Shown here one piece after another: positions 1 to 64,000 of a stretch of DNA of 64,000 nucleotides (positions are counted from its first letter, which is position 1; every line of letters begins with the position of its first letter). Source of the DNA: Novosphingobium barchaimii LL02 (GTDB taxonomy: Bacteria; Pseudomonadota; Alphaproteobacteria; Sphingomonadales; Sphingomonadaceae); contig NZ_KQ130461.1 in assembly GCF_001046635.1 (NCBI RefSeq), positions 27,299 to 91,298 on the forward strand, given 5' to 3'. The notes below the pieces were generated by a model, which was given only the letters and a program-made list of their open reading frames with translations, made no database searches and was not told where the DNA came from. The position numbers and the translations under genes are program-made.

Positions 1-813
1 AAGGGAACCTTGAAAACAGGCCTGAACATGCGGGGGTAGAGTTTGGATCACGGCTTGGCACTCCACCCAAAAAGCCTCGTCCTCGATAACGCCGTAGATA
101 TCGTAGATCAGAGGTACGCGCACATCCTTCAACATCTTCAGCGCGCCCAGCAGATTCTTTTTAGGGGCAATTCGCGAAAGGAACACCGCGCGCAGCGCCG
201 TGTCGGCATCGTCCTGCGGAATAACATCCAGCAACGGCTCGCCGCGACCCGGCACGTCAGATGCCACCGATATTTTCACATCGCCGAATTCACGGCGAAT
301 GTCGTTCTCCTCATGCTGCGATGAGGCCTGAAAGATGACGTTGTCATATAGTCTCAAAGCCTTGGCGACAGTCAGGAAAGTTCGCTTTTTGAACGCCTTT
401 AACTGAAGGGCTCCGGGCGACAGTTCGCCACGCGTGGCCAGTAGAACGGGCGCTGGCGCCAGGCGGCCAAAGCGGCGCTGGATCAACGGACGCAGTGTAT
501 GCGTGCTGCAAAACAAGCTGTTCAAATAGACAAGGTCGATATGAAGCCTTTGCAGGCTGCTATGCAAGGCGCGCCAACCAGCCACACCCGGCGTCTGGTA
601 AAAGACGCTCGCCTTGCCGCACCGGGTCCAACGATCGACCTCGACATCATCGTAAGGACCAGCGTCGCCCAAATCACGGTCAGAGGTGACGATACGAAAA
701 TCAAATTCATCACCTAGTTGGTCGACCATATTGGCCAGCGAACGGAGGGCTCCGCCCGCTTTATATCCTGGCAAATAATTGCTGATATATGTCAGGATCG
801 TCAATTTGGTCAC
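1..813 (-). CDS. Family 4 glycosyltransferase, 3' part outside window
   Basis: The minus strand is open from a GTG at 813 to the window edge, giving 271 residues without a stop. The N-terminus (TILTYISNYLPGYKAGGALRSL is too long to quote whole; key core GYKAGGALRSL) is the nucleotide-sugar glycosyltransferase N-lobe signature seen in GT4 enzymes of capsule and O-antigen loci. A segment near residue 220 (FLSRIAPKKNLLGAL) matches the start of the GT-B C-terminal lobe. A GGAG sequence lies about 6 bases before the GTG. It starts 30 bp after the pyruvyl-transferase gene and is probably co-transcribed. It is inferred to add a sugar to a lipid-linked polysaccharide repeat unit at the inner membrane; the substrate cannot be told. 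Confidence 0.85.
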   Translation of the reverse strand, partial: MTKLTILTYISNYLPGYKAGGALRSLANMVDQLGDEFDFRIVTSDRDLGDAGPYDDVEVDRWTRCGKASVFYQTPGVAGWRALHSSLQRLHIDLVYLNSLFCSTHTLRPLIQRRFGRLAPAPVLLATRGELSPGALQLKAFKKRTFLTVAKALRLYDNVIFQASSQHEENDIRREFGDVKISVASDVPGRGEPLLDVIPQDDADTALRAVFLSRIAPKKNLLGALKMLKDVRVPLIYDIYGVIEDEAFWVECQAVIQTLPPHVQACFQGSL

Positions 814-843
814 GCAACACTCCGCATTTTCCCAAGGCAGAAA

Positions 844-1971
844 TCAAGTTTCTCTGAAGGCAGCTTGCAATACAATGTTGCCGCCTCGCGCGGCTTCCGC
901 TGAAAATTCGTTTGCCATCGCAAACGATCGCTCGAAATTGCTATCGATAATTTGTCCGAAATCGAGCGCTTCGATATCATCGGTATTCGCATAAGGCATA
1001 TGCAATTCGTCGAAAACCGTTCGCATTTTTGCGTTAGTCGCGATTCCGAATGACGGGACACCTTGCCCGACGGCGATGATTGCCGGGTGCATCCTCGTCG
1101 TCAAAAGCAGCGAGGCGGTTTTCAGGACGGCTGCGACTTCGGTCGTGCCGATCGGGTCGGGCGGGAGCCATTCGAAGCCGGGAACCACGCTCCAATCGAC
1201 AAGATTGCGGACTTCGAGATCATAGCCGGGCCGGATCTCCGAATGCCAGCCCCGAACCTCATATCCACGCTGCGCCGCATCGGCACAGAGTGCCACGATT
1301 TTTCGTAACGCCCCCTCGGGCTGAGCAATGACACTGGGGGATACGATCAACCTCTTCACTCGATCGACGGCGCGTCCAACCCCATGCCAGCTTACGGCGG
1401 CGGGAAGGAGTTTGTCGAGCATGAAGACCGCGTCTTTGCTCTGAAATATCCTGCAATCCCTTCCTTTGAACAGCGAGCGTGCATTGTCATAGGATTTTCC
1501 GTCTCGGAAAATAAGCGTGACATTATCGCTGCCCAGATAGCGCCGGGCCATGAAACGCGCCACGGGCGACAGCGGCCAGTCCATTCCGACCGACCATGCA
1601 ATAAAGGGAACGTCGTACGCGCGCGCCGCGCGGGCCATGTGGCAAACCCGGGCCAACATTCCGAACAATGGATTGGGGATGCGATGCTCTTGGAGTTGCT
1701 GACCCCCGCCGATCACCACGGCGTCGAAATCACGCACCTTTTTCAAGACCTCGGTACTTGCCGTTTTGAAATTCAGCATCGGCACGGCCGGGAGGCCCAA
1801 ACTGCGCTCGACATAGTCTGGGTCCAGACAAGCGACGGTCACATCGACCCCCGCCTCAGCCAGAAAGCGCGACATGCAATAAGCTATCGCATTGTCGCCA
1901 AGATTTGCCAGCCCATAAGGCCCATCGAGCAGAACGCGGCGGGCGCGCCCTCCATTATCACTTCGGGGCAT
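844..1971 (-). CDS. Polysaccharide pyruvyl transferase family protein
   Basis: 375 aa. The N-terminus has the glycine-rich nucleotide-binding-like stretch LLDGPYGLANLGDNAIAY (residues about 14-31). GGGQQLQ follows near residue 90, and near residue 295 a TTRMHPAIIAVGQGVPSFGI segment is typical of the C-terminal lobe of this family (CsaB/WcaK/EpsO-like). Family members transfer pyruvate ketals to sugars or act as glycosyltransferase-fold enzymes in exopolysaccharide synthesis. It sits 2 bp after the membrane protein gene and 30 bp before the glycosyltransferase in one minus-strand operon. The exact substrate is unknown. Confidence 0.85.
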   Translation of the reverse strand: MPRSDNGGRARRVLLDGPYGLANLGDNAIAYCMSRFLAEAGVDVTVACLDPDYVERSLGLPAVPMLNFKTASTEVLKKVRDFDAVVIGGGQQLQEHRIPNPLFGMLARVCHMARAARAYDVPFIAWSVGMDWPLSPVARFMARRYLGSDNVTLIFRDGKSYDNARSLFKGRDCRIFQSKDAVFMLDKLLPAAVSWHGVGRAVDRVKRLIVSPSVIAQPEGALRKIVALCADAAQRGYEVRGWHSEIRPGYDLEVRNLVDWSVVPGFEWLPPDPIGTTEVAAVLKTASLLLTTRMHPAIIAVGQGVPSFGIATNAKMRTVFDELHMPYANTDDIEALDFGQIIDSNFERSFAMANEFSAEAARGGNIVLQAAFRET

Positions 1972-1973
1972 TT

Positions 1974-2936
1974 TTATCTCGCTGCTAGAAAGCCGGTCCC
2001 ATATTGCAGGACGCTATCGATGTATCCGATACTCTTGAAAGACAGATAAGCCATCAGCAATAATACGAGGGGGTGACCTGTTCTGGATTCGCGGACAACG
2101 ATGTAAACAAAAACTGTTGCCGTTATCATATTCATCCGCCCTCCGCCGAAGACGAACGTAGCGATGAGGGGCAAGGTCAGCATCATAAGGACATGCAGGC
2201 GCTCTCTTGAAACGAAAAGCGCAACGGCAGCCAGAAGCGCGCCCGAAGCAACTTCCATAACATCATAAGCTTGGTAAGCTTCTATTTTCTCTGTATATGA
2301 CTCTCGCGAAAGGATATAAAATATAGCAAATGAAGATAAGATAACAATTAGGAAAGCTATGCTGGTCAAAGCTTTCAACCCCCCGGCTCGAAGCGAATCT
2401 ATCGCTAACCTTGCTCTCTCCGGAAGAGAAGTAGACAAGAATATAATCATTACAGAAAAATGACTGAGCAGTGAGCATGCCGCTGCTGCCAATCTCCATG
2501 CCGGAGGCAAGACGATAGACAGAACTGCGAAGAGATATGCGAACTTCAATCGTTCGGCACTAGTCAGCAAGACCAATATGTAATAGTTTGTAATTATAAG
2601 CAATAAGAATAATATATTGACCCGGCTTCTTAGCAGCCAGTATGATGTCGTAGACATAAAAATAGCATTTACGACAGATATCACCGTATCTTTTTCAAAT
2701 AGACCAGAAAAAATCCACATAAGAATGCCATATAGAGGCTCTCTCGACCCGGTATAATTATACTGGGTTTCTGGGATTGCATAAAATGGGGTATACCGCA
2801 AAGAATTATACAGAGCGATATAATACCTCTGATCGCCTCCGACATAATATCTCAGTATCCATATCGAAAATATATATGTCGATATAAATATAAACGCCGA
2901 TACTATGATCGCATTGCTTTTCTTGGCCGCTCTCAT
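1974..2936 (-). CDS. EpsG/Wzy-like polysaccharide polymerase membrane protein
   Basis: 320 aa from the ATG at 2936, which overlaps the flippase stop as ATGA; the reading frame upstream of this is open but lies inside the flippase gene. Many hydrophobic helices are visible, beginning with a segment at residues 10-28, and the early loop YYVGGDQRYYIALYNSL resembles EpsG-type O-unit polymerases. It is clearly more A+T-rich than its neighbours and uses rarer codons, as is usual for variable polymerase genes in O-antigen or exopolysaccharide loci. Inferred role: joining of repeat units in the periplasm after flipping. Polymerases diverge strongly, so the family assignment is moderate. Confidence 0.75.
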   Translation of the reverse strand: MRAAKKSNAIIVSAFIFISTYIFSIWILRYYVGGDQRYYIALYNSLRYTPFYAIPETQYNYTGSREPLYGILMWIFSGLFEKDTVISVVNAIFMSTTSYWLLRSRVNILFLLLIITNYYILVLLTSAERLKFAYLFAVLSIVLPPAWRLAAAACSLLSHFSVMIIFLSTSLPERARLAIDSLRAGGLKALTSIAFLIVILSSFAIFYILSRESYTEKIEAYQAYDVMEVASGALLAAVALFVSRERLHVLMMLTLPLIATFVFGGGRMNMITATVFVYIVVRESRTGHPLVLLLMAYLSFKSIGYIDSVLQYGTGFLAAR

Positions 2937-4270
2937 CTCGAGCGCCTCCCCAAGTCCCTGCTCGCCGCGACAACCAGGAAAAGCCCGCGCAAAATAGATG
3001 AAGCCAGGACAGCATAGGCAACGGCCAACGCCCCAATTCCGACCATCAGGTAGGTTATAACGAGAAGCGACATGGACCAAGCGGCCATTCCGGCAAGATT
3101 GGTTATCGGTCTGTCATTGATCAAAAGGACATTCACCAGCGGTTGTTGACCGGAAATAAAAACGCCCGCGGTGACCATGACAACCAGAGCCAACCTTTCG
3201 GAAAAGAATTCGGGGCCAAACTGGCTCATGATATAGGGCGAAAAGATCACCAAGGGCAAACCTACGACAAGCGCAGAAAGCATCTGGATTGAAACGATCG
3301 ATGCCGTAAATTTCCTTACTGCTCCATGGTCTCCGCGCGCCTTCAATGAAGACATGATGGGAAGAGATGCGCGATTTGTGATGGTGCTGAACAATATGAC
3401 TATACCAAGAACATTATTGCAGAATCCGAACACACCAACGGACGCCAGCCCTCCAGGAGAAAATTGTTTCAGCATGATCTGCGCTAACCACATCGTCGGC
3501 GCCCACAATGCGGAACTGAGAAACACCGGTACCCCAAATGTCAGCAGTAGGGGGGCGTCGGACCGGCGCGCTGGCGTAAGTGGGCTCACCCCTTCGGCAC
3601 CCAGCAATCTCAAATAATGGACGATCAGGAGGGTTGCCTTTGCAGCTTCGACCGCGACCAGCGCAATCGCGGCCCCGTAAAATCCGGCGTGCATCGCTGA
3701 CAGTGGAACCGCTACAATCGAAATCAGCGCGCCAACGAGAGATACTTCTCCCATCGCGCGACCCTTTTCAAAAGAAAGCATTATAGTCAGCAGCAAGCCG
3801 TTCACCGCCGTCAGCAGAATCCAAGCTACGATCCAGTAGGGGATCGGAGAACTAGCAGGCAGTTCAAGCACGAAAGTCGCCAAAAATGGCGCCCCAGCAA
3901 TTCCTGCCAAAGTCAGCACACCGGCCGTGCTCAGAATCGTCAGTGCACATAGGTTGATGATTTCGACGGCGCGAGCAAAGCTCTCCTCAAGCATCGCTGG
4001 TATGTATCGCGCCAGAACCGAACCTGCTCCGAGAACAATGAATAGCTGCGCGGAATTCACGAATCCCTGCGCCAAGGTAAGACGCCCATATTCCGCAGCA
4101 CCCAACACATTAGCCAAAAAAACAATGACCGCAGTCTGCGCTACCTTATCCAAGGCAAATGCAATCATTGTCCAGCTAGCTATCTTTAAGAAGCGACGCA
4201 ACGTTTCTGAACGCTCAATCCATGATCGTACAGGTTTCGGCAATATTCGTAGAACGAGCGCCTGATTCAT
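2933..4270 (-). CDS. Wzx-type polysaccharide flippase
   Basis: 445 aa from the ATG at 4270, with GGAA about 9 bases upstream; an in-frame TTG at 4336 would add 22 residues. The protein is a run of about 12-14 membrane helices starting with FLKIASWTMIAFALDKVAQTA, and the early motif LGAAEYGRLTLAQGFVN is typical of the MOP/Wzx exporter superfamily (compare LG..YG..). It would flip undecaprenyl-linked repeat units across the inner membrane. It overlaps the polymerase-like gene by 4 bp (ATGA), so the two are translationally coupled. An A+T-rich gap of about 120 bp separates it from the dehydratase gene upstream. Confidence 0.87.
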   Translation of the reverse strand: MNQALVLRILPKPVRSWIERSETLRRFLKIASWTMIAFALDKVAQTAVIVFLANVLGAAEYGRLTLAQGFVNSAQLFIVLGAGSVLARYIPAMLEESFARAVEIINLCALTILSTAGVLTLAGIAGAPFLATFVLELPASSPIPYWIVAWILLTAVNGLLLTIMLSFEKGRAMGEVSLVGALISIVAVPLSAMHAGFYGAAIALVAVEAAKATLLIVHYLRLLGAEGVSPLTPARRSDAPLLLTFGVPVFLSSALWAPTMWLAQIMLKQFSPGGLASVGVFGFCNNVLGIVILFSTITNRASLPIMSSLKARGDHGAVRKFTASIVSIQMLSALVVGLPLVIFSPYIMSQFGPEFFSERLALVVMVTAGVFISGQQPLVNVLLINDRPITNLAGMAAWSMSLLVITYLMVGIGALAVAYAVLASSILRGLFLVVAASRDLGRRSR

Positions 4271-4391
4271 TAGTCTGGATTCCGATCGTACGACATAGAA
4301 TGCTTTCACGTTCGAAATAAAAAAATCATGATTCAATCAATAAATTTTATTTAATGAATTAAAACTAAATTTCTAAATAATATTTATTATA

Positions 4392-6299
4392 TCAATGTAT
4401 TGAATTTTTGTATTCTGGAACAACAATTCGCAGAATTGAAAGTGATTCCTCTGTATTTCCTTGACTAAGAAACTCTTGAAGATTGTCTAGAATAATTGAC
4501 AGTGTCTTCCAAGGATGGACCTCTTCACGCGCCTGCATGATCCGCGAATGCACCGTTGGCGCTGGATTGTCGCCGATCAGAAGCTCTTCATATAGCTTCT
4601 CGCCAGGCCGTAATCCGACCTCGACGATCTCGATGTCACCCTCCGGCGTCGCCGCATCGCGCACCGACAAGCCCGACAATCTAACCATCGTCTCAGCAAG
4701 ATCGCGGATGAGCACCGGCTGGCCCATGTCGAGAACGAAGACTTCGCCGCCCTCGGCCATGCCGCCGGCCTGGATCACGAGCTGAGAGGCTTCCGGGATG
4801 GTCATGAAGTAGCGGGTGACGTCTCTGTGTGTGATCGTCACCGGGCCGCCCGCAGCGATCTGCTTCTTGAACAGTGGGACCACTGAGCCGCTCGATCCCA
4901 GCACATTGCCGAAACGGACCATGGTGAAGAGCGTCTTGTCCTGTTCCTGCGCGCGCGCTTGCAAGATGAGCTCGCACACCCGCTTGGACGCGCCCATGAT
5001 ATTGGTCGGGCGCACCGCCTTGTCGGTGCTGACCAGGATGAAGCGCCGGACGCCCACCGCCTCGGCGGCGAGCGCGCAGTGGAGGGTACTGAAGATATTG
5101 TTGCGCATGCCTGCGATCGGATTGCTCTCGACCAGGGGCACATGCTTGTAGGCGGCCGCATGATAGACGGTTTCGGGCTGCCAGCGGCGGAAGATGCGGA
5201 AGACAGAGTCCCGGTCGGCAACGTCGGTCAGTTCGGGGATCAGGTCGACCTCGCAACCTTCGGCCAAGGCCATCTGCCGCAACTCGCTCTCGATCGCGTA
5301 GAGGAAATATTCCGACTGTTCGACCAGGATCAGCCGCTTCGGGCGCGAACGGATGATCTGGCGGCAAAGCTCGCTGCCGATCGAGCCGCCCGCGCCCGTC
5401 ACCAGCACATTCTTGGCCAGCAGCGAGCGACCCATGAGCAGTTCGTTGGGCGCGACCGCATCGCGGCCGAGCAGATCTTCTACCTGGACGTCGCGGATAT
5501 CGTTGACGGCGAAATGCCCGTCGATGAGCTGGCCGATGCCCGGCAGCATGCGCACATGGATCTTGCGGGCCTGGAGCGTAGTCACGATCTCGCGCCGCCG
5601 CACGCGCAGCGCGCTCGGGATAGCGAGCACAACCTCGTCCACCCGGCGCTCTTCGAGGATGCGATCGAGGATGGAGGAATGCCAAACGGTAACGCCGTCG
5701 AGCTGCTGGTTGCTCAGACGCTCGTCATCGTCGATATAGCCGACCAGCGCCAGATGCGGCTCCTGCCGCAGCGAGTTCGCCAATTGCTGGCCGCCGCGCC
5801 CCGCGCCATAGATGAGCAGTCGCCGCCGTTCTTCGGTCTTGCCGCGCGCGAGATGCAGATAATCGCTGACGACGAAACGCATACTAAGGCGCAGGAACAA
5901 CATCAGCAGAAAGAAGATGATCGGGTGAAGGATGGCGATCGTGCGGGGTACGCCGCTTATCTGGATAAAGCCGAAAATGACCGCCAGTGGCACCGTCAGC
6001 AGTGCGCAGGCATAGAATAGCCGGCCCGATGCGCGGGCGCCGGAGAAGCGGATAAGGTTGCGATAGACCCCGGCCGGCCAGGCGATCACTGTCCAGAAGG
6101 CGAGCGTGGTGGCCGTCAGAATCAGTACTGCGTGCAGACTGTTCGGCCATTCTCCCAGACGCAACGCGAGCGCGATCCAGGCTGCAACGAGACAAAGCAG
6201 TCCATCAAAGCCGAAGACCAGCCATCTGCGTACGGAACGCGGCAGGCTGGTCAGGGATTCCAGCAGGGTAAGAAGGGCGCTGCGCGTTTCCTTCGTCAT
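4392..6299 (-). CDS. CapD/WbpM-type nucleoside-diphosphate-sugar 4,6-dehydratase
   Basis: 635 aa, the usual size for the membrane-anchored FlaA1/WbpM/CapD group. Residues 25-130 form four or five membrane helices. A first Rossmann segment (LIYGAGRGGQQLANSL) is near 163. The catalytic SDR domain begins near 297 with VLVTGAGGSIGSELCRQI. YHAAAYKHVPLVE and STDKAVRPTNIMGASKR follow; the latter holds the region where these enzymes carry their altered catalytic triad with Met in place of Tyr. Known members make UDP-4-keto-6-deoxy sugars from UDP-GlcNAc for O-antigen or capsule. It is the first gene of the minus-strand polysaccharide block and follows glmS, which feeds the UDP-GlcNAc pool. Confidence 0.92.
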   Translation of the reverse strand: MTKETRSALLTLLESLTSLPRSVRRWLVFGFDGLLCLVAAWIALALRLGEWPNSLHAVLILTATTLAFWTVIAWPAGVYRNLIRFSGARASGRLFYACALLTVPLAVIFGFIQISGVPRTIAILHPIIFFLLMLFLRLSMRFVVSDYLHLARGKTEERRRLLIYGAGRGGQQLANSLRQEPHLALVGYIDDDERLSNQQLDGVTVWHSSILDRILEERRVDEVVLAIPSALRVRRREIVTTLQARKIHVRMLPGIGQLIDGHFAVNDIRDVQVEDLLGRDAVAPNELLMGRSLLAKNVLVTGAGGSIGSELCRQIIRSRPKRLILVEQSEYFLYAIESELRQMALAEGCEVDLIPELTDVADRDSVFRIFRRWQPETVYHAAAYKHVPLVESNPIAGMRNNIFSTLHCALAAEAVGVRRFILVSTDKAVRPTNIMGASKRVCELILQARAQEQDKTLFTMVRFGNVLGSSGSVVPLFKKQIAAGGPVTITHRDVTRYFMTIPEASQLVIQAGGMAEGGEVFVLDMGQPVLIRDLAETMVRLSGLSVRDAATPEGDIEIVEVGLRPGEKLYEELLIGDNPAPTVHSRIMQAREEVHPWKTLSIILDNLQEFLSQGNTEESLSILRIVVPEYKNSIH

Positions 6300-6401
6300 G
6301 TGCCTTGAACGTCCTTGATGAGCGTGGCGACCGATGCGCCCTGAGATTTTCCAGGAAGGCTGATGCGACCAAACTTAGCCTGACGAGGTAGGATTGCGCC
6401 T

Positions 6402-8225
<1,824 letters not shown>

Positions 8226-8291
8226 GAAAACGGCCCCCTAAATGCGAGCGCGTCTTAATCATAACAGGCTTTGTAAAGCAAGTTATCTGCC

Positions 8292-8609
8292 TTACCGATG
8301 ATCCCGCCTCGGCACCGGTCGCAGACGGACAACCAAGCTGATCACGAGGGGCCAGAATAAAGTATTGGCGATATCCAGATATGTGTCCGCTTGGCGCCAG
8401 CCATAGGCCATATAGTCGAGAATCTCATTGGTCGCCTCAGCCAGAATCACGAAGAAAAAAGGAATAAACGTTCCTAGCGACCGAGCGCAAATAAGGCGTG
8501 CCGTCAACAGCACCACCAATCCGGCATGTATATGCAAAATGGGGTCGGATAAGCCCGTTGTGCGGCTGATCCATAGAGTGATCTCGTGGTAGAATTCGGG
8601 AATGTTCAT
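8292..8609 (-). CDS. Small membrane protein, unknown function
   Basis: 105 aa. Three hydrophobic stretches are visible (IHAGLVVLLTARLICA, TFIPFFFVILAEATNEIL and the LFWPLVISLVVRL end), the second with a Glu in the membrane and a following D/Y-rich loop. This resembles small VanZ-like or uncharacterised sphingomonad membrane proteins, but I cannot assign a family. It lies on the same strand as glmS and 66 bp upstream. The start has only a weak ribosome-binding site. Confidence 0.6.
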   Translation of the reverse strand: MNIPEFYHEITLWISRTTGLSDPILHIHAGLVVLLTARLICARSLGTFIPFFFVILAEATNEILDYMAYGWRQADTYLDIANTLFWPLVISLVVRLRPVPRRDHR

Positions 8610-8806
8610 TTTTGGTGAGAGGTACTGCCTCGCTCAAGAATATGACAAACTTCTACCAAAAGACTATCTGGACGCAGGAATGGCCTGAGTGACATAGGGG
8701 TCACTCATGTGGATTGTAGTCCTCAAAGCTTTCATCCAGAGGATGCTAAATCGGATGAACTGCCGAATTCTCGGTTTCACGCCGCATCGCTTCATAGTAT
8801 AGGGGG

Positions 8807-9007
8807 ATGGCAACCTTAGGGGTGAGGCTTCCAATGATATTTCAGGATGGAGAATTGCGCCGCATCGTGAGCAGCAAGCCTATGCTGTTTGATGGATGGG
8901 CGTATGTGCCTATAGAATTAGTTCCCGACGTCCCTGAAACGCCGTCTATATTGGAACATGAACCGGCAGAACCGGACATGTCGCCTGCGCCGACTCAGGC
9001 TAGATAA
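8807..9007 (+). CDS. Small hypothetical protein
   Basis: 66 aa with the acidic, proline-rich tail typical of a real small protein rather than a shadow frame (ILEHEPAEPDMSPAP). A GGGGG stretch lies 4-5 bases before the ATG. No domain is recognised. Nothing else is visible in the 8610-8806 gap before it. Confidence 0.45.
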   Translation: MATLGVRLPMIFQDGELRRIVSSKPMLFDGWAYVPIELVPDVPETPSILEHEPAEPDMSPAPTQAR

Positions 9008-9185
9008 GGCCTGAAAGCTAAGATTATGGCTAGTGGCTAATCTGGCTGATTAGGTCAGTTGAATCGGTAATCCCGATTCTTTGGCATTCGCCTATCTATA
9101 TAATGCCGATGCGCTACTCGCTTGGCTGTAGTTGCCTTGGGAATGCACTCAATCCGGCGATAATTTAAGGCCTTATTTCACGACA

Positions 9186-9434
9186 TCAATTGCTATCTGG
9201 CTTGCTATCGTTATCGTCAGCCACGATCACGATAGCACCAGCAACAATCGCAGCGCCTCCCAAGAGGGCGATTAGGGGGCCCCCCTCCAGCAGCTTGCTC
9301 GATTTCTTGGACGAGGTCACAGCCTTCACATTTGCCGCCTTGGCGACGGAAAGTGATGAAGCGGAATTTGCCATAGCCGGCGCGGCTATCAGAGACGATG
9401 TCATTACGCCGGCAAGGAGGACGCGGAAGCCCAT
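9186..9434 (-). CDS. Small exported protein with C-terminal membrane segment
   Basis: 82 aa from the ATG at 9434, chosen because AAGGGA precedes it by about 8 bases; the frame is open for another 53 residues upstream but overlaps the phosphoesterase gene. The N-terminus is a clear signal peptide (GFRVLLAGVMTSSLIAAPAMA, cut after AMA). A lysine/serine-rich middle follows, then a Gly/Ala/Val hydrophobic stretch (PLIALLGGAAIVAGAIVIV) and an acidic tail. Such small secreted proteins are common in sphingomonads; no function is known. Confidence 0.65.
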   Translation of the reverse strand: MGFRVLLAGVMTSSLIAAPAMANSASSLSVAKAANVKAVTSSKKSSKLLEGGPLIALLGGAAIVAGAIVIVADDNDSKPDSN

Positions 9435-9528
9435 ATCGATTATCCCTTTCGAGGAAATTTTTTTTAAAATATCACTGACCGTGTGGTCGTGCAAGCCAAT
9501 TCCTGCATCCACTTGTTGTCTGAACTCG

Positions 9529-10335
9529 TCATGCACCCTTATGTTGCGGCTGTTGACAGCTTTGTTGTAGGATCCACCGCTCGCCGCCCTCAAATCCCAT
9601 CGCGGTCAGTATGCCCGAGCGATAAGCGCCTGTATCCAATCCAATTCGACCGGGGTGCTCGACTATCTTCTCAAAGATGGTATGCCCATGGATGATCAAC
9701 ATACCAGGAATGATGGGTCTATTTTTATTGCCAGGTGCGCGCAAGAAGTCGTCGCGGATCCAACGCAGATCGTTCGCTCTTTGCTTTTCAAGCGGTATGC
9801 CCGGGCGGACGCCGGCATGGACAAACACATAGTTACCCTCGACAATCATATCTTCGAAGCCTTCGAGGAAGGCTCGGTGGGCGGATGGAACGGCGGCTTG
9901 CAGCATCGTAGCAAGCTCGCTGAAGTCGGCTGCTTCATATGCGTGCGGCGCGATGCCATAGTTCAGGATCGTCTCCGACCCGCCGATACGATCAAAAAAT
10001 CGGAGGGCATCGCGGTGACCATCCAAGGCGGTCAGGAAAGCCTCCTCGTGATTGCCGAGCAGGAAGCGCGTCTCAGGGCGTTCTGCCTTTAACGCAATTA
10101 GCCGGTCGATGACCTGGGCTGACTGTGGCCCGCGGTTAATCAGGTCGCCCAGGAAGATCAATTCGCCTTTGGGTCCACCGCGCGCTGCCTCATCAGCGCG
10201 GATCTGCGCGAGCAGACCATCGAGCAGGTCAAGATGGCCATGAATGTCGCCGATGGCATAGAGGCGACGACCATCAGGCGCGCGCGCAGCGGGTCTTGGA
10301 GCTTTTACAAAGCGGGAGAAAATTTTCGCAAGCAT
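9529..10335 (-). CDS. Metallophosphoesterase (PP2A/ApaH-like phosphatase)
   Basis: 268 aa from the ATG at 10335; longer starts would overlap the divergent protease gene. The five metal-binding blocks of calcineurin-like phosphoesterases are present: GDIHG near residue 30, GDLINRG near 60, GNHE near 93, the single His in FVHAGVRPG near 170, and IHGHT near 208. This is the bacterial serine/threonine phosphatase 1-like group, cytoplasmic, acting on phosphoproteins or nucleotides. It is divergently arranged with the M48 protease gene over a 32-bp gap, so promoters must overlap the 5' ends. Confidence 0.9.
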   Translation of the reverse strand: MLAKIFSRFVKAPRPAARAPDGRRLYAIGDIHGHLDLLDGLLAQIRADEAARGGPKGELIFLGDLINRGPQSAQVIDRLIALKAERPETRFLLGNHEEAFLTALDGHRDALRFFDRIGGSETILNYGIAPHAYEAADFSELATMLQAAVPSAHRAFLEGFEDMIVEGNYVFVHAGVRPGIPLEKQRANDLRWIRDDFLRAPGNKNRPIIPGMLIIHGHTIFEKIVEHPGRIGLDTGAYRSGILTAMGFEGGERWILQQSCQQPQHKGA

Positions 10336-10367
10336 CGGTGGATGCGGTACCTTGCCGGCCTTGAGCA

Positions 10368-11438
10368 GTGAAAATGAGAGCGATGGTGAAGCATAGCAGG
10401 GTTTCAAGCATAAAACGCTGGAAAAGTAGCATGTTGGGCCTGGCACTGATAGCGGCAGCCCCAGTCCTTATGTTCGGGGTACCGACATTGGCAGATGAGA
10501 TGCCTGCCTTTGAGGCCATTCGGGCAGTTGATGCGGAGATGGCGAGCATCGGCTACCGCCTCGCCGTCTCCAATGCCAGCCTGTGTGATCGGCAAGAGCC
10601 TGGATTGGGGCTGCTGCTTCATACACCCGATCAATATTCGCTTGATGTGCGTGAGGCGGCGATTCGCCACTTTCGCTTCGATGGGCCGTTGGGGGTGGAG
10701 GCGGTCATGCCCGGCTCGCCGGCGGCGGCGGCGGGAGTACGTGCTGATGATACATTGTTGGGCGTGGGACAAAGGCGTTTCAGTCCCGTCGATCCTGAAG
10801 CCAAGGCGAGCACTGCCGCGCTTATCAATGCGACGCGCCAGATCATGGCGCTCCCCGCAGACCGTCCGCAGGTGCTCCACATGCGTCGTGATGGGGTCGA
10901 CCAAGAGCGCATCGTCATTCCGGCCCCAGCATGCCGTTCCCGGTTTGAGGTGGTGCTGGGCTCTGATTTTGTCGCTCAGGCAGATGGTGAGATAGTGCAA
11001 ATAGGCAGTCGCTTCTTTGCGGATTATCCTGAATGGGTCACTGTGCCGATAGCCCATGAACTGGCACATAATATCTTGCGGCACCGCGAGCGGCTCGAGG
11101 CAAAAGGCGTAAATTACGGCCTATTGTCAGGTGTCGGCCGCAATGTTCGTTATTTTCGGCAGACTGAAATAGAAGCGGACATTTTGTCTGTGTCACTCCT
11201 TGCCAATGCGGGATATGATCCAAAAATCGCCCTGCTTTTCTGGCGCGCGTTCGGCCCTGTGCATGGTGCGGGCATATTGCGCAGCCGCTCGCACCCCGCC
11301 TGGAAGGATCGCGTGGCCACTATGGAGCGCGCGATCGCCGAACTGGAACCAGAAAGCCCGCGCCGACCTGCCATCCTAACCGCGCGCAACCGGCCGCTCG
11401 ACGGAAACTGGCAGGCTCTACTGGAGAAAAGGCGCTGA
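10368..11438 (+). CDS. M48-family peptidase with PDZ domain, exported
   Basis: 356 aa. Residues 20-43 are a hydrophobic signal segment ending in ADE. Residues about 95-185 form a PDZ-like domain (LGVEAVMPGSPAAAAGVRADDTLLGVG). The zinc site HELAHNILRHR (HExxH) lies near residue 228, with a downstream glutamate in TEIEADILSVSLLANAGY as third ligand, as in M48 peptidases. It is inferred to act in the periplasm in protein quality control or outer-membrane maintenance. Five Met codons occur in the first 30 residues, so the exact start is uncertain. Confidence 0.85.
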   Translation: MKMRAMVKHSRVSSIKRWKSSMLGLALIAAAPVLMFGVPTLADEMPAFEAIRAVDAEMASIGYRLAVSNASLCDRQEPGLGLLLHTPDQYSLDVREAAIRHFRFDGPLGVEAVMPGSPAAAAGVRADDTLLGVGQRRFSPVDPEAKASTAALINATRQIMALPADRPQVLHMRRDGVDQERIVIPAPACRSRFEVVLGSDFVAQADGEIVQIGSRFFADYPEWVTVPIAHELAHNILRHRERLEAKGVNYGLLSGVGRNVRYFRQTEIEADILSVSLLANAGYDPKIALLFWRAFGPVHGAGILRSRSHPAWKDRVATMERAIAELEPESPRRPAILTARNRPLDGNWQALLEKRR

Positions 11439-11549
11439 CCGTCACGGCATTGCTCTTCATTCAGCGCGTTGCTGCTCGCTCGTAATGTGAGGTGGTGCGG
11501 GAAATTTGGACAGGTTGTTAAGCTAATCCCGACCTGAGGAAGGACGGGA

Positions 11550-11834
11550 ATGAAGACGACGAGAAAGCGCTACAGCGCGGAGTTCAAGGCGGAGGTAGCG
11601 CTGGAGGCGATCCGTGGGGATCTGACGCTGGCCGAGCTGGCGGCGAAGCATGGCATTCACCACAGGATGATCGCGTCGTGGCAGCGCCAGGCTGTTGAGG
11701 GAATGGCAACGACGTTCTCCGGGGCGGGCGATGCGGCCAGAGCCTCCAGCGAGGGGGAAGTGGAGAAGCTGCACGCCAAGATCGGTCAATTGGTCGTGGA
11801 GCGGGATTTTTTAGGCAAAGCCTTCGATCGATGA
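11550..11834 (+). CDS. IS3-family transposase OrfA (helix-turn-helix)
   Basis: 94 aa. RKRYSAEFKAEVALEAI and LAELAAKHGIHHRMIASWQRQ form the HTH_Tnp_1 DNA-binding domain. The C-terminus (EKLHAKIGQLVVERDFLGKAF) is the leucine-zipper segment typical of IS3 OrfA. It looks intact, but its partner orfB is defective, so it is not expected to transpose the element. Confidence 0.9.
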   Translation: MKTTRKRYSAEFKAEVALEAIRGDLTLAELAAKHGIHHRMIASWQRQAVEGMATTFSGAGDAARASSEGEVEKLHAKIGQLVVERDFLGKAFDR

Positions 11835-12067
11835 GCGTGGACCGAAAGCGATCGATGATCGAGCCTTCGCACCACCGCCTATCGATCTGGGCGCAGTGTG
11901 GACTACTGTCGATCAGCCGATCATCCTATTACTACACGCCGGTTCCGCAGACCGATGCGACATACCTGGACATGCCTTGGTATGGCAGCCGCCAGATGAG
12001 ATTCAGGGGTTTCATTGACGCAGCCGGATCGAGACTATGGCGGCTATCGTCTTTCAGTTGCGCTTGA
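11831..12067 (+). pseudogene. IS3-family transposase OrfB fragment
   Basis: The frame gives 78 aa instead of about 270. It keeps the start of OrfB (SISRQC-like RLSIWAQCGLLSISRSSYYY, PVPQT). It then jumps to the PWYGSRQM block with about 20 residues missing between, and runs into unrelated sequence. The DDE integrase core is absent. Remnant of a deleted transposase gene. Confidence 0.8.
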
Positions 12068-12329
12068 GAGAGGCAGGAACGGCCGGCCAGTGGCGCGATA
12101 ATATCTATCATTTGTATAGCACATCGCTATCATTATTAAGTCATTACGATATAATAATAGAATGTCTGGCGCGTCCTGCGGGCGCGGCTCTATCCCCGCG
12201 TTACCGCTCCGACAAGCCCGCAAGCGGTCTTGCGCGTGATCGCGCCGTTTGGACGCTTCGGCGAAGCGGGATTGAGATTATAGGCGTCAGGCAGTGACGG
12301 CCGCCGCACATTCCCAGCGGTCCACCGCC
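12068..12329. other. Gap with no recognised gene
   Basis: About 260 bp between the IS3 remnant and the phosphatase pseudogene. Part is A+T-rich (around 12105-12160), unlike the flanks, which suggests transferred or decayed DNA. No ORF with coding character was found. Confidence 0.5.
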
Positions 12330-12906
12330 CTATGAAACCCCACCCGCTCCGCATTGCTGATCCGCGGGCGGCTCGCCTTTGCGCCAGAAGGCGCGCATCT
12401 TGCCCCGATCGTTCAGAGGGGCGTCGGCGACGATCGCGCGCGCGGCCTGGATGAACTGCCCATGCCGAACACATAGACCAGCGATGCAGGCGGTATGGCG
12501 GCGAAGCGCGCCAGCGCTGCGTCGCAGCGCCGGAGCAAGGCGCGGAAACTCTCTGCCCCCTCCCCGTCGCAATAATCAGGATCGGCCGCGCTCCAATAGC
12601 GTTCGAGGTGCGGCATCCGTTCGGCGCTGTGCGTGCCGTTCAGCGCGCCGGTTGCAGATAGGTGAACTCCTCTATCGGCCACGTCTTCACCGGCGCGTCG
12701 GGAAAGCGGGCGATGGTCGGTGCGGCGGTTTGCCGGGTGCGGGTATAGGGCGAGGTGACGATGAGCGCAGGTGCTTCGACCCAGTTCGCCGTGATCGCGC
12801 GCGCCTGTTCGTGGTCGCGCTCCGTCAGCGCGATCGTCGCCAAGTCGTGACAGGGAACACCGGCGTTGCCAGTGCTTTCCCCAGGTCGGATGAATATCGC
12901 CCTCAT
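12330..12906 (-). pseudogene. Histidine phosphatase (phosphoglycerate mutase-like), frameshifted
   Basis: The gene would start at the ATG at 12906 (MRAIFIRPGESTGNAG). It can be followed through three frames to a stop at 12330, a normal length of about 190 aa. One base is missing near 12652 (after FTYLQPA), and a second is missing near 12463, just before the GHGQF block that carries the second catalytic histidine. The first catalytic motif RHG reads RPG, so the phospho-accepting histidine is already replaced. These three lesions make it non-functional. It abuts the vapC gene. Confidence 0.85.
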
Positions 12907-12908
12907 GG

Positions 12909-13307
12909 CTATTTCAGCAGTTGCGCAGCGATTCCCTGCCCGTCCAGCAGTTTGACCGCCGTTTTGTCGAAGGACACGAACGTCTCCCCGCCGAGCCATT
13001 GGCCGTCAAAGGCGATCACCCCATCCGCGAAATCGCCGCCGGCATCGAGGACGGCTAGGCCGGCATCGACCGCAGGGCGATTGACGACGACGTTCTCCGC
13101 TTCGATCACGCCCCGAATCGCGGTGGCAATTTCGGACCGAGCTTTCTTGTAGAGTCGTTCCAAAACCCAAGCGAGTTCGCACAGCGAATGCACGCTGATG
13201 GCAACAAGGCTTGCGTTTTCCATCGCTTCGACGGCGGCGAGGCCCTGTGCTTCGTCATCCGCCAGAACTAGGCGCAGCAAGACGTTCGTGTCGGCCGTGA
13301 TCTTCAT
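12909..13307 (-). CDS. vapC: VapC-family PIN-domain toxin
   Basis: 132 aa. It has the PIN fold: ADTNVLLRLVLADD (first acidic residue, near residue 6), CELAWVLERLY (second acidic, near 44) and GGDFADGVIAF plus SFDKTAVKL near the end (third and fourth acidic positions). PIN toxins are Mg-dependent RNases that cut tRNA or rRNA. It overlaps the antitoxin gene upstream by 4 bp (ATGA), the normal VapBC arrangement. Confidence 0.92.
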   Translation of the reverse strand: MKITADTNVLLRLVLADDEAQGLAAVEAMENASLVAISVHSLCELAWVLERLYKKARSEIATAIRGVIEAENVVVNRPAVDAGLAVLDAGGDFADGVIAFDGQWLGGETFVSFDKTAVKLLDGQGIAAQLLK

Positions 13308-13579
13308 TTATCGTCCAGACCGGCCATACCGGCAGCAGCGCCCGCGTCTGCGATAGCGTCGTTGATTTCCTCGATCGTGAACCGGGGGCCGTTGCCCTTT
13401 CCTTTGAGCATTCCGTGCAGCTCCCGCCACGAGCCTTTTGGCCGATCCGCTTTCAATTCCGCCCGCCCATCGGGCAGTAGGTCGAGCCTGATTTTGCCTC
13501 CGGGCTGGATGCCGAGATGCTTCAAAATTTCCTTCCGGAAAGTCACCTGGCCCCGCGCAGTTATGCTTAATGTCGTCAT
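13304..13579 (-). CDS. vapB: VapB/AbrB-type antitoxin
   Basis: 91 aa. The N-terminal 45 residues (TTLSITARGQVTFRKEILKHLGIQPGGKIRL) are a SpoVT/AbrB swapped-hairpin DNA-binding domain. The rest (KGSWRELHGMLKGKG, then an acidic ITIEEIND-like end) is the toxin-wrapping tail. It would bind VapC and repress its own promoter. Tn-A copy 1 lies only 68 bp upstream of the start codon, so the promoter may be cut or replaced by sequence from the transposon end. Confidence 0.92.
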   Translation of the reverse strand: MTTLSITARGQVTFRKEILKHLGIQPGGKIRLDLLPDGRAELKADRPKGSWRELHGMLKGKGNGPRFTIEEINDAIADAGAAAGMAGLDDK

Positions 13580-13647
13580 GGCTATTACCTCCGTATCGAA
13601 TAGAGGTAATGCAGAATCGCCTTATTTTCAAGGCCGCAATCCTGATA

Positions 13648-13680
13648 GGCCCAGTCGGCCCCAAGCTGCGATTTTGGCCA
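13648..13680 (+). repeat. Tn-A left inverted repeat (copy 1)
   Basis: Begins GGCCCAGTCGGCCCC and ends at GATTTTGGCCA. It pairs with 17724-17756 over 33 bp with one mismatch (C/G at position 15). Confidence 0.93.
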
Positions 13681-13770
13681 AGTCGGAGAACGTTTTGGGA
13701 ACGTGGCATTCGGTATTGACGATGGAAATCATAGAAGAGGACAGTTCGCTCCATCATAGGGAGTGGGTTG

Positions 13771-16680
13771 ATGGATCGGAGTATTCCGGGCGGGGATTTG
13801 ATCGGACGATGGAGCCTGAGCTTTGCCGATATTGATTTTGTAAATTCGAAGCCGGCCCTGACGCGCCTTGGCCTCGCCGCGCAGCTGAAATTCTTCGCTT
13901 CCCTGGGGTTTTTCGCGATCGATCCCGGCTCAATCCCTACCGATGGCCTCTCGTATCTGGCCGAGCAACTCGGTGTCGAGGCTGGCGAGATAGCCGGTTA
14001 TGACTTTTCCAGTCGGACAGCACGACGGCATTGTGCGGAGATCCTGATCCATCCTGGATATCACCGCATGAAGCGGGTGGATCGCGCGCAATTGACGGAA
14101 TGGATTGCTGGCGAGCTGTGCCCGGGCGGCCAGTCGATCAATGCCATGCTTGAGCATGTTTTCCTGTGGTGCCGGGACCGGCGTATTTATGGGCCGTCGC
14201 GCAAGGAGCTTGAACGTGTCGTTCGCTCACAACGGCAAGATTATCTGGACACCTGGCTGATCGGAGCCAGTGATCGGCTTTCGTCAGATGCGGTGGCGTT
14301 ATTGGAAGCCTCGCTTGCCGATCCGGACAGCTCGACCGGATTCAACAGGATGAAGGGTGACGCCGGACAGGCAACGCTCGACAACATTCTCGACGTGACC
14401 GAGAAACTCGCCTTTATCCAGAGACTTGATCTTCCCCATGATCTCCTGACGGCTACGGGCAAGCCATGGGTCGATCAGATTGTTCGCCGCGTTGCCGGTG
14501 AAAAGGCCTCGGAGATGCGCCGGCATGCGCCGGCGCGACAGCTCGGCCTTTATGCGATTTATCTAATGTCGCGGGAGGCGCAACTCACTGACGCGATGAT
14601 CGACCTGCTGATCGAAACCGTTCACAAGATCGGAACGCGCTCGAAACGCAAGGTGGTGGGCGATATCGCGAAAGACATCGAGCGGGTCTATGGAAAGGAG
14701 CGCCTGCTGGTCGAGATCGCCAGCGCCTCGATCAATGAACCATCGGGGCGCATCTGCGATGTCATTTTCCCGATCGCCGGTAAGGCCAAGCTGGCGGCGA
14801 TCGTCAAGGAGAGCCATGCGAAGGGCGCTCTGGACCGGCGCATCTACAAGGTGATGCGTGGTTCCTGGGCCAATCATTACCGGCGCATGCTGCCAAGCCT
14901 GCTTTCCGTACTTGAGTTCCGGTCGAACAACGCGGTGTGGCGGCCGGTCCTGGCGGCCCTCGACTGGATCAGGAGCAAGGTGGATGGCGGATGCCGCTTC
15001 GTGCCATTGCAGGATGTTCCGATCGATGAGGTGATTCCAGCGCGATGGCGCAGTTCCGTCATTGATGACGATGGGCGGGTAAACCGGATCAGCTATGAGC
15101 TTTGCGTCCTGACGCAACTGCGCGACCGCATCCGCTCCAAAGAAATCTGGGTGGTCGGGGCGGATCGCTATCGCAATCCCGATGACGATCTTCCCAAGGA
15201 CTTCGAGATCAGGCGAGATGCGTACTATTCCGGCCTCAGCCTGACGCCAGATGCGCAGGCGTTTTGCGCCTCGATCCGGGAGGAGCTTGAACGGGAACTG
15301 TTGCTCCTCAATGCCAATATTCCACAAAACGACAAGGTCCGGCTCCTGTGGCGCGGCGACAACCGGATATCGATTACACCGTTCAAGCCCTTGCCCGAAC
15401 CGAAGGGTCTCGCTTCGATCAAAAGCGAGATCGGTCAGCGCTGGCCGATGACCGGACTGCTGGACGTGTTGAAAGAGGCTGCTCTGGACACGGGATTGAT
15501 GGATGCTTTCGAAACGTCGGCCTCGCGGGTTACCCTGTCGAAAGCAGCCTTGGCTCAGCGTCTTTTGCTGTGTCTCTATGGCTTGGGCACGAACGCCGGG
15601 CTCAAGCGGGTCGCTGGCGCAACACCCGATGTCAGTTACGAGGAATTGCTGCATGTCCATCGCCGTTTCATCCACGCGCCAGCGCTGAGGGAGGCGTGCG
15701 CGCGGGTAGCAAACGCGACACTGGCAATCCGCAATGCCGCAGTATGGGGAGATGCGGGCACGGCATGCGCGTCCGATTCAACGAAGTTCGGCGCGTGGGA
15801 CCGCAACCTGATGACGGAATGGCACGCCCGCTATGGCGGCCGTGGCGTCATGATCTACTGGCATGTGGAGAAGCGCGCGACCTGCGTTTATTCCCAGCTC
15901 AAGCGGTGCTCTTCCTCGGAGGTCGCCTCCATGATCGAAGGCGTGCTACGCCATTGCACCGACATGGAAATCCAGCGCCAGTACGTCGATAGCCACGGCC
16001 AGAGCGCAGTCGGCTTTGCGTTCTGCCGACTCCTTGGATTTGAGCTTGCCCCGCGGCTGAAAGCAGTGGCACGCCAGAAACTGGCCCTTCCCCAAGCCGG
16101 CATGCGCACGCGGCTTTCCAATTTACTGCCGATCCTCTCCAGCCCGATCGACTGGGACGAGATCGAGCAACAATATGACGAAATGGTCAAATATGCCGCT
16201 GCCATGCAATCGCGCACCGCCGATCCGGAAGCGATCCTGCTCCGGTTTGCCAGAGCCGAAGTGATGCACCCGACCTACAAGGCGCTGAGTGAACTCGGCC
16301 GCGCGGTCAAAACAATCTTCCTATGCCGGTATTTGCGTCAGGAGGCATTCCGCCGCGAGATCCACGAAGGGCTGAATGTGGTTGAGAACTGGAACGGCGC
16401 TAATGGTTTCGTGTTCTTCGGCAAGGGCGGCGAGATCGCCACCAACCGCATCCATGAGCAGGAAATCTCCGTTCTGGCGCTACACCTCCTGCAAGCGTCG
16501 CTGGTGTATGTGAACACCCGCATGCTTCAGACCGTACTGGTTGAGCCGAAGTGGGCGGGGCGGATGACGCCGGAAGATTATCGTGGTCTCACGCCGTTGA
16601 TCTACAGTCATGTGAACCCTTATGGCCGCTTCGACCTCGACCTGAACGACCGGATTGATTTTGGACGGCTTGCAGCGTGA
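13771..16680 (+). CDS. tnpA: Tn3-family transposase TnpA
   Basis: 969 aa from the ATG at 13771 (a TTG directly before it is possible); GGGAGTGG precedes it. The N-terminus contains DUF4158-type DNA-binding sequence ([35 protein letters not shown]). The DDE catalytic core lies in the last 400 residues: [12 protein letters not shown] carries the first Asp, [26 protein letters not shown] the second, and the catalytic Glu is near residue 875. It binds the 33-bp ends and forms cointegrates by replicative transposition. It appears intact, with tnpR following in the same direction. Confidence 0.95.
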
Positions 16681-16816
16681 GGCGGCTGATCGGCCTATAA
16701 CATTTGGGTACACCCCAGAGTGATAGGGCCGAGTGACACCATTCGTCTGTCACAAAAGGGTGGGTTTGCGCTCAATGTGACGATACACTGCAAGAGCCAC
16801 CCTAATGTGACGGATT
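16681..16816 (+). other. Candidate res site of Tn-A
   Basis: The 136-bp gap between tnpA and tnpR holds repeated TGTCAC/TGTGAC boxes (near 16752, 16777 and 16805), which is where serine resolvases of this family bind. Inferred recombination site that would normally separate cointegrates into two molecules. Confidence 0.55.
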
Positions 16817-17689
16817 TTGCACTTGGCTCGTATCGGATATGCCCGCGTCAGCACCACGGACCAGGATCTGGATATCCAGATTGGCCGCCTCAAGAATGCA
16901 GGTTGCGAAATTATCCGTTCCGAGACCGGATCGGGGGCCTCGCGGAGCGGGCGCACGGAACTGGAAACGATCATGCAGTTTATGCACACCGGCGACGAGC
17001 TGGTCGTGCTGCGGCTCGACCGGCTCGGCCGCTCCACGCGCGATGTCCTGAACCTGGTGCATGAGCTTGATGAAAAGGGAGCTTCGCTGCGCATCCTTGA
17101 GCCAGAGGTGACGACGGCGGGCGACATGGGGCGAATGGTCATCACCATACTCGGCATGGTCGCCGATATGGAGCTGAAGTTCATCAAGGATCGTCAGCGC
17201 GCCGGGATCGAAGCGGCGCGCGCCGAAGGCGTTTACAAAGGCCGGAAGAAGAACGTCGATGACGATGAAATCCGCCGTCGCCTTGCCGCCGGCGCCAGCA
17301 AGGCCCGCGTTGCCCGCGACCTGAAGGTCTCACGAATGACCGTCTATCGGGCGCTCGACATTATTCCGTCACAGACCAAACTGCCGGAAAAGCCGCCCAC
17401 TGCCAGCATCGCCCTGCATCTGATTATCGAGAACTTCAACAAGCGTGGAAGAGGTAGAAAACCCGCTCGGGAGCGGATTGAGGCGATGCTGGAACGCGAC
17501 TACGCCATGGTAAAAAACGGCAATTGTGATTACAAACTGACCGTCGCCTATGACCCCGATCCGGATGGCATTTCCCTTGATGAGGAAATCCAAAGCCTCC
17601 TCTCCGAGATGTTCAACATCGCAGAGAGCTACAATTGCTCCATGGAAGCCGATATCTACGAGGTCGGTGGTCAGCAACGGTCCTGGTAG
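16817..17689 (+). CDS. tnpR: Serine resolvase TnpR with long C-terminal extension
   Basis: 290 aa from a TTG. Residues 6-140 are the resolvase catalytic domain with the nucleophilic serine in GYARVSTTDQD. The flexible E-helix follows, then a helix-turn-helix (RRRLAAGASKARVARDLKVSRMTVYRAL) ending near residue 182. About 105 further residues (PPTASIALHLIIENFNKRG onward) are an acidic extension with no recognised domain; most TnpR proteins are about 185 aa. Expected to resolve cointegrates at res. The persistence of directly repeated Tn-A copies here raises the question of whether it works. Confidence 0.9.
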   Translation: MHLARIGYARVSTTDQDLDIQIGRLKNAGCEIIRSETGSGASRSGRTELETIMQFMHTGDELVVLRLDRLGRSTRDVLNLVHELDEKGASLRILEPEVTTAGDMGRMVITILGMVADMELKFIKDRQRAGIEAARAEGVYKGRKKNVDDDEIRRRLAAGASKARVARDLKVSRMTVYRALDIIPSQTKLPEKPPTASIALHLIIENFNKRGRGRKPARERIEAMLERDYAMVKNGNCDYKLTVAYDPDPDGISLDEEIQSLLSEMFNIAESYNCSMEADIYEVGGQQRSW

Positions 17690-17723
17690 AATCAATCAAG
17701 CGTTCAGTGTTCGTTCTTCAACC

Positions 17724-17756
17724 TGGCCAAAATCGCAGCTTCGGGCCGACTGGGCC
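17724..17756 (-). repeat. Tn-A right inverted repeat (copy 1)
   Basis: Reverse complement of the left end with one mismatch; ends ...CCGACTGGGCC and is followed by TATAA. Confidence 0.93.
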
Positions 17757-17761
17757 TATAA
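17757..17761. repeat. Plasmid-side target duplication of Tn-A (TATAA)
   Basis: Identical to 62592-62596. Tn3 elements duplicate 5 bp. The matching pair sits on the two inner ends, as expected if the plasmid was a circle carrying Tn-A before integration. Confidence 0.85.
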
Positions 17762-17769
17762 CGCGCTCG

Positions 17770-18018
17770 TCACGCCAACTTGCGGTAGTGGCGCAGATAG
17801 TCGGGATATTCGATCCCGCGTGCTTTCAAGAGATTAATCGTCGCCTCTTCGACCAGGGCGGCAACGGACGTTTGTTCGCGCTCAGCAAGGTTTTTGATCT
17901 CTGCCGCCAGCTCGGGTTTCACCGACGCTGCGAGATTGCGCGTGTTCGCGCGGCTCGGCCGACGCCGGGGCAAGGGAACCGGGAGAAGGGGGTCTTCCTG
18001 TCTTTTCGGGCGAGCCAT
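17770..18018 (-). CDS. Ribbon-helix-helix plasmid regulator
   Basis: 82 aa from the ATG at 18018; an earlier in-frame start would run through the operator-like repeat. After a basic, proline-rich N-terminus (MARPKRQEDPLLPVPLPRRR), residues 32-65 read NLAASVKPELAAEIKNLAEREQTSVAALVEEATINL when joined from parts: a beta strand and two helices, as in CopG/ParD-type repressors. The C-terminus is basic and aromatic. Operator-like inverted repeats lie 37 bp before its start and, across the Tn-A insertion, beyond its end. It is inferred to regulate itself and possibly the vir operon and rep. Confidence 0.75.
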   Translation of the reverse strand: MARPKRQEDPLLPVPLPRRRPSRANTRNLAASVKPELAAEIKNLAEREQTSVAALVEEATINLLKARGIEYPDYLRHYRKLA

Positions 18019-18054
18019 AGGTCTAAAACACAAGAGGTTGATGTGGTGCCGGAA

Positions 18055-18074
18055 TAAGCGTGTTGACACGCTTA
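18055..18074. promoter_or_regulatory. 20-bp inverted repeat, candidate operator 1
   Basis: Arms TAAGCGTG and CACGCTTA around a 4-bp centre TTGA. The centre and right arm create TTGACA, so the site overlaps a possible -35 box facing the vir operon. It lies between the divergent ribbon-helix-helix gene and the type IV secretion operon. Confidence 0.65.
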
Positions 18075-18177
18075 ATGGCTGTAATGTGGTTGCACGGCAA
18101 GAGAGGACAAGCCGGGTTGCCCTCGCCGTCAAAGCGAGGATAGACATATCCTTATCGGTAAAAGGGAATAAATCACG

Positions 18178-18486
18178 ATGCCGCATAGCGACGATTGGCA
18201 GTATGATCCGATCCTGGAACGCGAACTAACCACCCGCCGCCCCGCTGGGGGAATGATCCAAGCGGTCGAGATTGCGCAGTTGCCGTCGAGTGAATGGATC
18301 ATCAACGTTAAAGTATCGTGGCATGGCGATAAGTGGCTGAATGTCTGCCTATTCGAGCAACCGACGCTTAAAACATACAAGCGACTGTCAAGTGCCGTGC
18401 GGCATGTCGTGCTCGATTACGGATATGAGGATGACCATATCCGATTGGTCCCCGACAAACAATGCAGCAACAAATTGGCGTTTTAG
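18178..18486 (+). CDS. Hypothetical plasmid protein
   Basis: 102 aa, soluble. Features visible: two Trp-containing strands (SEWIINVKVSWHGDKWLNVCLF) and a basic helix (KTYKRLSSAVRHVVLDYGY). This looks like a small alpha/beta protein, but I do not recognise a family. It is the first plus-strand gene after the candidate operator and leads into the type IV secretion operon; it may be part of that transcript. Confidence 0.65.
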   Translation: MPHSDDWQYDPILERELTTRRPAGGMIQAVEIAQLPSSEWIINVKVSWHGDKWLNVCLFEQPTLKTYKRLSSAVRHVVLDYGYEDDHIRLVPDKQCSNKLAF

Positions 18487-18545
18487 GCTTCCCTTTCCCC
18501 CTCATCGTGATATGTGCATAAATCTCGATGACGAGGGAGAAAGCG

Positions 18546-18869
18546 ATGAAAGCTTTTAATTTCGCGCTCGCGGCCGCCTTGGTGGGGGCTGCGGTGCAAT
18601 CGACCCCCGCTGTAGCGTCGGATAATACTTGGGCATGTGAGGTTGTTCTGTGCATCTCCAACCCGGGTGGTCCGACGCAATATCCAGCCTGTGTTCCACC
18701 GATAACGAAACTGTGGCGGGTGCTGGCTCTCGGCGGCAGCTTCCCGACATGCACGGGCGGGGGTATCGCCAAGACAAAATACAAGAAGCCGGATGATGGG
18801 AGGCCTGGTCGCTTGACGGTCACTTGGACTGACGGGCGGCAACAGACCTACTATCAGCCGCGCAACTGA
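18546..18869 (+). CDS. TrbM-like exported conjugation protein
   Basis: 107 aa from the ATG at 18546, preceded by GAGGGAGAAA. A signal peptide (KAFNFALAAALVGAAVQSTPAVA) is followed by ACEVVLCISNPGGPTQYPACVPPI, the cysteine-rich TrbM signature (paired Cys, then C near 62). TrbM proteins are periplasmic accessories of conjugative plasmids, role not settled. It is the second gene of the transfer operon, 14 bp before virB1. Confidence 0.8.
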   Translation: MKAFNFALAAALVGAAVQSTPAVASDNTWACEVVLCISNPGGPTQYPACVPPITKLWRVLALGGSFPTCTGGGIAKTKYKKPDDGRPGRLTVTWTDGRQQTYYQPRN

Positions 18870-18883
18870 CCGGGAGCGGGAAC

Positions 18884-19549
18884 GTGTTCCTCGAAACCGG
18901 AGCCGTTCTTTCGCTGGCGGCGCAATGCGCCCCAGCGGTAGCGCCGCATACGATCGCCGCGATCGTGGATGCGGAATCTTCCAACTATGTTTTTGCGATC
19001 AACGTCAACGGCGTGGCCAGTCAGCCGCGCCGTCCGCGCAATGAGGCGGAGGCTATCGCAACCGCGCGCTCTTATGTTGCGCGCGGCTACAGCGTGGATC
19101 TCGGCCTCGGCCAAATCAATTCACGCAACATGGGCTGGCTCGGCCTGACGTGGGACACTGTTTTCAAGCAGTGCGCCAATGTCGAAGCGGCAGGCCGTGT
19201 GCTCCTGTCCAATTTCCGTTCGGCCAAGACGGGTCGCACCCCGCAAGAGGCCCTTCGGGTCGCACTCAGCATGTATAACACAGGCTCTCAATCGAGAGGT
19301 TTCCGCAACGGCTATGTCGCCCGCGTGGAGAATGCAGGTCGCCGCGTCAGCGGTCGGCCTGCGACCGCAATCCCGACTGTCATCGTGGGCGATCAGCCCG
19401 CCAGCGCCGCCGTGAGCGACACTGGCGCCGGTCGTGTGCCGGTGGAGCTGGCGGAAATCGCAGCGGAGAACATGGAGGCGGCTCCACCGCCTGCACCGCC
19501 TGCGTGGGATGTTTTCGGCCGCGCCCAACACGCGCGGATTGGTTCGTAA
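18884..19549 (+). CDS. virB1: VirB1 lytic transglycosylase
   Basis: 221 aa from a GTG with GGGAGCGGG upstream. The SLT fold is clear: catalytic Glu in AIVDAESSNYVFAINVNG, then GLGQINSRNMGWLGL, and ALSMYNTGSQSRGFRNGYVARV. Residues after 150 form an Ala/Pro-rich tail. It opens peptidoglycan for assembly of the secretion channel. Confidence 0.93.
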   Translation: MFLETGAVLSLAAQCAPAVAPHTIAAIVDAESSNYVFAINVNGVASQPRRPRNEAEAIATARSYVARGYSVDLGLGQINSRNMGWLGLTWDTVFKQCANVEAAGRVLLSNFRSAKTGRTPQEALRVALSMYNTGSQSRGFRNGYVARVENAGRRVSGRPATAIPTVIVGDQPASAAVSDTGAGRVPVELAEIAAENMEAAPPPAPPAWDVFGRAQHARIGS

Positions 19550-19570
19550 GGCGAAGATAGGAGTTGTCGA

Positions 19571-19912
19571 ATGTTTCGTATCTGGAAGATCAAGGCTGAA
19601 TCCCGGCTCGACGCGCTGCTCGCGCGTCTCAAGCCCTCGCCGCTCATGGCGCGCGCGCTGCCCCTGTCGCTGCTGGCAAGCCTGCTCATAGCGGAGCCGG
19701 CTTTTGCGCAGGCAAACTTTGAAGGCCTGGCCGACAACATTCTCGGCCTGCTGAGCAACGGCTTGCTCCGCACGCTGGCGATCATCGCGATCATCGTCGT
19801 TGGCCTTCTGTGGTTCCTCGGCCGCGCGTCGGTGCAGATGCTCGTCACGGTCGTAGTTGGCGTGGTGATCGTGTTCTCCGCGCCGTGGATCGTCGACACG
19901 ATTACGGGGTGA
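19571..19912 (+). CDS. virB2: VirB2 major pilin
   Basis: 113 aa. A long basic N-terminus and signal segment (MARALPLSLLASLLIAEPAFAQ) precede the mature pilin, which has two hydrophobic helices (GLLRTLAIIAIIVVGLLWFLG and MLVTVVVGVVIVFSAPWIVDTI). It polymerises into the conjugative pilus. It lies between virB1 and virB3. Confidence 0.9.
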   Translation: MFRIWKIKAESRLDALLARLKPSPLMARALPLSLLASLLIAEPAFAQANFEGLADNILGLLSNGLLRTLAIIAIIVVGLLWFLGRASVQMLVTVVVGVVIVFSAPWIVDTITG

Positions 19913-19918
19913 TCGGGG

Positions 19919-20263
19919 ATGGACGGTCAGGAAGAAATGACAAAAGACCCGCTGTTCTTGGCCGTCACCCGCCCCGCTTTGTGGGCGGGTGTTCCCATTG
20001 AGGCGGGCGCGCTCATCATCATGGCGGGCGCAATCACGTTGGTTGGTTCGGGCAATCCTCTCTACGGCGGCGCGGCCGCCGTCGCGCTTTATGCGATGGC
20101 GCGGCTCATCGTGCGGCATGACGTGAACGCATTCCGGCTGATCTTCCTTTGGGGCCGGACCAAAGCGGCGAACCGGAACCGCGTCTTTTGGGGTGGGTCG
20201 AGCTACACGCCGCTACCGCTCTACGGAATCAAGCGAAAGGGATTTGGTCGTGGTGTTCGGTAA
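19919..20263 (+). CDS. virB3: VirB3 inner-membrane protein
   Basis: 114 aa. DPLFLAVTRPALWAGVPIEAGALIIMAGAI is the usual VirB3 start (LF.A.TRPA followed by a membrane hairpin), and the C-terminus faces the cytoplasm (VRHDVNAFRLIFLWGRTK). It starts 6 bp after virB2 and overlaps the start of virB4. Confidence 0.92.
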   Translation: MDGQEEMTKDPLFLAVTRPALWAGVPIEAGALIIMAGAITLVGSGNPLYGGAAAVALYAMARLIVRHDVNAFRLIFLWGRTKAANRNRVFWGGSSYTPLPLYGIKRKGFGRGVR

Positions 20264-22634
20264 GAGCGCGCTCGCGGAGAAGGTGCCTTTTGACAAGGCC
20301 AAGCGGGAGGAAATGCCAGAGAAATTCTTGCCGTATTCGCGGCATGTCAATGAGCATGTGGTCGCCCTCGATAATGGCGATCTTATGCTCATGCTCGAAC
20401 TGGATGGCCGTCCTTTCGAGACTTCGGACGTGCGCGATCTGAACGATTGGCACACGCGCCTCAACGGGGTCTGGCGCAATATCCATGACGAGCGGCTTTC
20501 GATCTGGACGCACATGTTGCGGATGCGTGTGCGCGACTATCCGGGCGGCACGTTCCGCTCCCATTTCGCCGCGAAGCTCGATCAAAAATATTATGAGCGG
20601 ATGACGGCTGAACGGATGTTCCGCAACCGCTTCTTCATGACGGTCGTGATCCGCCCAACAGCAAACGCGACCGACAAGCTGATGGATTTCCTGCGCAAGA
20701 AGCAGGAGGACAAGAACGCCAATATCGCGGAAGCTCTAGAGCTGCTGGAAGACAAGGTGCGCGATCTGGAAAAGCTGCTGCTGCGCGTTCGTCCGCGCCG
20801 TGTCGGCATCTATGAGCACCGGGGCCTCCTGTTCTCCGAACCGCTGGAAATACTGAACCAGGTGATGACCGGGCGCTATCGGCGCTGTCCTCTGGTTCGT
20901 GGTCGCCTCGGATCGGCGCTCTATGCGAGCCGCGCCATTATCGGCGCTGAGACATTTGAGGTCCGCGACGCCGATCATTCGATGTTCGGCGGCATTTTCG
21001 GCATTCGCGAGTATCCGTCATCGACAACGCCGCGCCAGTTTGAATCGCTGCTCTCGGTCGATTTCAGCCTCGCCATAACGCAGTCGTTCACGTTCCTGTC
21101 GCGCACAGCGGCAACAGAACGGTTCCGGCTTCGCCAGACCCAAATGGCGAACGCCGGTGACAAGGCGATCAGTCAGATGGATGAGTTGATCGACGCGGCG
21201 GACGATTTGCAATCGAACCGCTTTGTGCTGGGGGACCATCATTTCACGCTGACGGTGTTCGCGGAAGATTTGAAAAAGCTGCGCGATAATATGTCGATCG
21301 CGCGCGCTGCGCTGGCCGATACGGGCATGGTCGCCGCCCGCGAAAGCGCGGCGCTGGAAGCTGCCTATTGGTCGCAGCTGGTCGGCAATTTCGCGTGGAG
21401 GGCGCGCCCCGCACCGATCACGTCCTATAACTTCTCTGCGTTCTCGCCCTTCCATACGTTCCCGGCAGGGCACGAGGACGGCAATCATTGGGGGCCTGCG
21501 GTCGCGCTGCTCAAGACAAGCGCGCGCAGCCCATATTACTTCAATTTCCATTCGGCGGACCTGGGCCATTCGATGGTCATTGGTCCATCGGGCGGCGGCA
21601 AGACGGTGCTGGTCAATTTCCTGATGGCGCAGCTCGAAAAGTTCAACGCGCGCCATATCTTCATCGACAAGGATCAGGGCGCGGAGATTTTTGTCCGCGC
21701 CAGTGGCGGCACCTATCTCGCGCTGCGCAACGGGGAGCCTACGGGGTTCGCTCCGCTCAAGGCACTCGACAATACGGCTTCTCATCGCGCGTTCCTCGGT
21801 CGCTTCATCCGCCAGCTGGTGAAGCAAGAGGGTGCGCCGATCACGGTGCAGGAATCGCACCTGATCGACGATGGCATTGAAGCCGTGATGAAGCTGCCGC
21901 GCGAGCAACGCTCGCTGTCGGCGCTGCGGACCATGCTCGGTATGTCGGACTCGGGCGGCGTCGGCGCGCGCCTGGTCAAGTGGACCTCCGAGGGGAACCT
22001 TGGCTGGGTTTTCGATAATGAGGAAGATTCCATGTCGCTCGAAGCCCGTTTCGTGGGCTTCGATATGACCGACTTCCTCGAAAACGCGGAAATCCGCACG
22101 CCGGTCATGCTCTACTTGTTCGAGCGGATAGACGCGCTCCTGACAGGCGAGCGCATGGTGATTGCGATTGACGAATTTTGGAAGGCGCTGGCCGATCCGG
22201 CGTTCACAGCATTTGCGCAGGATGGCCTCAAGACATACCGCAAGCGCAACGCGTTCCTCGTCTTTGCAACGCAGTCGCCTGCAGACGCGCTGCGGTCCAC
22301 GATCAGCCATTCGATCTTGGAGCAGGTCGCGACGAAAATCTTCCTGCCCAATCCGTTCGGCCAGCGCCGGGATTACATCGAAGGCTTCTCGCTCTCGGAG
22401 GCGGAATTTAAGCTGGTGCGCGAAGAGCTGTCGCCGGAAAGCCGCAAATTCCTCGTGAAGCAGGGCCATGACTCCGTTGTGGTCGGCCTGGATCTCATTG
22501 GCATGGACGATGAACTCGCCGTGCTGTCGGGGCGCGCTGAGACAACGGGCGTGGCCCGCGAAGTGATTGCCGAACTGGGCAATGATCCGAAGCTCTGGTT
22601 GCCGGAATTTCACCGGCGCCGGCGCCCAAGCTGA
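20250..22634 (+). CDS. virB4: VirB4 ATPase of the type IV secretion system
   Basis: About 794 aa from the GTG at 20250 with AAAGGGA upstream; a longer frame exists inside virB3. The N-terminal CagE/VirB4 domain is followed by Walker A GPSGGGKTVLVNFL near residue 450 and Walker B MVIAIDEFWKAL near 640. TQSPADALRSTISHSILEQVATKIFLPNP is the sensor region typical of VirB4. It powers pilus assembly and substrate transfer at the inner membrane. Confidence 0.96.
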   Translation: MVFGKSALAEKVPFDKAKREEMPEKFLPYSRHVNEHVVALDNGDLMLMLELDGRPFETSDVRDLNDWHTRLNGVWRNIHDERLSIWTHMLRMRVRDYPGGTFRSHFAAKLDQKYYERMTAERMFRNRFFMTVVIRPTANATDKLMDFLRKKQEDKNANIAEALELLEDKVRDLEKLLLRVRPRRVGIYEHRGLLFSEPLEILNQVMTGRYRRCPLVRGRLGSALYASRAIIGAETFEVRDADHSMFGGIFGIREYPSSTTPRQFESLLSVDFSLAITQSFTFLSRTAATERFRLRQTQMANAGDKAISQMDELIDAADDLQSNRFVLGDHHFTLTVFAEDLKKLRDNMSIARAALADTGMVAARESAALEAAYWSQLVGNFAWRARPAPITSYNFSAFSPFHTFPAGHEDGNHWGPAVALLKTSARSPYYFNFHSADLGHSMVIGPSGGGKTVLVNFLMAQLEKFNARHIFIDKDQGAEIFVRASGGTYLALRNGEPTGFAPLKALDNTASHRAFLGRFIRQLVKQEGAPITVQESHLIDDGIEAVMKLPREQRSLSALRTMLGMSDSGGVGARLVKWTSEGNLGWVFDNEEDSMSLEARFVGFDMTDFLENAEIRTPVMLYLFERIDALLTGERMVIAIDEFWKALADPAFTAFAQDGLKTYRKRNAFLVFATQSPADALRSTISHSILEQVATKIFLPNPFGQRRDYIEGFSLSEAEFKLVREELSPESRKFLVKQGHDSVVVGLDLIGMDDELAVLSGRAETTGVAREVIAELGNDPKLWLPEFHRRRRPS

Positions 22635-22647
22635 AAGGAGTGAGACT

Positions 22648-23361
22648 ATGAAGCAGCTTTTCTTGGCGGCTGTGTCGATCGGGAGCCTTGCGGCCGCGAC
22701 GCCAGCCAGTGCGCAGGGTATCCCTGTGTTCGATAGCACGTCCGTGCTCAAGCATATCGAACAAATCCAGAAGACCATGCAGATGATTGAGCAAGGTCGC
22801 CAGCAGATTGCGGAAGCGCAGCAGCTCTACCAAGGGCTGAACCAGCTGACCGATGTTTCCTCGATCGCCAACCAGCTCAAGACGGATTCGCTTCGCACGC
22901 TCGGCGTCGATGTGAACTCCCTCGAACGCATGGCGCGCGGCGATTTCAGCGGCGGCGGCGGCTACGGCGGCCGTTCCGATGCGATCTATCAGGACATGCT
23001 CGAACGTCTCGGCGTGTCCGCGAATGGCGATCAAACCGATGTTCGCTACCAGACAGCTCGCTCGATCGCGATGGACAAGGCCATGGCCGAAGGCATGGGC
23101 GAAGCGGCCACATCGCGCGGCGAAGGTCTGGAAGAGCTGCGCAATCGACTTGCGACCGCATCGACCGCAAAGGAAGTTGCGGACCTTCAAGCCCGCATCC
23201 AGCTCGAAAGCGCGTCGATGATGAACGATCAACTCCGCGTCGAAGCGTTGGAGCGAGCGCGCAGAGCAGAGGCCGCGGCGCACACGGCCGAAGCTTTTGC
23301 GGACAGGTCGCGCAAACGCGATGAGCAGCGTGCGCGAGCGCGCGCGGCAGCTGGAATCTGA
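22648..23361 (+). CDS. virB5: VirB5 minor pilin
   Basis: 237 aa from the ATG at 22648 (AAAGGAG upstream). Signal peptide KQLFLAAVSIGSLAAATPASAQ, then a long helical bundle (VLKHIEQIQKTMQMIEQGRQQIAEAQQLYQGL) as in VirB5/TrbJ pilus-tip adhesins. The last 17 residues, a basic RSRKRDEQRARARAAAG tail, are encoded by a 53-bp sequence that recurs exactly at the end of the next gene. Confidence 0.9.
   Translation: MKQLFLAAVSIGSLAAATPASAQGIPVFDSTSVLKHIEQIQKTMQMIEQGRQQIAEAQQLYQGLNQLTDVSSIANQLKTDSLRTLGVDVNSLERMARGDFSGGGGYGGRSDAIYQDMLERLGVSANGDQTDVRYQTARSIAMDKAMAEGMGEAATSRGEGLEELRNRLATASTAKEVADLQARIQLESASMMNDQLRVEALERARRAEAAAHTAEAFADRSRKRDEQRARARAAAGI
23305..23357 (+). repeat. 53-bp direct repeat, copy 1 (end of virB5)
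   Basis: Identical to 23612-23664, spaced 307 bp. It encodes the same basic tail in the same frame in both genes. Confidence 0.95.
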
Positions 23362-23362
23362 C

Positions 23363-23668
23363 ATGAAGAAGATGGTCCTTCTTGCGATCAGCGCAGCCGG
23401 CTTTCTCGCCGGCTGCGAACGCGCGCCCACATTTCCCGAGATTCTGATGACCTATCATGATGTTGATTGGCTCAAAACTCATGAGGATCAGATTCCGGTG
23501 ATCGTCGCTGAGTGCGACAAGATCGTGAACAGCGAACTCAAACAGTCGGACCTCCCCATGCCAGTGGCGCGCAATTGCGGAGGCATCAAGAACAAAATCG
23601 CCTCCATTGAAAGGTCGCGCAAACGCGATGAGCAGCGTGCGCGAGCGCGCGCGGCAGCTGGAATGTAA
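23363..23668 (+). CDS. eexN: EexN-family entry-exclusion lipoprotein
   Basis: 101 aa from the ATG one base after the virB5 stop. Lipobox FLAGC in KKMVLLAISAAGFLAGCERAP. The mature part has the EexN pattern PTFPEILMTYHDVDWLKTHEDQIPVIVAECDKI with paired cysteines (second near residue 71). EexN proteins sit in the inner membrane and stop a cell from receiving the same plasmid again. The C-terminal tail duplicates that of VirB5. Confidence 0.88.
   Translation: MKKMVLLAISAAGFLAGCERAPTFPEILMTYHDVDWLKTHEDQIPVIVAECDKIVNSELKQSDLPMPVARNCGGIKNKIASIERSRKRDEQRARARAAAGM
23612..23664 (+). repeat. 53-bp direct repeat, copy 2 (end of eexN)
   Basis: Exact match to 23305-23357. Recombination between the two would delete eexN and leave virB5 complete, with Met in place of its last residue. 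Confidence 0.95.
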
Positions 23669-23711
23669 GGCTGAAAAAACAGCTTGAATTACACCTAATC
23701 GGAGCGGGCTG

Positions 23712-24728
23712 GTGGAATACGATCTCTTTACGAATGCCTATCAGGGCTTCACCAACGAACTCAATTCGGTAGTTGTATCCAACTATGCTGGGTTTGTTGG
23801 GTGGATCGCTGGACCGCTCCGCACTGGCATGATCATTTACATAATCTTGCTAGGCTACGCGATCATGCGCGGGGCGGTGCAATACCCCTTCCGCGAATAT
23901 GTCTATCGCTCGCTGATGCTGGCCGCGCTCTATTATGCTGTGACAAACCTCTATGGAGCATCGCTCGCACAAATGATCGTGACCGGCCTACCGCATGAGT
24001 TTGCCTCGATCGTAGGCGGCTCACCGGAAGGCGTTGGCGGGTCTTTCGATGGGATGTGGGCGCGGGTCGATGATGCACTGCTCGCGATGCAGGATGCGAC
24101 CGAGAAATACGCAGAGGAACACGCCTCACTGACTGATATTCCCGGCGCTGCCGCCGCAATTATGCTGTGTATCGGTGCCACTATCATCATTCTTTTGACA
24201 GCGATCGCGGCCCTGTTCGCCCTGGCCGTTGGCTTCGTAATCGTGCTCTACGCGCTCTTTGCGCTTGCATGTCTGGCGGTGGTCGGGCCGATCTTCGTAG
24301 CAGCGCTGCTGTTCGATTCCACCAGAAGCTATTTCTTCTCGTGGCTCGGCAGCGTCCTCAATTTTCTGATGTTGTCGCTATTTGCGATGCTTCTTGTGCT
24401 GGTTGTGGCCAATGTCGCTGAATCCGCAACAGCAACATTCGATGGCGATTTTGACAACATCTGGAGCACCTGTATCCGGATCATCGCGTTCTACATTCTC
24501 GCCTGCTTTTTCTTCATCCAAATCCCCGGAATTGCTGCCTCGCTGGGTGGCGGCGCGGCTGCAATGGTGACGCAGTTCGGCAACGCGGTGACGAAGGGTG
24601 GCGGCGCGATGGCAACGGGCGCAGGCCACGCGGCCAGCGATGCCCGCGCCATGGGAGCCAGCATGGGACGGGGCTTCTCGTCGGCGGTTCGCCGTTGGCG
24701 CAACCGAAACACAATCACCAGAGCTTGA
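23712..24728 (+). CDS. virB6: VirB6 polytopic channel protein
   Basis: 338 aa from a GTG with GGAGCGGGC upstream. About six membrane helices, including the long GATIIILLTAIAALFALAVGFVIVLYALFALACLAVVGP block. A GPIFVAALLFDSTRSYFFSWLGSVLNF stretch is characteristic of VirB6/TrbL. The tail is Gly/Ala-rich and then basic. Inner-membrane part of the DNA translocation channel. Confidence 0.92.
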   Translation: MEYDLFTNAYQGFTNELNSVVVSNYAGFVGWIAGPLRTGMIIYIILLGYAIMRGAVQYPFREYVYRSLMLAALYYAVTNLYGASLAQMIVTGLPHEFASIVGGSPEGVGGSFDGMWARVDDALLAMQDATEKYAEEHASLTDIPGAAAAIMLCIGATIIILLTAIAALFALAVGFVIVLYALFALACLAVVGPIFVAALLFDSTRSYFFSWLGSVLNFLMLSLFAMLLVLVVANVAESATATFDGDFDNIWSTCIRIIAFYILACFFFIQIPGIAASLGGGAAAMVTQFGNAVTKGGGAMATGAGHAASDARAMGASMGRGFSSAVRRWRNRNTITRA

Positions 24729-24738
24729 GGGAACGAAT

Positions 24739-25059
24739 ATGCGCAAGTTGCTTGGACTCGGAATCTGCCTGGCGCTGGCGGCCTGCGCAGGTCAGCCCGT
24801 AAAAAAGCCAGCCAAATGTGAGGGGCCGATGCGGCCTGCCAATCCGCATGGGCTTACCCTCCCCTCAATCCCGGATCAGGCCGCACAGCGAACCGCGCCG
24901 GCAAATGTGGACGTGTTCAATCAGGGTGCACCGGCAACGCCGGACGCGGCCCCGGCAGACCCATCCACTCCGGGCAATGAACAGTCGGACGCATCGCGGG
25001 CGGTCGAAGTGCCGCGTCTAAGCGCCTCGCTGCGCGGCCCGATCTACTCGAATTGCTGA
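24739..25059 (+). CDS. virB7: VirB7-like lipoprotein
   Basis: 106 aa from the ATG at 24739, preceded by GAGGGAACG. The signal peptide ends in the lipobox LAAC (MRKLLGLGICLALAACAGQ). The mature part is Pro/Ala-rich and ends with a single Cys (SNC). Position between virB6 and virB8 and the lipobox point to VirB7, the lipoprotein that pairs with VirB9 at the outer membrane. It is longer than Agrobacterium VirB7 (55 aa). Confidence 0.75.
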   Translation: MRKLLGLGICLALAACAGQPVKKPAKCEGPMRPANPHGLTLPSIPDQAAQRTAPANVDVFNQGAPATPDAAPADPSTPGNEQSDASRAVEVPRLSASLRGPIYSNC

Positions 25060-25068
25060 GGTGTTACG

Positions 25069-25752
25069 ATGGCAGTTGGTATTCCAAAGGACGAGCTGAA
25101 AGCCTATTTTGAAGAGGCTGCAAGCTGGGAACGTGACAAGCTTGCGGCGGCCGAGCGCTCCAAAAAGCTGGCGTGGGCCGTCGCTGGCGTTGCTGGCGCG
25201 CTGGCGACTGCTGGCGTTGTGGCCGTTGCAGCCCTGACGCCTCTGAAAACGGTCGAGCCATATGTTATCACGGTGGACCGTAACACGGGCGAGGCGTCGA
25301 TCGCCGCCAAGCTCCACGGTGACGCGACGATCACCTATGACGAGGCGGTCCGTAAGTATTTCCTCGCTACCTATGTCCGCTATCGCGAAGGCTGGATAGC
25401 GGCCGCTCGCGAAGAATATTTCGATGCGGTCATGGTCATGTCGGCGCGGCCCGAACAGGATCGGTGGTCACGCTTCTACAAGACCGACAATCCCCAAAGC
25501 CCGCAAAACATCCTTGCGAACCGCACTGATGTTTTTGTCGAGATCAAGCGGGTGTCGTTCCTGGGCGGCAACGTCGCGCAGGTCTATTTTACCAAGGAAT
25601 CTGTGACCGGCTCGAACTCGACCAAAACCGATGCCGTCGCGACCATCAAATACAAGGTCGATGGCACGCCGAGCAAGGAAGTGGACCGCTTCAAGAATCC
25701 GCTTGGCTATCAGGTCGAGAGCTATCGCGCTGACGTGGAGGTGCCCCAATGA
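25069..25752 (+). CDS. virB8: VirB8 assembly factor
   Basis: 227 aa. A short cytoplasmic N-terminus ([17 protein letters not shown]), one membrane helix ([26 protein letters not shown]) and a periplasmic NTF2-like domain ([23 protein letters not shown]). It nucleates the complex. Overlaps virB9 by 4 bp. Confidence 0.95.
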
Positions 25753-26591
25753 CCGTGTTGAAGTGGAGCGCCCCGTTTGCGCTCGCGATCGCGCTGGCTG
25801 CGTCGCCGGCGATGGCCGAAGAAACGCCCCATGCGACTGTGCTCGATCACCGGGTTCGTGAAGCGAACTACAATGATCGGCAAGTCTATGAGATTCCGGG
25901 CGTGTTCCGCATCGCCACGGAAATCGTCTTCGCCAAGGATGAAGTGGTCGAGCATGTGGCGCTGGGTGATACCGTGTCCTGGGAAGTCGCACCGGCTGCC
26001 AATTCGCTCTTCATCAAACCACGCGAGCGAGCGGGTCGCACGAACCTGACAGTCATTACACGTTCGCGCTATGGCCCGCGCAGCTATCGGTTCGCTCTGT
26101 CGCCAACGCAGCGGGGCAGCGGCTTCTATACGGTCGTTTTCCGCTATCCTGAACAGGAAGCGGCCGAAGCGCAGGCGCAAGCCGCAATGGCCCAGCTGGC
26201 CCAGCTGAAAGCCTTGGAACGCGGCGCGGTGAAGTCCGCGCTCGATATTGGCGTGCTGGAAGGCACGCGCAACGCCGACTACATCATGCAAGGATCGACC
26301 GCCATCCAGCCCTCCGAAGTGTCTGACAACGGACAGTTCACGGTAATGCGCTTTCCCAACCAGCGTGAGTTGCCGGCGTTCTTCATCGTCAATCCTGATG
26401 GATCGGAAGCCATCGCCTCCTTCGATGTGCGCGATGAATATGTGGTGCTGCACGGGGTTTACGGGACAATCCGACTGCGCCGGGGCCTCGAAGTGCTCTG
26501 CATCCACAATCAGAAGACTGACTATTACGGGCGCGATCCCAAAACTGACACGGCCTCGGGGCTGGTCGAGCGAACCACAGGGGTTGAGTAA
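25749..26591 (+). CDS. virB9: VirB9 outer-membrane core protein
   Basis: 280 aa. Signal peptide ending AMAEE, then the N-terminal domain ([33 protein letters not shown]). The C-terminal beta domain follows (YDFALSP-like [11 protein letters not shown] and [29 protein letters not shown], in parts). Forms the outer-membrane ring with VirB7 and VirB10. Confidence 0.95.
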
Positions 26592-26592
26592 G

Positions 26593-27861
26593 ATGGCTGC
26601 GAACGATCATGACAATGCGCCGCATGGCGACAACATCATTTCGCAGGGCGAGACGGTCGAGAACCGGCCCCTTGCGTCGGAGCCGGTGCCCGATCCGGAA
26701 GACATTGAGCGGCAAAGCGAGCGCCAGGCGAAGATTGCCGCCCTGCCGAACAGGTCGATCGACCCCAAAAAGGCGGTCGTTCTCGCTGCGGTTGCCTGCG
26801 GCGCGATCGTGCTCGGTTTTAGCACCATCGACGCGATGCGGAGCGATCCAACCGAAAAGGCCGAGAAAGCGGAAAAGCCGGATGAAAGGCAACTCGCCAA
26901 CTACGATCCGAAGTCAATCATAGCCCCAACGCTTGCCGATGCGCCGAATGATCCGAACGCCCCGGTGCCCATGACGGAAGTGCCGGCGCTTGATGGAAGC
27001 CAAGCGCCCCGCACGGGCGGCGCGAATGGCCGCCCCCAAAAGTCTGAGGGACAAGTCATCGCTGAGGCCCAACGCCGCGCCGGGATCATGGCCTATGGCG
27101 GCGAAAACGGCGGCGGGGTCGGTGGAGCGGTGGCAGCTGCCACCGGCCTGCCCATGGGCGGCGGCGCAGGAGGACAGGGCGCGCAGTTAATTGGTGCGTC
27201 GGCCGATGGGGATGGGCAAGGTGGATCGCGCCGGACCAATCTCGAAAACATGCGCCAGACCTCGCAAATCGATCGGGTGTCAGGCCGCGACATTGGCAAC
27301 CGCGATATGCTGATCCTTGCGGGGTCGTTCATTCCGTGCGTGCTGCAAACCGCAATGGATTCCAGTCAGCCCGGATATGTCAGCTGCATCATTCCCCGCG
27401 ACATTTATTCGGACAACGGCCGCGTCGTCCTGCTGGAAAAGGGAACGCGCGTCTTGGGCGAATATCAAACCGGCGTCCAGCGCGGCAAATATCGTCTCTT
27501 TGCGGTATGGAACCGCGCGGTCACGCCTCGCGGCGTGGCGATCGACGTAGGTTCGCCCGCCAGCGATGCGCTTGGCCGTTCAGGTATGGCAGGCGGCGTG
27601 AAGAACTTCTTTTGGGAACGCTTCGGGGCCGCGCTGTTGTTCAGCTCGCTCAACGATGCCGCCTCGATCGCCGCCTCGGAAGTCTCCGACGCGGATAATG
27701 TCACACGGGTTCCCAGCCAAGCATCGGACACGATTTTGCGGGACACGATGCAGATTCAGCCGGTGCTTCGCATCAATCAGGGCGCGGAAGTGGGGATCAT
27801 GGTCGCGCGCGACTTCGACTTCTCCAACATCTACGGCCTTCGGCTTCGGCGCGGCCAATGA
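26593..27861 (+). CDS. virB10: VirB10 energy-sensing core protein
   Basis: 422 aa from the ATG at 26593, 1 bp after the virB9 stop. Cytoplasmic N-terminus, one membrane helix (VVLAAVACGAIVLGFSTI), a Pro-rich linker, and the TrbI/VirB10 beta domain (RDMLILAGSFIPCVLQTAMDS, GYVSCIIPRDIYSDNGRVVLLEKGTRVLGEY in parts). It spans both membranes. One copy of the plasmid's 16-bp palindrome lies in the linker (27129-27144) and is read as VAAAT. Confidence 0.95.
   Translation: MAANDHDNAPHGDNIISQGETVENRPLASEPVPDPEDIERQSERQAKIAALPNRSIDPKKAVVLAAVACGAIVLGFSTIDAMRSDPTEKAEKAEKPDERQLANYDPKSIIAPTLADAPNDPNAPVPMTEVPALDGSQAPRTGGANGRPQKSEGQVIAEAQRRAGIMAYGGENGGGVGGAVAAATGLPMGGGAGGQGAQLIGASADGDGQGGSRRTNLENMRQTSQIDRVSGRDIGNRDMLILAGSFIPCVLQTAMDSSQPGYVSCIIPRDIYSDNGRVVLLEKGTRVLGEYQTGVQRGKYRLFAVWNRAVTPRGVAIDVGSPASDALGRSGMAGGVKNFFWERFGAALLFSSLNDAASIAASEVSDADNVTRVPSQASDTILRDTMQIQPVLRINQGAEVGIMVARDFDFSNIYGLRLRRGQ
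27129..27144. repeat. 16-bp palindrome, copy 1
   Basis: Perfect GGTGGCAGCTGCCACC inside virB10. Confidence 0.9.
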
Positions 27862-28850
27862 GCAATACGGCTGTCCTCGAAAACGCCTTGCTGCCGCTGC
27901 GCCCTCTGCTCGCGCGTGAGGACGTAACGGAACTGGTGATTAACAAGGCTGGCGAGGCGGCGATTGAAACGCGCGATGGGTGGTCCTGGGAGACATTGCC
28001 TGACCTCAACGAAAAGTCGCTGCTCGCGCTCGCGCGGGCAGCGGCGGCTTTCACGCATCAGGACATAAGCCAGTCCACACCAATCTGCTCCACAATCCTC
28101 CCCAGCGGTGAGCGTGTGCAGCTGGTTGTGCCGCCTGCTGTCCCTGCCGGCACGGTGTCCATCACCATCCGCAAACCGTCATCGGTGACGTTGACGATGG
28201 AGGACTTCGAGCGCGGTGGGCTGTTTAGCGAGACAAAGATCGCAACCCGGCAAGTCTCACCGCTCGATGTTGAATTGCGCGATCTGCTCGATGCAGGAAA
28301 ACATGTCGAATTTTTCCAAAAGGCAGTTCAGGGCCGCAAAAATATCCTGATTTCGGGCGCTACCGGCTCGGGAAAGACGACGCTCTCTAAAGGGCTGATC
28401 CAGCTTATTCCGCCGCATGAGCGGCTGCTGACGATCGAAGACACGCGCGAATTGGTCGTTCCGCATCGCAACGTGGTCCACATGCTCTACGCGAAGGACA
28501 AGCAGGGCACCGCGAAAATCTCTGCAAAGGATCTTCTGGAATCGGCCCTGCGTATGCGGCCTGACCGGATACTGTTGCAGGAGCTGCGCGACGGCACCGC
28601 GTTCTTCTATCTCCGCAACGTCAACTCAGGCCATCCCGGCTCGATCACGACGATCCATGCGGACTCGGCCGAACTCGCGTTCGAACAGCTGACATTGCTG
28701 GTCAAGGAAAGCGAGGGCGGCGCCGATCTGGCCCGTGACGACATTCGCAGCCTGCTCAAGCTGCTGGTGGATGTGGTCGTGCAAACCAAGAAGGTCGAAG
28801 GCCGCTTTCGCGTGACGGAGATATATTTTGATCCAGAAAACAGGCTCTAA
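27858..28850 (+). CDS. virB11: VirB11 ATPase
   Basis: 330 aa. Walker A SGATGSGKTTLSKGL near residue 166, Asp box TIEDTRELVVPH, Walker B MRPDRILLQELRDGTAFFYL and His box GHPGSITTIHADSA: the standard hexameric GspE/VirB11 traffic ATPase. Works on the cytoplasmic face with VirB4 and VirD4. Overlaps virB10 by 4 bp. Confidence 0.96.
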   Translation: MSNTAVLENALLPLRPLLAREDVTELVINKAGEAAIETRDGWSWETLPDLNEKSLLALARAAAAFTHQDISQSTPICSTILPSGERVQLVVPPAVPAGTVSITIRKPSSVTLTMEDFERGGLFSETKIATRQVSPLDVELRDLLDAGKHVEFFQKAVQGRKNILISGATGSGKTTLSKGLIQLIPPHERLLTIEDTRELVVPHRNVVHMLYAKDKQGTAKISAKDLLESALRMRPDRILLQELRDGTAFFYLRNVNSGHPGSITTIHADSAELAFEQLTLLVKESEGGADLARDDIRSLLKLLVDVVVQTKKVEGRFRVTEIYFDPENRL

Positions 28851-30729
28851 CAGGCTCGCGCTGGCCCTTGTCCTCCTTCCGATCACACTGCTGCTGATCG
28901 GCCTGCTGACCGGGACGGTGGCGTGGTTCTTTCTCAAGATGCCCGCCGCGGCTTATGATCCGCTCAGGCTCCCCGGCTTCTTCTGGTATTACCGCCATGA
29001 TCCTGTCGTGACCGAAGCGCTCTGGCGAGGCGCGGTCATAGGCGTGCCGCTGCCGGTGTTGCTTATGGCGATCGTCCTGCGGCCGAAAAGGAACCTTCAC
29101 GGTGAAGCCCGCTTCGCGCGCGAAGGCGAAATCCGCAAGGCGGGCCTTCGCGCGAAAAAGGGCATTGTGCTCGGCCGCGTCCGCAACCGCTTCCTTATGG
29201 TGGGCAAGATGGAGCATGTATTGCTCGAAGCGCCTACCGGATCGGGCAAGGGCGTTGGCATCGTCATCCCCAATCTGTTGCAATGGCCGGATTCGGTTGT
29301 CGTGCTCGATATTAAGCGCGAGAACTATGAAATCACGGCGGGTTTCCGCCGCAAGGGCGGCCAAAAGGTTGTGCTGTTCAACCCTACGGACAGAGAAGGC
29401 CGCACAGCCCGCTACAATCCGCTTAGCTACATCAACAGGGCCGATCCAATTGAGGTCCTGGTCGAATTGCAGAAGATCGCCACGATGCTCTTCGTGCCCC
29501 CGGAGAAGGGCGAGGCATTCTGGACGGAATCAGCGCGCACGGCCTTTGTCGGCATTGCATCGTGGATCGCGGCCAAGCCTGAACGTCCCTTCTCGTTTGG
29601 CGAGATATACCGGACCATCACGATGCCGGGGATGAAGGCATTCTTCACCAAGGAAGCTGGCGATAGTGCACTATCGGAAGGGTGCCGCGCCGCGCTGAGC
29701 GATTTTACGTCCAGCGCGGACAACACATTCACCGGCATTATCCAGACCGTCACCTCCAAGCTCAATCTCTGGATCAATCCAATTGTCGATCGCGCGACGG
29801 CCGAAAGCGACTTTTCCCTGACGGACCTTCGCCGCATCCCGACCTCGATCTATCTCGGTGTCTCGCCGGATGAACTCGATAGGGTCGCGCCGCTCTACAA
29901 TCTGTTTTTCCAACAGCTGATCGACCTCAACACGCGGCAACTGCCCGACGATGGTGAAAAGCTATCCGTGCTGCTCATTCTGGACGAATTTGCGCGGCTC
30001 GGCCGCGCCCAGGTCATTGCCAATGCGTTCTCCTATGTGCGCGGCTATGGGCTGCGTCTGCTCCCCGTCATCCAGTCCCGCTCCCAGCTGCGGAATGTCT
30101 ATGGTGAGCATGGCGCGGACGAAATCGTATCAAACTGCGGGGTCGAAATTGCTTTCACGCCGAAGGAGCTGCGGGTCGCAAAGGAACTGTCCGAACGCCT
30201 CGGCTATCTTGGTCAGGATGCGGAAAGCCGGTCCCTGACGATACATGGATTGCTCGCCAATCGAAGCAAGACGATCTCCGAACAGCGCCGCGCGCTGATG
30301 CTCCCGCAAGAGCTGATGCAGCTGCCCGAAGACGATATACTCGTCATCCGGGGCGGCATCCCCGTCATTCGCGGGAAGAAAATCCGCTACTTCAAGGATG
30401 CCGTGTTCCGCTCGCGCTTGACGCCTGCGCCGGAAGTGCCGGCGCTGCCCAAGCCGGTCGCGCCGATCGCGGCCGTCGATGATCTGAGCGATGAAGAGCT
30501 GGCGGCTTTCAATGATTATTCCGCACTGGCCGATGACCAGGTGCAGGACATTCCCGAAGACGTTCTCGCCCTCGATCGCGATATGCCGAACCTGACAGTG
30601 AAGGACGGCAGCATGGCTTTCGATGAAATCAACTTCGACGACATTATTGGTCCCGACCCGACGAAAGAGGAGTGGGAAGGTCAGCGCCGGGATCTAGTTC
30701 TGAGTGAAGGAGAAGAATATGGCCGATAA
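28828..30729 (+). CDS. virD4: VirD4 type IV coupling protein
   Basis: 633 aa from a TTG inside the end of virB11 (23-bp overlap). Two N-terminal membrane helices, Walker A EAPTGSGKGVGIVIPNLL near residue 135, Walker B VLLILDEFARLGRAQVIANA near 385, and PVIQSRSQLRNVYGEHGADEI. It brings the relaxase-DNA complex to the channel. The last 90 residues are acidic, as in coupling proteins that bind relaxosomes. Confidence 0.95.
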   Translation: MIQKTGSNRLALALVLLPITLLLIGLLTGTVAWFFLKMPAAAYDPLRLPGFFWYYRHDPVVTEALWRGAVIGVPLPVLLMAIVLRPKRNLHGEARFAREGEIRKAGLRAKKGIVLGRVRNRFLMVGKMEHVLLEAPTGSGKGVGIVIPNLLQWPDSVVVLDIKRENYEITAGFRRKGGQKVVLFNPTDREGRTARYNPLSYINRADPIEVLVELQKIATMLFVPPEKGEAFWTESARTAFVGIASWIAAKPERPFSFGEIYRTITMPGMKAFFTKEAGDSALSEGCRAALSDFTSSADNTFTGIIQTVTSKLNLWINPIVDRATAESDFSLTDLRRIPTSIYLGVSPDELDRVAPLYNLFFQQLIDLNTRQLPDDGEKLSVLLILDEFARLGRAQVIANAFSYVRGYGLRLLPVIQSRSQLRNVYGEHGADEIVSNCGVEIAFTPKELRVAKELSERLGYLGQDAESRSLTIHGLLANRSKTISEQRRALMLPQELMQLPEDDILVIRGGIPVIRGKKIRYFKDAVFRSRLTPAPEVPALPKPVAPIAAVDDLSDEELAAFNDYSALADDQVQDIPEDVLALDRDMPNLTVKDGSMAFDEINFDDIIGPDPTKEEWEGQRRDLVLSEGEEYGR

Positions 30730-31903
30730 TGACAACAGCGAACGCCAAGCAAAGACGCCGCGCTCCTACGAAATTCTTGGCCCTGGGAACAGCAAGGAAA
30801 CCTTTGCGAGATTCCCCGATGCCATGAAGGCATTTGCCAAGCTGGAAAACCAATATGACCACGCGCTGACGATGCAGAAAGGCGGAAAAACCGCTTATCT
30901 GGCGTCCACGGATTGGCGCAATGATGGGTCCACGCCGGTTGCGCAATATCTGACGCCGGCTGTCGAAGAGTATAATAAGGCGCTGAAACGCGGAGCGCCT
31001 GCCGACGAATTGCGCGGACACGAAAGCAGAGTGCGGGCCGACCTTAATGCGTGGCCCCGGCAAGCGAAGCGCGAAGCGGCTCCGACCGCATCGGCCGATA
31101 AATCGCTCAATATCCATGAGGGTGAGCGAGCCAGGGCGGAGAGCAAAGACGGTGCTGCGCCCGCGAAAGCTGAGGTTCCATCGAAGGCAGCGCCAAAGGA
31201 TGACAAGCAAGTTGACGACACACGCTTGGCTCTGCCCACGCAGCTCGAACGCAAATATCTGCGCGTTGGGAATGATCTTTTCCGTAGCGGCCGCGATGAC
31301 AAGCCCGATATGTCGATCAAGGGCCAAGACGGCATTCGCATCAACAAGGACTATGCCATTGGCGATGCTATCGCGATCGCGAAGCACAATGGCTGGCAGT
31401 CGATCCGTGTTCATGGAAGCGACGAATTCAAGAAGGCGGTCTATCTGGAAGCGGCGCGATCGGGGGTCGAAGTGAAAGGGTTCAAGCCGTCTGAACAGCT
31501 TAAACTTGAGGGAGAAAGGCTGGCGGCGCGAGATAAGGCCCGCGAAGCACAAGACCCGGCAAAGAGAGCGAGCATGGCAAAGCAAGACCCCTCAGAATCT
31601 CGTGCTGCGGCCGAACAGTTCCGGCGCAATTCGCATCGGGATAATGCGGCCAACCCGCAATTCAAGGCCGCGCAATCGCACGTCCTGGCGGCAGCGATCG
31701 AAGCGAAAACCCGGTTCACCCAAAAGGAAGACAGGGATCGCTTCATAGAGCGGGCCAAGGAAACTGTCGCCAAGCGTATTGAGGTTGGCGCGCCGGTCCC
31801 TGCTGCCCGTTTCGAGCAACAGCGCCAGAACGAGGCTACCCGCATAGCGCGCGAGGATTTGACGCTGCGCCAGCAGGAAAGGAAGCCGTCACGCTCGCGC
31901 TAA
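30719..31903 (+). CDS. LPD7-domain protein of the transfer operon
   Basis: 394 aa from the ATG at 30719 with GAAGGAGAAG before it, overlapping virD4 by 11 bp. N-terminal 75 residues resemble a small plasmid domain (SYEILGPGNSKETFARFPDAMKAFAKLE). Residues about 175-265 (LERKYLRVGNDLFRSGRDDKPDM, DAIAIAKHNGWQSIRVHGSDEFKKAVYLEAA) are the large polyvalent protein-associated domain 7 often fused to relaxases. The rest is charged coiled coil. It may be a transferred or relaxosome-accessory protein; the function is not known. Confidence 0.8.
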   Translation: MADNDNSERQAKTPRSYEILGPGNSKETFARFPDAMKAFAKLENQYDHALTMQKGGKTAYLASTDWRNDGSTPVAQYLTPAVEEYNKALKRGAPADELRGHESRVRADLNAWPRQAKREAAPTASADKSLNIHEGERARAESKDGAAPAKAEVPSKAAPKDDKQVDDTRLALPTQLERKYLRVGNDLFRSGRDDKPDMSIKGQDGIRINKDYAIGDAIAIAKHNGWQSIRVHGSDEFKKAVYLEAARSGVEVKGFKPSEQLKLEGERLAARDKAREAQDPAKRASMAKQDPSESRAAAEQFRRNSHRDNAANPQFKAAQSHVLAAAIEAKTRFTQKEDRDRFIERAKETVAKRIEVGAPVPAARFEQQRQNEATRIAREDLTLRQQERKPSRSR

Positions 31904-31942
31904 GTGCATGGCACATGCTTTTTGGAAACAGGAAACCGCACG

Positions 31943-32392
31943 ATGAACATTCCCCGGCCTGATCCGGTGCCATCGAGAGGCGTGTCCGATCTCGATCGTC
32001 ACATTGAAACCTTGCTTCGCGTGATTCATTCCAGAAACCTCGCTTGGTCTGATCTAAGCGAAGTGGGTAAACAGGTAGAACGCCCTCTGACGGACGTTGA
32101 GCAATTGCTTACAAATGTGGGCGACGACGCCCATGAAATCACCCTTGCTACCGAGACGATCATAACAGCCCTCAAGCTGCAACGTGATGCGCTCGCGATC
32201 CAAAGCTCTCGCCGTAGAGCACGCTTCGGCTCGATGCTCCTGCTCATGATCCCCGTGTTCTTCGTAGGTTTGATGATTGGCGCATCATACGGGATAGATG
32301 AAGGTCGGGCGCGGGAGCGTGAAGCCTTAAAGTATCCGATGATACCCCAGCTGTCCGTAGATCGTGGCGGGCTCAAAACTGACGGAAGGTAG
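31943..32392 (+). CDS. Hypothetical membrane-anchored coiled-coil protein
   Basis: 149 aa from the ATG at 31943 (GGAAA upstream). Residues 15-95 are helical and charged; one membrane segment MLLLMIPVFFVGLMIGASYGI near residue 105; the C-terminus is short. It lies at the end of the transfer operon and may be an accessory. A palindrome copy begins 4 bp after the stop. Confidence 0.65.
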   Translation: MNIPRPDPVPSRGVSDLDRHIETLLRVIHSRNLAWSDLSEVGKQVERPLTDVEQLLTNVGDDAHEITLATETIITALKLQRDALAIQSSRRRARFGSMLLLMIPVFFVGLMIGASYGIDEGRAREREALKYPMIPQLSVDRGGLKTDGR

Positions 32393-32395
32393 AGC

Positions 32396-32411
32396 GGTGG
32401 CAGCTGCCACC
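32396..32411. repeat. 16-bp palindrome, copy 2
   Basis: Perfect core, extended to 22 bp (AGC...GCT) at 32393-32414, between two genes. Confidence 0.92.
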
Positions 32412-32451
32412 GCTTGCGATCTCTTGATGGGCTATGGCCTCATGAGGCACG

Positions 32452-32682
32452 ATGAAGAAATCTGACAGGGCAAAGAAACAAACCGCCAAGGTAATCGAGG
32501 CGGCTGCACGCGCCCATGAAGCTCTCGATTATTTCAACGGCAACGTCACAAATCCGTTCGATGAGTTAACATGGCCCAGTATTGCCGAAGGTTATCTTCT
32601 AGTCGCGCAGAAGGCGGTATCAGACGCCTTGGTCGCTTTGGAACGCGCAAACAGCGTTGGCTGGACCAAGCACGGCCAGTAA
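32452..32682 (+). CDS. Small hypothetical protein
   Basis: 76 aa. Basic N-terminus (MKKSDRAKKQTAKVIEAAARAHEAL) then a helical region. No family recognised. It converges on the relaxase gene, whose stop is directly adjacent. Confidence 0.55.
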   Translation: MKKSDRAKKQTAKVIEAAARAHEALDYFNGNVTNPFDELTWPSIAEGYLLVAQKAVSDALVALERANSVGWTKHGQ

Positions 32683-33726
32683 CTATCGTCCTGGCCCTTC
32701 CCGCGAACGATCGCGGTTCCTAGATCGTTCGCTCTGCCGCTTCCGCTCCATCGCGGCTACCGATCGCTCATGAATTGTAGGCGTTCGCCCTGCCCCCACA
32801 AATTGCCGCACCTGGTCGGCAAGCTGGCGGTCAGCTGGATCGCTGCTTGCCTCAAGGCGCTTGGCGGCGGCTAGATAGCGGTGTTGCGTCTCAGTCCATG
32901 CCTGCCGCCCGCGCACCACGAAATCCGGAGCGGTGGACCGCCCCGCCAGCTGGTCTCGCGCGGCCGCAGTGATCTTCTGATTGGCAAACGGTGCAGGTGC
33001 GGTGCCGGCCATGTAGCGCTGCCGCATCCGATTCAGGGCCATGCTTTGACCAGCTCGGCCGACACCGCGCGCTGCGCGAGGCGTTGCCTCGGCAGTAACC
33101 CCCCTCGCCCGCAATTCCTCGGCAAAGCGCTCCCGGTAATGATGCAGCGTTTGAGGTCGCGGGTTGAAGCGTTTCCCCGTGTCACCGCGCGCTGCAACCG
33201 TCACATGCACGTGAGGCCGTGGTGTGTCCGTATGCAGCGCCAGGACGTAATCCCACTCATGCCCGATCTCGCTCCGCGCGACTTCGCGCACCGCTGAAAG
33301 AACCTTGTCGGGGTCTGTGCCTGCCGGCATCGAAAAAACCATGCTCACGGCGGCTACGGTAGAATTGTCACGCCAATAGACAGGATCGCCCCAATCGCGC
33401 GCCAGCGCCGCCCGATCTTCCTTGTCAGTCAGAATGTCGCCATCGCGCGTTTCAAGCGGCACATCGCCTTTTCGGCCGATATAGTCGAAATGCGCAGCCG
33501 CGTGGTTCTTGCCCTTCGGCCTGCCCGTAACCTTGACCATGACCTCCGGAGCACGGCTGACAATGCGAGCAAGCCGCGCCCGGGTGCTCCCGCCCTGGCC
33601 TGCTCGCCTCGAACTAAGCGAGCGCAGCAACATGTCGGCGCCGCGCCTGTTCGGGTCGCTGGTCAGCTTTGGTTTGAACAGCGCGGCGAGCTGGCCCGCC
33701 TCAAAGCTGCTGTCAAAGTCGCTCAC
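32683..33726 (-). CDS. MOB-P-type relaxase
   Basis: 347 aa from the GTG at 33726, which has GGGAGG about 7 bases upstream and overlaps mobC by 14 bp. The metal-binding relaxase motif III is in LALHTDTPRPHVHVTVAARG (HxD...HxH). An upstream segment KNHAAAHFDYIGRKGD resembles the motif region of VirD2/MobA-like enzymes, where the catalytic Tyr is expected (Tyr in DYIG). The C-terminal third is basic. It would nick oriT beside mobC, attach to the 5' end and be led to VirD4. Confidence 0.88.
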   Translation of the reverse strand: MSDFDSSFEAGQLAALFKPKLTSDPNRRGADMLLRSLSSRRAGQGGSTRARLARIVSRAPEVMVKVTGRPKGKNHAAAHFDYIGRKGDVPLETRDGDILTDKEDRAALARDWGDPVYWRDNSTVAAVSMVFSMPAGTDPDKVLSAVREVARSEIGHEWDYVLALHTDTPRPHVHVTVAARGDTGKRFNPRPQTLHHYRERFAEELRARGVTAEATPRAARGVGRAGQSMALNRMRQRYMAGTAPAPFANQKITAAARDQLAGRSTAPDFVVRGRQAWTETQHRYLAAAKRLEASSDPADRQLADQVRQFVGAGRTPTIHERSVAAMERKRQSERSRNRDRSREGPGR

Positions 33727-34264
33727 CGGGCACCTCCCAATAGACAAGATCGGCCTTCGTGGCTGCACCGATACCTTCGACGGCCGCGCCGATCGCCGCG
33801 CGCAGGTCGTTGACCTTATGCAGCTCGCCGGCGATCTCCGCTGCATTGTCCGCCAGCGCCATCTTGTTCGCCGCTCGGGCGATCTGATTCACGTTGCGGC
33901 CAATGCGCTGTAACGCCTGACGGCAATTCAACAGCTCTTCGCGCAACTCGCGATCGACAGGCGCGGCAATGCCGATGTGTCGCCGCACAAGAGCCATCGC
34001 CCAGGTCGCCGGGGTCATGCGGCGCTCCTTTGCGCGATGGCGGATCACGGCCAGTTCGGTTTCGGTGGGCCGAAGATAAAGGCGGTGCTCGCCAGCGGCC
34101 TCGCGGTCGGCAACAGGCGCGGCCTCGATGGCCGCCCCGGACTGCCTGAGCACCGCGTCAACCAGCTGACGCATGAAGGGGCCGCGCCCTCCCCTCGTCT
34201 GCGCGAGCGCGTCGATCTTTGCGAGCTTGGCCGCCTCGATCTTGAAGCCCAGCGTCTTTTCCAT
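33713..34264 (-). CDS. mobC: MobC-type relaxosome protein
   Basis: 183 aa from the ATG at 34264. N-terminal ribbon-helix-helix-like part (TLGFKIEAAKLAKIDALAQTRGGRGPFMRQLVDAVLR, in parts). The MobC motif follows: LRPTETELAVIRHRAKERRM and LLNCRQALQRIGRNVNQIARAAN. MobC proteins bind oriT and help strand opening. The start codon lies inside the left arm of a 16-bp inverted repeat at oriT, so MobC may control its own expression. Confidence 0.88.
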   Translation of the reverse strand: MEKTLGFKIEAAKLAKIDALAQTRGGRGPFMRQLVDAVLRQSGAAIEAAPVADREAAGEHRLYLRPTETELAVIRHRAKERRMTPATWAMALVRRHIGIAAPVDRELREELLNCRQALQRIGRNVNQIARAANKMALADNAAEIAGELHKVNDLRAAIGAAVEGIGAATKADLVYWEVPGERL

Positions 34265-34375
34265 GTGGGGTAGGTATCTCCCAACCGTGAAGCGCGATCC
34301 GATAGGATTGAGCGTATCGGTTAACATTAGCCGCCGCAAGGCTTATCCTGCCATAAAGTAGATACCTACCCCACA
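34264..34375. other. oriT: Candidate origin of transfer (oriT)
   Basis: A 112-bp segment directly before mobC, bounded by perfect 16-bp inverted repeats (34264-34279 and 34360-34375, core GGGGTAGGTATCT). Inside it, plus-strand TATCCTG followed by C at 34344-34351 matches the nic core known for RP4 and Ti oriTs (YATCCTG|Y), so the cut is predicted between 34350 and 34351. The plus strand from 34351 upward would enter first, and the relaxase gene last. Confidence 0.72.
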
Positions 34376-34385
34376 AACAAAAAGC

Positions 34386-34401
34386 GGTGGCAACTGCCAC
34401 C
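34386..34401. repeat. 16-bp palindrome, copy 3 (variant)
   Basis: GGTGGCAACTGCCACC: one base off at the centre. Between oriT and the end of parB. Confidence 0.85.
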
Positions 34402-34455
34402 GCTTCAAAATTCCACGCCGCCTCAATGCTGAGTGAACGTGGACGGTAAAAGCTA

Positions 34456-35481
34456 TCAGAAGTCGAAGGTTTGGGGCGCAGCCTCGCCGTCGAACCGAAC
34501 CGTGACCTGGCCGCTGAGAACAATCCCGCGACGGCCCTGAATGATGATGGCCGGTGCGTCGTTGGCCTCTTTCGGCTGACGGGGGGTGCGCGGCTTGTGA
34601 TCGGAACGCTCGGCAAGCGCAGCGCCCTCCCCTTCCCGCTCGTCGTCGCCGGCATCCAGTTCGGGCCGCTCCCGACGCTCATCTGCTGCACTGGTGGCAG
34701 CTGCCACCGGCGCGCGCGATTCTTGGGGCAGCGCTGAATCGTCATTCGGTTTAGCGGCGCCGGCCTGAGCGCTCTCTTCATCGGGACCGCCTTGGAGCGT
34801 GGCAAGAAACTGCTCGCAGGCGGCGGCTGTCGGATTTTCATTCGTGACCACGAAATTGCGCGTGGCCTCCTCGTCCAGCTCGATCGCGTGTTTGATGGCG
34901 ACGGCGGCGCGCGGAGAACAATTCTTCAACGCGGCAAGAATGTCCTCGGGCAAGGTGCGCAGCGAGTAGAGGCGCTTCACTTCCGAATGCGGCTTGGCGA
35001 TGCGCGCGGCTAGATCCTTTGTCGAAAGCGTGTCACTGACGCGGCTCGCGATGAAACTGACGCGCTCGGCCAGACTTAGGGCTTGGCGTTGTTCGTTCTC
35101 AAGAAACTGGTCGAGGCCAATATCGCGTTCGGCGTCGGCCTGATCCAGAACGGTGTCGATCTGGTCGAAACCAAGCTGGCGGCACGCGCGGTAGCGCCGC
35201 TCGCCGTATCGGATGATGTAGCGGCCGTTCGATGTTGGCGCGACGACGATGGGTTGCAGCAAGCCGCGGTCCTTGATGGTCGCGGCCAGTGCATCAATCT
35301 CGGCCTGGTCGAACTCCCGGCGAACCTGCGCGGGGTCTGGATCAATGTCAGCGAGCGGAAGGCGCTGAAACCGCCCAGCTGCCTTGAACTCGGTATTCGC
35401 GGGGACGGCCGAAAAATCCATCGCGTCCATATCGAAGTCGGCAAAGCTCTTCTTCGCCGGTTTGACAGCTGCCTTGCTCAT
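34456..35481 (-). CDS. parB: ParB-family partition protein
   Basis: 341 aa. Residues 35-130 are the ParB nuclease-like CTPase domain (LPLADIDPDPAQVRREFDQAEIDALAATI; YGERRYRACRQLGF; LENEQRQALSLAERVSF). A KorB/SpoOJ-type HTH follows (STKDLAARIAKPHSEVKRLYSLR). The C-terminus is acidic, then a short beta-rich end. Overlaps parA by 4 bp. Carries a palindrome copy in frame (VAAAT). Confidence 0.93.
   Translation of the reverse strand: MSKAAVKPAKKSFADFDMDAMDFSAVPANTEFKAAGRFQRLPLADIDPDPAQVRREFDQAEIDALAATIKDRGLLQPIVVAPTSNGRYIIRYGERRYRACRQLGFDQIDTVLDQADAERDIGLDQFLENEQRQALSLAERVSFIASRVSDTLSTKDLAARIAKPHSEVKRLYSLRTLPEDILAALKNCSPRAAVAIKHAIELDEEATRNFVVTNENPTAAACEQFLATLQGGPDEESAQAGAAKPNDDSALPQESRAPVAAATSAADERRERPELDAGDDEREGEGAALAERSDHKPRTPRQPKEANDAPAIIIQGRRGIVLSGQVTVRFDGEAAPQTFDF
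34693..34708. repeat. 16-bp palindrome, copy 4
   Basis: Perfect copy inside parB, read as VAAAT on the minus strand as in virB10. Confidence 0.9.
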
Positions 35482-36236
35482 GCGGCTTCCCTCTCAGCTT
35501 GATCGACAATGTAGGAGACGACTTCGCGCAGGACCGGCGCGCTGCGGCGCGTATCCTTGGCAAGTCGCCACACGGGAATTTCGAGAAGGGCCGCCTCGCG
35601 CATATGCTCGCGGTGCGGGATGGTATGCGGGACAACATTGGCGGGTAGCGCCTGCCCGATCCGCTCCATGAGCATTTTAGACACTTCACTCGTCGTCTGC
35701 ACACGATTGAACACGATCCCGAAGCGGGTTTCGTTGCCCTCCCCCCGAACCTTATTGGCAAGGCTGATGCTTTGCGAAATCTCGTTGAGCGATTGCCGTG
35801 CGGTTTTGTCGGGGTCTAAAGGCACCGCGACATAATCGGATGCGATCAGCGCCATAAGGTTGCGGCCATCCCAAGCCGGGGCCGTGTCGATCACGCAATA
35901 GTCGTAGTGCTTGGCAAGGCCGGCACGAATGGCGCGAACATAGGCGGCGATGTGCTGGCCCTGCTGCGGGCCGTCAGTCGTCAGTTCGACCACTTGCCTC
36001 GTGTTCTTGAAGCAAGCCAGCGCCGGAGGTTCCTCGACGGGGGCGAAGTCGAGTATCGACTGAACCGGCCCGATCTGCTCGAACTCGGCTTTCAGCATTC
36101 CGGCACTGTGGCATTGCTTGTCCAGGTCAAGGACCACGACACGCTTGCCCTGCTCGGCCAGATGCCACGCGATATGACAGGTAAGCGTGGTCTTGCCGAT
36201 GCCACCGCGCTCATTAGTCACTACGATTGTTCGCAT
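35478..36236 (-). CDS. parA: ParA-family partition ATPase
   Basis: 252 aa from the ATG at 36236 (AAGGGATTCTCA upstream). Deviant Walker A NERGGIGKTTLTCHIAWHLA near residue 8, and a Walker B region around YDYCVIDTAPAWDGRNLMAL. It is a short ParA without an N-terminal HTH, so repression is probably done by another protein. Acts with ParB to place plasmid copies. Confidence 0.93.
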   Translation of the reverse strand: MRTIVVTNERGGIGKTTLTCHIAWHLAEQGKRVVVLDLDKQCHSAGMLKAEFEQIGPVQSILDFAPVEEPPALACFKNTRQVVELTTDGPQQGQHIAAYVRAIRAGLAKHYDYCVIDTAPAWDGRNLMALIASDYVAVPLDPDKTARQSLNEISQSISLANKVRGEGNETRFGIVFNRVQTTSEVSKMLMERIGQALPANVVPHTIPHREHMREAALLEIPVWRLAKDTRRSAPVLREVVSYIVDQAEREAA

Positions 36237-36266
36237 TGAGAATCCCTTCAATGGCTGCGCCACGGG

Positions 36267-36614
36267 CTACTTGTGCCAGCGGTTATGGGCGGCGCTATTT
36301 CCCGATCCGAAGCGATACTGCGACTGCATATACCATGGGTTCGGATCGTCATTCAGGTGAAGGCCCTTGCGCTTGCGACGCGGGCTGGTTGGTTCGGTCG
36401 GTGGATCTTTGCCGAAGATAGCCGCCAGCACGAAAGCTGCGACCACGGCCACGCCCCACCAGCCAAAGGCAGCGTGGGCCAGCGTGGCGACAATAAGAGC
36501 CACGATCAGCATGAGCGCGCCAGCTGCGATCAGCAGGATAAGCCACGCCAAAAGCATAGCCGTCCGTAGCGCGCTTGCTGCACGCCGGAGTTTGCTGACG
36601 ATCTGACGGCGCAT
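36267..36614 (-). CDS. Hypothetical membrane protein next to parA
   Basis: 115 aa; AGGAGG lies 6 bases before the ATG. One long or two short membrane helices (MLLAWLILLIAAGALMLIVALIVATLA and GVAVVAAFVLAAIF), then a basic, Asn-rich cytoplasmic tail. No family recognised. Same strand as parA, 31 bp upstream. Confidence 0.65.
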   Translation of the reverse strand: MRRQIVSKLRRAASALRTAMLLAWLILLIAAGALMLIVALIVATLAHAAFGWWGVAVVAAFVLAAIFGKDPPTEPTSPRRKRKGLHLNDDPNPWYMQSQYRFGSGNSAAHNRWHK

Positions 36615-36623
36615 AGTGACCTC

Positions 36624-36875
36624 CTAAGCTGTGCGGCTCTCGCCTCGATCGGAGCCGATCAGCTTAGGGAAAGGCTGCTCCCTAAAGATGTTCGGCACTT
36701 GAGTTCGCAGTGCGTGGGACATTCGGAGCGCCGTTATCAAAGTGGCGTCCTGCCTGCCGTTCTCGATGGCGGCGACTGTTTCAGGTGAGACGTGAATCCT
36801 CGCCGCCAGCTCGGATTGCGTAAGTCCGGCAGCGATGCGCAAGCTCGCTACACGATTGAACAGTTTGGCCGCCAC
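36624..36875 (-). CDS. XRE-family helix-turn-helix regulator
   Basis: 83 aa from a GTG. HTH_3 domain: RVASLRIAAGLTQSELAARIHVSPETVAAIENGRQDATL in parts, with helix 3 at SPETVAAIENGR. Likely a repressor of its own operon with the membrane protein and parAB. An inverted repeat lies just upstream. Confidence 0.85.
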   Translation of the reverse strand: MAAKLFNRVASLRIAAGLTQSELAARIHVSPETVAAIENGRQDATLITALRMSHALRTQVPNIFREQPFPKLIGSDRGESRTA

Positions 36876-36894
36876 AAATGCCTCGCAAAATTAA

Positions 36895-36913
36895 ACCCTA
36901 TTATCGTTAGGGT
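36895..36913. promoter_or_regulatory. Candidate operator/-10 region of the XRE gene
   Basis: Arms ACCCTA and TAGGGT around 7 bp that read, on the minus strand, as part of GATAAT, a good -10 box. A repressor bound here would block transcription of the XRE gene. Confidence 0.45.
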
Positions 36914-36933
36914 CTATGAGAGGCATTGTCCAC

Positions 36934-36959
36934 AAAAAAGGGCGGCCGCTAGGCCGCCC
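36934..36959 (-). terminator. Rho-independent terminator after ssb
   Basis: Stem GGGCGGCC/GGCCGCCC (36940-36947, 36952-36959), 4-base loop. On the minus strand it is followed by six T. It lies 25 bp after the ssb stop. Confidence 0.85.
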
Positions 36960-36983
36960 GTCTTATGGGGAAAGGGAGGGGGC

Positions 36984-37298
36984 TTAATCAGCCCCGCCCC
37001 TCGTCAGGATGCCCAGCCCCTCAGCGATCAGGTCCACCGAGTAGCGGGTTTCGCCATTGCTCTCGTAGCTGTTCTGGCGGACCCGTCCGGTGATGTGAAC
37101 GAGGTCGCCCTTGCCCAGATCAGCGGCGCGCTCTGCCAGCTGGCGGAAGAACGTCACACGGTTCCAGTGCGTATCGGTCTTCCATTCATCGCCATCCTTG
37201 CGGTTGTAGTTCGCGGCGACGGAAACGTGGGTGACTTTATCGGTCGTATCGACACTGCCAACGCGGCCGATGATCCGAAATTCAGCGATGTTCTGCAT
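36984..37298 (-). CDS. ssb: Single-stranded DNA-binding protein
   Basis: 104 aa from the ATG at 37298 with AAGGAGACT upstream; longer frames have no such site. OB fold with FRIIGRVGSVDTTDKVTHVSVAANYN and WNRVTFFRQLAERAADLGKGDLVHITGRV in parts. It lacks the long tail and acidic tip of housekeeping SSB. It would coat the incoming strand; ssb genes are usual in plasmid leading regions. Confidence 0.9.
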   Translation of the reverse strand: MQNIAEFRIIGRVGSVDTTDKVTHVSVAANYNRKDGDEWKTDTHWNRVTFFRQLAERAADLGKGDLVHITGRVRQNSYESNGETRYSVDLIAEGLGILTRGGAD

Positions 37299-37514
37299 GG
37301 TAGTCTCCTTTGGATAAGCGTTGCTGACGGATTTTTTGCGGCGGAGCTGAGCCACGCGGGCAAGCTGAAAATGGGAGGGTCCGCTTGCGGAAACCCAAGG
37401 CCGAAGGCCGGTTTTCTGCTTGCCCGCATTAGTGGCGATGCGCAGTTCGTATCCGTCAGACAGCAACGCCCAAAGGAAACCGCCCGAGTAGATGCAGCAA
37501 TTTGGACTGGCGGT

Positions 37515-37530
37515 GGTGGCAGCTGCCACC
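37515..37530. repeat. 16-bp palindrome, copy 5
   Basis: Perfect copy upstream of ssb. Confidence 0.92.
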
Positions 37531-37649
37531 GGCCATTGGCGCCCATAGGTCGCTGCGCTCGATCGGCATGGGGGCGATTGGAAAACCCTGTCGCGGCTCC
37601 GCCGCTCTTTCCCTGGCTGGCAGTCCGTTGACGCGGGCAGGGGACTGCC

Positions 37650-37665
37650 GGTGGCAGCTGCCACC
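37650..37665. repeat. 16-bp palindrome, copy 6
   Basis: Perfect copy, 135 bp from copy 5. Confidence 0.92.
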
Positions 37666-37691
37666 GGCGCGAAGCCGAACAGAAAGGGCAA

Positions 37692-38384
37692 TCAGCGTTT
37701 CCGCTCACGGTGATTTCGCTGAGGGCTGGGTTCTTGCACCTGGGCGGCGCGATGCGCCGCCCATACTCGCTTGACTGTGCTGCGGTCGCAATCGGCCAGC
37801 TCTGCCGTTTTGGCAATGCTCTTGCCCGCCTCGCGCAATGCCACAATGCGGGCGTGCGTTGCCCGATCGCCTTTGCGCCCTCCGCTGCGACCTGCGGCTT
37901 TTGCCAAGGCGATACCCTGGCGCTGTCGCTCGCGGCGATCGGTGTAATCGTCGTGGGCCATCTGTAAGGCGATCTTCAAGAGCATCGCCTGAACAGATTC
38001 GAGCACGATGCGGGCGATGCCATCGGCATCGGCCGCGAGGTCGGACAGGTCCACGACGCCGGGAATGGCAAGTCGCGCGCCTCGCGCACGAATTGTCTCA
38101 ACCAGCTGCTCAGCCTCGGTCAAGGGGAGACGACTTATCCGGTCGATCTTCTCCGCGATCACTACTTCGCCGGGTTGAAGATCGGCAATCATTCGCAAAA
38201 GCTCGGGGCGGTCGGCGCGGGCACCCGATGCCTTCTCTCGATAGACCGCCGCGACATAGTAGCCTGCGGCCTTTGCTTCGCCCACGATCGCGTCTTGGCG
38301 ACGCAAATCCTGCGCGTCGGTGCTGACGCGCAGATAGACGCGGGCAATCTGTGGGGCAGGGGAAGGAACGTTCTCAGTCAGCAA
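37692..38384 (-). CDS. Plasmid serine recombinase (resolvase/invertase family)
   Basis: About 230 aa from a TTG at 38384, which overlaps the sigma-like gene by 11 bp; a TTG at 38486 is possible but lies deep inside that gene. The catalytic serine is in ARVYLRVSTDAQDLRRQD. PGEVVIAEKIDRISRLPLTEAEQL is the usual second block, and the C-terminal HTH reads IVALREAGKSIAKTAELADCDRSTVKRVW in parts. It may resolve plasmid multimers. Confidence 0.85.
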   Translation of the reverse strand: MLTENVPSPAPQIARVYLRVSTDAQDLRRQDAIVGEAKAAGYYVAAVYREKASGARADRPELLRMIADLQPGEVVIAEKIDRISRLPLTEAEQLVETIRARGARLAIPGVVDLSDLAADADGIARIVLESVQAMLLKIALQMAHDDYTDRRERQRQGIALAKAAGRSGGRKGDRATHARIVALREAGKSIAKTAELADCDRSTVKRVWAAHRAAQVQEPSPQRNHRERKR

Positions 38385-39108
38385 GGTCAGGCCCCTCGGG
38401 CGGCGATGAGCGAAGCTTGGCAATGCCTGCGTCCGCTTGTGCGATTTCAATTCCGCACTGGCGCGCTCTTGCGCGCAATCGCTCAAGCTCAGAATTGCGG
38501 GGGAGAAACATGCGAATGACCCGGTTCCGTCCTTCTAGCGCGATTATGCGCTGCGCAAGATAAGCCGCCTCATCATTCAAGGCCTGGTGCTGTTCCTCCG
38601 CCTTGCGTAGCTGGCGCTCCCACGCTCGCTTTCGAGCTTTCGCGCGCCGCCTTTCATCGCGGTGTCGAGCATCAATCCTTTTTTGGTCCTGCTCTCTGGC
38701 CGCTGCTTCGGCCGCGCTAGCGGCAACTTCCTCTTCCCGCGCCCTATCAGCATTTCGCTTCGCAATGAGCGCATCGAGCACGGCCGCGTCCGTGCCGAGA
38801 TTGTTCATCACCCATCGCATCCGTCTGTAGGCCTTTGCTTCGATCTGTCCGATCGAACCAGGCGAAAGCCCCACCACACTTGCCACTGTTCGCTGCGTTT
38901 GCGCTTCCCCCTCGGGACCACCAATCCTTAGGCGCACAATTTGCTCTTCTCGCGGTTCGAGAGTTGCTAGCAGTTTGTCCATAATGTGAGGATCGTTGAT
39001 CCGCTCGATCGCGCTGCCGCCGAGGCTATCAGCCGAAGCCGTTGCGCTATGGTTCGCCGTCTTGGCAAGCTTCGCATTAAACAGCGCGATCGGTGACTGC
39101 ATGTTCAT
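38374..39108 (-). CDS. Sigma-70 region 4-like regulator with coiled coil
   Basis: 244 aa (ATG at 39108; ATG at 39102 also possible). Residues 40-95 (LLATLEPREEQIVRLRIGG, TQRTVASVVGLSPGSIGQIEAKAYRRMR) look like sigma factor region 4, a -35-binding HTH. The rest is a long Arg/Glu/Ala coiled coil (residues 105-215). No region 2 is seen, so it is not a complete sigma factor. It faces the XRE gene across a 150-bp gap full of repeats. Confidence 0.7.
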   Translation of the reverse strand: MNMQSPIALFNAKLAKTANHSATASADSLGGSAIERINDPHIMDKLLATLEPREEQIVRLRIGGPEGEAQTQRTVASVVGLSPGSIGQIEAKAYRRMRWVMNNLGTDAAVLDALIAKRNADRAREEEVAASAAEAAAREQDQKRIDARHRDERRRAKARKRAWERQLRKAEEQHQALNDEAAYLAQRIIALEGRNRVIRMFLPRNSELERLRARARQCGIEIAQADAGIAKLRSSPPEGPDLAD

Positions 39109-39112
39109 TATC

Positions 39113-39211
39113 CCATGTTCCAGCACGAACATGGCGCACAATCTATACCATCTGCGCTAGGCGCGAAAGCCATGGCGCAAATAGCTTCTAGAGCAACCCT
39201 ATTGCGCCATG
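39113..39211. promoter_or_regulatory. Operator-like repeats between divergent regulators
   Basis: Contains an inverted repeat CCATGTTC-N6-GAACATGG (39113-39134). It also has an ATGGCGCA box at 39131, CATGGCGCAA at 39171-39180 and its inverse TTGCGCCATG at 39202-39211. The set sits between the minus-strand sigma-like gene and the plus-strand XRE gene. Likely binding sites of the XRE protein. Confidence 0.65.
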
Positions 39212-39257
39212 CTGCCCGTGCCGACATTCTGCGCCTAGCCAGAAGGACGCGAACACG

Positions 39258-39515
39258 ATGCCAACCATATACCTGAAACGAACATCGCCGTTGATGGCCC
39301 AGCTAGGGGCCAACATCGCTCGCGAACTAAAGAAACTAGGCATAACTCAAGGGGAGTTGTCCGAACGCTCGGGCGTTGCGGCGTCACATATTTCATACAT
39401 GGTGCGCGGACATGGTAATCCAACGCTTGCTACCTTGGAGAGCCTTGCCGATGTTTTCGGATTATCGGTTGTCGAATTATTGGCAGCGGATAGCACTTCC
39501 CGCGATAAGTCCTGA
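39258..39515 (+). CDS. XRE-family helix-turn-helix regulator
   Basis: 85 aa. HTH_3 domain LGANIARELKKLGITQGELSERSGVAASHISYMVRGHGNPTLATLESLADVFGL in parts (recognition helix AASHISYMVRG). It is a lambda-Cro/C1-type repressor, one of few plus-strand genes in this half. Probably controls its own and the divergent promoter. Confidence 0.88.
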   Translation: MPTIYLKRTSPLMAQLGANIARELKKLGITQGELSERSGVAASHISYMVRGHGNPTLATLESLADVFGLSVVELLAADSTSRDKS

Positions 39516-39547
39516 AAGGCAGTCGCTTAATTTGATCGGAACAATCT

Positions 39548-39808
39548 ATGTCCAGTAACCCGCCCCGCGAATTTGACCGACTGCTACAAGATGCGCCGCT
39601 GGTGCGGGCAATGGGGGGAGCACTCTCGATGTTTGCCACGCTGCTTGCGCGCCAAGGCATTGTCGAGGCGAGCGAGGTTGCAAACTTGCTGGGTATCTAT
39701 GCGGTCGCCACAAGCGAAGTCGATAATGAAGAGGGCATGATCTTGGGATGCTGGGCAGCTATGATCCGCGACGTGGCGGAGCAACAGCGCACAGCTACTC
39801 GCAAATAA
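39548..39808 (+). CDS. Small hypothetical protein after the XRE gene
   Basis: 86 aa, 32 bp after the XRE gene. Helical (FDRLLQDAPLVRAMGGALSMFATLLARQGIVEASEVANLLGIY in parts), ending basic. No family known. Confidence 0.6.
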   Translation: MSSNPPREFDRLLQDAPLVRAMGGALSMFATLLARQGIVEASEVANLLGIYAVATSEVDNEEGMILGCWAAMIRDVAEQQRTATRK

Positions 39809-39859
39809 CCCCGGCGCGCACGGCGCTAAGGGGCCGGTCACGGCCCTTGGCGGCGGGCG

Positions 39860-40120
39860 TCAGCGCGCCGCCTTGGCGGCGAGGTCGCGCAGGCCGTAGC
39901 CGTCGGTCTTGTTGCGGGCGGCGTCCGCCACCTGGCGGACGATGTGCACCATGAAGCTGCGCCGGTTGGTGCGGCTGATGCACGAGAATCCGGCCTGCAA
40001 GGCGATTGCCTGCACCTCGTCCACGGGGCGTTTGTCCAGGACGCGGTAGGCGTCGCCGAGCTTGCCGCTGCGGGTGGCTTCGACCAGGGCACGGGCTGCC
40101 GTCTCGGTGTCGTTGCTCAT
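39860..40120 (-). CDS. Small hypothetical protein
   Basis: 86 aa from the ATG at 40120 (GGAGCCACGCC upstream). Two helical parts: TAARALVEATRSGKLGDAYRVLDKRP and FMVHIVRQVADAARNKTDGYGLRDLAAKAAR in parts. Not recognised. Confidence 0.6.
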   Translation of the reverse strand: MSNDTETAARALVEATRSGKLGDAYRVLDKRPVDEVQAIALQAGFSCISRTNRRSFMVHIVRQVADAARNKTDGYGLRDLAAKAAR

Positions 40121-40497
40121 GGCGTGGCTCCTGTCTCGGATTGCGGGTGCGGTGGCCGGTTCCCCGGCCACCGCTGCGGGCCGCTAGGCGGCTGCGGCTA
40201 GTCAGCACGGCCACGGTGACTCCACCTGCGGGGGTCGTGGATCCTAACCCCGGCAACAACAGCTCAACGGCACGCCTGGTGGTGGTGCAGCAGAATGATG
40301 GAGCTGGTTGTAATGCAGGGAATGAAGGGGTGAGCTGTGCGGAGCATGCTACGCGGCCGCCGGCCGGAGCTGCGAACAAGGAACCCGACGCCGGCGCAAC
40401 GCCGGGGTCGCGATAGGCGAACCAGGCCGCCCCGAGGGGCGGCTTCGCTTAAGCGCTTAAGTCGTGCCGGGTCGGGGCGGATCGCGTCCCTCGCAAA
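40121..40497. other. Gap with hairpins, no gene
   Basis: 377 bp. Holds GC-rich inverted repeats near 40153-40195 (GGCCGG...CCGGCC), a hairpin GCCGCCCC/GGGGCGGC near 40428-40444 that could end transcription of the gene at 40498, and a perfect 14-bp palindrome CTTAAGCGCTTAAG at 40448-40461. No coding frame is convincing. Confidence 0.55.
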
Positions 40498-40944
40498 CTA
40501 GTCCGCGCAGACGGCGACCCGGCTCATTGTCATCGGGCCTCCACCGAATCCCGGCGTCGCGCGATTGACCCAGCGAACCTTCTTGCAGCTCGTCTTGCCG
40601 GTGCGCGTTGTCGCCCTCGGACGGGCGTCGGCCGGGGCTGCGCCAGCCTGCTCGTCCAGCCATCGGTTCGCTGCGGCGGGGCCGTCCCGCAGCATCCTGC
40701 GACGATACTCGGCCTTGTTTCTAGAGAAGGCGGCTTGCCGCTCGGCCTGCGAAACCTGCCGTGACGGCGTGGTACGCGGAGGCGCCTTGGACCTTCTCTC
40801 GCCAGGCCTGTCCGTCACCATGTCCTGTTGGTGACGACGCAGTGTTTCGTCTCGAACCGAGTCGAGATGCGTGCCTAGGTAATCCTGCGCTGCTACGGGG
40901 CCAGTGGTGGCAAGTAATGCCAGGACTAGAGCGATGTTCCGCAT
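40498..40944 (-). CDS. Exported hypothetical protein, basic
   Basis: 148 aa from the ATG at 40944 (AGGAGAATTCA upstream). Signal peptide MRNIALVLALLATTGPVAAQ. The mature protein is Arg-rich (RRHQQDMVTDRPGERRSK, AFSRNKAEYRRRMLRDG) and has two cysteines near the end (CKKVRW and the final VCAD). Unknown function. Confidence 0.65.
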   Translation of the reverse strand: MRNIALVLALLATTGPVAAQDYLGTHLDSVRDETLRRHQQDMVTDRPGERRSKAPPRTTPSRQVSQAERQAAFSRNKAEYRRRMLRDGPAAANRWLDEQAGAAPADARPRATTRTGKTSCKKVRWVNRATPGFGGGPMTMSRVAVCAD

Positions 40945-40991
40945 TGAATTCTCCTGCGTGTTTCGGAAGCCACGGCGCGAAGTGCTGTGCC

Positions 40992-41204
40992 TTACTGCCA
41001 TCGTCCGCCCTCGGTTTCAACGAACGTCTCCGGCAAGTGAAAGGCTTGCAGGGCGACGGTCAGGGCGTCTTGGACGTCCGACCATTCGACGCCATCGGGG
41101 CCGTCAAGATAGGCGCGGATCAGCAGGCGGCACGCCTGCGCGGCCTTGGACGGGTCGGGCTTGATGGTGAGCGGACTGCGACGCTCGGCGAGTGATGCGG
41201 TCAC
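40992..41204 (-). CDS. Small hypothetical protein
   Basis: 70 aa from a GTG overlapping the previous stop (GTGA). Helical: KAAQACRLLIRAYLDGPDGVEWSDVQDALTVALQAFHL in parts. Paired with the gene at 41201. Unknown. Confidence 0.6.
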   Translation of the reverse strand: MTASLAERRSPLTIKPDPSKAAQACRLLIRAYLDGPDGVEWSDVQDALTVALQAFHLPETFVETEGGRWQ

Positions 41205-41464
41205 TGTCGTTCTCCTGTCTTGGGGTAGCCGTGAGCCGCTTCGATCTTCTGGGCCAGCTCGGCCAGGTGTTCGGAATCAAGTAGATCCTCGGCGCTAAGA
41301 TCGGCCGCGAAAAACTCGCTTCCGCTGGGTGGCGCGCGATCGACGGCGAAAGCGGTCAGATAGGGCCGCGCCTCGTCCGTGGCGATCCAGCGCCAGAAAG
41401 CATTGCCCTGGCCGAATAAACCGCTCTCGAACATATCGAGCCGTGCTTGTGCGAAGTCGGTCAA
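41201..41464 (-). CDS. Small hypothetical protein
   Basis: 87 aa from a TTG at 41464 with GGAGACGC before it; upstream frame lacks coding character. Core FWRWIATDEARPYLTAFAVDR and an acidic helix LSAEDLLDSEHLAELAQKIEAAHG. Unknown function; translationally coupled to the next gene. Confidence 0.6.
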   Translation of the reverse strand: MTDFAQARLDMFESGLFGQGNAFWRWIATDEARPYLTAFAVDRAPPSGSEFFAADLSAEDLLDSEHLAELAQKIEAAHGYPKTGERQ

Positions 41465-41526
41465 TTTGCGTCTCCTGACAATCAGGCGGTTCGGCAAAAA
41501 AAGGGAGGCCGAAGCCTCCCTTTGTC

Positions 41527-41748
41527 TTACTGGAACAGTTTGATGAAAGCGGGCGCGAGGCCGATGACTGCGAGGACGAAACCGACGCTGCCGATGACCC
41601 AAGTTTGTGCCGTCAGCTTGCTTTCGATTCCCTTGTTCGCCTCCTGAACCTTCACGGCGATATACTCCTCAATAGCCTCTACAACTTCCGCTGCGGCGTC
41701 GTCGGACAGATTAGCCGCTTTCAGTGCTCTAAACAATTTGATGTGCAT
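41527..41748 (-). CDS. Small tail-anchored membrane protein
   Basis: 73 aa from the ATG at 41748 (GAAGGAGAACC upstream). An acidic helix (LSDDAAAEVVEAIEEYIAVKVQEANKG) is followed by one membrane helix (WVIGSVGFVLAVIGLAPAFI), resembling small DUF1640-type plasmid proteins. One of two genes with a type C leader, 58 bp before its start. Confidence 0.65.
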   Translation of the reverse strand: MHIKLFRALKAANLSDDAAAEVVEAIEEYIAVKVQEANKGIESKLTAQTWVIGSVGFVLAVIGLAPAFIKLFQ

Positions 41749-41805
41749 CCGGTTCTCCTTCTCGTTGGTGACGGGAGACACCCGGCATGGGCACCGGCGC
41801 CGGCT

Positions 41806-41888
41806 GTCAGGGACCGCGAAGCGGCCGCGTTAGCGGGCGGTGGGGGAGCCGATTTGCGCAGCAAATTGGGGGGACCGCCGATCCTTGA
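41806..41888 (-). repeat. Leader repeat C, copy 1
   Basis: 83 bp matching 46641-46723 with about two differences. It contains ATTTGC-GCA-GCAAAT, an inverted repeat that could bind a regulator. Both copies start exactly 58 bp before a minus-strand gene. Confidence 0.85.
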
Positions 41889-41980
41889 AAGCTGGCGCGC
41901 ACCCATGCCAAAATGCCACGACACACAGAGAGAAGAGATTGCGCGGGGCGGGGTTCGATGCCCCGCCCCGCGCTCTGCAT

Positions 41981-42036
41981 GGGGTGACTACACGAAAGTG
42001 ACGCAACTGCACGGTAAGGGCGAACGGATAGCGAAC
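41981..42036 (+). repeat. Tn-B left inverted repeat
   Basis: Pairs with 46140-46195. The tnpA stop codon is just beyond its inner end. Confidence 0.93.
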
Positions 42037-42037
42037 G

Positions 42038-44995
42038 TCACGCGGCGAGCAAGGAGCTGACGGCGCGCAGCGGCCGCAAGGCATCCGGATCTGGGCGATC
42101 TTCGACATTCCAGCTATAGTCCCCTGTCAGCGAGATGTGCTCCCAGCCCAACGGTGCGATGTGGCGTGCGATCTCGTCGGGCGTACCGATGTCAGCCAAC
42201 GCCATTTCGAGATAGCGGGTGTTCCACAGGATGATGGCGGCGACGAGCAGATTGAGGCCCGATGCCCGATAAGTCTGGTTCTCGAAGCGCCGATCACGCA
42301 GCTCGCCGAGTTGGTTGAAGAAGAGCGCGCGGGCGAGCGCATTGCGGGCTTCACCCTTATTGAGGCCCGCCTGGGTGCGCCGGCGCAGGTCAATGTCGCG
42401 CAGCCAGTCGAGCATGAAGATCGAGCGTTCGAGGCGGCCAAGCTCGCGCAACGCGAGGGCCAGTCCATTTTGTCGGGGATAGGCGGACAGCCGGCGGAGC
42501 ATCGCCGAAGCGGTGACGGTGCCGGTGCGGATCGATGTGGCGAACCGCAGCAGTTCGTCCCAATGCGCGGCGACATGACCCAATGCGATCGGCTCGGCCG
42601 TCATGCCAGTGAGCAGCTGGCCAGATTCCTGGCCAGGCAGGAGGTGCAAGCGACGCTCCCTGATATCGCGGAGGCGCGGCGCGAAGCGGTAGCCGAAGAA
42701 AGGCATGAGGCCGAACACATGGTCCGATGCCCCGCCTGTATCGGTGTAGTGCTCCTCAATCGTCAGGCCGGTCTGATGATACAGCAAGCCATCCAGCACA
42801 TAAGGCGCTTCGCCGGCAGTCGCCGCGATCACCCTGCTCGCGAAGGGATCATATCGATCCGAGACATGGGTGTAGAAGGCGACGCCCGGTTCGTTGCCGC
42901 TGCGTGCGTTGATGTCGCCGATCGCGGCCCCACGACCGCCAGCGTGAAATTGCTGTCCGTCGCTCGACGAAGTGGTGCCGTCTCCCCACAGCGCGGCGAG
43001 TGGCATGGCGCGATGGGCGTCGATCAGCCTTCCCAGCGCTTCGCCATAAGCGGCCTCGCTAATATGCCAGTCGTGAAGATGGGCGAGCTGACGCAGACTT
43101 GCGCCCCGGCAGGTTTCCGCCATGCGTGTGAGGCCGAGATTGATGCCATCGGCGAGGATGACCGTGAGCAGCGCATTGCGATCGTCGGCTTCCCGGCCCG
43201 AACGACGATGGATGAAGCATTCGCTGAACCCGGTCCAGGCATCGACCTCCAGCAGAAGATCGGTGATCTTCACGCGCGGCAGTCGATCATAGGCGGCGCG
43301 ACGGGCAATCTCGGTGGCGGGCGGCGTTGCCGCCTTCAGCGGCGAGATGATGAGGCCGTTTTCGTCAAGCCTCACCTGGGGCAGCTCGCCCTGACGCGCG
43401 AGGATCGTCACCTGTTCGATCGCCGTGTCGAGCCTGGTGCGCCTTTCCTCGATATGGCGCTCGAAATCCGTTTCGATGGCTAGCGGCAAAGGCCCCTTCT
43501 CGTGAAGCGCCGCAAAGGTCGCCGGCGGGATGAGATAGCTGTCGAAATCGCGAAACTGCCGGCTTCCCGCGACCCAAATGTCTCCCGCTCGCAGCCGTTC
43601 ACGTAGCTGCGACAGGGCGCATAGTTCATAGGCGGCACGATCGACGATGCCATCGCGCAGGACGAACGGCCGCCATGCGGACGGCACAAAGCGCAGCGGC
43701 ACGCGATCAGGCAAGCGCCTTTTGCCGGTCTGGTAGAGCTCCGCGATGATGGCCAGCGCTGACAGGAGCCCCTGCACCGCACCGGCGCCGCGAAATTCAA
43801 AGGTGTTGAGAAAGGCACCGGCAAAGAGCTTCACAGTGCGATGCCGCTCGATCAATTCGGCCGTGCGATCGACGGTTTCCGGTCGCCCGAGCACTTCGGC
43901 CTGCTCGACGGCCACGGCGAAGCGCTGCCAGTCCAGCGCCTCGATCTGCGCCAGAAAATCCACGCCCTTGGTGCGCGCGTCGATGAGGAGCCGGCAAGAT
44001 CCCGTGAGCGTCCGGAGATGGCCTTGCAGCTCGCGCACCGTCTTTAGGGCTTTGTCGCGAGTCCGGTTCTCGGCGCGGCGCGCCATGCTCCCCAACAGCT
44101 TGTCGAACATCGTCAGGGCCGCGTCGGTCAGGCTTTCCTCAAGGCGGATGCCGGTTGCCGCCAGTGTTGCATGTCTCCGTAGGGCATTGAGTTCGCCAAG
44201 GTGCTGGGGCGTGATGCGGCTGCCTTCGTCCGCCAGCCTGTCAAAAGTCAAAGCCGGGATCATGTCGGCACGGGCGCGATCGAGGCCCAGCGCGCGGACA
44301 TAGGCGAGCCGTTCGATCAGGCGCAGGATGGTGCGCGCTGCCGGCGACTGTGGCGCATTGCGTAGCCAGGATAGCCATGTGGTGGCCTGCCCCGACCGTC
44401 GCGCCAGCAAATCGTCCAGGCCCTGTAGTGTGTCGGGCAGCAGGCCATTTGTGAGCACTTCATAGGTAAGCTGTTCAGCTTGCTGGCGAGCCCGTCGCAG
44501 TACCGCTTCGAGAATCGACGAAGAAGGCAGGAGGATCTGCCGACGGCGGAGTTCATCGACGATGACCCCTGCCATCTGGCCGGGATGGATGATGGTCTGC
44601 GCGATCGGGATCGAGAAGGCGACAACTTCACGGAAGGCGTCGCGGTCGAAGATCCTGAACCCGTGCGATCGTCGGATTTCAACGAGATGCTCGCGACGGG
44701 TCTGGTCCCGATGAGCATAGGCCGCAAAGGCTTCAGGCGCGATGTCGAGTTGCTGCGCTACATAGGCGAGCACAGGAGCGGGCGGGACTTCGCCCGCTTC
44801 CAGCGCACGGCCAGGCCATCTCATAGTGAGCAGGAGCATCGCGAAACCGAGCCGGGTGGCATCGCCGCGACGGCGGCCGACAATTTCCACGTCGTCGCTG
44901 GTCAGCGTATAGTGCCGCGCAATCTCGCGCTCATCGAGCGGCGCGCTATAATGCCCCGCCCAGATTTCCGGGCTCACCAGTCGCCGTCTCGCCAC
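42038..44995 (-). CDS. tnpA: Tn3-family transposase TnpA (Tn-B)
   Basis: 985 aa, full length. N-terminal DUF4158 domain (ETSPEIW-like LVSPEIWAGHYSAPLDEREIARHYTL in parts; RRGDATRLGFAMLLLTMRWPGRAL in parts). DDE core: WGDGTTSSSDGQQF (first Asp), DTGGASDHVFGLMPFFGYRFAPRL (second) and the final Glu near residue 880. C-terminus has the GLNKGEARNALARALFFNQLGELRDR motif of Tn3 transposases. Appears functional. Confidence 0.96.
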   Translation of the reverse strand: MARRRLVSPEIWAGHYSAPLDEREIARHYTLTSDDVEIVGRRRGDATRLGFAMLLLTMRWPGRALEAGEVPPAPVLAYVAQQLDIAPEAFAAYAHRDQTRREHLVEIRRSHGFRIFDRDAFREVVAFSIPIAQTIIHPGQMAGVIVDELRRRQILLPSSSILEAVLRRARQQAEQLTYEVLTNGLLPDTLQGLDDLLARRSGQATTWLSWLRNAPQSPAARTILRLIERLAYVRALGLDRARADMIPALTFDRLADEGSRITPQHLGELNALRRHATLAATGIRLEESLTDAALTMFDKLLGSMARRAENRTRDKALKTVRELQGHLRTLTGSCRLLIDARTKGVDFLAQIEALDWQRFAVAVEQAEVLGRPETVDRTAELIERHRTVKLFAGAFLNTFEFRGAGAVQGLLSALAIIAELYQTGKRRLPDRVPLRFVPSAWRPFVLRDGIVDRAAYELCALSQLRERLRAGDIWVAGSRQFRDFDSYLIPPATFAALHEKGPLPLAIETDFERHIEERRTRLDTAIEQVTILARQGELPQVRLDENGLIISPLKAATPPATEIARRAAYDRLPRVKITDLLLEVDAWTGFSECFIHRRSGREADDRNALLTVILADGINLGLTRMAETCRGASLRQLAHLHDWHISEAAYGEALGRLIDAHRAMPLAALWGDGTTSSSDGQQFHAGGRGAAIGDINARSGNEPGVAFYTHVSDRYDPFASRVIAATAGEAPYVLDGLLYHQTGLTIEEHYTDTGGASDHVFGLMPFFGYRFAPRLRDIRERRLHLLPGQESGQLLTGMTAEPIALGHVAAHWDELLRFATSIRTGTVTASAMLRRLSAYPRQNGLALALRELGRLERSIFMLDWLRDIDLRRRTQAGLNKGEARNALARALFFNQLGELRDRRFENQTYRASGLNLLVAAIILWNTRYLEMALADIGTPDEIARHIAPLGWEHISLTGDYSWNVEDRPDPDALRPLRAVSSLLAA

Positions 44996-45134
44996 GCATC
45001 ATCTCCTTCGCTTTGCGAGTCCGTCAGACGGTCCTCTGGCGGTCAGCATGAATATGTCCGTCAACTCTGGACCCGCGATGGCGATTCGGACAAGAATGCA
45101 AATTGATGGGAAAACGGACAGATTGGGACCGGTC
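44996..45134. other. Candidate res site and divergent promoters of Tn-B
   Basis: 139 bp between divergent tnpA and tnpR. GTCCGT (near 45056), TTCGGAC (near 45087) and ACGGACAGATTGGGAC (near 45115) look like resolvase half-sites. Confidence 0.55.
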
Positions 45135-45692
45135 GTGGCACTGATCGGCTATGCGCGGGTATCGACCGGCGATCAGAAGCTGGCGCTTCAGCATGACGCG
45201 CTGAATGTGGCCGGATGCGAGCGCATCTTCGACGACCATGCGTCCGGCGCCAAGACCGATCGGCCTGGCCTGGCCGAGGCGCTCGCCTATCTGCGTACCG
45301 GCGACACGCTGGTGGTCTGGAAACTCGATCGTCTTGGGCGCTCAATGAGCCATCTGATCGAGAAAGTCGGCGAGCTTGCGGCGCGCGGCATCGGATTCCG
45401 CTCGCTCACCGAAAACATCGACACTACCACTTCGGGCGGGATGCTGGTGTTCAACATCTTTGGCTCGCTTGCCCAATTCGAGCGAGATCTAATCCGGGAA
45501 CGCACCCATGCTGGCCTCAAGGCCGCGCGCGATCGGGGTAACAAGGGTGGTCGCCGCCCTGTCGTCACCCCCGACAAGCTACGCAAGGCGCGGGCGCATA
45601 TCGCAGCGGGCCTAACTGTTCGCGAAGCCGCCGCGCGCCTCAAGATCGGGAAGACAGCTCTCTACAAGGCACTGGAACAAAAAACGCCATGA
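45135..45692 (+). CDS. tnpR: Serine resolvase TnpR (Tn-B)
   Basis: 185 aa from a GTG at 45135, the normal length; a longer frame from 45048 would cover the res region. Catalytic Ser in IGYARVSTGDQ, then VVWKLDRLGRSMSHLI, NIFGSLAQFERDLIRERTHAGL, and a C-terminal HTH (AAGLTVREAAARLKIGKTALYKAL). Resolves Tn-B cointegrates. Confidence 0.94.
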   Translation: MALIGYARVSTGDQKLALQHDALNVAGCERIFDDHASGAKTDRPGLAEALAYLRTGDTLVVWKLDRLGRSMSHLIEKVGELAARGIGFRSLTENIDTTTSGGMLVFNIFGSLAQFERDLIRERTHAGLKAARDRGNKGGRRPVVTPDKLRKARAHIAAGLTVREAAARLKIGKTALYKALEQKTP

Positions 45693-46117
45693 ACTTGGGA
45701 ATTACCTGCATGCTGTCGGAACATCGAGCGTTGCTCCGCAAACTGCTATTGCCGCTACTCTGTGCCCTCAGCGGATGCGCCACGGTCCAAGATGGCGAGG
45801 CCGCAGATGCGCTAGAATATGCATGTGGAGACCTTGCCGTTGTCGGACGCATAGTGACGATTAGCTCAAAGGCCAGTCCCGGCTCCGATGGTCTGCCAAA
45901 TTGGCGGAGCCAGTATAACCTTCAAGTACGGATCAAACGAGTGATCCAAGGTAAGGAAAACAGGCATATAGTTCCCGCATCAGCAATCGCTCATGCGCAG
46001 ATACGCGATGATCGGGACTTTCTGGCTGTTCTTCGTCCCGATGGGGAAGGTGGCTACACCCTCATGACAGCCAACCTGTGGGCATATCGTCCGAAAATAA
46101 GCGGACCGTGTTCGTAG
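45689..46117 (+). CDS. Lipoprotein passenger of Tn-B
   Basis: 142 aa, overlapping the tnpR stop by 4 bp (ATGA). N-terminal membrane segment with lipobox (LLPLLCALSGCATV, possible start at MLSEHRALLRKLL). The mature part has a beta-rich pattern (CGDLAVVGRIVTISSKASP, YNLQVRIKRVIQGKENRHIVPASAI in parts) and two Cys. No family recognised. It is a rare kind of transposon cargo and appears coupled to the resolvase. Confidence 0.75.
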   Translation: MNLGITCMLSEHRALLRKLLLPLLCALSGCATVQDGEAADALEYACGDLAVVGRIVTISSKASPGSDGLPNWRSQYNLQVRIKRVIQGKENRHIVPASAIAHAQIRDDRDFLAVLRPDGEGGYTLMTANLWAYRPKISGPCS

Positions 46118-46139
46118 CGGAAATCTGCCCGCCACATGT

Positions 46140-46195
46140 GTTCGCTATCCGTTCGCCCTTAGCGTGCAGTTACGTCACTTTCGTGTAGTCACCCC
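46140..46195 (-). repeat. Tn-B right inverted repeat
   Basis: Reverse complement of 41981-42036 with two mismatches. Confidence 0.93.
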
Positions 46196-46265
46196 TGCAT
46201 GGCACCGAGATCATCGGTTTCGCCCAGCGGGCGAAAGGGGGCGGGGTTAGCCCGCCCCTCCGGCG

Positions 46266-46583
46266 TCAGCCGGATTGGCCGCGCTTCGCCTTGGCCGCCA
46301 GCACGACCGCGACGACTTGCGGATAGACGCATTCGCCGCGCTCGATGTTGCGGATGCCGGGGCCGTCGAGCACGTCCTTTATACGGTCCTCGATGATCTG
46401 GCCCAGCTCGGCCGCAACCGCCTCGATGTCAGCACTCGTCTTGCCGATAAACATCGGGTCTTTCGGCCACATGCTTTCCGCGTCGAAATGATCCTTATCG
46501 TTCAACGCGGTCGCCAGCGCCTCGATCGCAGCATTTCCAAGCGCACGCTCGAAAGCCAGCTGAGCGAACAGACGATGAGACAT
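46266..46583 (-). CDS. Hypothetical plasmid protein
   Basis: 105 aa; AGGAGG lies 6 bases before the ATG. Helical: FAQLAFERALGNAAIEALATALND, KTSADIEAVAAELGQIIEDRIKDVL. Ends VVAVVLAAKAKRGQSG. Unknown. Has a type C leader. Confidence 0.65.
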   Translation of the reverse strand: MSHRLFAQLAFERALGNAAIEALATALNDKDHFDAESMWPKDPMFIGKTSADIEAVAAELGQIIEDRIKDVLDGPGIRNIERGECVYPQVVAVVLAAKAKRGQSG

Positions 46584-46640
46584 AACAACCTCCTTGTTGC
46601 CGGAATTGGCAAGGCCAAGGGGAGGGCAGCGCCGGGTCGG

Positions 46641-46723
46641 GTCAGGGACCGCGAAGCGGCCGCGCTAGCGGGCGGTGGGGGAGCCGATTTGCGCAGCAAA
46701 TTGGGGGAACCGCCGATCCTTGA
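46641..46723 (-). repeat. Leader repeat C, copy 2
   Basis: 83-bp match to 41806-41888, again 58 bp before a start codon. Confidence 0.85.
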
Positions 46724-46804
46724 TGCGGCCTGGTGCAGCCCTCATGCTAGGAAGACACTGACGGGGGGATTTAACAAACTAACGCCCGCCCATCGAGCGG
46801 ACCT

Positions 46805-47086
46805 TCACCCTGCGCCGTCTCGCGCCCGAACGATCGCGCTGTATTCCAGCAGCGTTTGCCGGACATTCTCATCATCCACCACATTGAGCGCATGGCCGGT
46901 GGCCGATGCCTGATCCGTCCGCATTTCGAGCCAAGCGATCCGCGCCGCGTTCGGCGCTACGCAACCATGCTCGAGCGCGATCTGCTCACTGTAACCGGCG
47001 ATAACGTCGTTGATGGCCTCAAGGGCCGCCTCATAGGCGATGGCCTGATCTTGGGTCCACAAGGGCGCTGTCGGTGAGAGGGCAGT
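46805..47086 (-). CDS. Hypothetical plasmid protein
   Basis: About 93 aa from a GTG at 47086; the frame is open to 47257, but the extra part (SRRPFNLSNAIW...) lacks coding character. Core LWTQDQAIAYEAALEAINDVIAGYSEQIALEHG and an IAWLEMRTDQASATGHALNVVDDENV helix, ending SAIVRARDGAG. A soluble helical protein of unknown role. The start is uncertain. Confidence 0.6.
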   Translation of the reverse strand, partial: TALSPTAPLWTQDQAIAYEAALEAINDVIAGYSEQIALEHGCVAPNAARIAWLEMRTDQASATGHALNVVDDENVRQTLLEYSAIVRARDGAG

Positions 47087-47318
47087 CACCTTGCCATATA
47101 GAGAGGGCAACTGGTCTCCCGGCAAGCGCAAACTACGCCATTTGCGCTTGCCGAGAGTGGGCGGCCCTACCGGGGGGCTTGGGCCGTTGCTGGGCCTATA
47201 ATCCTCAAACTCACAACGCCAAATGGCGTTGGATAGATTGAAAGGGCGGCGCGACAAACAGATGCCCCCTCGAAGCGCATCGTGCGAAGTTGCGCATGGA
47301 CCGCGACAATTCTCGCTC

Positions 47319-47939
47319 TCAGTTGTCGCTCAACCAAGCGAGCTGCTGACCGATTCCAAGCCCCTCCATCGGAACCGATGCGCGCCGTTCGATCTGCGGC
47401 CAAAGGGGATCGCGATAGTTGCGGCCTGCGAGAACGATCAGCGGCGCGGCGGCGTCGATCTGCTCGGCCATTGCTTCGATCACGCGCGCGCCCCAAAGGC
47501 GGCGCGCGCCTGCCTTCATCGCGCCTAGCGTTTCGTCATAGGGCGCGATGACGGTTTCCGGGGCGATCAGGCCATGCTTTGCTGACAGGATGAACCATGC
47601 GCCGCCCTGTCGTTCGACATAGGCACGGGCCTTCTGGAACCATGGCGATGCGTAAAGATCGCGCGCCGGGGCGGGGCGGTCCAGCTTCGCAGCAACGCAA
47701 GCGACAAGGAAAACCGGAGACGGGGACGGGGGAGGGTCGATGACAGACGGCGGCGCTGCCTCAAGATCGGCAATGACGGTGCAGCGGCCCCATTTCTGCA
47801 ATTGGCGCTGCCATCCTTTCGGCGGTCCTTGGCGCTCGGCAACGTGGCTAAGGGTCGGTCCACCGAACAAGTCGGGTTGCTCCCCGATGCGCTGCACCGG
47901 GGGAACGTAGCGAGGTTCGCGGATGCAATGGCGGGCCAT
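47319..47939 (-). CDS. DUF6884-type protein
   Basis: 206 aa from the ATG at 47939. The C-terminal 140 residues match the DUF6884 pattern: VFLVACVAAKLDRPAPARDLYASPWFQKARAYVE, WFILSAKHGLIAPETVIAPYDETL and IVLAGRNYRDPLWPQI in parts. The Cys and the SAKHG motif suggest an enzyme with a nucleotide- or base-binding pocket, but no activity is established. It belongs to a run of minus-strand genes in the region predicted to enter first. Confidence 0.75.
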   Translation of the reverse strand: MARHCIREPRYVPPVQRIGEQPDLFGGPTLSHVAERQGPPKGWQRQLQKWGRCTVIADLEAAPPSVIDPPPSPSPVFLVACVAAKLDRPAPARDLYASPWFQKARAYVERQGGAWFILSAKHGLIAPETVIAPYDETLGAMKAGARRLWGARVIEAMAEQIDAAAPLIVLAGRNYRDPLWPQIERRASVPMEGLGIGQQLAWLSDN

Positions 47940-47950
47940 GCTCGATCCCC

Positions 47951-48760
47951 TCAAAAGGCGAAAGCGGTCTGGCCGCTCGCCTCGGTAAAGCTGGCGCTAT
48001 CGCCTGCCGCGTAACGGTCGCGGCCCATGGGGGACCATTGCAGATGCCCGGAACGGTCATAGGAAAACCAACCATCCTCGATCCCGATGATGAAAGACCA
48101 TGCCTTATCCTCGGCGCAAGGTCCGTGAAGATTGATCGGCCAATGCTCGGCCCCGCGTTCCTGCTGGCAGGGCGACGGCGCGGAAAAGCTGCGAAGCAAC
48201 GCGGCGCGGTCGGTCGGCTCGGTAGCTCCCATTTCCCGCATGATCTGGCGGGCCTCGACGGTGCTGATGTGGCCGCTCGCCTTCCTGTCGGCGTGGTCCG
48301 AATAGCGAAGGCCATAGACAACGGCATTGAAGATATTGCGCGGCTCGGTGAACTCCTGCGTGGCGAGCAATTCGCGCCATTTCCCGGCGCTGATAAGGTC
48401 CACCGCATGATGCCAGAGCGAATGAACGCGGTTGCTGTAGCCGTGGCGGTTCGTCACGCCATCGCGGGCGATCTCGATCCCAAGCGCACGCTCGACGTGT
48501 TGCACGAAAGGATGGGCGGCAAGCAAAGGATGGCGAAGGCCGATCTTGCGCGGCTCGTCCTGCTCTGCGCGGATGACCTCGATGGGGAACTGAAACAGGC
48601 GCGACGGCAGATTCCACGGCGCGGAAAGGGGAAAGTCGCGGGGCACATCAAGCGCCCCGTTAATGTCCAGCACAAAGCCGTTTGGCGCGAAGCCTGCGGC
48701 AATGATCTGGTCGCCCAGCTGGTCGGCCTGCGCGGTGCGTATCGCGGCGGCGGCGCTCAT
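47951..48760 (-). CDS. Hypothetical plasmid protein
   Basis: 269 aa from the ATG at 48760, overlapping the previous stop as ATGA. Visible features: an N-terminal DQIIAAGFAPNGFVLDINGALDVPRDF, FNAVVYGLRYSDHADRKASGHIS and an aromatic C-terminus (WSFIIGIEDGWFSYDRSGHLQWSPMGRDRY in parts). Mixed alpha/beta, soluble. Not recognised. Confidence 0.7.
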   Translation of the reverse strand: MSAAAAIRTAQADQLGDQIIAAGFAPNGFVLDINGALDVPRDFPLSAPWNLPSRLFQFPIEVIRAEQDEPRKIGLRHPLLAAHPFVQHVERALGIEIARDGVTNRHGYSNRVHSLWHHAVDLISAGKWRELLATQEFTEPRNIFNAVVYGLRYSDHADRKASGHISTVEARQIMREMGATEPTDRAALLRSFSAPSPCQQERGAEHWPINLHGPCAEDKAWSFIIGIEDGWFSYDRSGHLQWSPMGRDRYAAGDSASFTEASGQTAFAF

Positions 48761-49005
48761 GCGCTCAACTCCGCATAGGTGGCGCTGCACTCGTAGCGGA
48801 TCGCATCGCCATCCCACATAGGACCGCAAACGCCCTTGAATTTCGGTGCGCCCTGCAACTCAGGCCGCTGGCTCGGATTGCTGTCGTAACCGCTGCATTG
48901 AAGCCCCTCGACCGCTGCCCGGCTGACGATGGTTTCAAAGGTCGCGCCCTCGATCTCGATCCGGTCAAAGTCCTGCTCGGTCTGGCGGTAGATACGGATT
49001 TTCAT
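48757..49005 (-). CDS. Small hypothetical protein with type B leader
   Basis: 82 aa; AGGAAGGGAAA precedes the ATG. The first half (MKIRIYRQTEQDFDRIEIEGATFETIVSRAAV) is a beta-alpha pattern, and three Cys lie in the second half. Unknown. First gene of a unit that continues to 46805; its leader is duplicated at 51048. Confidence 0.65.
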   Translation of the reverse strand: MKIRIYRQTEQDFDRIEIEGATFETIVSRAAVEGLQCSGYDSNPSQRPELQGAPKFKGVCGPMWDGDAIRYECSATYAELSA

Positions 49006-49012
49006 GGGCTTT

Positions 49013-49282
49013 CCCTTCCTAATTGAGCCGAAGGCGATGACGGGTCATCGACTTCTGCCGAAAGCGGGCGACGCTGGGCCGGGGAATGCCGCAAACGGGG
49101 CCGATCAGGGGGGAGGGGGATCACCCGCCCTGCACGGAGCGCAGCGAAGGAAGGGCGGGGAAACCCGCCTGGTCGCCAAGCGGAGCCGCGCAGCGGCGGA
49201 GACGGTCTAGCCCTTGCGGCAGGGGGCAGGAACAGGCCCCAAACGCGACAAATCAGCGCGGCGGCTTGCCGCCTCAATCTGC
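49013..49282 (-). repeat. Leader repeat B, copy 1
   Basis: About 270 bp, largely matching 51048-51314. It includes GCGATGACGGGTCATCG, an inverted repeat near 49034-49050, and GC-rich hairpins. It fills the gap before the gene at 48757 (the 49006-49321 gap has no gene). Confidence 0.85.
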
Positions 49283-49294
49283 GCCAGGACAGGC

Positions 49295-49310
49295 GGTGGC
49301 AGCTGCCACC
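49295..49310. repeat. 16-bp palindrome, copy 7
   Basis: Perfect core, extended to 26 bp (CAGGC...GCCTG, 49290-49315). The longest copy. Confidence 0.93.
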
Positions 49311-49321
49311 GCCTGCACCGA

Positions 49322-50779
49322 TCAACCCGGCTTGCGGATCGCAAGCAAAACAGTGTTCACGTTGGTTCCGGCGTGGGCGAAAGAACCGGGGGGAAGGTCG
49401 ATCCATTTGCGACCGTGGAAATAGATCGCCTCGCAACCAGCGATCATGCGGTGTAGCGCCTTGTGGCGCTGATCCTCGCCATACTCTGCCCGCGCGCTCA
49501 TGATTGCCACCAGCACGCCTCCCGGTTTGAGAAAGGCGAGGGCATGGCGCACATGGTCACAGTCGCGGCCTCGATCAAAAGGCGGGTTCATTATCACCGC
49601 GTCGAACGGTGCGTAATGGGCCGGGTCCAATGCGAGAAAATCGCCCTCGATCGCATCGGCAAAGCCGTGGATTACGCGTAGTTCGTGGGCGAAGCCGGGT
49701 TGCAGCTCCACGCAAGTTACATCGGCACCAGCGTTGCGCGCGGCCGAAGCAAGCGCGGCCTTTCCCGCGCTAGGCTCTAGAACGCGCTGGCCTGTGCTGA
49801 TCCTCGCATGTTCGATGACCTGGGCGGCGATCTCCGGGGAAGTCATGAACGCGCCGAAGTTCTTAGCGGGCGTGATATGATAGGCCGGGGCCGCTTCTGC
49901 CTCGGTCGTCTCATAGCCATCACCGATAGCCTCGCCGTAATATTCCGCGAGCAACAGATTCACGCTCTGCAGAAGGTCGTCACGCTCGAACCATATGTGC
50001 AGATTCCCATTCTTGAAGACGCGAACGCGGAAATAGTCGCCCTCGATCACGGTTGGCAGCGATCCGCGCACGCGTGCCGAATCGGCAACCTGTGAGGCGA
50101 TGCTGTGGCCCTCTGAAACCGGGGGCTTTTCGTCCAGTTCCAGAAAGACGCGCTCCACGTCCCGCAACGTGTCGCGGCGCTCGTAGCGGTCCCATGATCC
50201 CCATTCGTTCAAGGCGCGGTCGATGATGAGACGCGCGCCGATCTTGAAACCGTTGTGCGAGCGAAAGCGGCGATCCAGCTTGGCGAAGACGTTGGCGATG
50301 CCGCGCAAATAAAGGTCGCGCCGGTTGGTCCAGATATTCCCGAAAGTGGCGGCGCAGTTGTCGGGCGTGAACGGCACGGGATCATCGCGCAAGCCGTCAT
50401 GAAACTCCTTGCGGGCCTGCTGATCTAGCAGCTGGTCAAAACCCAGCTGCTCCATGAGGGCCGCCCAGCACCGGCGGTCCATCGTGTGCGTCAAGACGCG
50501 CTCGAAATTGTCGCGTGCGTCGATGGTCTTGCGCGCTCCCGTCTCCTTGTCGCGCTGGTCGATAGGCTGCGACTGGATAAAAGCGCGGGTCAACGTGTCC
50601 TCGGTCCAGTCGCGGCCACATGACAGCGACAGTGCGCCGCCAAGGGTCAGGCGGGCCGCCTCGTCGCGGGTTGCATGGTAGGTGTCATAGAGGCTGAGCC
50701 AAAGGGCTATGGCCTTGTCTCGGCCGTCGCAAATATCCGCGATCTGCGCGGGCGTCATAAGCTCCTGGCCCATGTTCAC
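49322..50779 (-). CDS. DUF4942 / class I methyltransferase protein
   Basis: 485 aa from a GTG overlapping the previous stop (GTGA). Residues 1-290 are DUF4942-like (FERVLTHTMDRRCWAALMEQLGFDQLLD; GNLHIWFERDDLLQSVNLLLAEYYG). Residues 310-480 are a Rossmann methyltransferase with VLEPSAGKAALASAARNAGADVTCVELQ (SAM site) and the NPPF motif (DAVIMNPPFDRGRD), typical of amino-methyltransferases acting on DNA. It may modify plasmid DNA against restriction, but the substrate is unknown. Confidence 0.85.
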   Translation of the reverse strand: MNMGQELMTPAQIADICDGRDKAIALWLSLYDTYHATRDEAARLTLGGALSLSCGRDWTEDTLTRAFIQSQPIDQRDKETGARKTIDARDNFERVLTHTMDRRCWAALMEQLGFDQLLDQQARKEFHDGLRDDPVPFTPDNCAATFGNIWTNRRDLYLRGIANVFAKLDRRFRSHNGFKIGARLIIDRALNEWGSWDRYERRDTLRDVERVFLELDEKPPVSEGHSIASQVADSARVRGSLPTVIEGDYFRVRVFKNGNLHIWFERDDLLQSVNLLLAEYYGEAIGDGYETTEAEAAPAYHITPAKNFGAFMTSPEIAAQVIEHARISTGQRVLEPSAGKAALASAARNAGADVTCVELQPGFAHELRVIHGFADAIEGDFLALDPAHYAPFDAVIMNPPFDRGRDCDHVRHALAFLKPGGVLVAIMSARAEYGEDQRHKALHRMIAGCEAIYFHGRKWIDLPPGSFAHAGTNVNTVLLAIRKPG

Positions 50780-51036
50780 GCCCCCCCGACAATAAGAGCA
50801 CCAAAGCCGAAGCCCTCGGCGGCGTCCTCGATGGTGGTCACAAGGCCGTCAAAATCTTCCTCCGGCCCTAGTAGGTCGGCAATCTCGATGACAGCGGGAA
50901 GGTCAGCGCCATGATTTTCGGCAAGGTCTTTGATGTAGCCAAAGCGGTCGAAATTGCCCTCTTCCTCATAGCGAGTGAGCGGGATGGTGCGGGCGGCGTT
51001 GATCCGAAGAATTGTGGCCAGCGGAATGTCGGTCAT
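50776..51036 (-). CDS. Small hypothetical protein with type B leader
   Basis: 86 aa from the ATG at 51036. It has an acidic helical sequence (YEEEGNFDRFGYIKDLAENHGADLPAVIEIADLLGPEEDFDGLVTTIEDA in parts). Unknown. First gene of a unit with the methyltransferase; its leader duplicates that at 49013. Confidence 0.65.
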   Translation of the reverse strand: MTDIPLATILRINAARTIPLTRYEEEGNFDRFGYIKDLAENHGADLPAVIEIADLLGPEEDFDGLVTTIEDAAEGFGFGALIVGGA

Positions 51037-51047
51037 GTGCTGTTTTC

Positions 51048-51314
51048 CCTGCCTAGAATGGAGCCGAAGGCGATGACGGGTCATCGACTTCTGCCCAGCG
51101 GCGAGCAGGGCCGGGGAATGCCGCAAATCAGGGCCGATCAGGGGGGAGGGGAATCACCCGTCCTGCACGGAGCGAAGCGAAGGAAGGGCGGGGAAACCCG
51201 CCTGATCGCCAAGCGAGGCCGCATAGCGGCCGAGACGGTCCAGCCCTTGCGGCAGGGGGCAGGAACAGGCCCCGAAGTCGAACAGCGGGCGCGGCGGCAT
51301 TGCCGCCTCAATCT
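51048..51314 (-). repeat. Leader repeat B, copy 2
   Basis: Matches 49013-49282 closely, including GCCGAAGGCGATGACGGG and the ...GCGGCAGGGGGCAGG end. Precedes the 50776 gene. Confidence 0.85.
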
Positions 51315-51320
51315 AGGAAA

Positions 51321-51363
51321 AGCGCCCGCCAGGTCATAGCATAGCGGCGACCTAGCGGGCGCT
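51321..51363 (-). terminator. Rho-independent terminator
   Basis: Stem of about 15 bp with one mismatch and a 13-base loop, followed on the minus strand by a T-tract. It ends the 51435 gene. Confidence 0.7.
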
Positions 51364-51434
51364 GCGGCATGTCGCCGGCGACATGCCCAACGGATAGCGC
51401 CGGAAGCATCCGAGTAATCGGATCCTCCGTCAGT

Positions 51435-51671
51435 TTAATTGCCCGAGCGGTTGCGCGACACGTCCGCATAAGGTTTGCGGCGGCACTGGCTGCACCGAAG
51501 CCGCGCGATGAGTTCGTATATGCGGGTATCGAAAGAAATGCGGCGTGAGCGGGCGAAGTCGCCCAGCGGGGCGACGACGCGGCGACCGCAAGCGCACTGG
51601 ATGCGCAGATAGCAGCCTTGCCGATACCAGATAGGATCAATGGGCTTGGGGCGGTTGTAGTTCGCGGCCAT
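51435..51671 (-). CDS. Small putative zinc-ribbon protein
   Basis: 78 aa from the ATG at 51671. Two Cys-containing knuckles (CACGRRVVAPL and CSQCRRKPY) about 35 residues apart, with a basic character throughout. It could bind zinc and nucleic acid. Similar short proteins occur on sphingomonad plasmids. Confidence 0.65.
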   Translation of the reverse strand: MAANYNRPKPIDPIWYRQGCYLRIQCACGRRVVAPLGDFARSRRISFDTRIYELIARLRCSQCRRKPYADVSRNRSGN

Positions 51672-51797
51672 TGGGCGCTTATGCGCCAAACGGAACAGGA
51701 GGGGAACGCGCCGCGCGCACGCCGGCTATTGGATTGGCAAGGGAAAAGGGCTATATAGGCAATGCTTCGTGTGCTGATTCATTTCACGCACCTACCT

Positions 51798-51827
51798 GAA
51801 CCCGCCGTGCTGTCACACGGCGGGTTC
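51798..51827. terminator. Strong hairpin, GAACCCGCCGTG arms
   Basis: Perfect 12-bp stem with a 6-base loop, followed on the plus strand by AAACTTTT. It may end a plus-strand RNA or stabilise the 3' end of the toxin mRNA. Confidence 0.6.
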
Positions 51828-51873
51828 AAACTTTTAGGGCGGGCGGCCCTGTCAGACCACCCGCCCCGCTGGA

Positions 51874-51963
51874 TCAGCCCTTATCGGACTTCCCCAGCTT
51901 CACAATTGCAATCACGAGCGCGACGGCTGCGATCGTCAATTGAGCTGCTTCATATGCTGTCAA
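51874..51963 (-). CDS. Holin-like small toxin peptide
   Basis: 29 aa from a TTG with AAAGGAGG 9 bases upstream, a near-perfect ribosome-binding site. The peptide is LTAYEAAQLTIAAVALVIAI followed by VKLGKSDKG: a short polar start with the TAYEA motif, one membrane helix and a basic tail. This matches the pattern of the putative holin-like toxin family (type I toxins of the TxpA/BsrG kind). It is inferred to insert in the inner membrane and act in plasmid maintenance, held off by an antisense RNA not yet located. Confidence 0.6.
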   Translation of the reverse strand: MTAYEAAQLTIAAVALVIAIVKLGKSDKG

Positions 51964-52136
51964 ATCACATCACCTCCTTTGAGCGAGAGGATTTGCGAAA
52001 GGCCGCTGTCACAGTCCTTCGCCCTCGCTCGATGAAGGCTATACAACGGATTGACGACAATGCGCGCGAAACGCTCTTCACATTTTCGTGAAGCCATTGG
52101 ATGATCGCCGGCGACCGTTGATGAAAAGGGGAAGCT

Positions 52137-52427
52137 ATGGGCCTCGTATCGCAGGTTAGCGCCGATGACCGGGAAAGCGCATGGCGAATAGTCCGTCATC
52201 GCGAAATCATGGAACGACTGATTCCGCTTTGGGCCGTGCTCGGCGTTGCGCTGGTGTTGATGGGCGTGGACCTGGGCGGGCGTCTGCTGTGGACGCTGCC
52301 GATGATCGGATATGTCTTTGGGGTGATGGCGGTCGATCATGGCCCTGATTACCGCGCCGCGAATTATTGGGTGCCGGTCCTGGGAAGCCAAGCGGCGGCG
52401 CTGCTGCCTCTCATCACCAAATTCTAG
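52137..52427 (+). CDS. Hypothetical membrane protein
   Basis: 96 aa; AAGGGGAAGCT lies before the ATG. Two or three membrane segments (LIPLWAVLGVALVLMGVDLGG, LLWTLPMIGYVFGVMAV, VLGSQAAALLPLI). Unknown; one of few plus-strand genes here. It ends 13 bp before a palindrome. Confidence 0.6.
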   Translation: MGLVSQVSADDRESAWRIVRHREIMERLIPLWAVLGVALVLMGVDLGGRLLWTLPMIGYVFGVMAVDHGPDYRAANYWVPVLGSQAAALLPLITKF

Positions 52428-52440
52428 ATCTCTCTGGAGC

Positions 52441-52456
52441 GGTGGCAGCTGCCACC
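52441..52456. repeat. 16-bp palindrome, copy 8
   Basis: Perfect core, extended to 24 bp (GAGC...GCTC), between convergent genes. Confidence 0.93.
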
Positions 52457-52468
52457 GCTCCACGCGCG

Positions 52469-53002
52469 TCAAGCTCTGCCCTCGAAGCGGGCGATCAGCT
52501 GCTCCGCTACGGAAGCAATTTCGGCGGGGTCGGCGGTTTGAGTGCAATCGCCGCCTACAACAGCGCCGAGCGTGCCGCCGTCCAGTTGGACAACGTGGAC
52601 ACGCCACACGTCGCGCCGGAGTTCGTATTGATCGGGAAGCGGCCTCTGCATGATTTCATGAAACACTAGGTCAACCCATTGGCGCGCGTCCGGATCGGAA
52701 GACGCATCGGCGTAGTCGGCGCGGCTCGCCATGACGCTGTATCGGTCGCCTAGCATGAATTGGCGTTCGCGCGCGCGCCGGTCCTGCTCGATCCGCGTTA
52801 CGCGATCTTTTTCCGCCCGCTTCATCGCCTGTTTCATCCGAACATCGTCGGCGCTGCGCGTCAGCGCCGCCATGATGTTGGGGACGCGCGCGGGCATATA
52901 ATGCCCCGCGCGCTCGGCCGCCTCGATCACAAATTGCAAATCGCTGATCTCGGTAGGCGAGAGGGTGACGCGAACGGCGCTCGCCGTGTTGCTGATTTTC
53001 AT
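52469..53002 (-). CDS. Hypothetical plasmid protein
   Basis: 177 aa from the ATG at 53002 (ATGA overlap with the upstream gene). VRVTLSPTEISDLQFVIEAAERAGHYMPARV suggests an N-terminal DNA-binding or helical domain; a charged helix follows, then FHEIMQRPLPDQYELRRDVWRVHVVQL. Unknown. Confidence 0.65.
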   Translation of the reverse strand: MKISNTASAVRVTLSPTEISDLQFVIEAAERAGHYMPARVPNIMAALTRSADDVRMKQAMKRAEKDRVTRIEQDRRARERQFMLGDRYSVMASRADYADASSDPDARQWVDLVFHEIMQRPLPDQYELRRDVWRVHVVQLDGGTLGAVVGGDCTQTADPAEIASVAEQLIARFEGRA

Positions 53003-53208
53003 GGCTGCGGCTCCGGCTCTTCTTTCGCCTTGTAGGCGGCAAGGCCGATCCATGATCCGTTGTCGCCGCGAAACTGGCGCACAACATCGCCGCCGTCCCA
53101 ATGGCCGGTGAAGATGCCGCGCCGGTTGATGCCGCCGACGGGGCGCGTGCGCGCCGCCAGAAGGCGGGCGCGGCGCGTGTCTCGATCTAGGTGGCGCATG
53201 GGTTGCAT
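52999..53208 (-). CDS. Small hypothetical protein
   Basis: 69 aa from the ATG at 53208 (GAAGGA upstream). It has an Arg-rich N-terminus and a GIFTGHWDGGDVVRQFRGDNGSWIG strand pattern. Unknown; coupled to the next gene. Confidence 0.6.
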   Translation of the reverse strand: MQPMRHLDRDTRRARLLAARTRPVGGINRRGIFTGHWDGGDVVRQFRGDNGSWIGLAAYKAKEEPEPQP

Positions 53209-53220
53209 GGTCAATCCTTC

Positions 53221-53487
53221 CTATTCGCTGGCGGTGTCGAGGTTTGTGCCGATCTCGTCGGCGTCGAAGTCTTCAAGGGCTGAAATCGCGCTTTCCAGTT
53301 CGGAAACTGCGGCGTCCATCGCCTGCGCACGTTCGCTGTCCTCAAGGCTGGGTGGTAGATTCTCGCGGGCGGCCTGTTCGTCATCCTTGACGGTTTCAAG
53401 CATGTCGCGCGCCTCATCCAACAGGGCTTTGCCCTTGTCGATCAGCACGCGGGCGGCGGCGATCTGCTTGCGGCGTTCGCGGTTCAT
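53221..53487 (-). CDS. Small acidic coiled-coil protein
   Basis: 88 aa. Helix KQIAAARVLIDKGKALLDEARDMLETVKDDEQAARENL in parts, then an acidic helix. Unknown; overlaps the upstream gene by 4 bp. Confidence 0.6.
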   Translation of the reverse strand: MNRERRKQIAAARVLIDKGKALLDEARDMLETVKDDEQAARENLPPSLEDSERAQAMDAAVSELESAISALEDFDADEIGTNLDTASE

Positions 53488-53771
53488 GCCTCTGCCCTCA
53501 CGTCGCCGCTGTCGATCTGGAATCCTGCGCGGGCCAGCTCGTCACAAAGGGCGTGCTGCCTCTCTTCGCGGGTGCCGCTGGTGGCGATATAGCTGCATCG
53601 CCCCCAATGGAACGCGAAGCCTGCACGTTTCAGGCATCCGCGAAACCGCTGGTGGGTGCGGTCGCTCCAATCCAGTGTGCCCGCATAGTTGCGGAAAGCG
53701 GCGACGGCGCAGACGGAACCATAATTCTCATCACGCCAGCTAAGCTCGATAACCGGGGGCGATTTGGTCAT
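53484..53771 (-). CDS. Small hypothetical protein
   Basis: 95 aa from the ATG at 53771. WRDENYGSVCAVAAFRNYAGTLDWSDRTHQRFRGCLKRAGF in parts; three Cys and several aromatics. Unknown. Overlaps the gene at 53221. Confidence 0.6.
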   Translation of the reverse strand: MTKSPPVIELSWRDENYGSVCAVAAFRNYAGTLDWSDRTHQRFRGCLKRAGFAFHWGRCSYIATSGTREERQHALCDELARAGFQIDSGDVRAEA

Positions 53772-53782
53772 GATGGCCTCCC

Positions 53783-54172
53783 TCAATATTCACTGGTTAG
53801 GAGAATGGTGAGCACGCGGGTTGTGGCATCGGGATTCCACGGTTCGGCGCTGCCAAATTCAAGATCGCGGTCGTAATAGTCGAACTTCCACATGACCGAG
53901 AGGGCTGGGCGCGTGCTGTCGTCAGTCCAGCGGGTATGCCATTGGCCGATCACATCACGATAAAGGAAACCGGCGTCATGCTCGCCGTGCGGGTCGTTGT
54001 CGGGTGTGAAATCCTCAAAGCCCTCGATCATCTTGAGAATGTCGGACTGCGTGTTCTCGTCCAGCGCCGCGATGCCTTGCGTAATCACGGTGCGACAAGT
54101 CACACCCATCGTTCGCCGCGCAATGTCGTTCAGCGCCGCGATGGTGGCGATCTGGTCAGTTGTCGCTTCCAT
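53783..54172 (-). CDS. DUF3768 protein with type A leader
   Basis: 129 aa from the ATG at 54172 (AAAGGAGTGAGGAAA upstream; the longer frame lies in the leader). IAALNDIARRTMGVTCRTVITQGIAAL and HDAGFLYRDVIGQWH match DUF3768, a family of plasmid proteins of unknown function. First gene of a unit running to 52469. One of three genes sharing leader A. Confidence 0.78.
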   Translation of the reverse strand: MEATTDQIATIAALNDIARRTMGVTCRTVITQGIAALDENTQSDILKMIEGFEDFTPDNDPHGEHDAGFLYRDVIGQWHTRWTDDSTRPALSVMWKFDYYDRDLEFGSAEPWNPDATTRVLTILLTSEY

Positions 54173-54418
54173 TTTCCTCACTCCTTTAGGCGAAGCCGCT
54201 GCCTGCGGCCTGCGGCTCTGACCCGCTGGCGAAGCGCGGGATGGGGAGGGGGAAGCAAAATCGATGGGAGTGGTGCGGGCGGCGCGTCTAGGGAGGCCCC
54301 GGCGCGCGGGAGCGCGCCGGAACTGGCCGAACTTGGCGTGCAACCCGGTCCTGTCGATTATGCTTCGGGAACGAAAGGGCGGGTGCCCTTGGTGTTCCCC
54401 CCGGTGGCAACTGCCACT
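54173..54418 (-). repeat. Leader repeat A, copy 1
   Basis: About 245 bp matching 57067-57307 and 59223-59467 at high identity. It ends with the ribosome-binding site TTTAGG/CCTAAAGGAG shared by all three genes. The distal end carries a palindrome variant. It accounts for most of the 54173-54500 gap, which has no gene. Confidence 0.88.
54403..54418. repeat. 16-bp palindrome, copy 9 (variant)
   Basis: GGTGGCAACTGCCACT: two changes from the perfect form, at the far end of leader A copy 1. Confidence 0.8.
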
Positions 54419-54500
54419 ACTGACGGGGCGCGGCCCTGGGCCGCTCGATCCTATGTGGCAGCTGACAGACTACTAGGCGCGCGGCCCTGGCCGCTCATTT

Positions 54501-55784
54501 TCAGCGCTCGCGGTCCTTTGATTTCTCGGCCGCCTGTGTCGGTGATTTGCCTTCGCGCAATGTTGCGGCGACATGCGCCTTTGCGCTTTCGACGATCTGC
54601 GCCAGCTGTTCCTTCGATGCGCCGCGCTCGGTAGCTGTGGCGACGCGCTTATCAATGGCCAGCTGGAATTGCGCGAACCTGGCATCGGCCCGGTTCTGCT
54701 CAGGCGAGTTTTTCTCGAATTGCGCGGCAAGGCGTAGATCAACCTGACTGACGCCGGGAGGCATGACTTGCAGACGTAGCACGCGATCGGCGGCCTGAAT
54801 GTCGCGGTCGGTCATTTTCGAAAGGAAATCAGCAGTGCCCGCGCTGATGGCGCGGACTCGTTGCAGCGGGTCCATGCCCTCGGACCAACTGACTTCGATT
54901 TGATGATAGCGGCGCTGTTCGATCAGTTGAAGGTGGTGCATCGGCCCTTTGGGATCACGGAAAAAGGCGAGTTCCTGCGCAGAACGGGCGGCTAGCTGGC
55001 GCATGTCAGCGGACGTTTCCGCGATCCGGTTAAGCTGCTCATACTGCCGCGACGCAACGGTTTGCGCAGTAGGTAAGTAACGGCTGATCTGATCCTTGGC
55101 TTGCTCGATGCTCATAGCGCGCCGTTCGCCAGCTGGCATGAGAGATTCCATCGAGGGCGGAAACGCGATGCCCGCTGGCCCGCGCGCTGGCTCGACGCGG
55201 CTCTGTTCGAGGGGCATGGCATCACGGATAACTTTGGCGAGGGAGGCGTGATTTCCGGTATGGAAGCTATCGCGGCTCGCCTCCATCCAGTCCTTCGGCC
55301 CCATTGCCTGGATCGAGACGAATTTTTCGGCCGCAAGGGAATGTAGCTGCAAGTGCAGCCGCATGGTACGACCATTGCCCTCACGGAACGGATGAACGGC
55401 ATTTAATTCGGAGATATGCCGTCCCATGGTATCGGCAAAGCGATCACGATCCATCGACTTGAGGGTTTGGAGGTCGGGCAGCTGCTTAAATTCGTGCTCC
55501 ATGCTGCGGGCAATGAAGTGCGCTCGCGCAAAAGTGCTGCCGGGTTTGCTTATGTCCACAGTCCGAAAGCGCCCCGCCCAATCATATACATCCTGAAACA
55601 GATGATTGTGCAGTTCGCGATACTCGCGCGCATTCGTCGCCGGCATGGCGCGCTGCACAATCAGCTCGCCATGCCGGACAACCGAGAAGAAAGCTTCTCG
55701 CTCCTTGAGAATATTATCGTCGCGGATTCCCAGCTTGTTCCGAAGAACGTCGCTGTTACGCCAGGTGTAAGGGTCGCTCACCAA
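54501..55784 (-). CDS. Fic-domain toxin (VbhT-like)
   Basis: 427 aa from a TTG, or 426 from the GTG at 55781. Residues 20-190 are a Fic domain with the AMP-transfer motif HPFREGNGRTMR near residue 143, and YRELHNHLFQDVYDWAGRFR before it. The middle and C-terminal parts are helical and end basic (SAKHVA-like SAKAHVAATLREGKSPTQAAEKSKDRER in parts). They could hold a secretion-signal region, as VbhT has a BID domain there, but I cannot identify one. Fic proteins attach AMP to target proteins such as gyrase. Paired with an antitoxin gene. Confidence 0.88.
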   Translation of the reverse strand: MVSDPYTWRNSDVLRNKLGIRDDNILKEREAFFSVVRHGELIVQRAMPATNAREYRELHNHLFQDVYDWAGRFRTVDISKPGSTFARAHFIARSMEHEFKQLPDLQTLKSMDRDRFADTMGRHISELNAVHPFREGNGRTMRLHLQLHSLAAEKFVSIQAMGPKDWMEASRDSFHTGNHASLAKVIRDAMPLEQSRVEPARGPAGIAFPPSMESLMPAGERRAMSIEQAKDQISRYLPTAQTVASRQYEQLNRIAETSADMRQLAARSAQELAFFRDPKGPMHHLQLIEQRRYHQIEVSWSEGMDPLQRVRAISAGTADFLSKMTDRDIQAADRVLRLQVMPPGVSQVDLRLAAQFEKNSPEQNRADARFAQFQLAIDKRVATATERGASKEQLAQIVESAKAHVAATLREGKSPTQAAEKSKDRER

Positions 55785-56045
55785 TCATGCAGCAAGTTTC
55801 TGGCGGGACAGAACATCACGGTTGTAGTCCTGCGCCAGACCAATCGCCACATCGACGGGAATTTGGGTTTCGACCAACAGCAAACAAAAAGAGTGGTCAT
55901 CCGAAACCAATTCAAGTCCTTCAATCTTGCAATTTGCGATTGCTTCGCAATAAGCTGCCATCACGTCAGGAATGTCTTCCTGCCGACGCGGCTCATACCC
56001 CATCGCCTTGATGCGATTCCTGTAGGTGTCGATGATATTTTCCAT
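55785..56045 (-). CDS. VbhA-like Fic antitoxin
   Basis: 86 aa from the ATG at 56045. The helix AYCEAIANCKIEGLELVSDD matches the class I Fic inhibitor helix of VbhA (consensus S/TxxxE[G/N]); the Glu-Gly is kept, while the Ser/Thr reads Asn. This helix blocks ATP binding of the partner. Its stop lies directly before the fic start, so the two are coupled. Confidence 0.8.
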   Translation of the reverse strand: MENIIDTYRNRIKAMGYEPRRQEDIPDVMAAYCEAIANCKIEGLELVSDDHSFCLLLVETQIPVDVAIGLAQDYNRDVLSRQKLAA

Positions 56046-56193
56046 TTTGCACCTAAAAACGACCTGCTCCCGCCCATAGTTAACATGTCGGGATTTGTAT
56101 ATAAACCACATTGAGTAGCCCCCCATATTTCACTTTCCTGAAATGAGACGCCGCGCAAGCGCGGCGTCTCGTGCATTTTGCGGGGCGGGGCAT

Positions 56194-57066
56194 TCAATCC
56201 GCTTGGTCGGTCATCATCGCCAACAGGTAGTCGGCGGCGTTCTGCGCCTCGCGGGCTGCCTCAAAAATGGCGCGCTTGTCGTTGCGGAGCGCGGTCAACC
56301 AGTGCTCGATATACGCGGCATGGTCTTCGCGTTCCTCGACCTTGAAACCGACAATCGCGCCGATGAAGGATGCGCCCAGCTCGGCCACGAGTTCGTCCCT
56401 CGCATAGTCGGCGCGACTCGTTGAAATCAGGGTTTTTCGGTTGAGGCGGCTTTCATGCCCTGCATGATGCACGGCCTCATGCGCAAGCGTGGCATAGTAG
56501 TCGTCGGCGGAATGGAACGCTTCAAAAGCGGGCATTTGGATATAGTCGTCGCGGGTGTGGTAATAGGCTTGCGATCCGCCGATGCGAACGGTTGCGTCGA
56601 TGCGAGAGAACATCACTTCAAGCTCAACGTCGCGGGTTTCGGGATTGGTGATGATCGGGGCGGGCGCGGGATATTTGCCGTCCAGTCCTTCGACCTGATC
56701 GGCATTGAAAACCGTGTATCGTTTCAAGAACGGAATGGCGCGCTCGTTGTCCGTCTCGGAGTCTTTCACGACAAGCTTGTTGGCATAGACAATGGTGGTT
56801 CCCTTGCTGCCCTTCCTGACATTGCCGCCCAGCTCCAACGCCTGTTTGAAGGTCAGCCAATAGGGCGAGGCGAAGCCCTGACGCATAGCGCTGGCCCAAA
56901 GGCTGAGGACGTTGATCCCACGATAGGCGACCCCATTGTGCCGGAGCGGAATGGTCGGCCCACCGCTCCACGGCTTCACCCACGGCTTGGTGCCCGCTTC
57001 CAGCATCGCAAGAATGTCGTCGGTGACGGCCTGATAAATGTCGATCCGGTTCGTTTCCTTAGCCAT
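56194..57066 (-). CDS. ardC: ArdC-type antirestriction protein
   Basis: 290 aa. N-terminal ssDNA-binding domain (MAKETNRIDIYQAVTDDILAMLEAGTKPWVKPW in parts; PLRHNGVAYRGINVLSLW) and C-terminal zincin-like domain with HEAVHHAGHESRLNR (HExxH). DELVAELGASFIGA provides the third ligand region. ArdC proteins protect incoming plasmid DNA from restriction. The gene has leader A and lies in the region predicted to enter the recipient early. Confidence 0.92.
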   Translation of the reverse strand: MAKETNRIDIYQAVTDDILAMLEAGTKPWVKPWSGGPTIPLRHNGVAYRGINVLSLWASAMRQGFASPYWLTFKQALELGGNVRKGSKGTTIVYANKLVVKDSETDNERAIPFLKRYTVFNADQVEGLDGKYPAPAPIITNPETRDVELEVMFSRIDATVRIGGSQAYYHTRDDYIQMPAFEAFHSADDYYATLAHEAVHHAGHESRLNRKTLISTSRADYARDELVAELGASFIGAIVGFKVEEREDHAAYIEHWLTALRNDKRAIFEAAREAQNAADYLLAMMTDQAD

Positions 57067-57307
57067 TTTTCACTCCTTTAGGCGAAGCCGCTGCCTGCGG
57101 CCTGCGGCTCTGACCCGCTGGCGAAGCGCGGGATGGGGAGGGGGAAGCAAAATCGATGGGAGTGGTGCGGGCGGCACGGCTAGGGAGGCTCCGGCGCTCG
57201 CGCGCGCCGGAACTGGCCGAACTTGGCGTGCAACCCGGTCCTGTCGATTATGCTTCGGGAACGAAAGGGCGGGTGCCCTTGGTGTTCCCCCGGTGGCAGC
57301 TGCCACC
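57067..57307 (-). repeat. Leader repeat A, copy 2
   Basis: Matches 54173-54418 and 59223-59467. On the minus strand it reads palindrome, then a CATAAT box, then a GC-rich structured stretch, then AAAGGAGTGAAAA and the ardC ATG. The 57067-57446 gap has no gene. Confidence 0.9.
57292..57307. repeat. 16-bp palindrome, copy 10
   Basis: Perfect copy at the upstream end of leader A copy 2. Confidence 0.92.
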
Positions 57308-57380
57308 ACCGGCAACGCGCGGCCCTAGCCGCTCATTATACGCGGCCGATTTTACCGGCTGCGTTCTGTAAAATGGGTGC

Positions 57381-57396
57381 GGTGGCAGCTGCCACC
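57381..57396. repeat. 16-bp palindrome, copy 11
   Basis: Perfect copy, extended by GC/GC, 89 bp from copy 10 and close to the end of the ParB-like gene. Confidence 0.92.
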
Positions 57397-57446
57397 GCCC
57401 CGCAAGTTTGCGGGGAGCGCGGGAGTGAAGCGCGCTCCCCATGCCG

Positions 57447-59222
57447 TCATGCCGCTTGGCTTTCGCTATCAGCGGCATCGGGCAAGGCAGAGGGTCGAAG
57501 GGCGGGGGGCAGGATGCGCCGCCCCGCAAGGCGCTCGTTGACCGTCAAGGCAAGATCAGAGCGCTTCATGGTCTGGCAATTCTCTGCGGCGTCGTTGCCG
57601 CAACCTTCGGCCAGCAGCTTCAAGAGCGTGGCCTTGCTAAGCTGGTCATAGAATACCTGATTGGGTTCCCACTTGTCGGCCATGTCGATCTGCGCGGCCC
57701 CGACGATCTGCGCCAGCTGGCGGTCGCGGTCGCTATGGAACGAAAGGCTCGTGATCTGCGAGGCCACGCAGTAGGCCAGCAGCCGCAATTTCGCTTCGCT
57801 GTCCATCTGGCGCATGTCGTCCAGCGTGGGTGTCTCGGCCAAGCGGGCAAGATCGGCCCCCGCGATTTCGTCAATGTCGGCAATCGTGGAATGGCCCATG
57901 ATCGCCTCGTCAACATGGAAGCGGTTCTTCTCGGCGGTGATTTCGGCGGCTTGTTGCCACGAATAGGAGTTGCCGCGAACCTGCCCCAATAGGCCCGTCA
58001 AGAGCACGTCCAGCGCCAGCTCCGGGTCGCTGGCAAGGGCTTCCCGAACCGCCATCGTGCGGATGCCGCCCAGCTGATCCATGACCTTCTGCGAGTAGTC
58101 GGGCCGGGGAGGCTTGGGGCCATCGGCGGCGGTGCCCTTGGCGCTGCGCGTGAACGCAACCTGTTCGATACCGTCATGCCCGATGAAGACGATAAGCGAG
58201 TGCTCGGCCTTCTGCTCGGCGGTGAAGACGCGGCAAGCCGATACGATAGCGTCCTGCTTGCGGGTCAGGGCGCGCAACTCGTCGTCATAGTCGTGCTCGT
58301 CCTCGTCCACCTCGCTTTCCCGCTTGGCGATTGCCGCCTCGATCTCGACCAGCTGCGCGGTTTCTTCCTCGGTCGGATGGCGCTCGCCAGCGGGTTCCAG
58401 ATGGCCGCGCATCCAGTAGGAATCAGGCCGGTAGAGCTGCCCTTCTGCATCGCGCCAGCCATCTTCGCGCGCCGCCTTGGCGATGGCGTCGAGCCGATCT
58501 TGCACAAGGTCCATGACAAGGCCCGCATCATCGCAATAGCGACGTTCTCCGAAAAGATCGGTGGTGAAGGTGCCGCCTGCGGCGCAATAGGCTTCCTCGC
58601 CTACAATGCGAAAATGCTTGTCGGTATCGGCAACCTTCTCCTGGGTGAGCATGGCGCGGATTTGGTGGGCGTTGTCGCCGGTGCGCTTGAAAACCTCAAG
58701 CTGGCGGTCCTGATCGTCTGTCAGCGCGAAAGCCTGCGCCGCGCCCATGCCGATTTCGTCTTTCTGGAAGGCTTTGAGAATGGTCGGGTGCAGCGCCGCC
58801 AGCTTCAACACGCGGCGGACATAGGCGGGGGAGACGCCGAACGATGCTGCAACATCGTCAACGTCTTTGCCGCTGTCGATGATCGCCCGATAGGCGGCGA
58901 TGGCATCGGCGGGGTGCATGTCCTCACGCTGCGCGTTCTCGGCAAGAGAGATTTCCAGCGCCTCGTCCTTGCTGCGGATTTCAACGGGAACCTCGAAAGT
59001 GCCGGGGATGGTCTTTGCCTTCTGCAACAGCTTCAAGGCCCGGTAGCGCCGCCCTCCAGCGCAAATCTTGATCTTGCCGTCCTCATCATAGCCGATCAGG
59101 TTTTGCAGCACGCCCCGCGCCTGAATGTCGGCTGCGAGGGCTTCAATTTCCTTGGGCTTCACCTTCCGCACGTTGAGGTCGGAAAGCGCCAGCTTGTTCA
59201 GTTGGATGGTCTGGATGGTCAT
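57447..59222 (-). CDS. Large ParB/RepB-family protein
   Basis: 591 aa. Residues 5-110 are a ParB CTPase domain (LSDLNVRKVKPKEIEALAADIQARGVLQNLIGY; CAGGRRYRALKLL; LAENAQREDMHPADAIAAYRAI, in parts) and 115-165 the DNA-binding HTH (DVDDVAASFGVSPAYVRRVLKLAAL). The remaining 400 residues are unlike partition ParB and have no known domain. Such long ParB-like proteins are common on conjugative plasmids and may be regulators or antirestriction factors. Shares leader A with ardC and the DUF3768 gene. Confidence 0.88.
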   Translation of the reverse strand: MTIQTIQLNKLALSDLNVRKVKPKEIEALAADIQARGVLQNLIGYDEDGKIKICAGGRRYRALKLLQKAKTIPGTFEVPVEIRSKDEALEISLAENAQREDMHPADAIAAYRAIIDSGKDVDDVAASFGVSPAYVRRVLKLAALHPTILKAFQKDEIGMGAAQAFALTDDQDRQLEVFKRTGDNAHQIRAMLTQEKVADTDKHFRIVGEEAYCAAGGTFTTDLFGERRYCDDAGLVMDLVQDRLDAIAKAAREDGWRDAEGQLYRPDSYWMRGHLEPAGERHPTEEETAQLVEIEAAIAKRESEVDEDEHDYDDELRALTRKQDAIVSACRVFTAEQKAEHSLIVFIGHDGIEQVAFTRSAKGTAADGPKPPRPDYSQKVMDQLGGIRTMAVREALASDPELALDVLLTGLLGQVRGNSYSWQQAAEITAEKNRFHVDEAIMGHSTIADIDEIAGADLARLAETPTLDDMRQMDSEAKLRLLAYCVASQITSLSFHSDRDRQLAQIVGAAQIDMADKWEPNQVFYDQLSKATLLKLLAEGCGNDAAENCQTMKRSDLALTVNERLAGRRILPPALRPSALPDAADSESQAA

Positions 59223-59467
59223 TTTTCACTCCTTTAGGCGAAGCCGCTGCCTGCGGCCTGCGGCTCTGACCCGCTGGCGAAGCGCGGGATGGGGAGGGGG
59301 AAGCAAAATCGATGGGAGTGGTGCGGGCGGCGCGACTAGGGAGGCCCCGGCGCGCGTGAGCGCGCCGGAACTGGCCGAACTTGTCGAGCAACCCGGTCCT
59401 GTCGATTATGCTTCGGGAACGAAAGGGCGGGTGCCCTTGGTGTTCCCCCCCGGTGGCAGCTGCCACC
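59223..59467 (-). repeat. Leader repeat A, copy 3
   Basis: Matches copies 1 and 2 closely, and ends with a perfect palindrome. Confidence 0.9.
59452..59467. repeat. 16-bp palindrome, copy 12
   Basis: Perfect copy at the upstream end of leader A copy 3. Confidence 0.92.
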
Positions 59468-59504
59468 ACCGGCAAGGCGCGGCCCAGGGCCGCACATTTA
59501 GCGG

Positions 59505-59825
59505 CTAGAGAATGGCGAGAGCGAGAACCGCAACGATTGATCCGCACAATGCGGACAAGAGCATCAGGCGTGTCGTCGCGGCATTGATCGCGATCGCAGC
59601 GCCGGCACAGGCCCATAGCAGCGCAATCGTGGGTCCAGCGCGGTAGATAAGGAAGCCGATATAGCTGTTCGGCAGGAGCCGCGGATAATCGACGATCAGG
59701 CGTGCAACGATACCGCCGCCTGCGAGAATGAGCGCGGCGATCAGCCATGCCGCGATTGCCTCGACGCGCGGCGATGCACTGTGCCTGGGCGCGGCCTGCA
59801 TCGTCGTTCGCATCGCATCATTCAT
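59505..59825 (-). CDS. Hypothetical membrane protein
   Basis: 106 aa. Three membrane helices (VEAIAAWLIAALILAGGGIVARLIV, GPTIALLWACAGAAIAI, LMLLSALCGSIVAVLALAIL). Unknown; same strand as the replication genes. Confidence 0.65.
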   Translation of the reverse strand: MNDAMRTTMQAAPRHSASPRVEAIAAWLIAALILAGGGIVARLIVDYPRLLPNSYIGFLIYRAGPTIALLWACAGAAIAINAATTRLMLLSALCGSIVAVLALAIL

Positions 59826-59941
59826 GCTAATCTTCCCTTATAGCCCTGACCGTCACCCGAATGGGCGGAGACGGCTTTGCTGGCTCCGTGGAGCCGCGCG
59901 GCGCAGCCGTGGGGTGGAATAGGGCAGGTTCCCGGCTCCGA

Positions 59942-60532
59942 TCATTTGCACTTGTTCGGCAACTGGCCCCTCTCGATCGCCAGATTCCTCATCGCCTCGT
60001 AATCGACACCCCAAAGGCCTCGCCGCTCGTCGGCTGCATCTTTCATGAAACGGGCATAGGCCAGCCCTGAATGTTGCCTGTAATCAACGGCATATCCATG
60101 GCGCACCATCGTTGCCGAAACAGATGCCCCATTCGACCGAAACCGGCACGACAGGTTAGACCGGCCCCAGCTTGTCCGCCGCGTGTTGCATATCGGCTCG
60201 ATCGTCAGCTTTTCGTCCTGAAAATCGCTGGTGCAATCCATGCCGCCATTTTGCTTCACCAGCTCTTCCAAATAGAGCTGCGCTGCGATCTTGGGCACAT
60301 TGCCCTTACCGTCCTCATCCGGCGCATCGATTCCCGACAACCGCACCCGCTTTTTATCGAGCGTTTCGAGCGTATCGCCGTCGATAATGCGCGGGTTCTC
60401 GACGTGGATCGAAACTGGCTCGCTATTCCTTGCTTGCATCTGATTGAACAGCGCACCGAACGCGAAAACAGAGAGAATCGGCAACGCGATTTGCTGATTT
60501 CGCGGCCATTTTTTGAAACCTCGGATCAGCAC
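59942..60532 (-). CDS. Membrane-anchored staphylococcal-nuclease-like protein
   Basis: 196 aa from the GTG at 60532, which overlaps the primase stop and has GGAG upstream. One N-terminal membrane segment (QIALPILSVFAFGALF), then the SNase fold: PRIIDGDTLETLDKKRVRLSGIDAPD, with acidic residues for calcium and the Arg of the active site, and FMKDAADERRGLWGVDYEA at the end. It is probably an exported nuclease of the TNase family; such genes are found beside plasmid transfer loci. Confidence 0.85.
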   Translation of the reverse strand: MLIRGFKKWPRNQQIALPILSVFAFGALFNQMQARNSEPVSIHVENPRIIDGDTLETLDKKRVRLSGIDAPDEDGKGNVPKIAAQLYLEELVKQNGGMDCTSDFQDEKLTIEPICNTRRTSWGRSNLSCRFRSNGASVSATMVRHGYAVDYRQHSGLAYARFMKDAADERRGLWGVDYEAMRNLAIERGQLPNKCK

Positions 60533-61407
60533 CTGGCTTTCTCCTGAAGAATGTCGTTCCAGTCCATCGGCGCCGGGGCTGGCGGGAGGATGATTTTCAA
60601 TTCGCGGTCGTTGGCAGTGAGGTGGCCGCGCGCGTCCTCTATGGCCTGTGCCGCTTCCTGGCCGTGTTGCGAGTAGATGACGATTTTGCGGATGCGTTCG
60701 GGGATCGCGATCAGGCCATAGCGGCGAATGCCGCCCGCGCCCCATACCTTAAATTTCCCGGCGCTAAGCTGGGACACGGAAACGGCTTCCTCGAAGCCTT
60801 CCGCGAGGCGCAGCACGTCGCCGGGTGGCTGGCCGCCGATCCGCATGGCGGCATGTCGGACCAGGCCAAGCGTCAATTTCGCCTCGCGCAGCGCCGCATG
60901 GTAGCGTTTCTCGCCGGTTGCTGGATCGAGCAAGATCCGCTGCACGGCGATTATGCCTTCATCGGCCTCGAACGGCACGAGAAGGGCAGGATGCTCTTCG
61001 CGGGCATCGGGCGGGCCAACGATGCAGCGCGGTGCGAAGCGAACCTTGAGGCCGGTCGGGTCGATTGCGCGCGAACGCAGATAGCGTTCAGCCGCGGTGC
61101 CCGCGATCGGCACGGCGGAATCCCATAGTTGCAGGGCGAGCTTCCGGCGCGAGGGTTCAGGCGCGCGATCGACCGTCTCGCCGCTGGTGTGACGATTGAT
61201 TTTGCGGCTGTTGAGCGCGGACCATACGGCTTCCTGGCTGCAACCGGCCCAACATTTGAACAGGACGGCCTTCTTGCCGGGGGTGACTTGGAGCGACGGA
61301 TTGCGGTCGTTGTGGGCTGGGCAGCAAACCATGCCATATGAGCCGCGCCAGTGGCCGCCCATATCCGCTACGATCCGACGTGCGCGTGCTTCGACGTCCA
61401 TCTGCAT
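60526..61407 (-). CDS. CHC2/Toprim primase
   Basis: 293 aa from the ATG at 61407 (an ATG 6 bases later is possible). Zinc-finger part MVCCPAHNDRNPSLQVTPGKKAVLFKCWAGC in parts (CHC2 pattern). Toprim part around DVLRLAEGFEEAVSVSQL and KIVIYSQHGQEAAQAIEDARG: the acidic Toprim pair DxD reads SQH here, while the Glu is kept. A plasmid primase-like protein for starting strand synthesis, perhaps on incoming single strands. Confidence 0.85.
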   Translation of the reverse strand: MQMDVEARARRIVADMGGHWRGSYGMVCCPAHNDRNPSLQVTPGKKAVLFKCWAGCSQEAVWSALNSRKINRHTSGETVDRAPEPSRRKLALQLWDSAVPIAGTAAERYLRSRAIDPTGLKVRFAPRCIVGPPDAREEHPALLVPFEADEGIIAVQRILLDPATGEKRYHAALREAKLTLGLVRHAAMRIGGQPPGDVLRLAEGFEEAVSVSQLSAGKFKVWGAGGIRRYGLIAIPERIRKIVIYSQHGQEAAQAIEDARGHLTANDRELKIILPPAPAPMDWNDILQEKARC

Positions 61408-61518
61408 CGAACTTCTTTCGTCAACGGTATCCCTACATTGGGATTTATACACATTTCACGGAGGCGGGCAAACGGCCGGGATATATGCCAATATCGCGCA
61501 TGGCCCGACTAGGGCCAT

Positions 61519-62301
61519 TCAATATAAATATCTCCGCCGGTTATCTTCACTTGCGGATGACTCACGTTCTTTCGCCTCAATCGCTTCGCCCAAGCTGGCG
61601 AGAATATCGGCCAGCTCGCGCTTGTCCCGCTCTTCACGGGTTAGCTCCCATAGGGGCAGCTGATCCCTCATGCGCTCCATGTCGCGCGCCGCCTCGATCT
61701 GGCGATACTGTTCGCAAGCGGGGGCTGGGTCAGCCGCGATGCCGCGACGGCGGCGAGCGGCGAAGATTTTGGAGAGGAAGGCGGGGAAGAGGAAGCGATA
61801 GGCGTTCGTGGCCTGCTTGATGCGCGGGCCAGCGCCTTGCGCTTCTTGATCGGGAACCGGCTCGTAGCGCCGGAACCAGTCGATAATGCGCGCCTCTTTG
61901 AGGCGCGAAAGCGTCTGAACGACGCAATTTTTGCTGAGGCCGGTTCCCTCCATGATGGTGTGAAGGCTGGGGAACAACGCGCCGGTGCTATAGTCGATGA
62001 CGCGGGCCAGGAACTCGATAATCTGGATGCCGGCCTGTCCGATCGCACCGTTACGAATGCGCGGCGTGGTTGTCCGCCGCTGCGCGAGCGTCTGCCGCTC
62101 GTAGAGCTTTGCGGCTTCGATCATCTCGCGCATCTGGCGAGCATTGCGGATCGGCGTGTAGGCCTTCGCCCGCTTCTCGTGGCCTACGGCGATGCTGCCG
62201 GCCCAGACTTTGACGCGCGGTTTTTCGGCACGCGCTAGCAAGGCGCGGTCGATCTTGGCGAGGCCAGTGCTACGCAGCACGGCGCCTATGGAAGTGGTCA
62301 T
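61519..62301 (-). CDS. Putative replication initiator (RepA-like)
   Basis: 260 aa from the ATG at 62301 (GGGAGGTCC upstream). A winged-helix-like middle part (IQIIEFLARVIDYSTGALFPSLHTIMEGTGLSKNCVVQTLSRLKEARIIDWF in parts) and charged ends. Such helix-turn-helix proteins act as initiators on sphingomonad plasmids. Support comes from its position beside the primase and an antisense-RNA-type leader. No iterons were identified, so the role is inferred. Confidence 0.72.
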   Translation of the reverse strand: MTTSIGAVLRSTGLAKIDRALLARAEKPRVKVWAGSIAVGHEKRAKAYTPIRNARQMREMIEAAKLYERQTLAQRRTTTPRIRNGAIGQAGIQIIEFLARVIDYSTGALFPSLHTIMEGTGLSKNCVVQTLSRLKEARIIDWFRRYEPVPDQEAQGAGPRIKQATNAYRFLFPAFLSKIFAARRRRGIAADPAPACEQYRQIEAARDMERMRDQLPLWELTREERDKRELADILASLGEAIEAKERESSASEDNRRRYLY

Positions 62302-62366
62302 GCGGACCTCCCTTCGTCGGTCCCGCGAGGCCAAGCGCCATCGCTCCCGAAAGCACGCTTTCGAGA

Positions 62367-62395
62367 TTGACTTTCGCTGCCGCACCACCGATAAA
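62367..62395 (+). promoter_or_regulatory. Promoter of the putative antisense RNA
   Basis: TTGACT (62367-62372), exactly 17 bp, then GATAAA (62390-62395). Points away from rep, on the plus strand. Confidence 0.55.
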
Positions 62396-62401
62396 GGGAG
62401 C

Positions 62402-62465
62402 CAAGTTAGACGCGCTCACCTTCGGTGGCACAAACAGCCCTCGCTCAGCCAAGCGAGGGTTTTTT
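62402..62465 (+). ncRNA. Putative counter-transcribed RNA controlling rep
   Basis: A transcript of about 64 nt would start around 62402 and end at the terminator at 62465. It is fully complementary to the rep mRNA leader, 100-165 nt before its start codon. Short antisense RNAs of this size set copy number in many plasmids. It is inferred from the sequence only. Confidence 0.55.
62438..62465 (+). terminator. Rho-independent terminator of the antisense RNA
   Basis: Stem CCCTCGCT/AGCGAGGG (62438-62445, 62452-62459), 6-base loop, then six T on the plus strand. No plus-strand gene ends here. Confidence 0.8.
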
Positions 62466-62573
62466 GTTGCCCTGTCGCCTCGGGGAGCCACCCCGCACGC
62501 AACAGATGAATCGCCGACTCCAAGGCGGAATCAGCGCGTCATAACTGGCTCAAGTTTAAGGGGTTGGCAAGAA

Positions 62574-62593
62574 TAAGCGTGCGCGCACGCTTA
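62574..62593. promoter_or_regulatory. 20-bp inverted repeat, candidate operator 2
   Basis: Same arms as the site at 18055 (TAAGCGTG / CACGCTTA), with centre CGCG, so the whole is a perfect palindrome. On the circular plasmid it lies between rep and the ribbon-helix-helix gene. Confidence 0.7.
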
Positions 62594-62596
62594 TAA
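62592..62596. repeat. Plasmid-side target duplication of Tn-A (TATAA)
   Basis: Matches 17757-17761. Confidence 0.85.
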
Positions 62597-63815
62597 GGCC
62601 CAGTCGGCCCCAAGCTGCGATTTTGGCCAAGTCGGAGAACGTTTTGGGAACGTGGCATTCGGTATTGACGATGGAAATCATAGAAGAGGACAGTTCGCTC
62701 CATCATAGGGAGTGGGTTGATGGATCGGAGTATTCCGGGCGGGGATTTGATCGGACGATGGAGCCTGAGCTTTGCCGATATTGATTTTGTAAATTCGAAG
62801 CCGGCCCTGACGCGCCTTGGCCTCGCCGCGCAGCTGAAATTCTTCGCTTCCCTGGGGTTTTTCGCGATCGATCCCGGCTCAATCCCTACCGATGGCCTCT
62901 CGTATCTGGCCGAGCAACTCGGTGTCGAGGCTGGCGAGATAGCCGGTTATGACTTTTCCAGTCGGACAGCACGACGGCATTGTGCGGAGATCCTGATCCA
63001 TCCTGGATATCACCGCATGAAGCGGGTGGATCGCGCGCAATTGACGGAATGGATTGCTGGCGAGCTGTGCCCGGGCGGCCAGTCGATCAATGCCATGCTT
63101 GAGCATGTTTTCCTGTGGTGCCGGGACCGGCGTATTTATGGGCCGTCGCGCAAGGAGCTTGAACGTGTCGTTCGCTCACAACGGCAAGATTATCTGGACA
63201 CCTGGCTGATCGGAGCCAGTGATCGGCTTTCGTCAGATGCGGTGGCGTTATTGGAAGCCTCGCTTGCCGATCCGGACAGCTCGACCGGATTCAACAGGAT
63301 GAAGGGTGACGCCGGACAGGCAACGCTCGACAACATTCTCGACGTGACCGAGAAACTCGCCTTTATCCAGAGACTTGATCTTCCCCATGATCTCCTGACG
63401 GCTACGGGCAAGCCATGGGTCGATCAGATTGTTCGCCGCGTTGCCGGTGAAAAGGCCTCGGAGATGCGCCGGCATGCGCCGGCGCGACAGCTCGGCCTTT
63501 ATGCGATTTATCTAATGTCGCGGGAGGCGCAACTCACTGACGCGATGATCGACCTGCTGATCGAAACCGTTCACAAGATCGGAACGCGCTCGAAACGCAA
63601 GGTGGTGGGCGATATCGCGAAAGACATCGAGCGGGTCTATGGAAAGGAGCGCCTGCTGGTCGAGATCGCCAGCGCCTCGATCAATGAACCATCGGGGCGC
63701 ATCTGCGATGTCATTTTCCCGATCGCCGGTAAGGCCAAGCTGGCGGCGATCGTCAAGGAGAGCCATGCGAAGGGCGCTCTGGACCGGCGCATCTACAAGG
63801 TGATGCGTGGTTCCT
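62597..63815 (+). mobile_element. Tn-A copy 2, left part
   Basis: Left inverted repeat at 62597-62629 and the first 366 codons of tnpA. It repeats 13648-14866 at a constant offset of 48949, and I saw no difference by eye. IS6100 interrupts it. Confidence 0.95.
62720..63815 (+). pseudogene. tnpA: tnpA of Tn-A copy 2, interrupted by IS6100
   Basis: Same reading as the first 366 residues of the copy at 13771, ending at MRGSW where IS6100 begins. The frame then runs 27 codons into the insertion sequence. The DDE core is missing from the window, so it is inactive unless the rest lies beyond and is rejoined. Confidence 0.93.
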
Positions 63816-64000
63816 GGCTCTGTTGCAAAGATTGGCGGCAGTCAGAGGTAGGCTGTCGCTCTGCGCCGATCAGGCGGCTGCTGCGAAATGGTGGTTGAGC
63901 ATGCCCATGGCCTCCGTCAGCGCCGAGGGCCCAATGCCAAAAGCTCTCTCCACAAGGCGCACCTCGCCCCTGATGCCGGGCTGCAGGCACCAGGGGCGAG
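63816..64000 (-). mobile_element. IS6100 (IS6 family), one end
   Basis: Starts with the terminal repeat GGCTCTGTTGCAAA. The rest of the element is outside the window. IS6-family elements form cointegrates and often join chromosome and plasmid DNA. Confidence 0.93.
63870..64000 (-). CDS. IS6100 transposase, C-terminal end
   Basis: The minus-strand frame ends with ERAFGIGPSALTEAMGMLNH then HFAAAA and a stop, the end of the 264-aa IS6100 transposase as known from this element. The rest is beyond the window edge. Confidence 0.92.
   Translation of the reverse strand, partial: RPWCLQPGIRGEVRLVERAFGIGPSALTEAMGMLNHHFAAAA

Follow-up and report, generated by a model that had tools for sequence, protein, structure and literature searches.

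Repeated hairpin leaders before DUF3768, ArdC and ParB-like genes of a Novosphingobium plasmid, a possible family of promoters for single-stranded DNA

The closest described systems are the Frpo and ssi leaders, and the experimental work on single-stranded promoters covered by the sources cited here concerns F and ColIb-P9. According to PMC7690428, Frpo functions as both a promoter and a primer site. In IncI1 plasmids, ssi leaders are described before ssb, parB-like, psi and antirestriction genes (PMC3817090). IncN plasmids carry CUP elements, conserved upstream sequences that are common to ardB, ardK and repA and are described as ArdK binding sites (PMC6289460).

The window, a stretch of 64,000 nt from a conjugative plasmid of Novosphingobium barchaimii LL02, contains three leaders that stand directly before genes for a DUF3768 protein, an ArdC-like antirestriction protein and a long ParB-like protein (Table 1), with pairwise identities of 96.7-98.1% over a 215-nt core (gap columns, 0-4, excluded). 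This agrees with a preliminary description of the three near-identical leaders, and the palindrome, CATAAT box, GC-rich stretch and TAAAGGAGTGA described there are all found. The same three leaders precede the same genes in pLB1 (AB244976), the gene table of which, itself incomplete, has no leader entry. The leader had been described as beginning at the palindrome; the conserved part begins instead at a hairpin, hp1. Specifically, there is no conservation upstream of GGGGAACACC in the aligned diverged copies (43 unique of 52). The palindrome, GGTGGCAGCTGCCACC, has 12 sites in the window when up to two mismatches are allowed, with two mismatches in one leader-associated copy; unconserved outside class 1 in the aligned copies, it was rejected as part of the element.

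Table 1. Positions in the window of the leaders, their predicted parts, the genes behind them and the putative transfer features
Feature	Position	Other copies	Strand	Remark
Leader copy 1, before DUF3768 gene	54173-54418 (full interval); 54178-54402 (conserved element)		-	model R1, 202.3 bits
Leader copy 2, before ArdC gene	57067-57307 (full interval); 57070-57292 (conserved element)		-	model R1, 195.9 bits
Leader copy 3, before ParB-like gene	59223-59467 (full interval); 59226-59450 (conserved element)		-	model R1, 200.9 bits
DUF3768 protein	53783-54172		-	PF12599, 9e-32
ArdC-like antirestriction protein	56194-57066		-	PF08401, 6.9e-40; PF18818, 8.5e-43
Long ParB-like protein, 591 aa	57447-59222		-	PF17762, 5.3e-8; PF02195, 6.1e-7
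Predicted ribosome-binding site, TAAAGGAGTGA	54178-54188		-	common to copies
hp4, AGCCGC..GCGGCT	54194-54217	57086-57109; 59242-59265		folds; adjoins ribosome-binding site
hp3, CCCGC..GCGGG	54222-54240	57114-57132; 59270-59288		downstream part; expected in transcript
hp2, long imperfect hairpin, ~115 nt	54252-54366	57144-57256; 59300-59414		folds; compensatory change
hp1, GGGAAC..AAGGGC / GCCCTT..GTTCCC	54367-54399	57257-57289; 59415-59447		folds
-35-like TTGGCG, inside hp2	54333-54338	57223-57228 (TTGGCG); 59381-59386 (TTGTCG)	+	
-10-like GATTAT	54356-54361	57246-57251; 59404-59409	+	spacer 17; one base unpaired in folded stem
Second leader family	49010-49280	51044-51314		before same genes
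virD2 relaxase and mobC	32692-34264 (virD2 32692-33726; mobC 33716-34264)		-	tblastn with pLB1 proteins
Putative oriT, nic-like motif AAGGCTTATCCTG followed by CC	34338-34352		+	near mobC; cut between 34350 and 34351
ssb	36987-37298		-	putative leading region; same direction as leader genes

The element consists of two adjoining hairpins, hp1 and hp2, and a downstream part. Across 33 alignment rows hp1 is almost invariant, and class 4 relatives have it in a GGAAAAC/GTTTTCC version. Folding the leaders and looking for compensating changes between copies and relatives, as the preliminary description had proposed, reveals strong compensatory change, with both sides altered in 27 of 62 pairs versus 17.3 ± 1.9 in shuffles (33 rows). 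In hp3, three of the four helix pairs are changed on both sides (alignment A1). Between positions 35 and 146 the element profile finds its own reverse strand as well, with E-values as low as 1.6e-14. Compensatory change is strand-blind, giving the same signal for RNA and for single-stranded DNA.

The leader recurs far beyond chance, in 42 PLSDB plasmid records, 41 of Sphingomonad genera and one, pLB1, labelled uncultured bacterium. A search of other plasmids for it upstream of antirestriction genes had been proposed; of 109 model matches in the fetched loci, many of them near-identical, 96 have DUF3768, ParB-like or ArdC as the first gene recognised. No gene is recognised at 13 of the 109, and two of these, L092 and L035, are other elements matched in antisense. 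Diverged relatives on other Sphingomonad plasmids precede the same genes, and wherever the cargo of weaker relatives outside the Sphingomonad family can be recognised, it is ArdA, ArdC or ParB-like. No Rfam 15 family reaches its gathering score in the window; relaxed E-values return a sub-threshold suhB match in L106 and a sub-threshold plant microRNA match at window positions 57527-57660, outside the leaders. A second leader family on the window plasmid stands before the same genes and is structured, but has no sigma-70-like pair. Because RNAalifold on alignment A4 yields only 7 pairs, model R2 is mainly a sequence model. The preliminary description had placed the genes in one regulon through a shared promoter or structured leader. 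Compensatory pairs and the same genes in diverged relatives make it well supported that a shared structured regulatory leader connects the DUF3768, ArdC and ParB-like genes; the palindrome and the CATAAT promoter drop out of that proposal.

The putative oriT points to a likely direction of transfer; its nic-like motif was identified by comparison with the MOBP nic consensus. TATCCTG is frequent in the window (7 on the + strand, 2 on the - strand), and the argument therefore rests on the place beside mobC and on the matching pLB1 site. The + strand would be the T-strand and the template of all three leader genes, as judged from the strand of the nic-like motif and from the place of the relaxase and T4SS genes across it from the leaders. 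The distances of the leaders from the motif are 19.8, 22.7 and 24.9 kb, which puts them in the putative leading region and not next to oriT. Element and MOBP relaxase have the same direction in 18/18 contigs with both, 10 of which are close pLB1 relatives; the tally took contigs with an R1 or BLAST element plus a PF03432 match, excluded R2-only elements and left out four very long contigs, with opposite direction in G274:C1, the same direction in G386:C1 and relaxases of either direction in G008:C1 and G357:C1. In G001:C1, a long contig with an R2-only element, relaxase matches point the other way, and in a Paracoccus plasmid the element runs opposite to the relaxase. Class 3 elements are often on chromosome-sized contigs; when MOBH and MOBP were looked for in 17 such genomes, a MOBH relaxase was absent in all 17 and MOBP matches were present in 7, on other contigs or more than 300 kb from the element.

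When the 43 unique leaders are folded as T-strand DNA, the base of hp2 forms in all of them. In 35 of these folds at least 4 of the 6 bases of the -35 hexamer pair with the gene-side arm; in the other 8 the hexamer lies outside the described stem position. In the inner helices b and c of hp2, pairing departures counted with strand-neutral pairing (20 of 33 representatives) are coding A.C in 25 cases versus G.T in 5, which corresponds to G.T wobble on the T-strand. Helix a has the opposite trend (A.C 5, G.T 10), eight of the latter being at one pair of uncertain register. The wobble counts are 34:16 for hp1 and hp2 versus 10:13 for hp3 and hp4 (Fisher p = 0.07), and hp4 accepts coding G.U (13 cells, plus 10 A.C). 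A pair table selected with T-strand wobble allowed was biased and was replaced by the strand-neutral pairing, and a count by local arm alignment (hp2, 31 A.C versus 9 G.T; hp4, 23 versus 6) was set aside as unreliable because it conflicts with the alignment-based count. The T-strand folds better than the gene strand in 33/33 representatives (of 80; the division of hp2 from the remainder is misplaced in at least one row, L001), and the downstream part likewise in 27/33. Shuffles reproduce part of this advantage, and nearly all of it for hp2 with RNA parameters (-5.88 vs -5.44). Because the shuffles account for a large part and the downstream part behaves similarly, folding energy was rejected as sole proof. 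Fourteen of 94 unique sequences, lacking landmarks, had been removed before the local-alignment count and the energy comparison.

The best promoter-like pair, TTGGCG/TTGTCG-N17-GATTAT, sits in hp2 on the strand opposite to the genes, and TTGNNN-N16/17-NATTNT is present on the T-strand of 40 of 43 leaders. A scan for E. coli-type promoters, from which Sphingomonad promoters may differ, covered 37 representatives, of which 34 are listed. Its top T-strand match is a TTG/TTA-type hexamer plus [TG]ATTNT at 16-17 nt in 23 of the 26 class 1/2 representatives listed; two of the remaining three are shortened copies. Enrichment over shuffles is modest on the T-strand (mean z 0.98, p < 0.05 in 24% of the 37) and absent, for promoters of this type, on the gene strand of the element (mean z 0.13) and in the 120 nt upstream of it (mean z 0.23). 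The CATAAT box, previously taken for a gene-direction promoter, was rejected as a -10 element, having no -35 partner at usable spacing by eye, with gene-strand scores that are low and unenriched. None of the 8 class 3 representatives listed has a -35/-10-like pair, though hp1 and the base of hp2 are kept, and no -35 is seen by eye in relatives outside the Sphingomonad family. The predicted transcription start falls within a run of C.

It is quite possible, if slightly short of probable, that the leaders constitute a new Frpo-like family of single-stranded-DNA promoters. As the + strand enters the recipient, each leader would fold into hp1 and hp2, and the folded hp2 stem would recreate a double-stranded promoter (TTGGCG/TTGTCG, 17 nt, GATTAT) with the gene-side arm of hp2 as template. 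With that arm as template, RNA polymerase would travel down the stem, coming from the loop, and continue beyond its base into the gene; the unpaired -10 base, and a template that is single-stranded where the stem ends, would make opening easier. Polymerase may bind and start at the leaders and give early, transient expression, with antirestriction and establishment genes made ahead of second-strand synthesis. In the double-stranded state the hp2 promoter would point in the direction opposite to the gene, ending the burst of expression. The copies, their structure and covariation, the class 1/2 promoter-like pair and its spacing, the gene set and the strand geometry, on which this reading builds, are computed observations.

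The main rival is a structured RNA leader, transcribed from a conventional promoter upstream of hp1 and folding into hp1-hp4 to control translation or termination, perhaps via a plasmid protein. We consider it unlikely. It would account for the conserved secondary structure, the strand-blind compensatory change being as expected for RNA, and hp3, hp4 and the ribosome-binding site would form a compact 5' leader in which hp4 accepts coding G.U; structure without a -35 is, moreover, found both in class 3 and in the second leader family. Yet conservation ends at hp1, the upstream 120 nt are unenriched for E. coli-type promoters, no Rfam family matches the leader, and hp2, as an RNA, would lose stability through the A.C departures of its helices b and c. 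Were it correct, the leaders would be a structured RNA tied to antirestriction genes and without an Rfam 15 family match.

We regard as improbable a role as single-strand initiation sites, in which the hairpins would recruit primase or polymerase for synthesis of the complementary strand and gene control would be secondary. The T-strand geometry would be identical to that of a promoter, and Frpo is described as a primer site too (PMC7690428), but this would leave unexplained why every copy immediately precedes the start codon of a gene from one small set. Less probable again is a CUP/ArdK-like operator regulon on double-stranded DNA, with a plasmid repressor acting on the repeated leader or on the palindrome: repeats do precede several genes and the palindrome is numerous in the window, but it is unconserved outside class 1, an operator would not need long compensatory stems, and no gene-direction promoter was found. 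Recent recombinational duplication without common function, an alternative raised in the preliminary description, is scarcely credible and is contradicted by the covariation. Within pLB1-like plasmids the copies have indeed been homogenised (100% identity in pLB1 and in G117, 97-100% between the four compared class 1 plasmids), but on a single class 2 plasmid they differ by 7-23% and keep the structure, so duplication is insufficient as a full account, and class 2 leaders of the same gene are on average more alike across plasmids (86.5%, 18 comparisons) than different leaders within a plasmid (82.2%, 12 comparisons).

The leaders thus described are members of a widespread family of long DNA hairpins before genes thought to protect the incoming plasmid, and may permit these genes to be read while the plasmid is single-stranded. 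If they work as Frpo-like promoters, early single-strand expression would be extended to a broad set of environmental plasmids, R1 and R2 would be sequence and structure models for finding the family, and DUF3768 and SprT-like proteins would become candidate establishment or antirestriction factors. A broader proposal is conceivable but more doubtful, namely that alphaproteobacterial conjugative elements have their own superfamily of single-strand-sensing switches. T-strand hairpins would act as fork-like promoters running from loop to stem base, sequence-unrelated to Frpo, before ArdA, ArdC, DUF3768, SprT-like and ParB-like genes, and a single plasmid would carry two or more structural families of such hairpins together (the window leader and the second family in Table 1).

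Like the CUP elements of IncN, the leaders are a conserved sequence repeated upstream of several genes; CUP elements, however, are regulator binding sites, whereas the leaders are long compensatory hairpins for which no gene-direction promoter was found. With Frpo and ssi of F and ColIb-P9 they share the form of repeated, non-coding leading-region leaders with a T-strand stem-loop bearing -35/-10-like boxes. By computation, the T-strand stem rebuilds the -35 and -10 in the window copies and most of class 1/2, and not in class 3. The transferred strand is the gene template as judged from the putative nic, the relaxase side and the contig tally, with the Paracoccus plasmid as exception, and the location is the putative leading region. 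Sequence homology to Frpo/ssi was not found: the PLSDB leader search returned only Sphingomonad-type plasmids and pLB1, and in the direct comparison, made with a 20-kb stretch of F, the best R2 match is at chance level (E = 0.96), though inside the Frpo1 repeat. The window leaders, the function of which is predicted, are also shorter. In F the leaders (Frpo1/2) precede ssb and a gene for a long ParB-like protein; as here, they are repeated and have their best promoter match on the T-strand, but that match is on the gene-proximal arm in F, whereas the pair of the window leaders is on the gene-distal arm.

Computation establishes that antirestriction and establishment genes are preceded by a leader that is both structured and conserved. 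The three copies in the window, on which the preliminary description rested, are confirmed: they lie on the minus strand, each directly preceding a different gene, with identities of 96.7–98.1% over a 215-nt core (gap columns excluded). The same description had the leader start at a palindrome, which is not borne out. Specifically, this 16-bp palindrome, GGTGGCAGCTGCCACC, at the upstream edge of the leader has 12 sites in the window (at most two mismatches), and an alignment of diverged copies shows no conservation upstream of GGGGAACACC. Because the palindrome recurs elsewhere and nothing upstream of GGGGAACACC is conserved, the element begins at its hairpin hp1. Near parB2 of the related plasmid pLB1 (AB244976), the palindrome is followed by a T run and is terminator-like; alternatively, it could be an operator. 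A Fic-domain protein (PF02661) sits within the cluster of leader genes and comes after DUF3768 or ArdC in many relatives.

Coordinates of features in the window
Feature	Position	Strand	Remark
DUF3768 gene	53783-54172	minus	directly downstream of leader copy
ArdC-like gene	56194-57066	minus	directly downstream of leader copy
ParB-like gene, 591 aa	57447-59222	minus	directly downstream of leader copy
Fic-domain protein	54501-55784
Palindrome sites	27129, 32396, 34386, 34693, 37515, 37650, 49295, 52441, 54403, 57292, 57381, 59452		at most two mismatches
T4SS genes	20.2-30.7 kb	plus	tblastn with pLB1 proteins
mobC and relaxase	32.7-34.3 kb	minus	tblastn with pLB1 proteins
parB2, parA, ssb	34.5-37.3 kb	minus	tblastn with pLB1 proteins
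Second leader family	49010-49280 and 51044-51314	minus	copies 88% identical

The structure of the leader is real. Among 33 aligned sequences, both sides change at 27 of 62 pairs, against 17.3 ± 1.9 in shuffles, and the covariation score of 0.212 (0.095 in shuffles) was reached by none of 500 shuffles; slid versions of the structure gave at most 12 pairs or a score of 0.069. The measure of further standard pair types was not above shuffles (49 versus 47.8; 189 of 500 shuffles). The leader profile also matches its own opposite strand. Hairpin hp1 is near-invariant within class 1 (the window type) and class 2 (a diverged plasmid type), and a compensatory version occurs in class 4, whose hp1 carries GGAAAAC..GTTTTCC. 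When folded as DNA of the T-strand, the strand transferred in conjugation, all 43 unique leaders form the base of the long hairpin hp2, while its inner part is variable.

A sensitive DNA search located the leader at 99 places in 42 plasmid records, of which 41 are from Sphingomonad genera and the remaining one carries the label uncultured bacterium. Identity at the best place is 95–100% in 23 records, 80–90% in 1 and 60–80% in 18. Within the family, R1, a covariance model from 33 class 1 and class 2 sequences, matches 56 of 397 genomes, covering 37 of 96 genera. Its matches number 19 of 296 genomes in an order-level draw (18 from the same family) and 10 of 385 in a class-level draw (9 from outside it). 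The wider model R2 matches 15 of 372 genomes at class level, 14 of them from other families, and 6 of 299 at phylum level, 5 of them from other families; many matches beyond the family are weak. Class 3 is a shorter type, frequently on chromosome-sized contigs, where no MOBH relaxase was found and no MOBP relaxase nearby. On two such contigs (L098, L101) class 3 elements precede a short ORF and DUF3768, and nearby ORFs appear by eye to be restriction-modification, SSB or other defence genes. At locus L096 (G474:C5) the matches measure 158, 149 and 121 nt: all three copies are shortened within the hairpin, which may reflect real deletions or a hairpin-caused assembly effect.

Among 109 model matches from fetched loci (94 unique sequences), the gene recognised first, up to 700 nt away, is DUF3768 in 54, ParB-like in 22, ArdC in 20 and none in 13, the references being five window and class 3 proteins only, so that other genes could not score. 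A short ORF is frequently first after the leader in classes 2 and 3. Pfam was run on 20 proteins near more distant matches and gave ArdA in four (L114, L116, L142, L158; 2.9e-6 to 1.9e-44), ArdC in three (L125, L129, L136), and, under the cut-off, ParB-like in one (L147) and SprT-like in two, both Sphingomonad (L133, L161). Three belong to other families (N6 methylase, L140; reverse transcriptase, L159; a sub-threshold phage family, L157, ArdA-like by eye), and seven had no Pfam family.

The three copies are identical within pLB1 and within genome G117 and 0–1 substitution apart within G273, while four class 1 plasmids compared show 0–6 differences between plasmids; this near-identity indicates that class 1 copies are homogenised within a plasmid. 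Class 2 copies within one plasmid are 77–93% identical. Here same-gene leaders across plasmids have a mean identity of 86.5% (n = 18), as against 82.2% (n = 12) when different leaders sharing a plasmid are compared, with G175:C12 as an exception.

In classes 1 and 2, the best reading of the leader, which we hold tentatively, is a single-stranded-DNA promoter. In the window copies, the plus strand of hp2, opposite to the gene strand, reads TTGGCG or TTGTCG, 17 nt, then GATTAT, and TTGNNN-N16/17-NATTNT is found in 40 of 43 leaders. Among the representatives listed, 23 of 26 from classes 1 and 2 and 0 of 8 from class 3 have as their best T-strand match a TTG/TTA-type pair with [TG]ATTNT at 16–17 nt, counts that are non-independent because the sequences are related. 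Enrichment over shuffles in 37 representatives is modest on the T-strand (mean z 0.98; 24% with p < 0.05) and absent from the gene strand (mean z 0.13) and the upstream 120 nt (0.23). In 35 of 43 leaders folded as T-strand DNA, at least 4 of 6 bases of the −35 hexamer pair with the gene-side arm; in folded window copies one base of the −10 box is unpaired and the template arm is the gene-side arm.

The main rival, a structured RNA leader, is somewhat less likely. As to the strand that folds, the evidence for hp2 leans towards plus-strand DNA but falls short of proof. With a strand-neutral choice of pairs, departures from Watson-Crick pairing in hp2 helices b and c are 25 A.C versus 5 G.T on the gene strand, and therefore mostly G.T wobble on the plus strand. 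Helix a is reversed (5 versus 10, eight at a single pair of uncertain register), and hp4 has 10 versus 13. Pooled, hp1 and hp2 give 34:16 against 10:13 for hp3 and hp4 (Fisher p = 0.07, uncorrected for relatedness). At fourfold sites of the window genes, T outnumbers A on the gene strand, so there is no sign of a general push to A. Folding energy with DNA parameters favours the plus strand in 33 of 33 representatives; the downstream part likewise does so in 27 of 33, shuffled sequence giving part of the effect.

The strand geometry fits the single-stranded-DNA promoter. A TATCCTG motif, nic-like by the MOBP consensus, adjoins mobC on the plus strand, with the expected cut between 34350 and 34351; the matching pLB1 site reads TATCCCG, and TATCCTG alone is unspecific (7 on the plus and 2 on the minus strand of the window). 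With this putative nic, the plus strand would be transferred rightwards, would reach the leaders after 20–25 kb and would serve as template for their genes. On 18 of 18 contigs the element runs in the direction of a MOBP relaxase located on that contig; 10 of these contigs are close relatives of pLB1 and 8 belong to class 2. In one case, a Paracoccus plasmid, the element is opposite to the relaxase. Passages of PMC11541004 place the relaxase typically on the lagging side.

A second leader family, present in 55 plasmid records, supports the shared theme. It forms another long hairpin, with both sides changing at 10 of 72 pairs (9 sequences), and among seven stretches it stands before ArdC or an ArdC-like zincin gene in four (L164, L166, L168, L169), DUF3768 in one (L167) and an unnamed gene in one (L163), L165 being without annotation. 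One of its window copies precedes an ORF of 82 aa, the other a small ORF plus a DUF4942 gene. On neither strand does its promoter score exceed 4.0, versus 5.4–9.5 for class 1 and class 2 representatives with the T-strand pair, which weakens the case for a sigma-70 pair as the general key.

A literature search, with most subscription papers outside its range, found none on DUF3768 or on a single-stranded promoter and Sphingomonas. PMC11541004 describes a large search for Frpo-like promoters, and the words Sphingo, DUF3768 and Alphaproteobacteria are absent from its main text. By design, the closest known case is Frpo, the single-stranded-DNA promoter of the F plasmid, with which no sequence homology was found. 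Passages of PMC9849209 describe early, transient expression driven by Frpo stem-loops that lie in the leading region. In our own scan the best F match is also on the T-strand, but in the gene-proximal arm. Frpo is likewise repeated, Frpo1 and Frpo2 being homologous (89% over 559 columns), and the F leading region likewise holds ssb and a long ParB-like gene.
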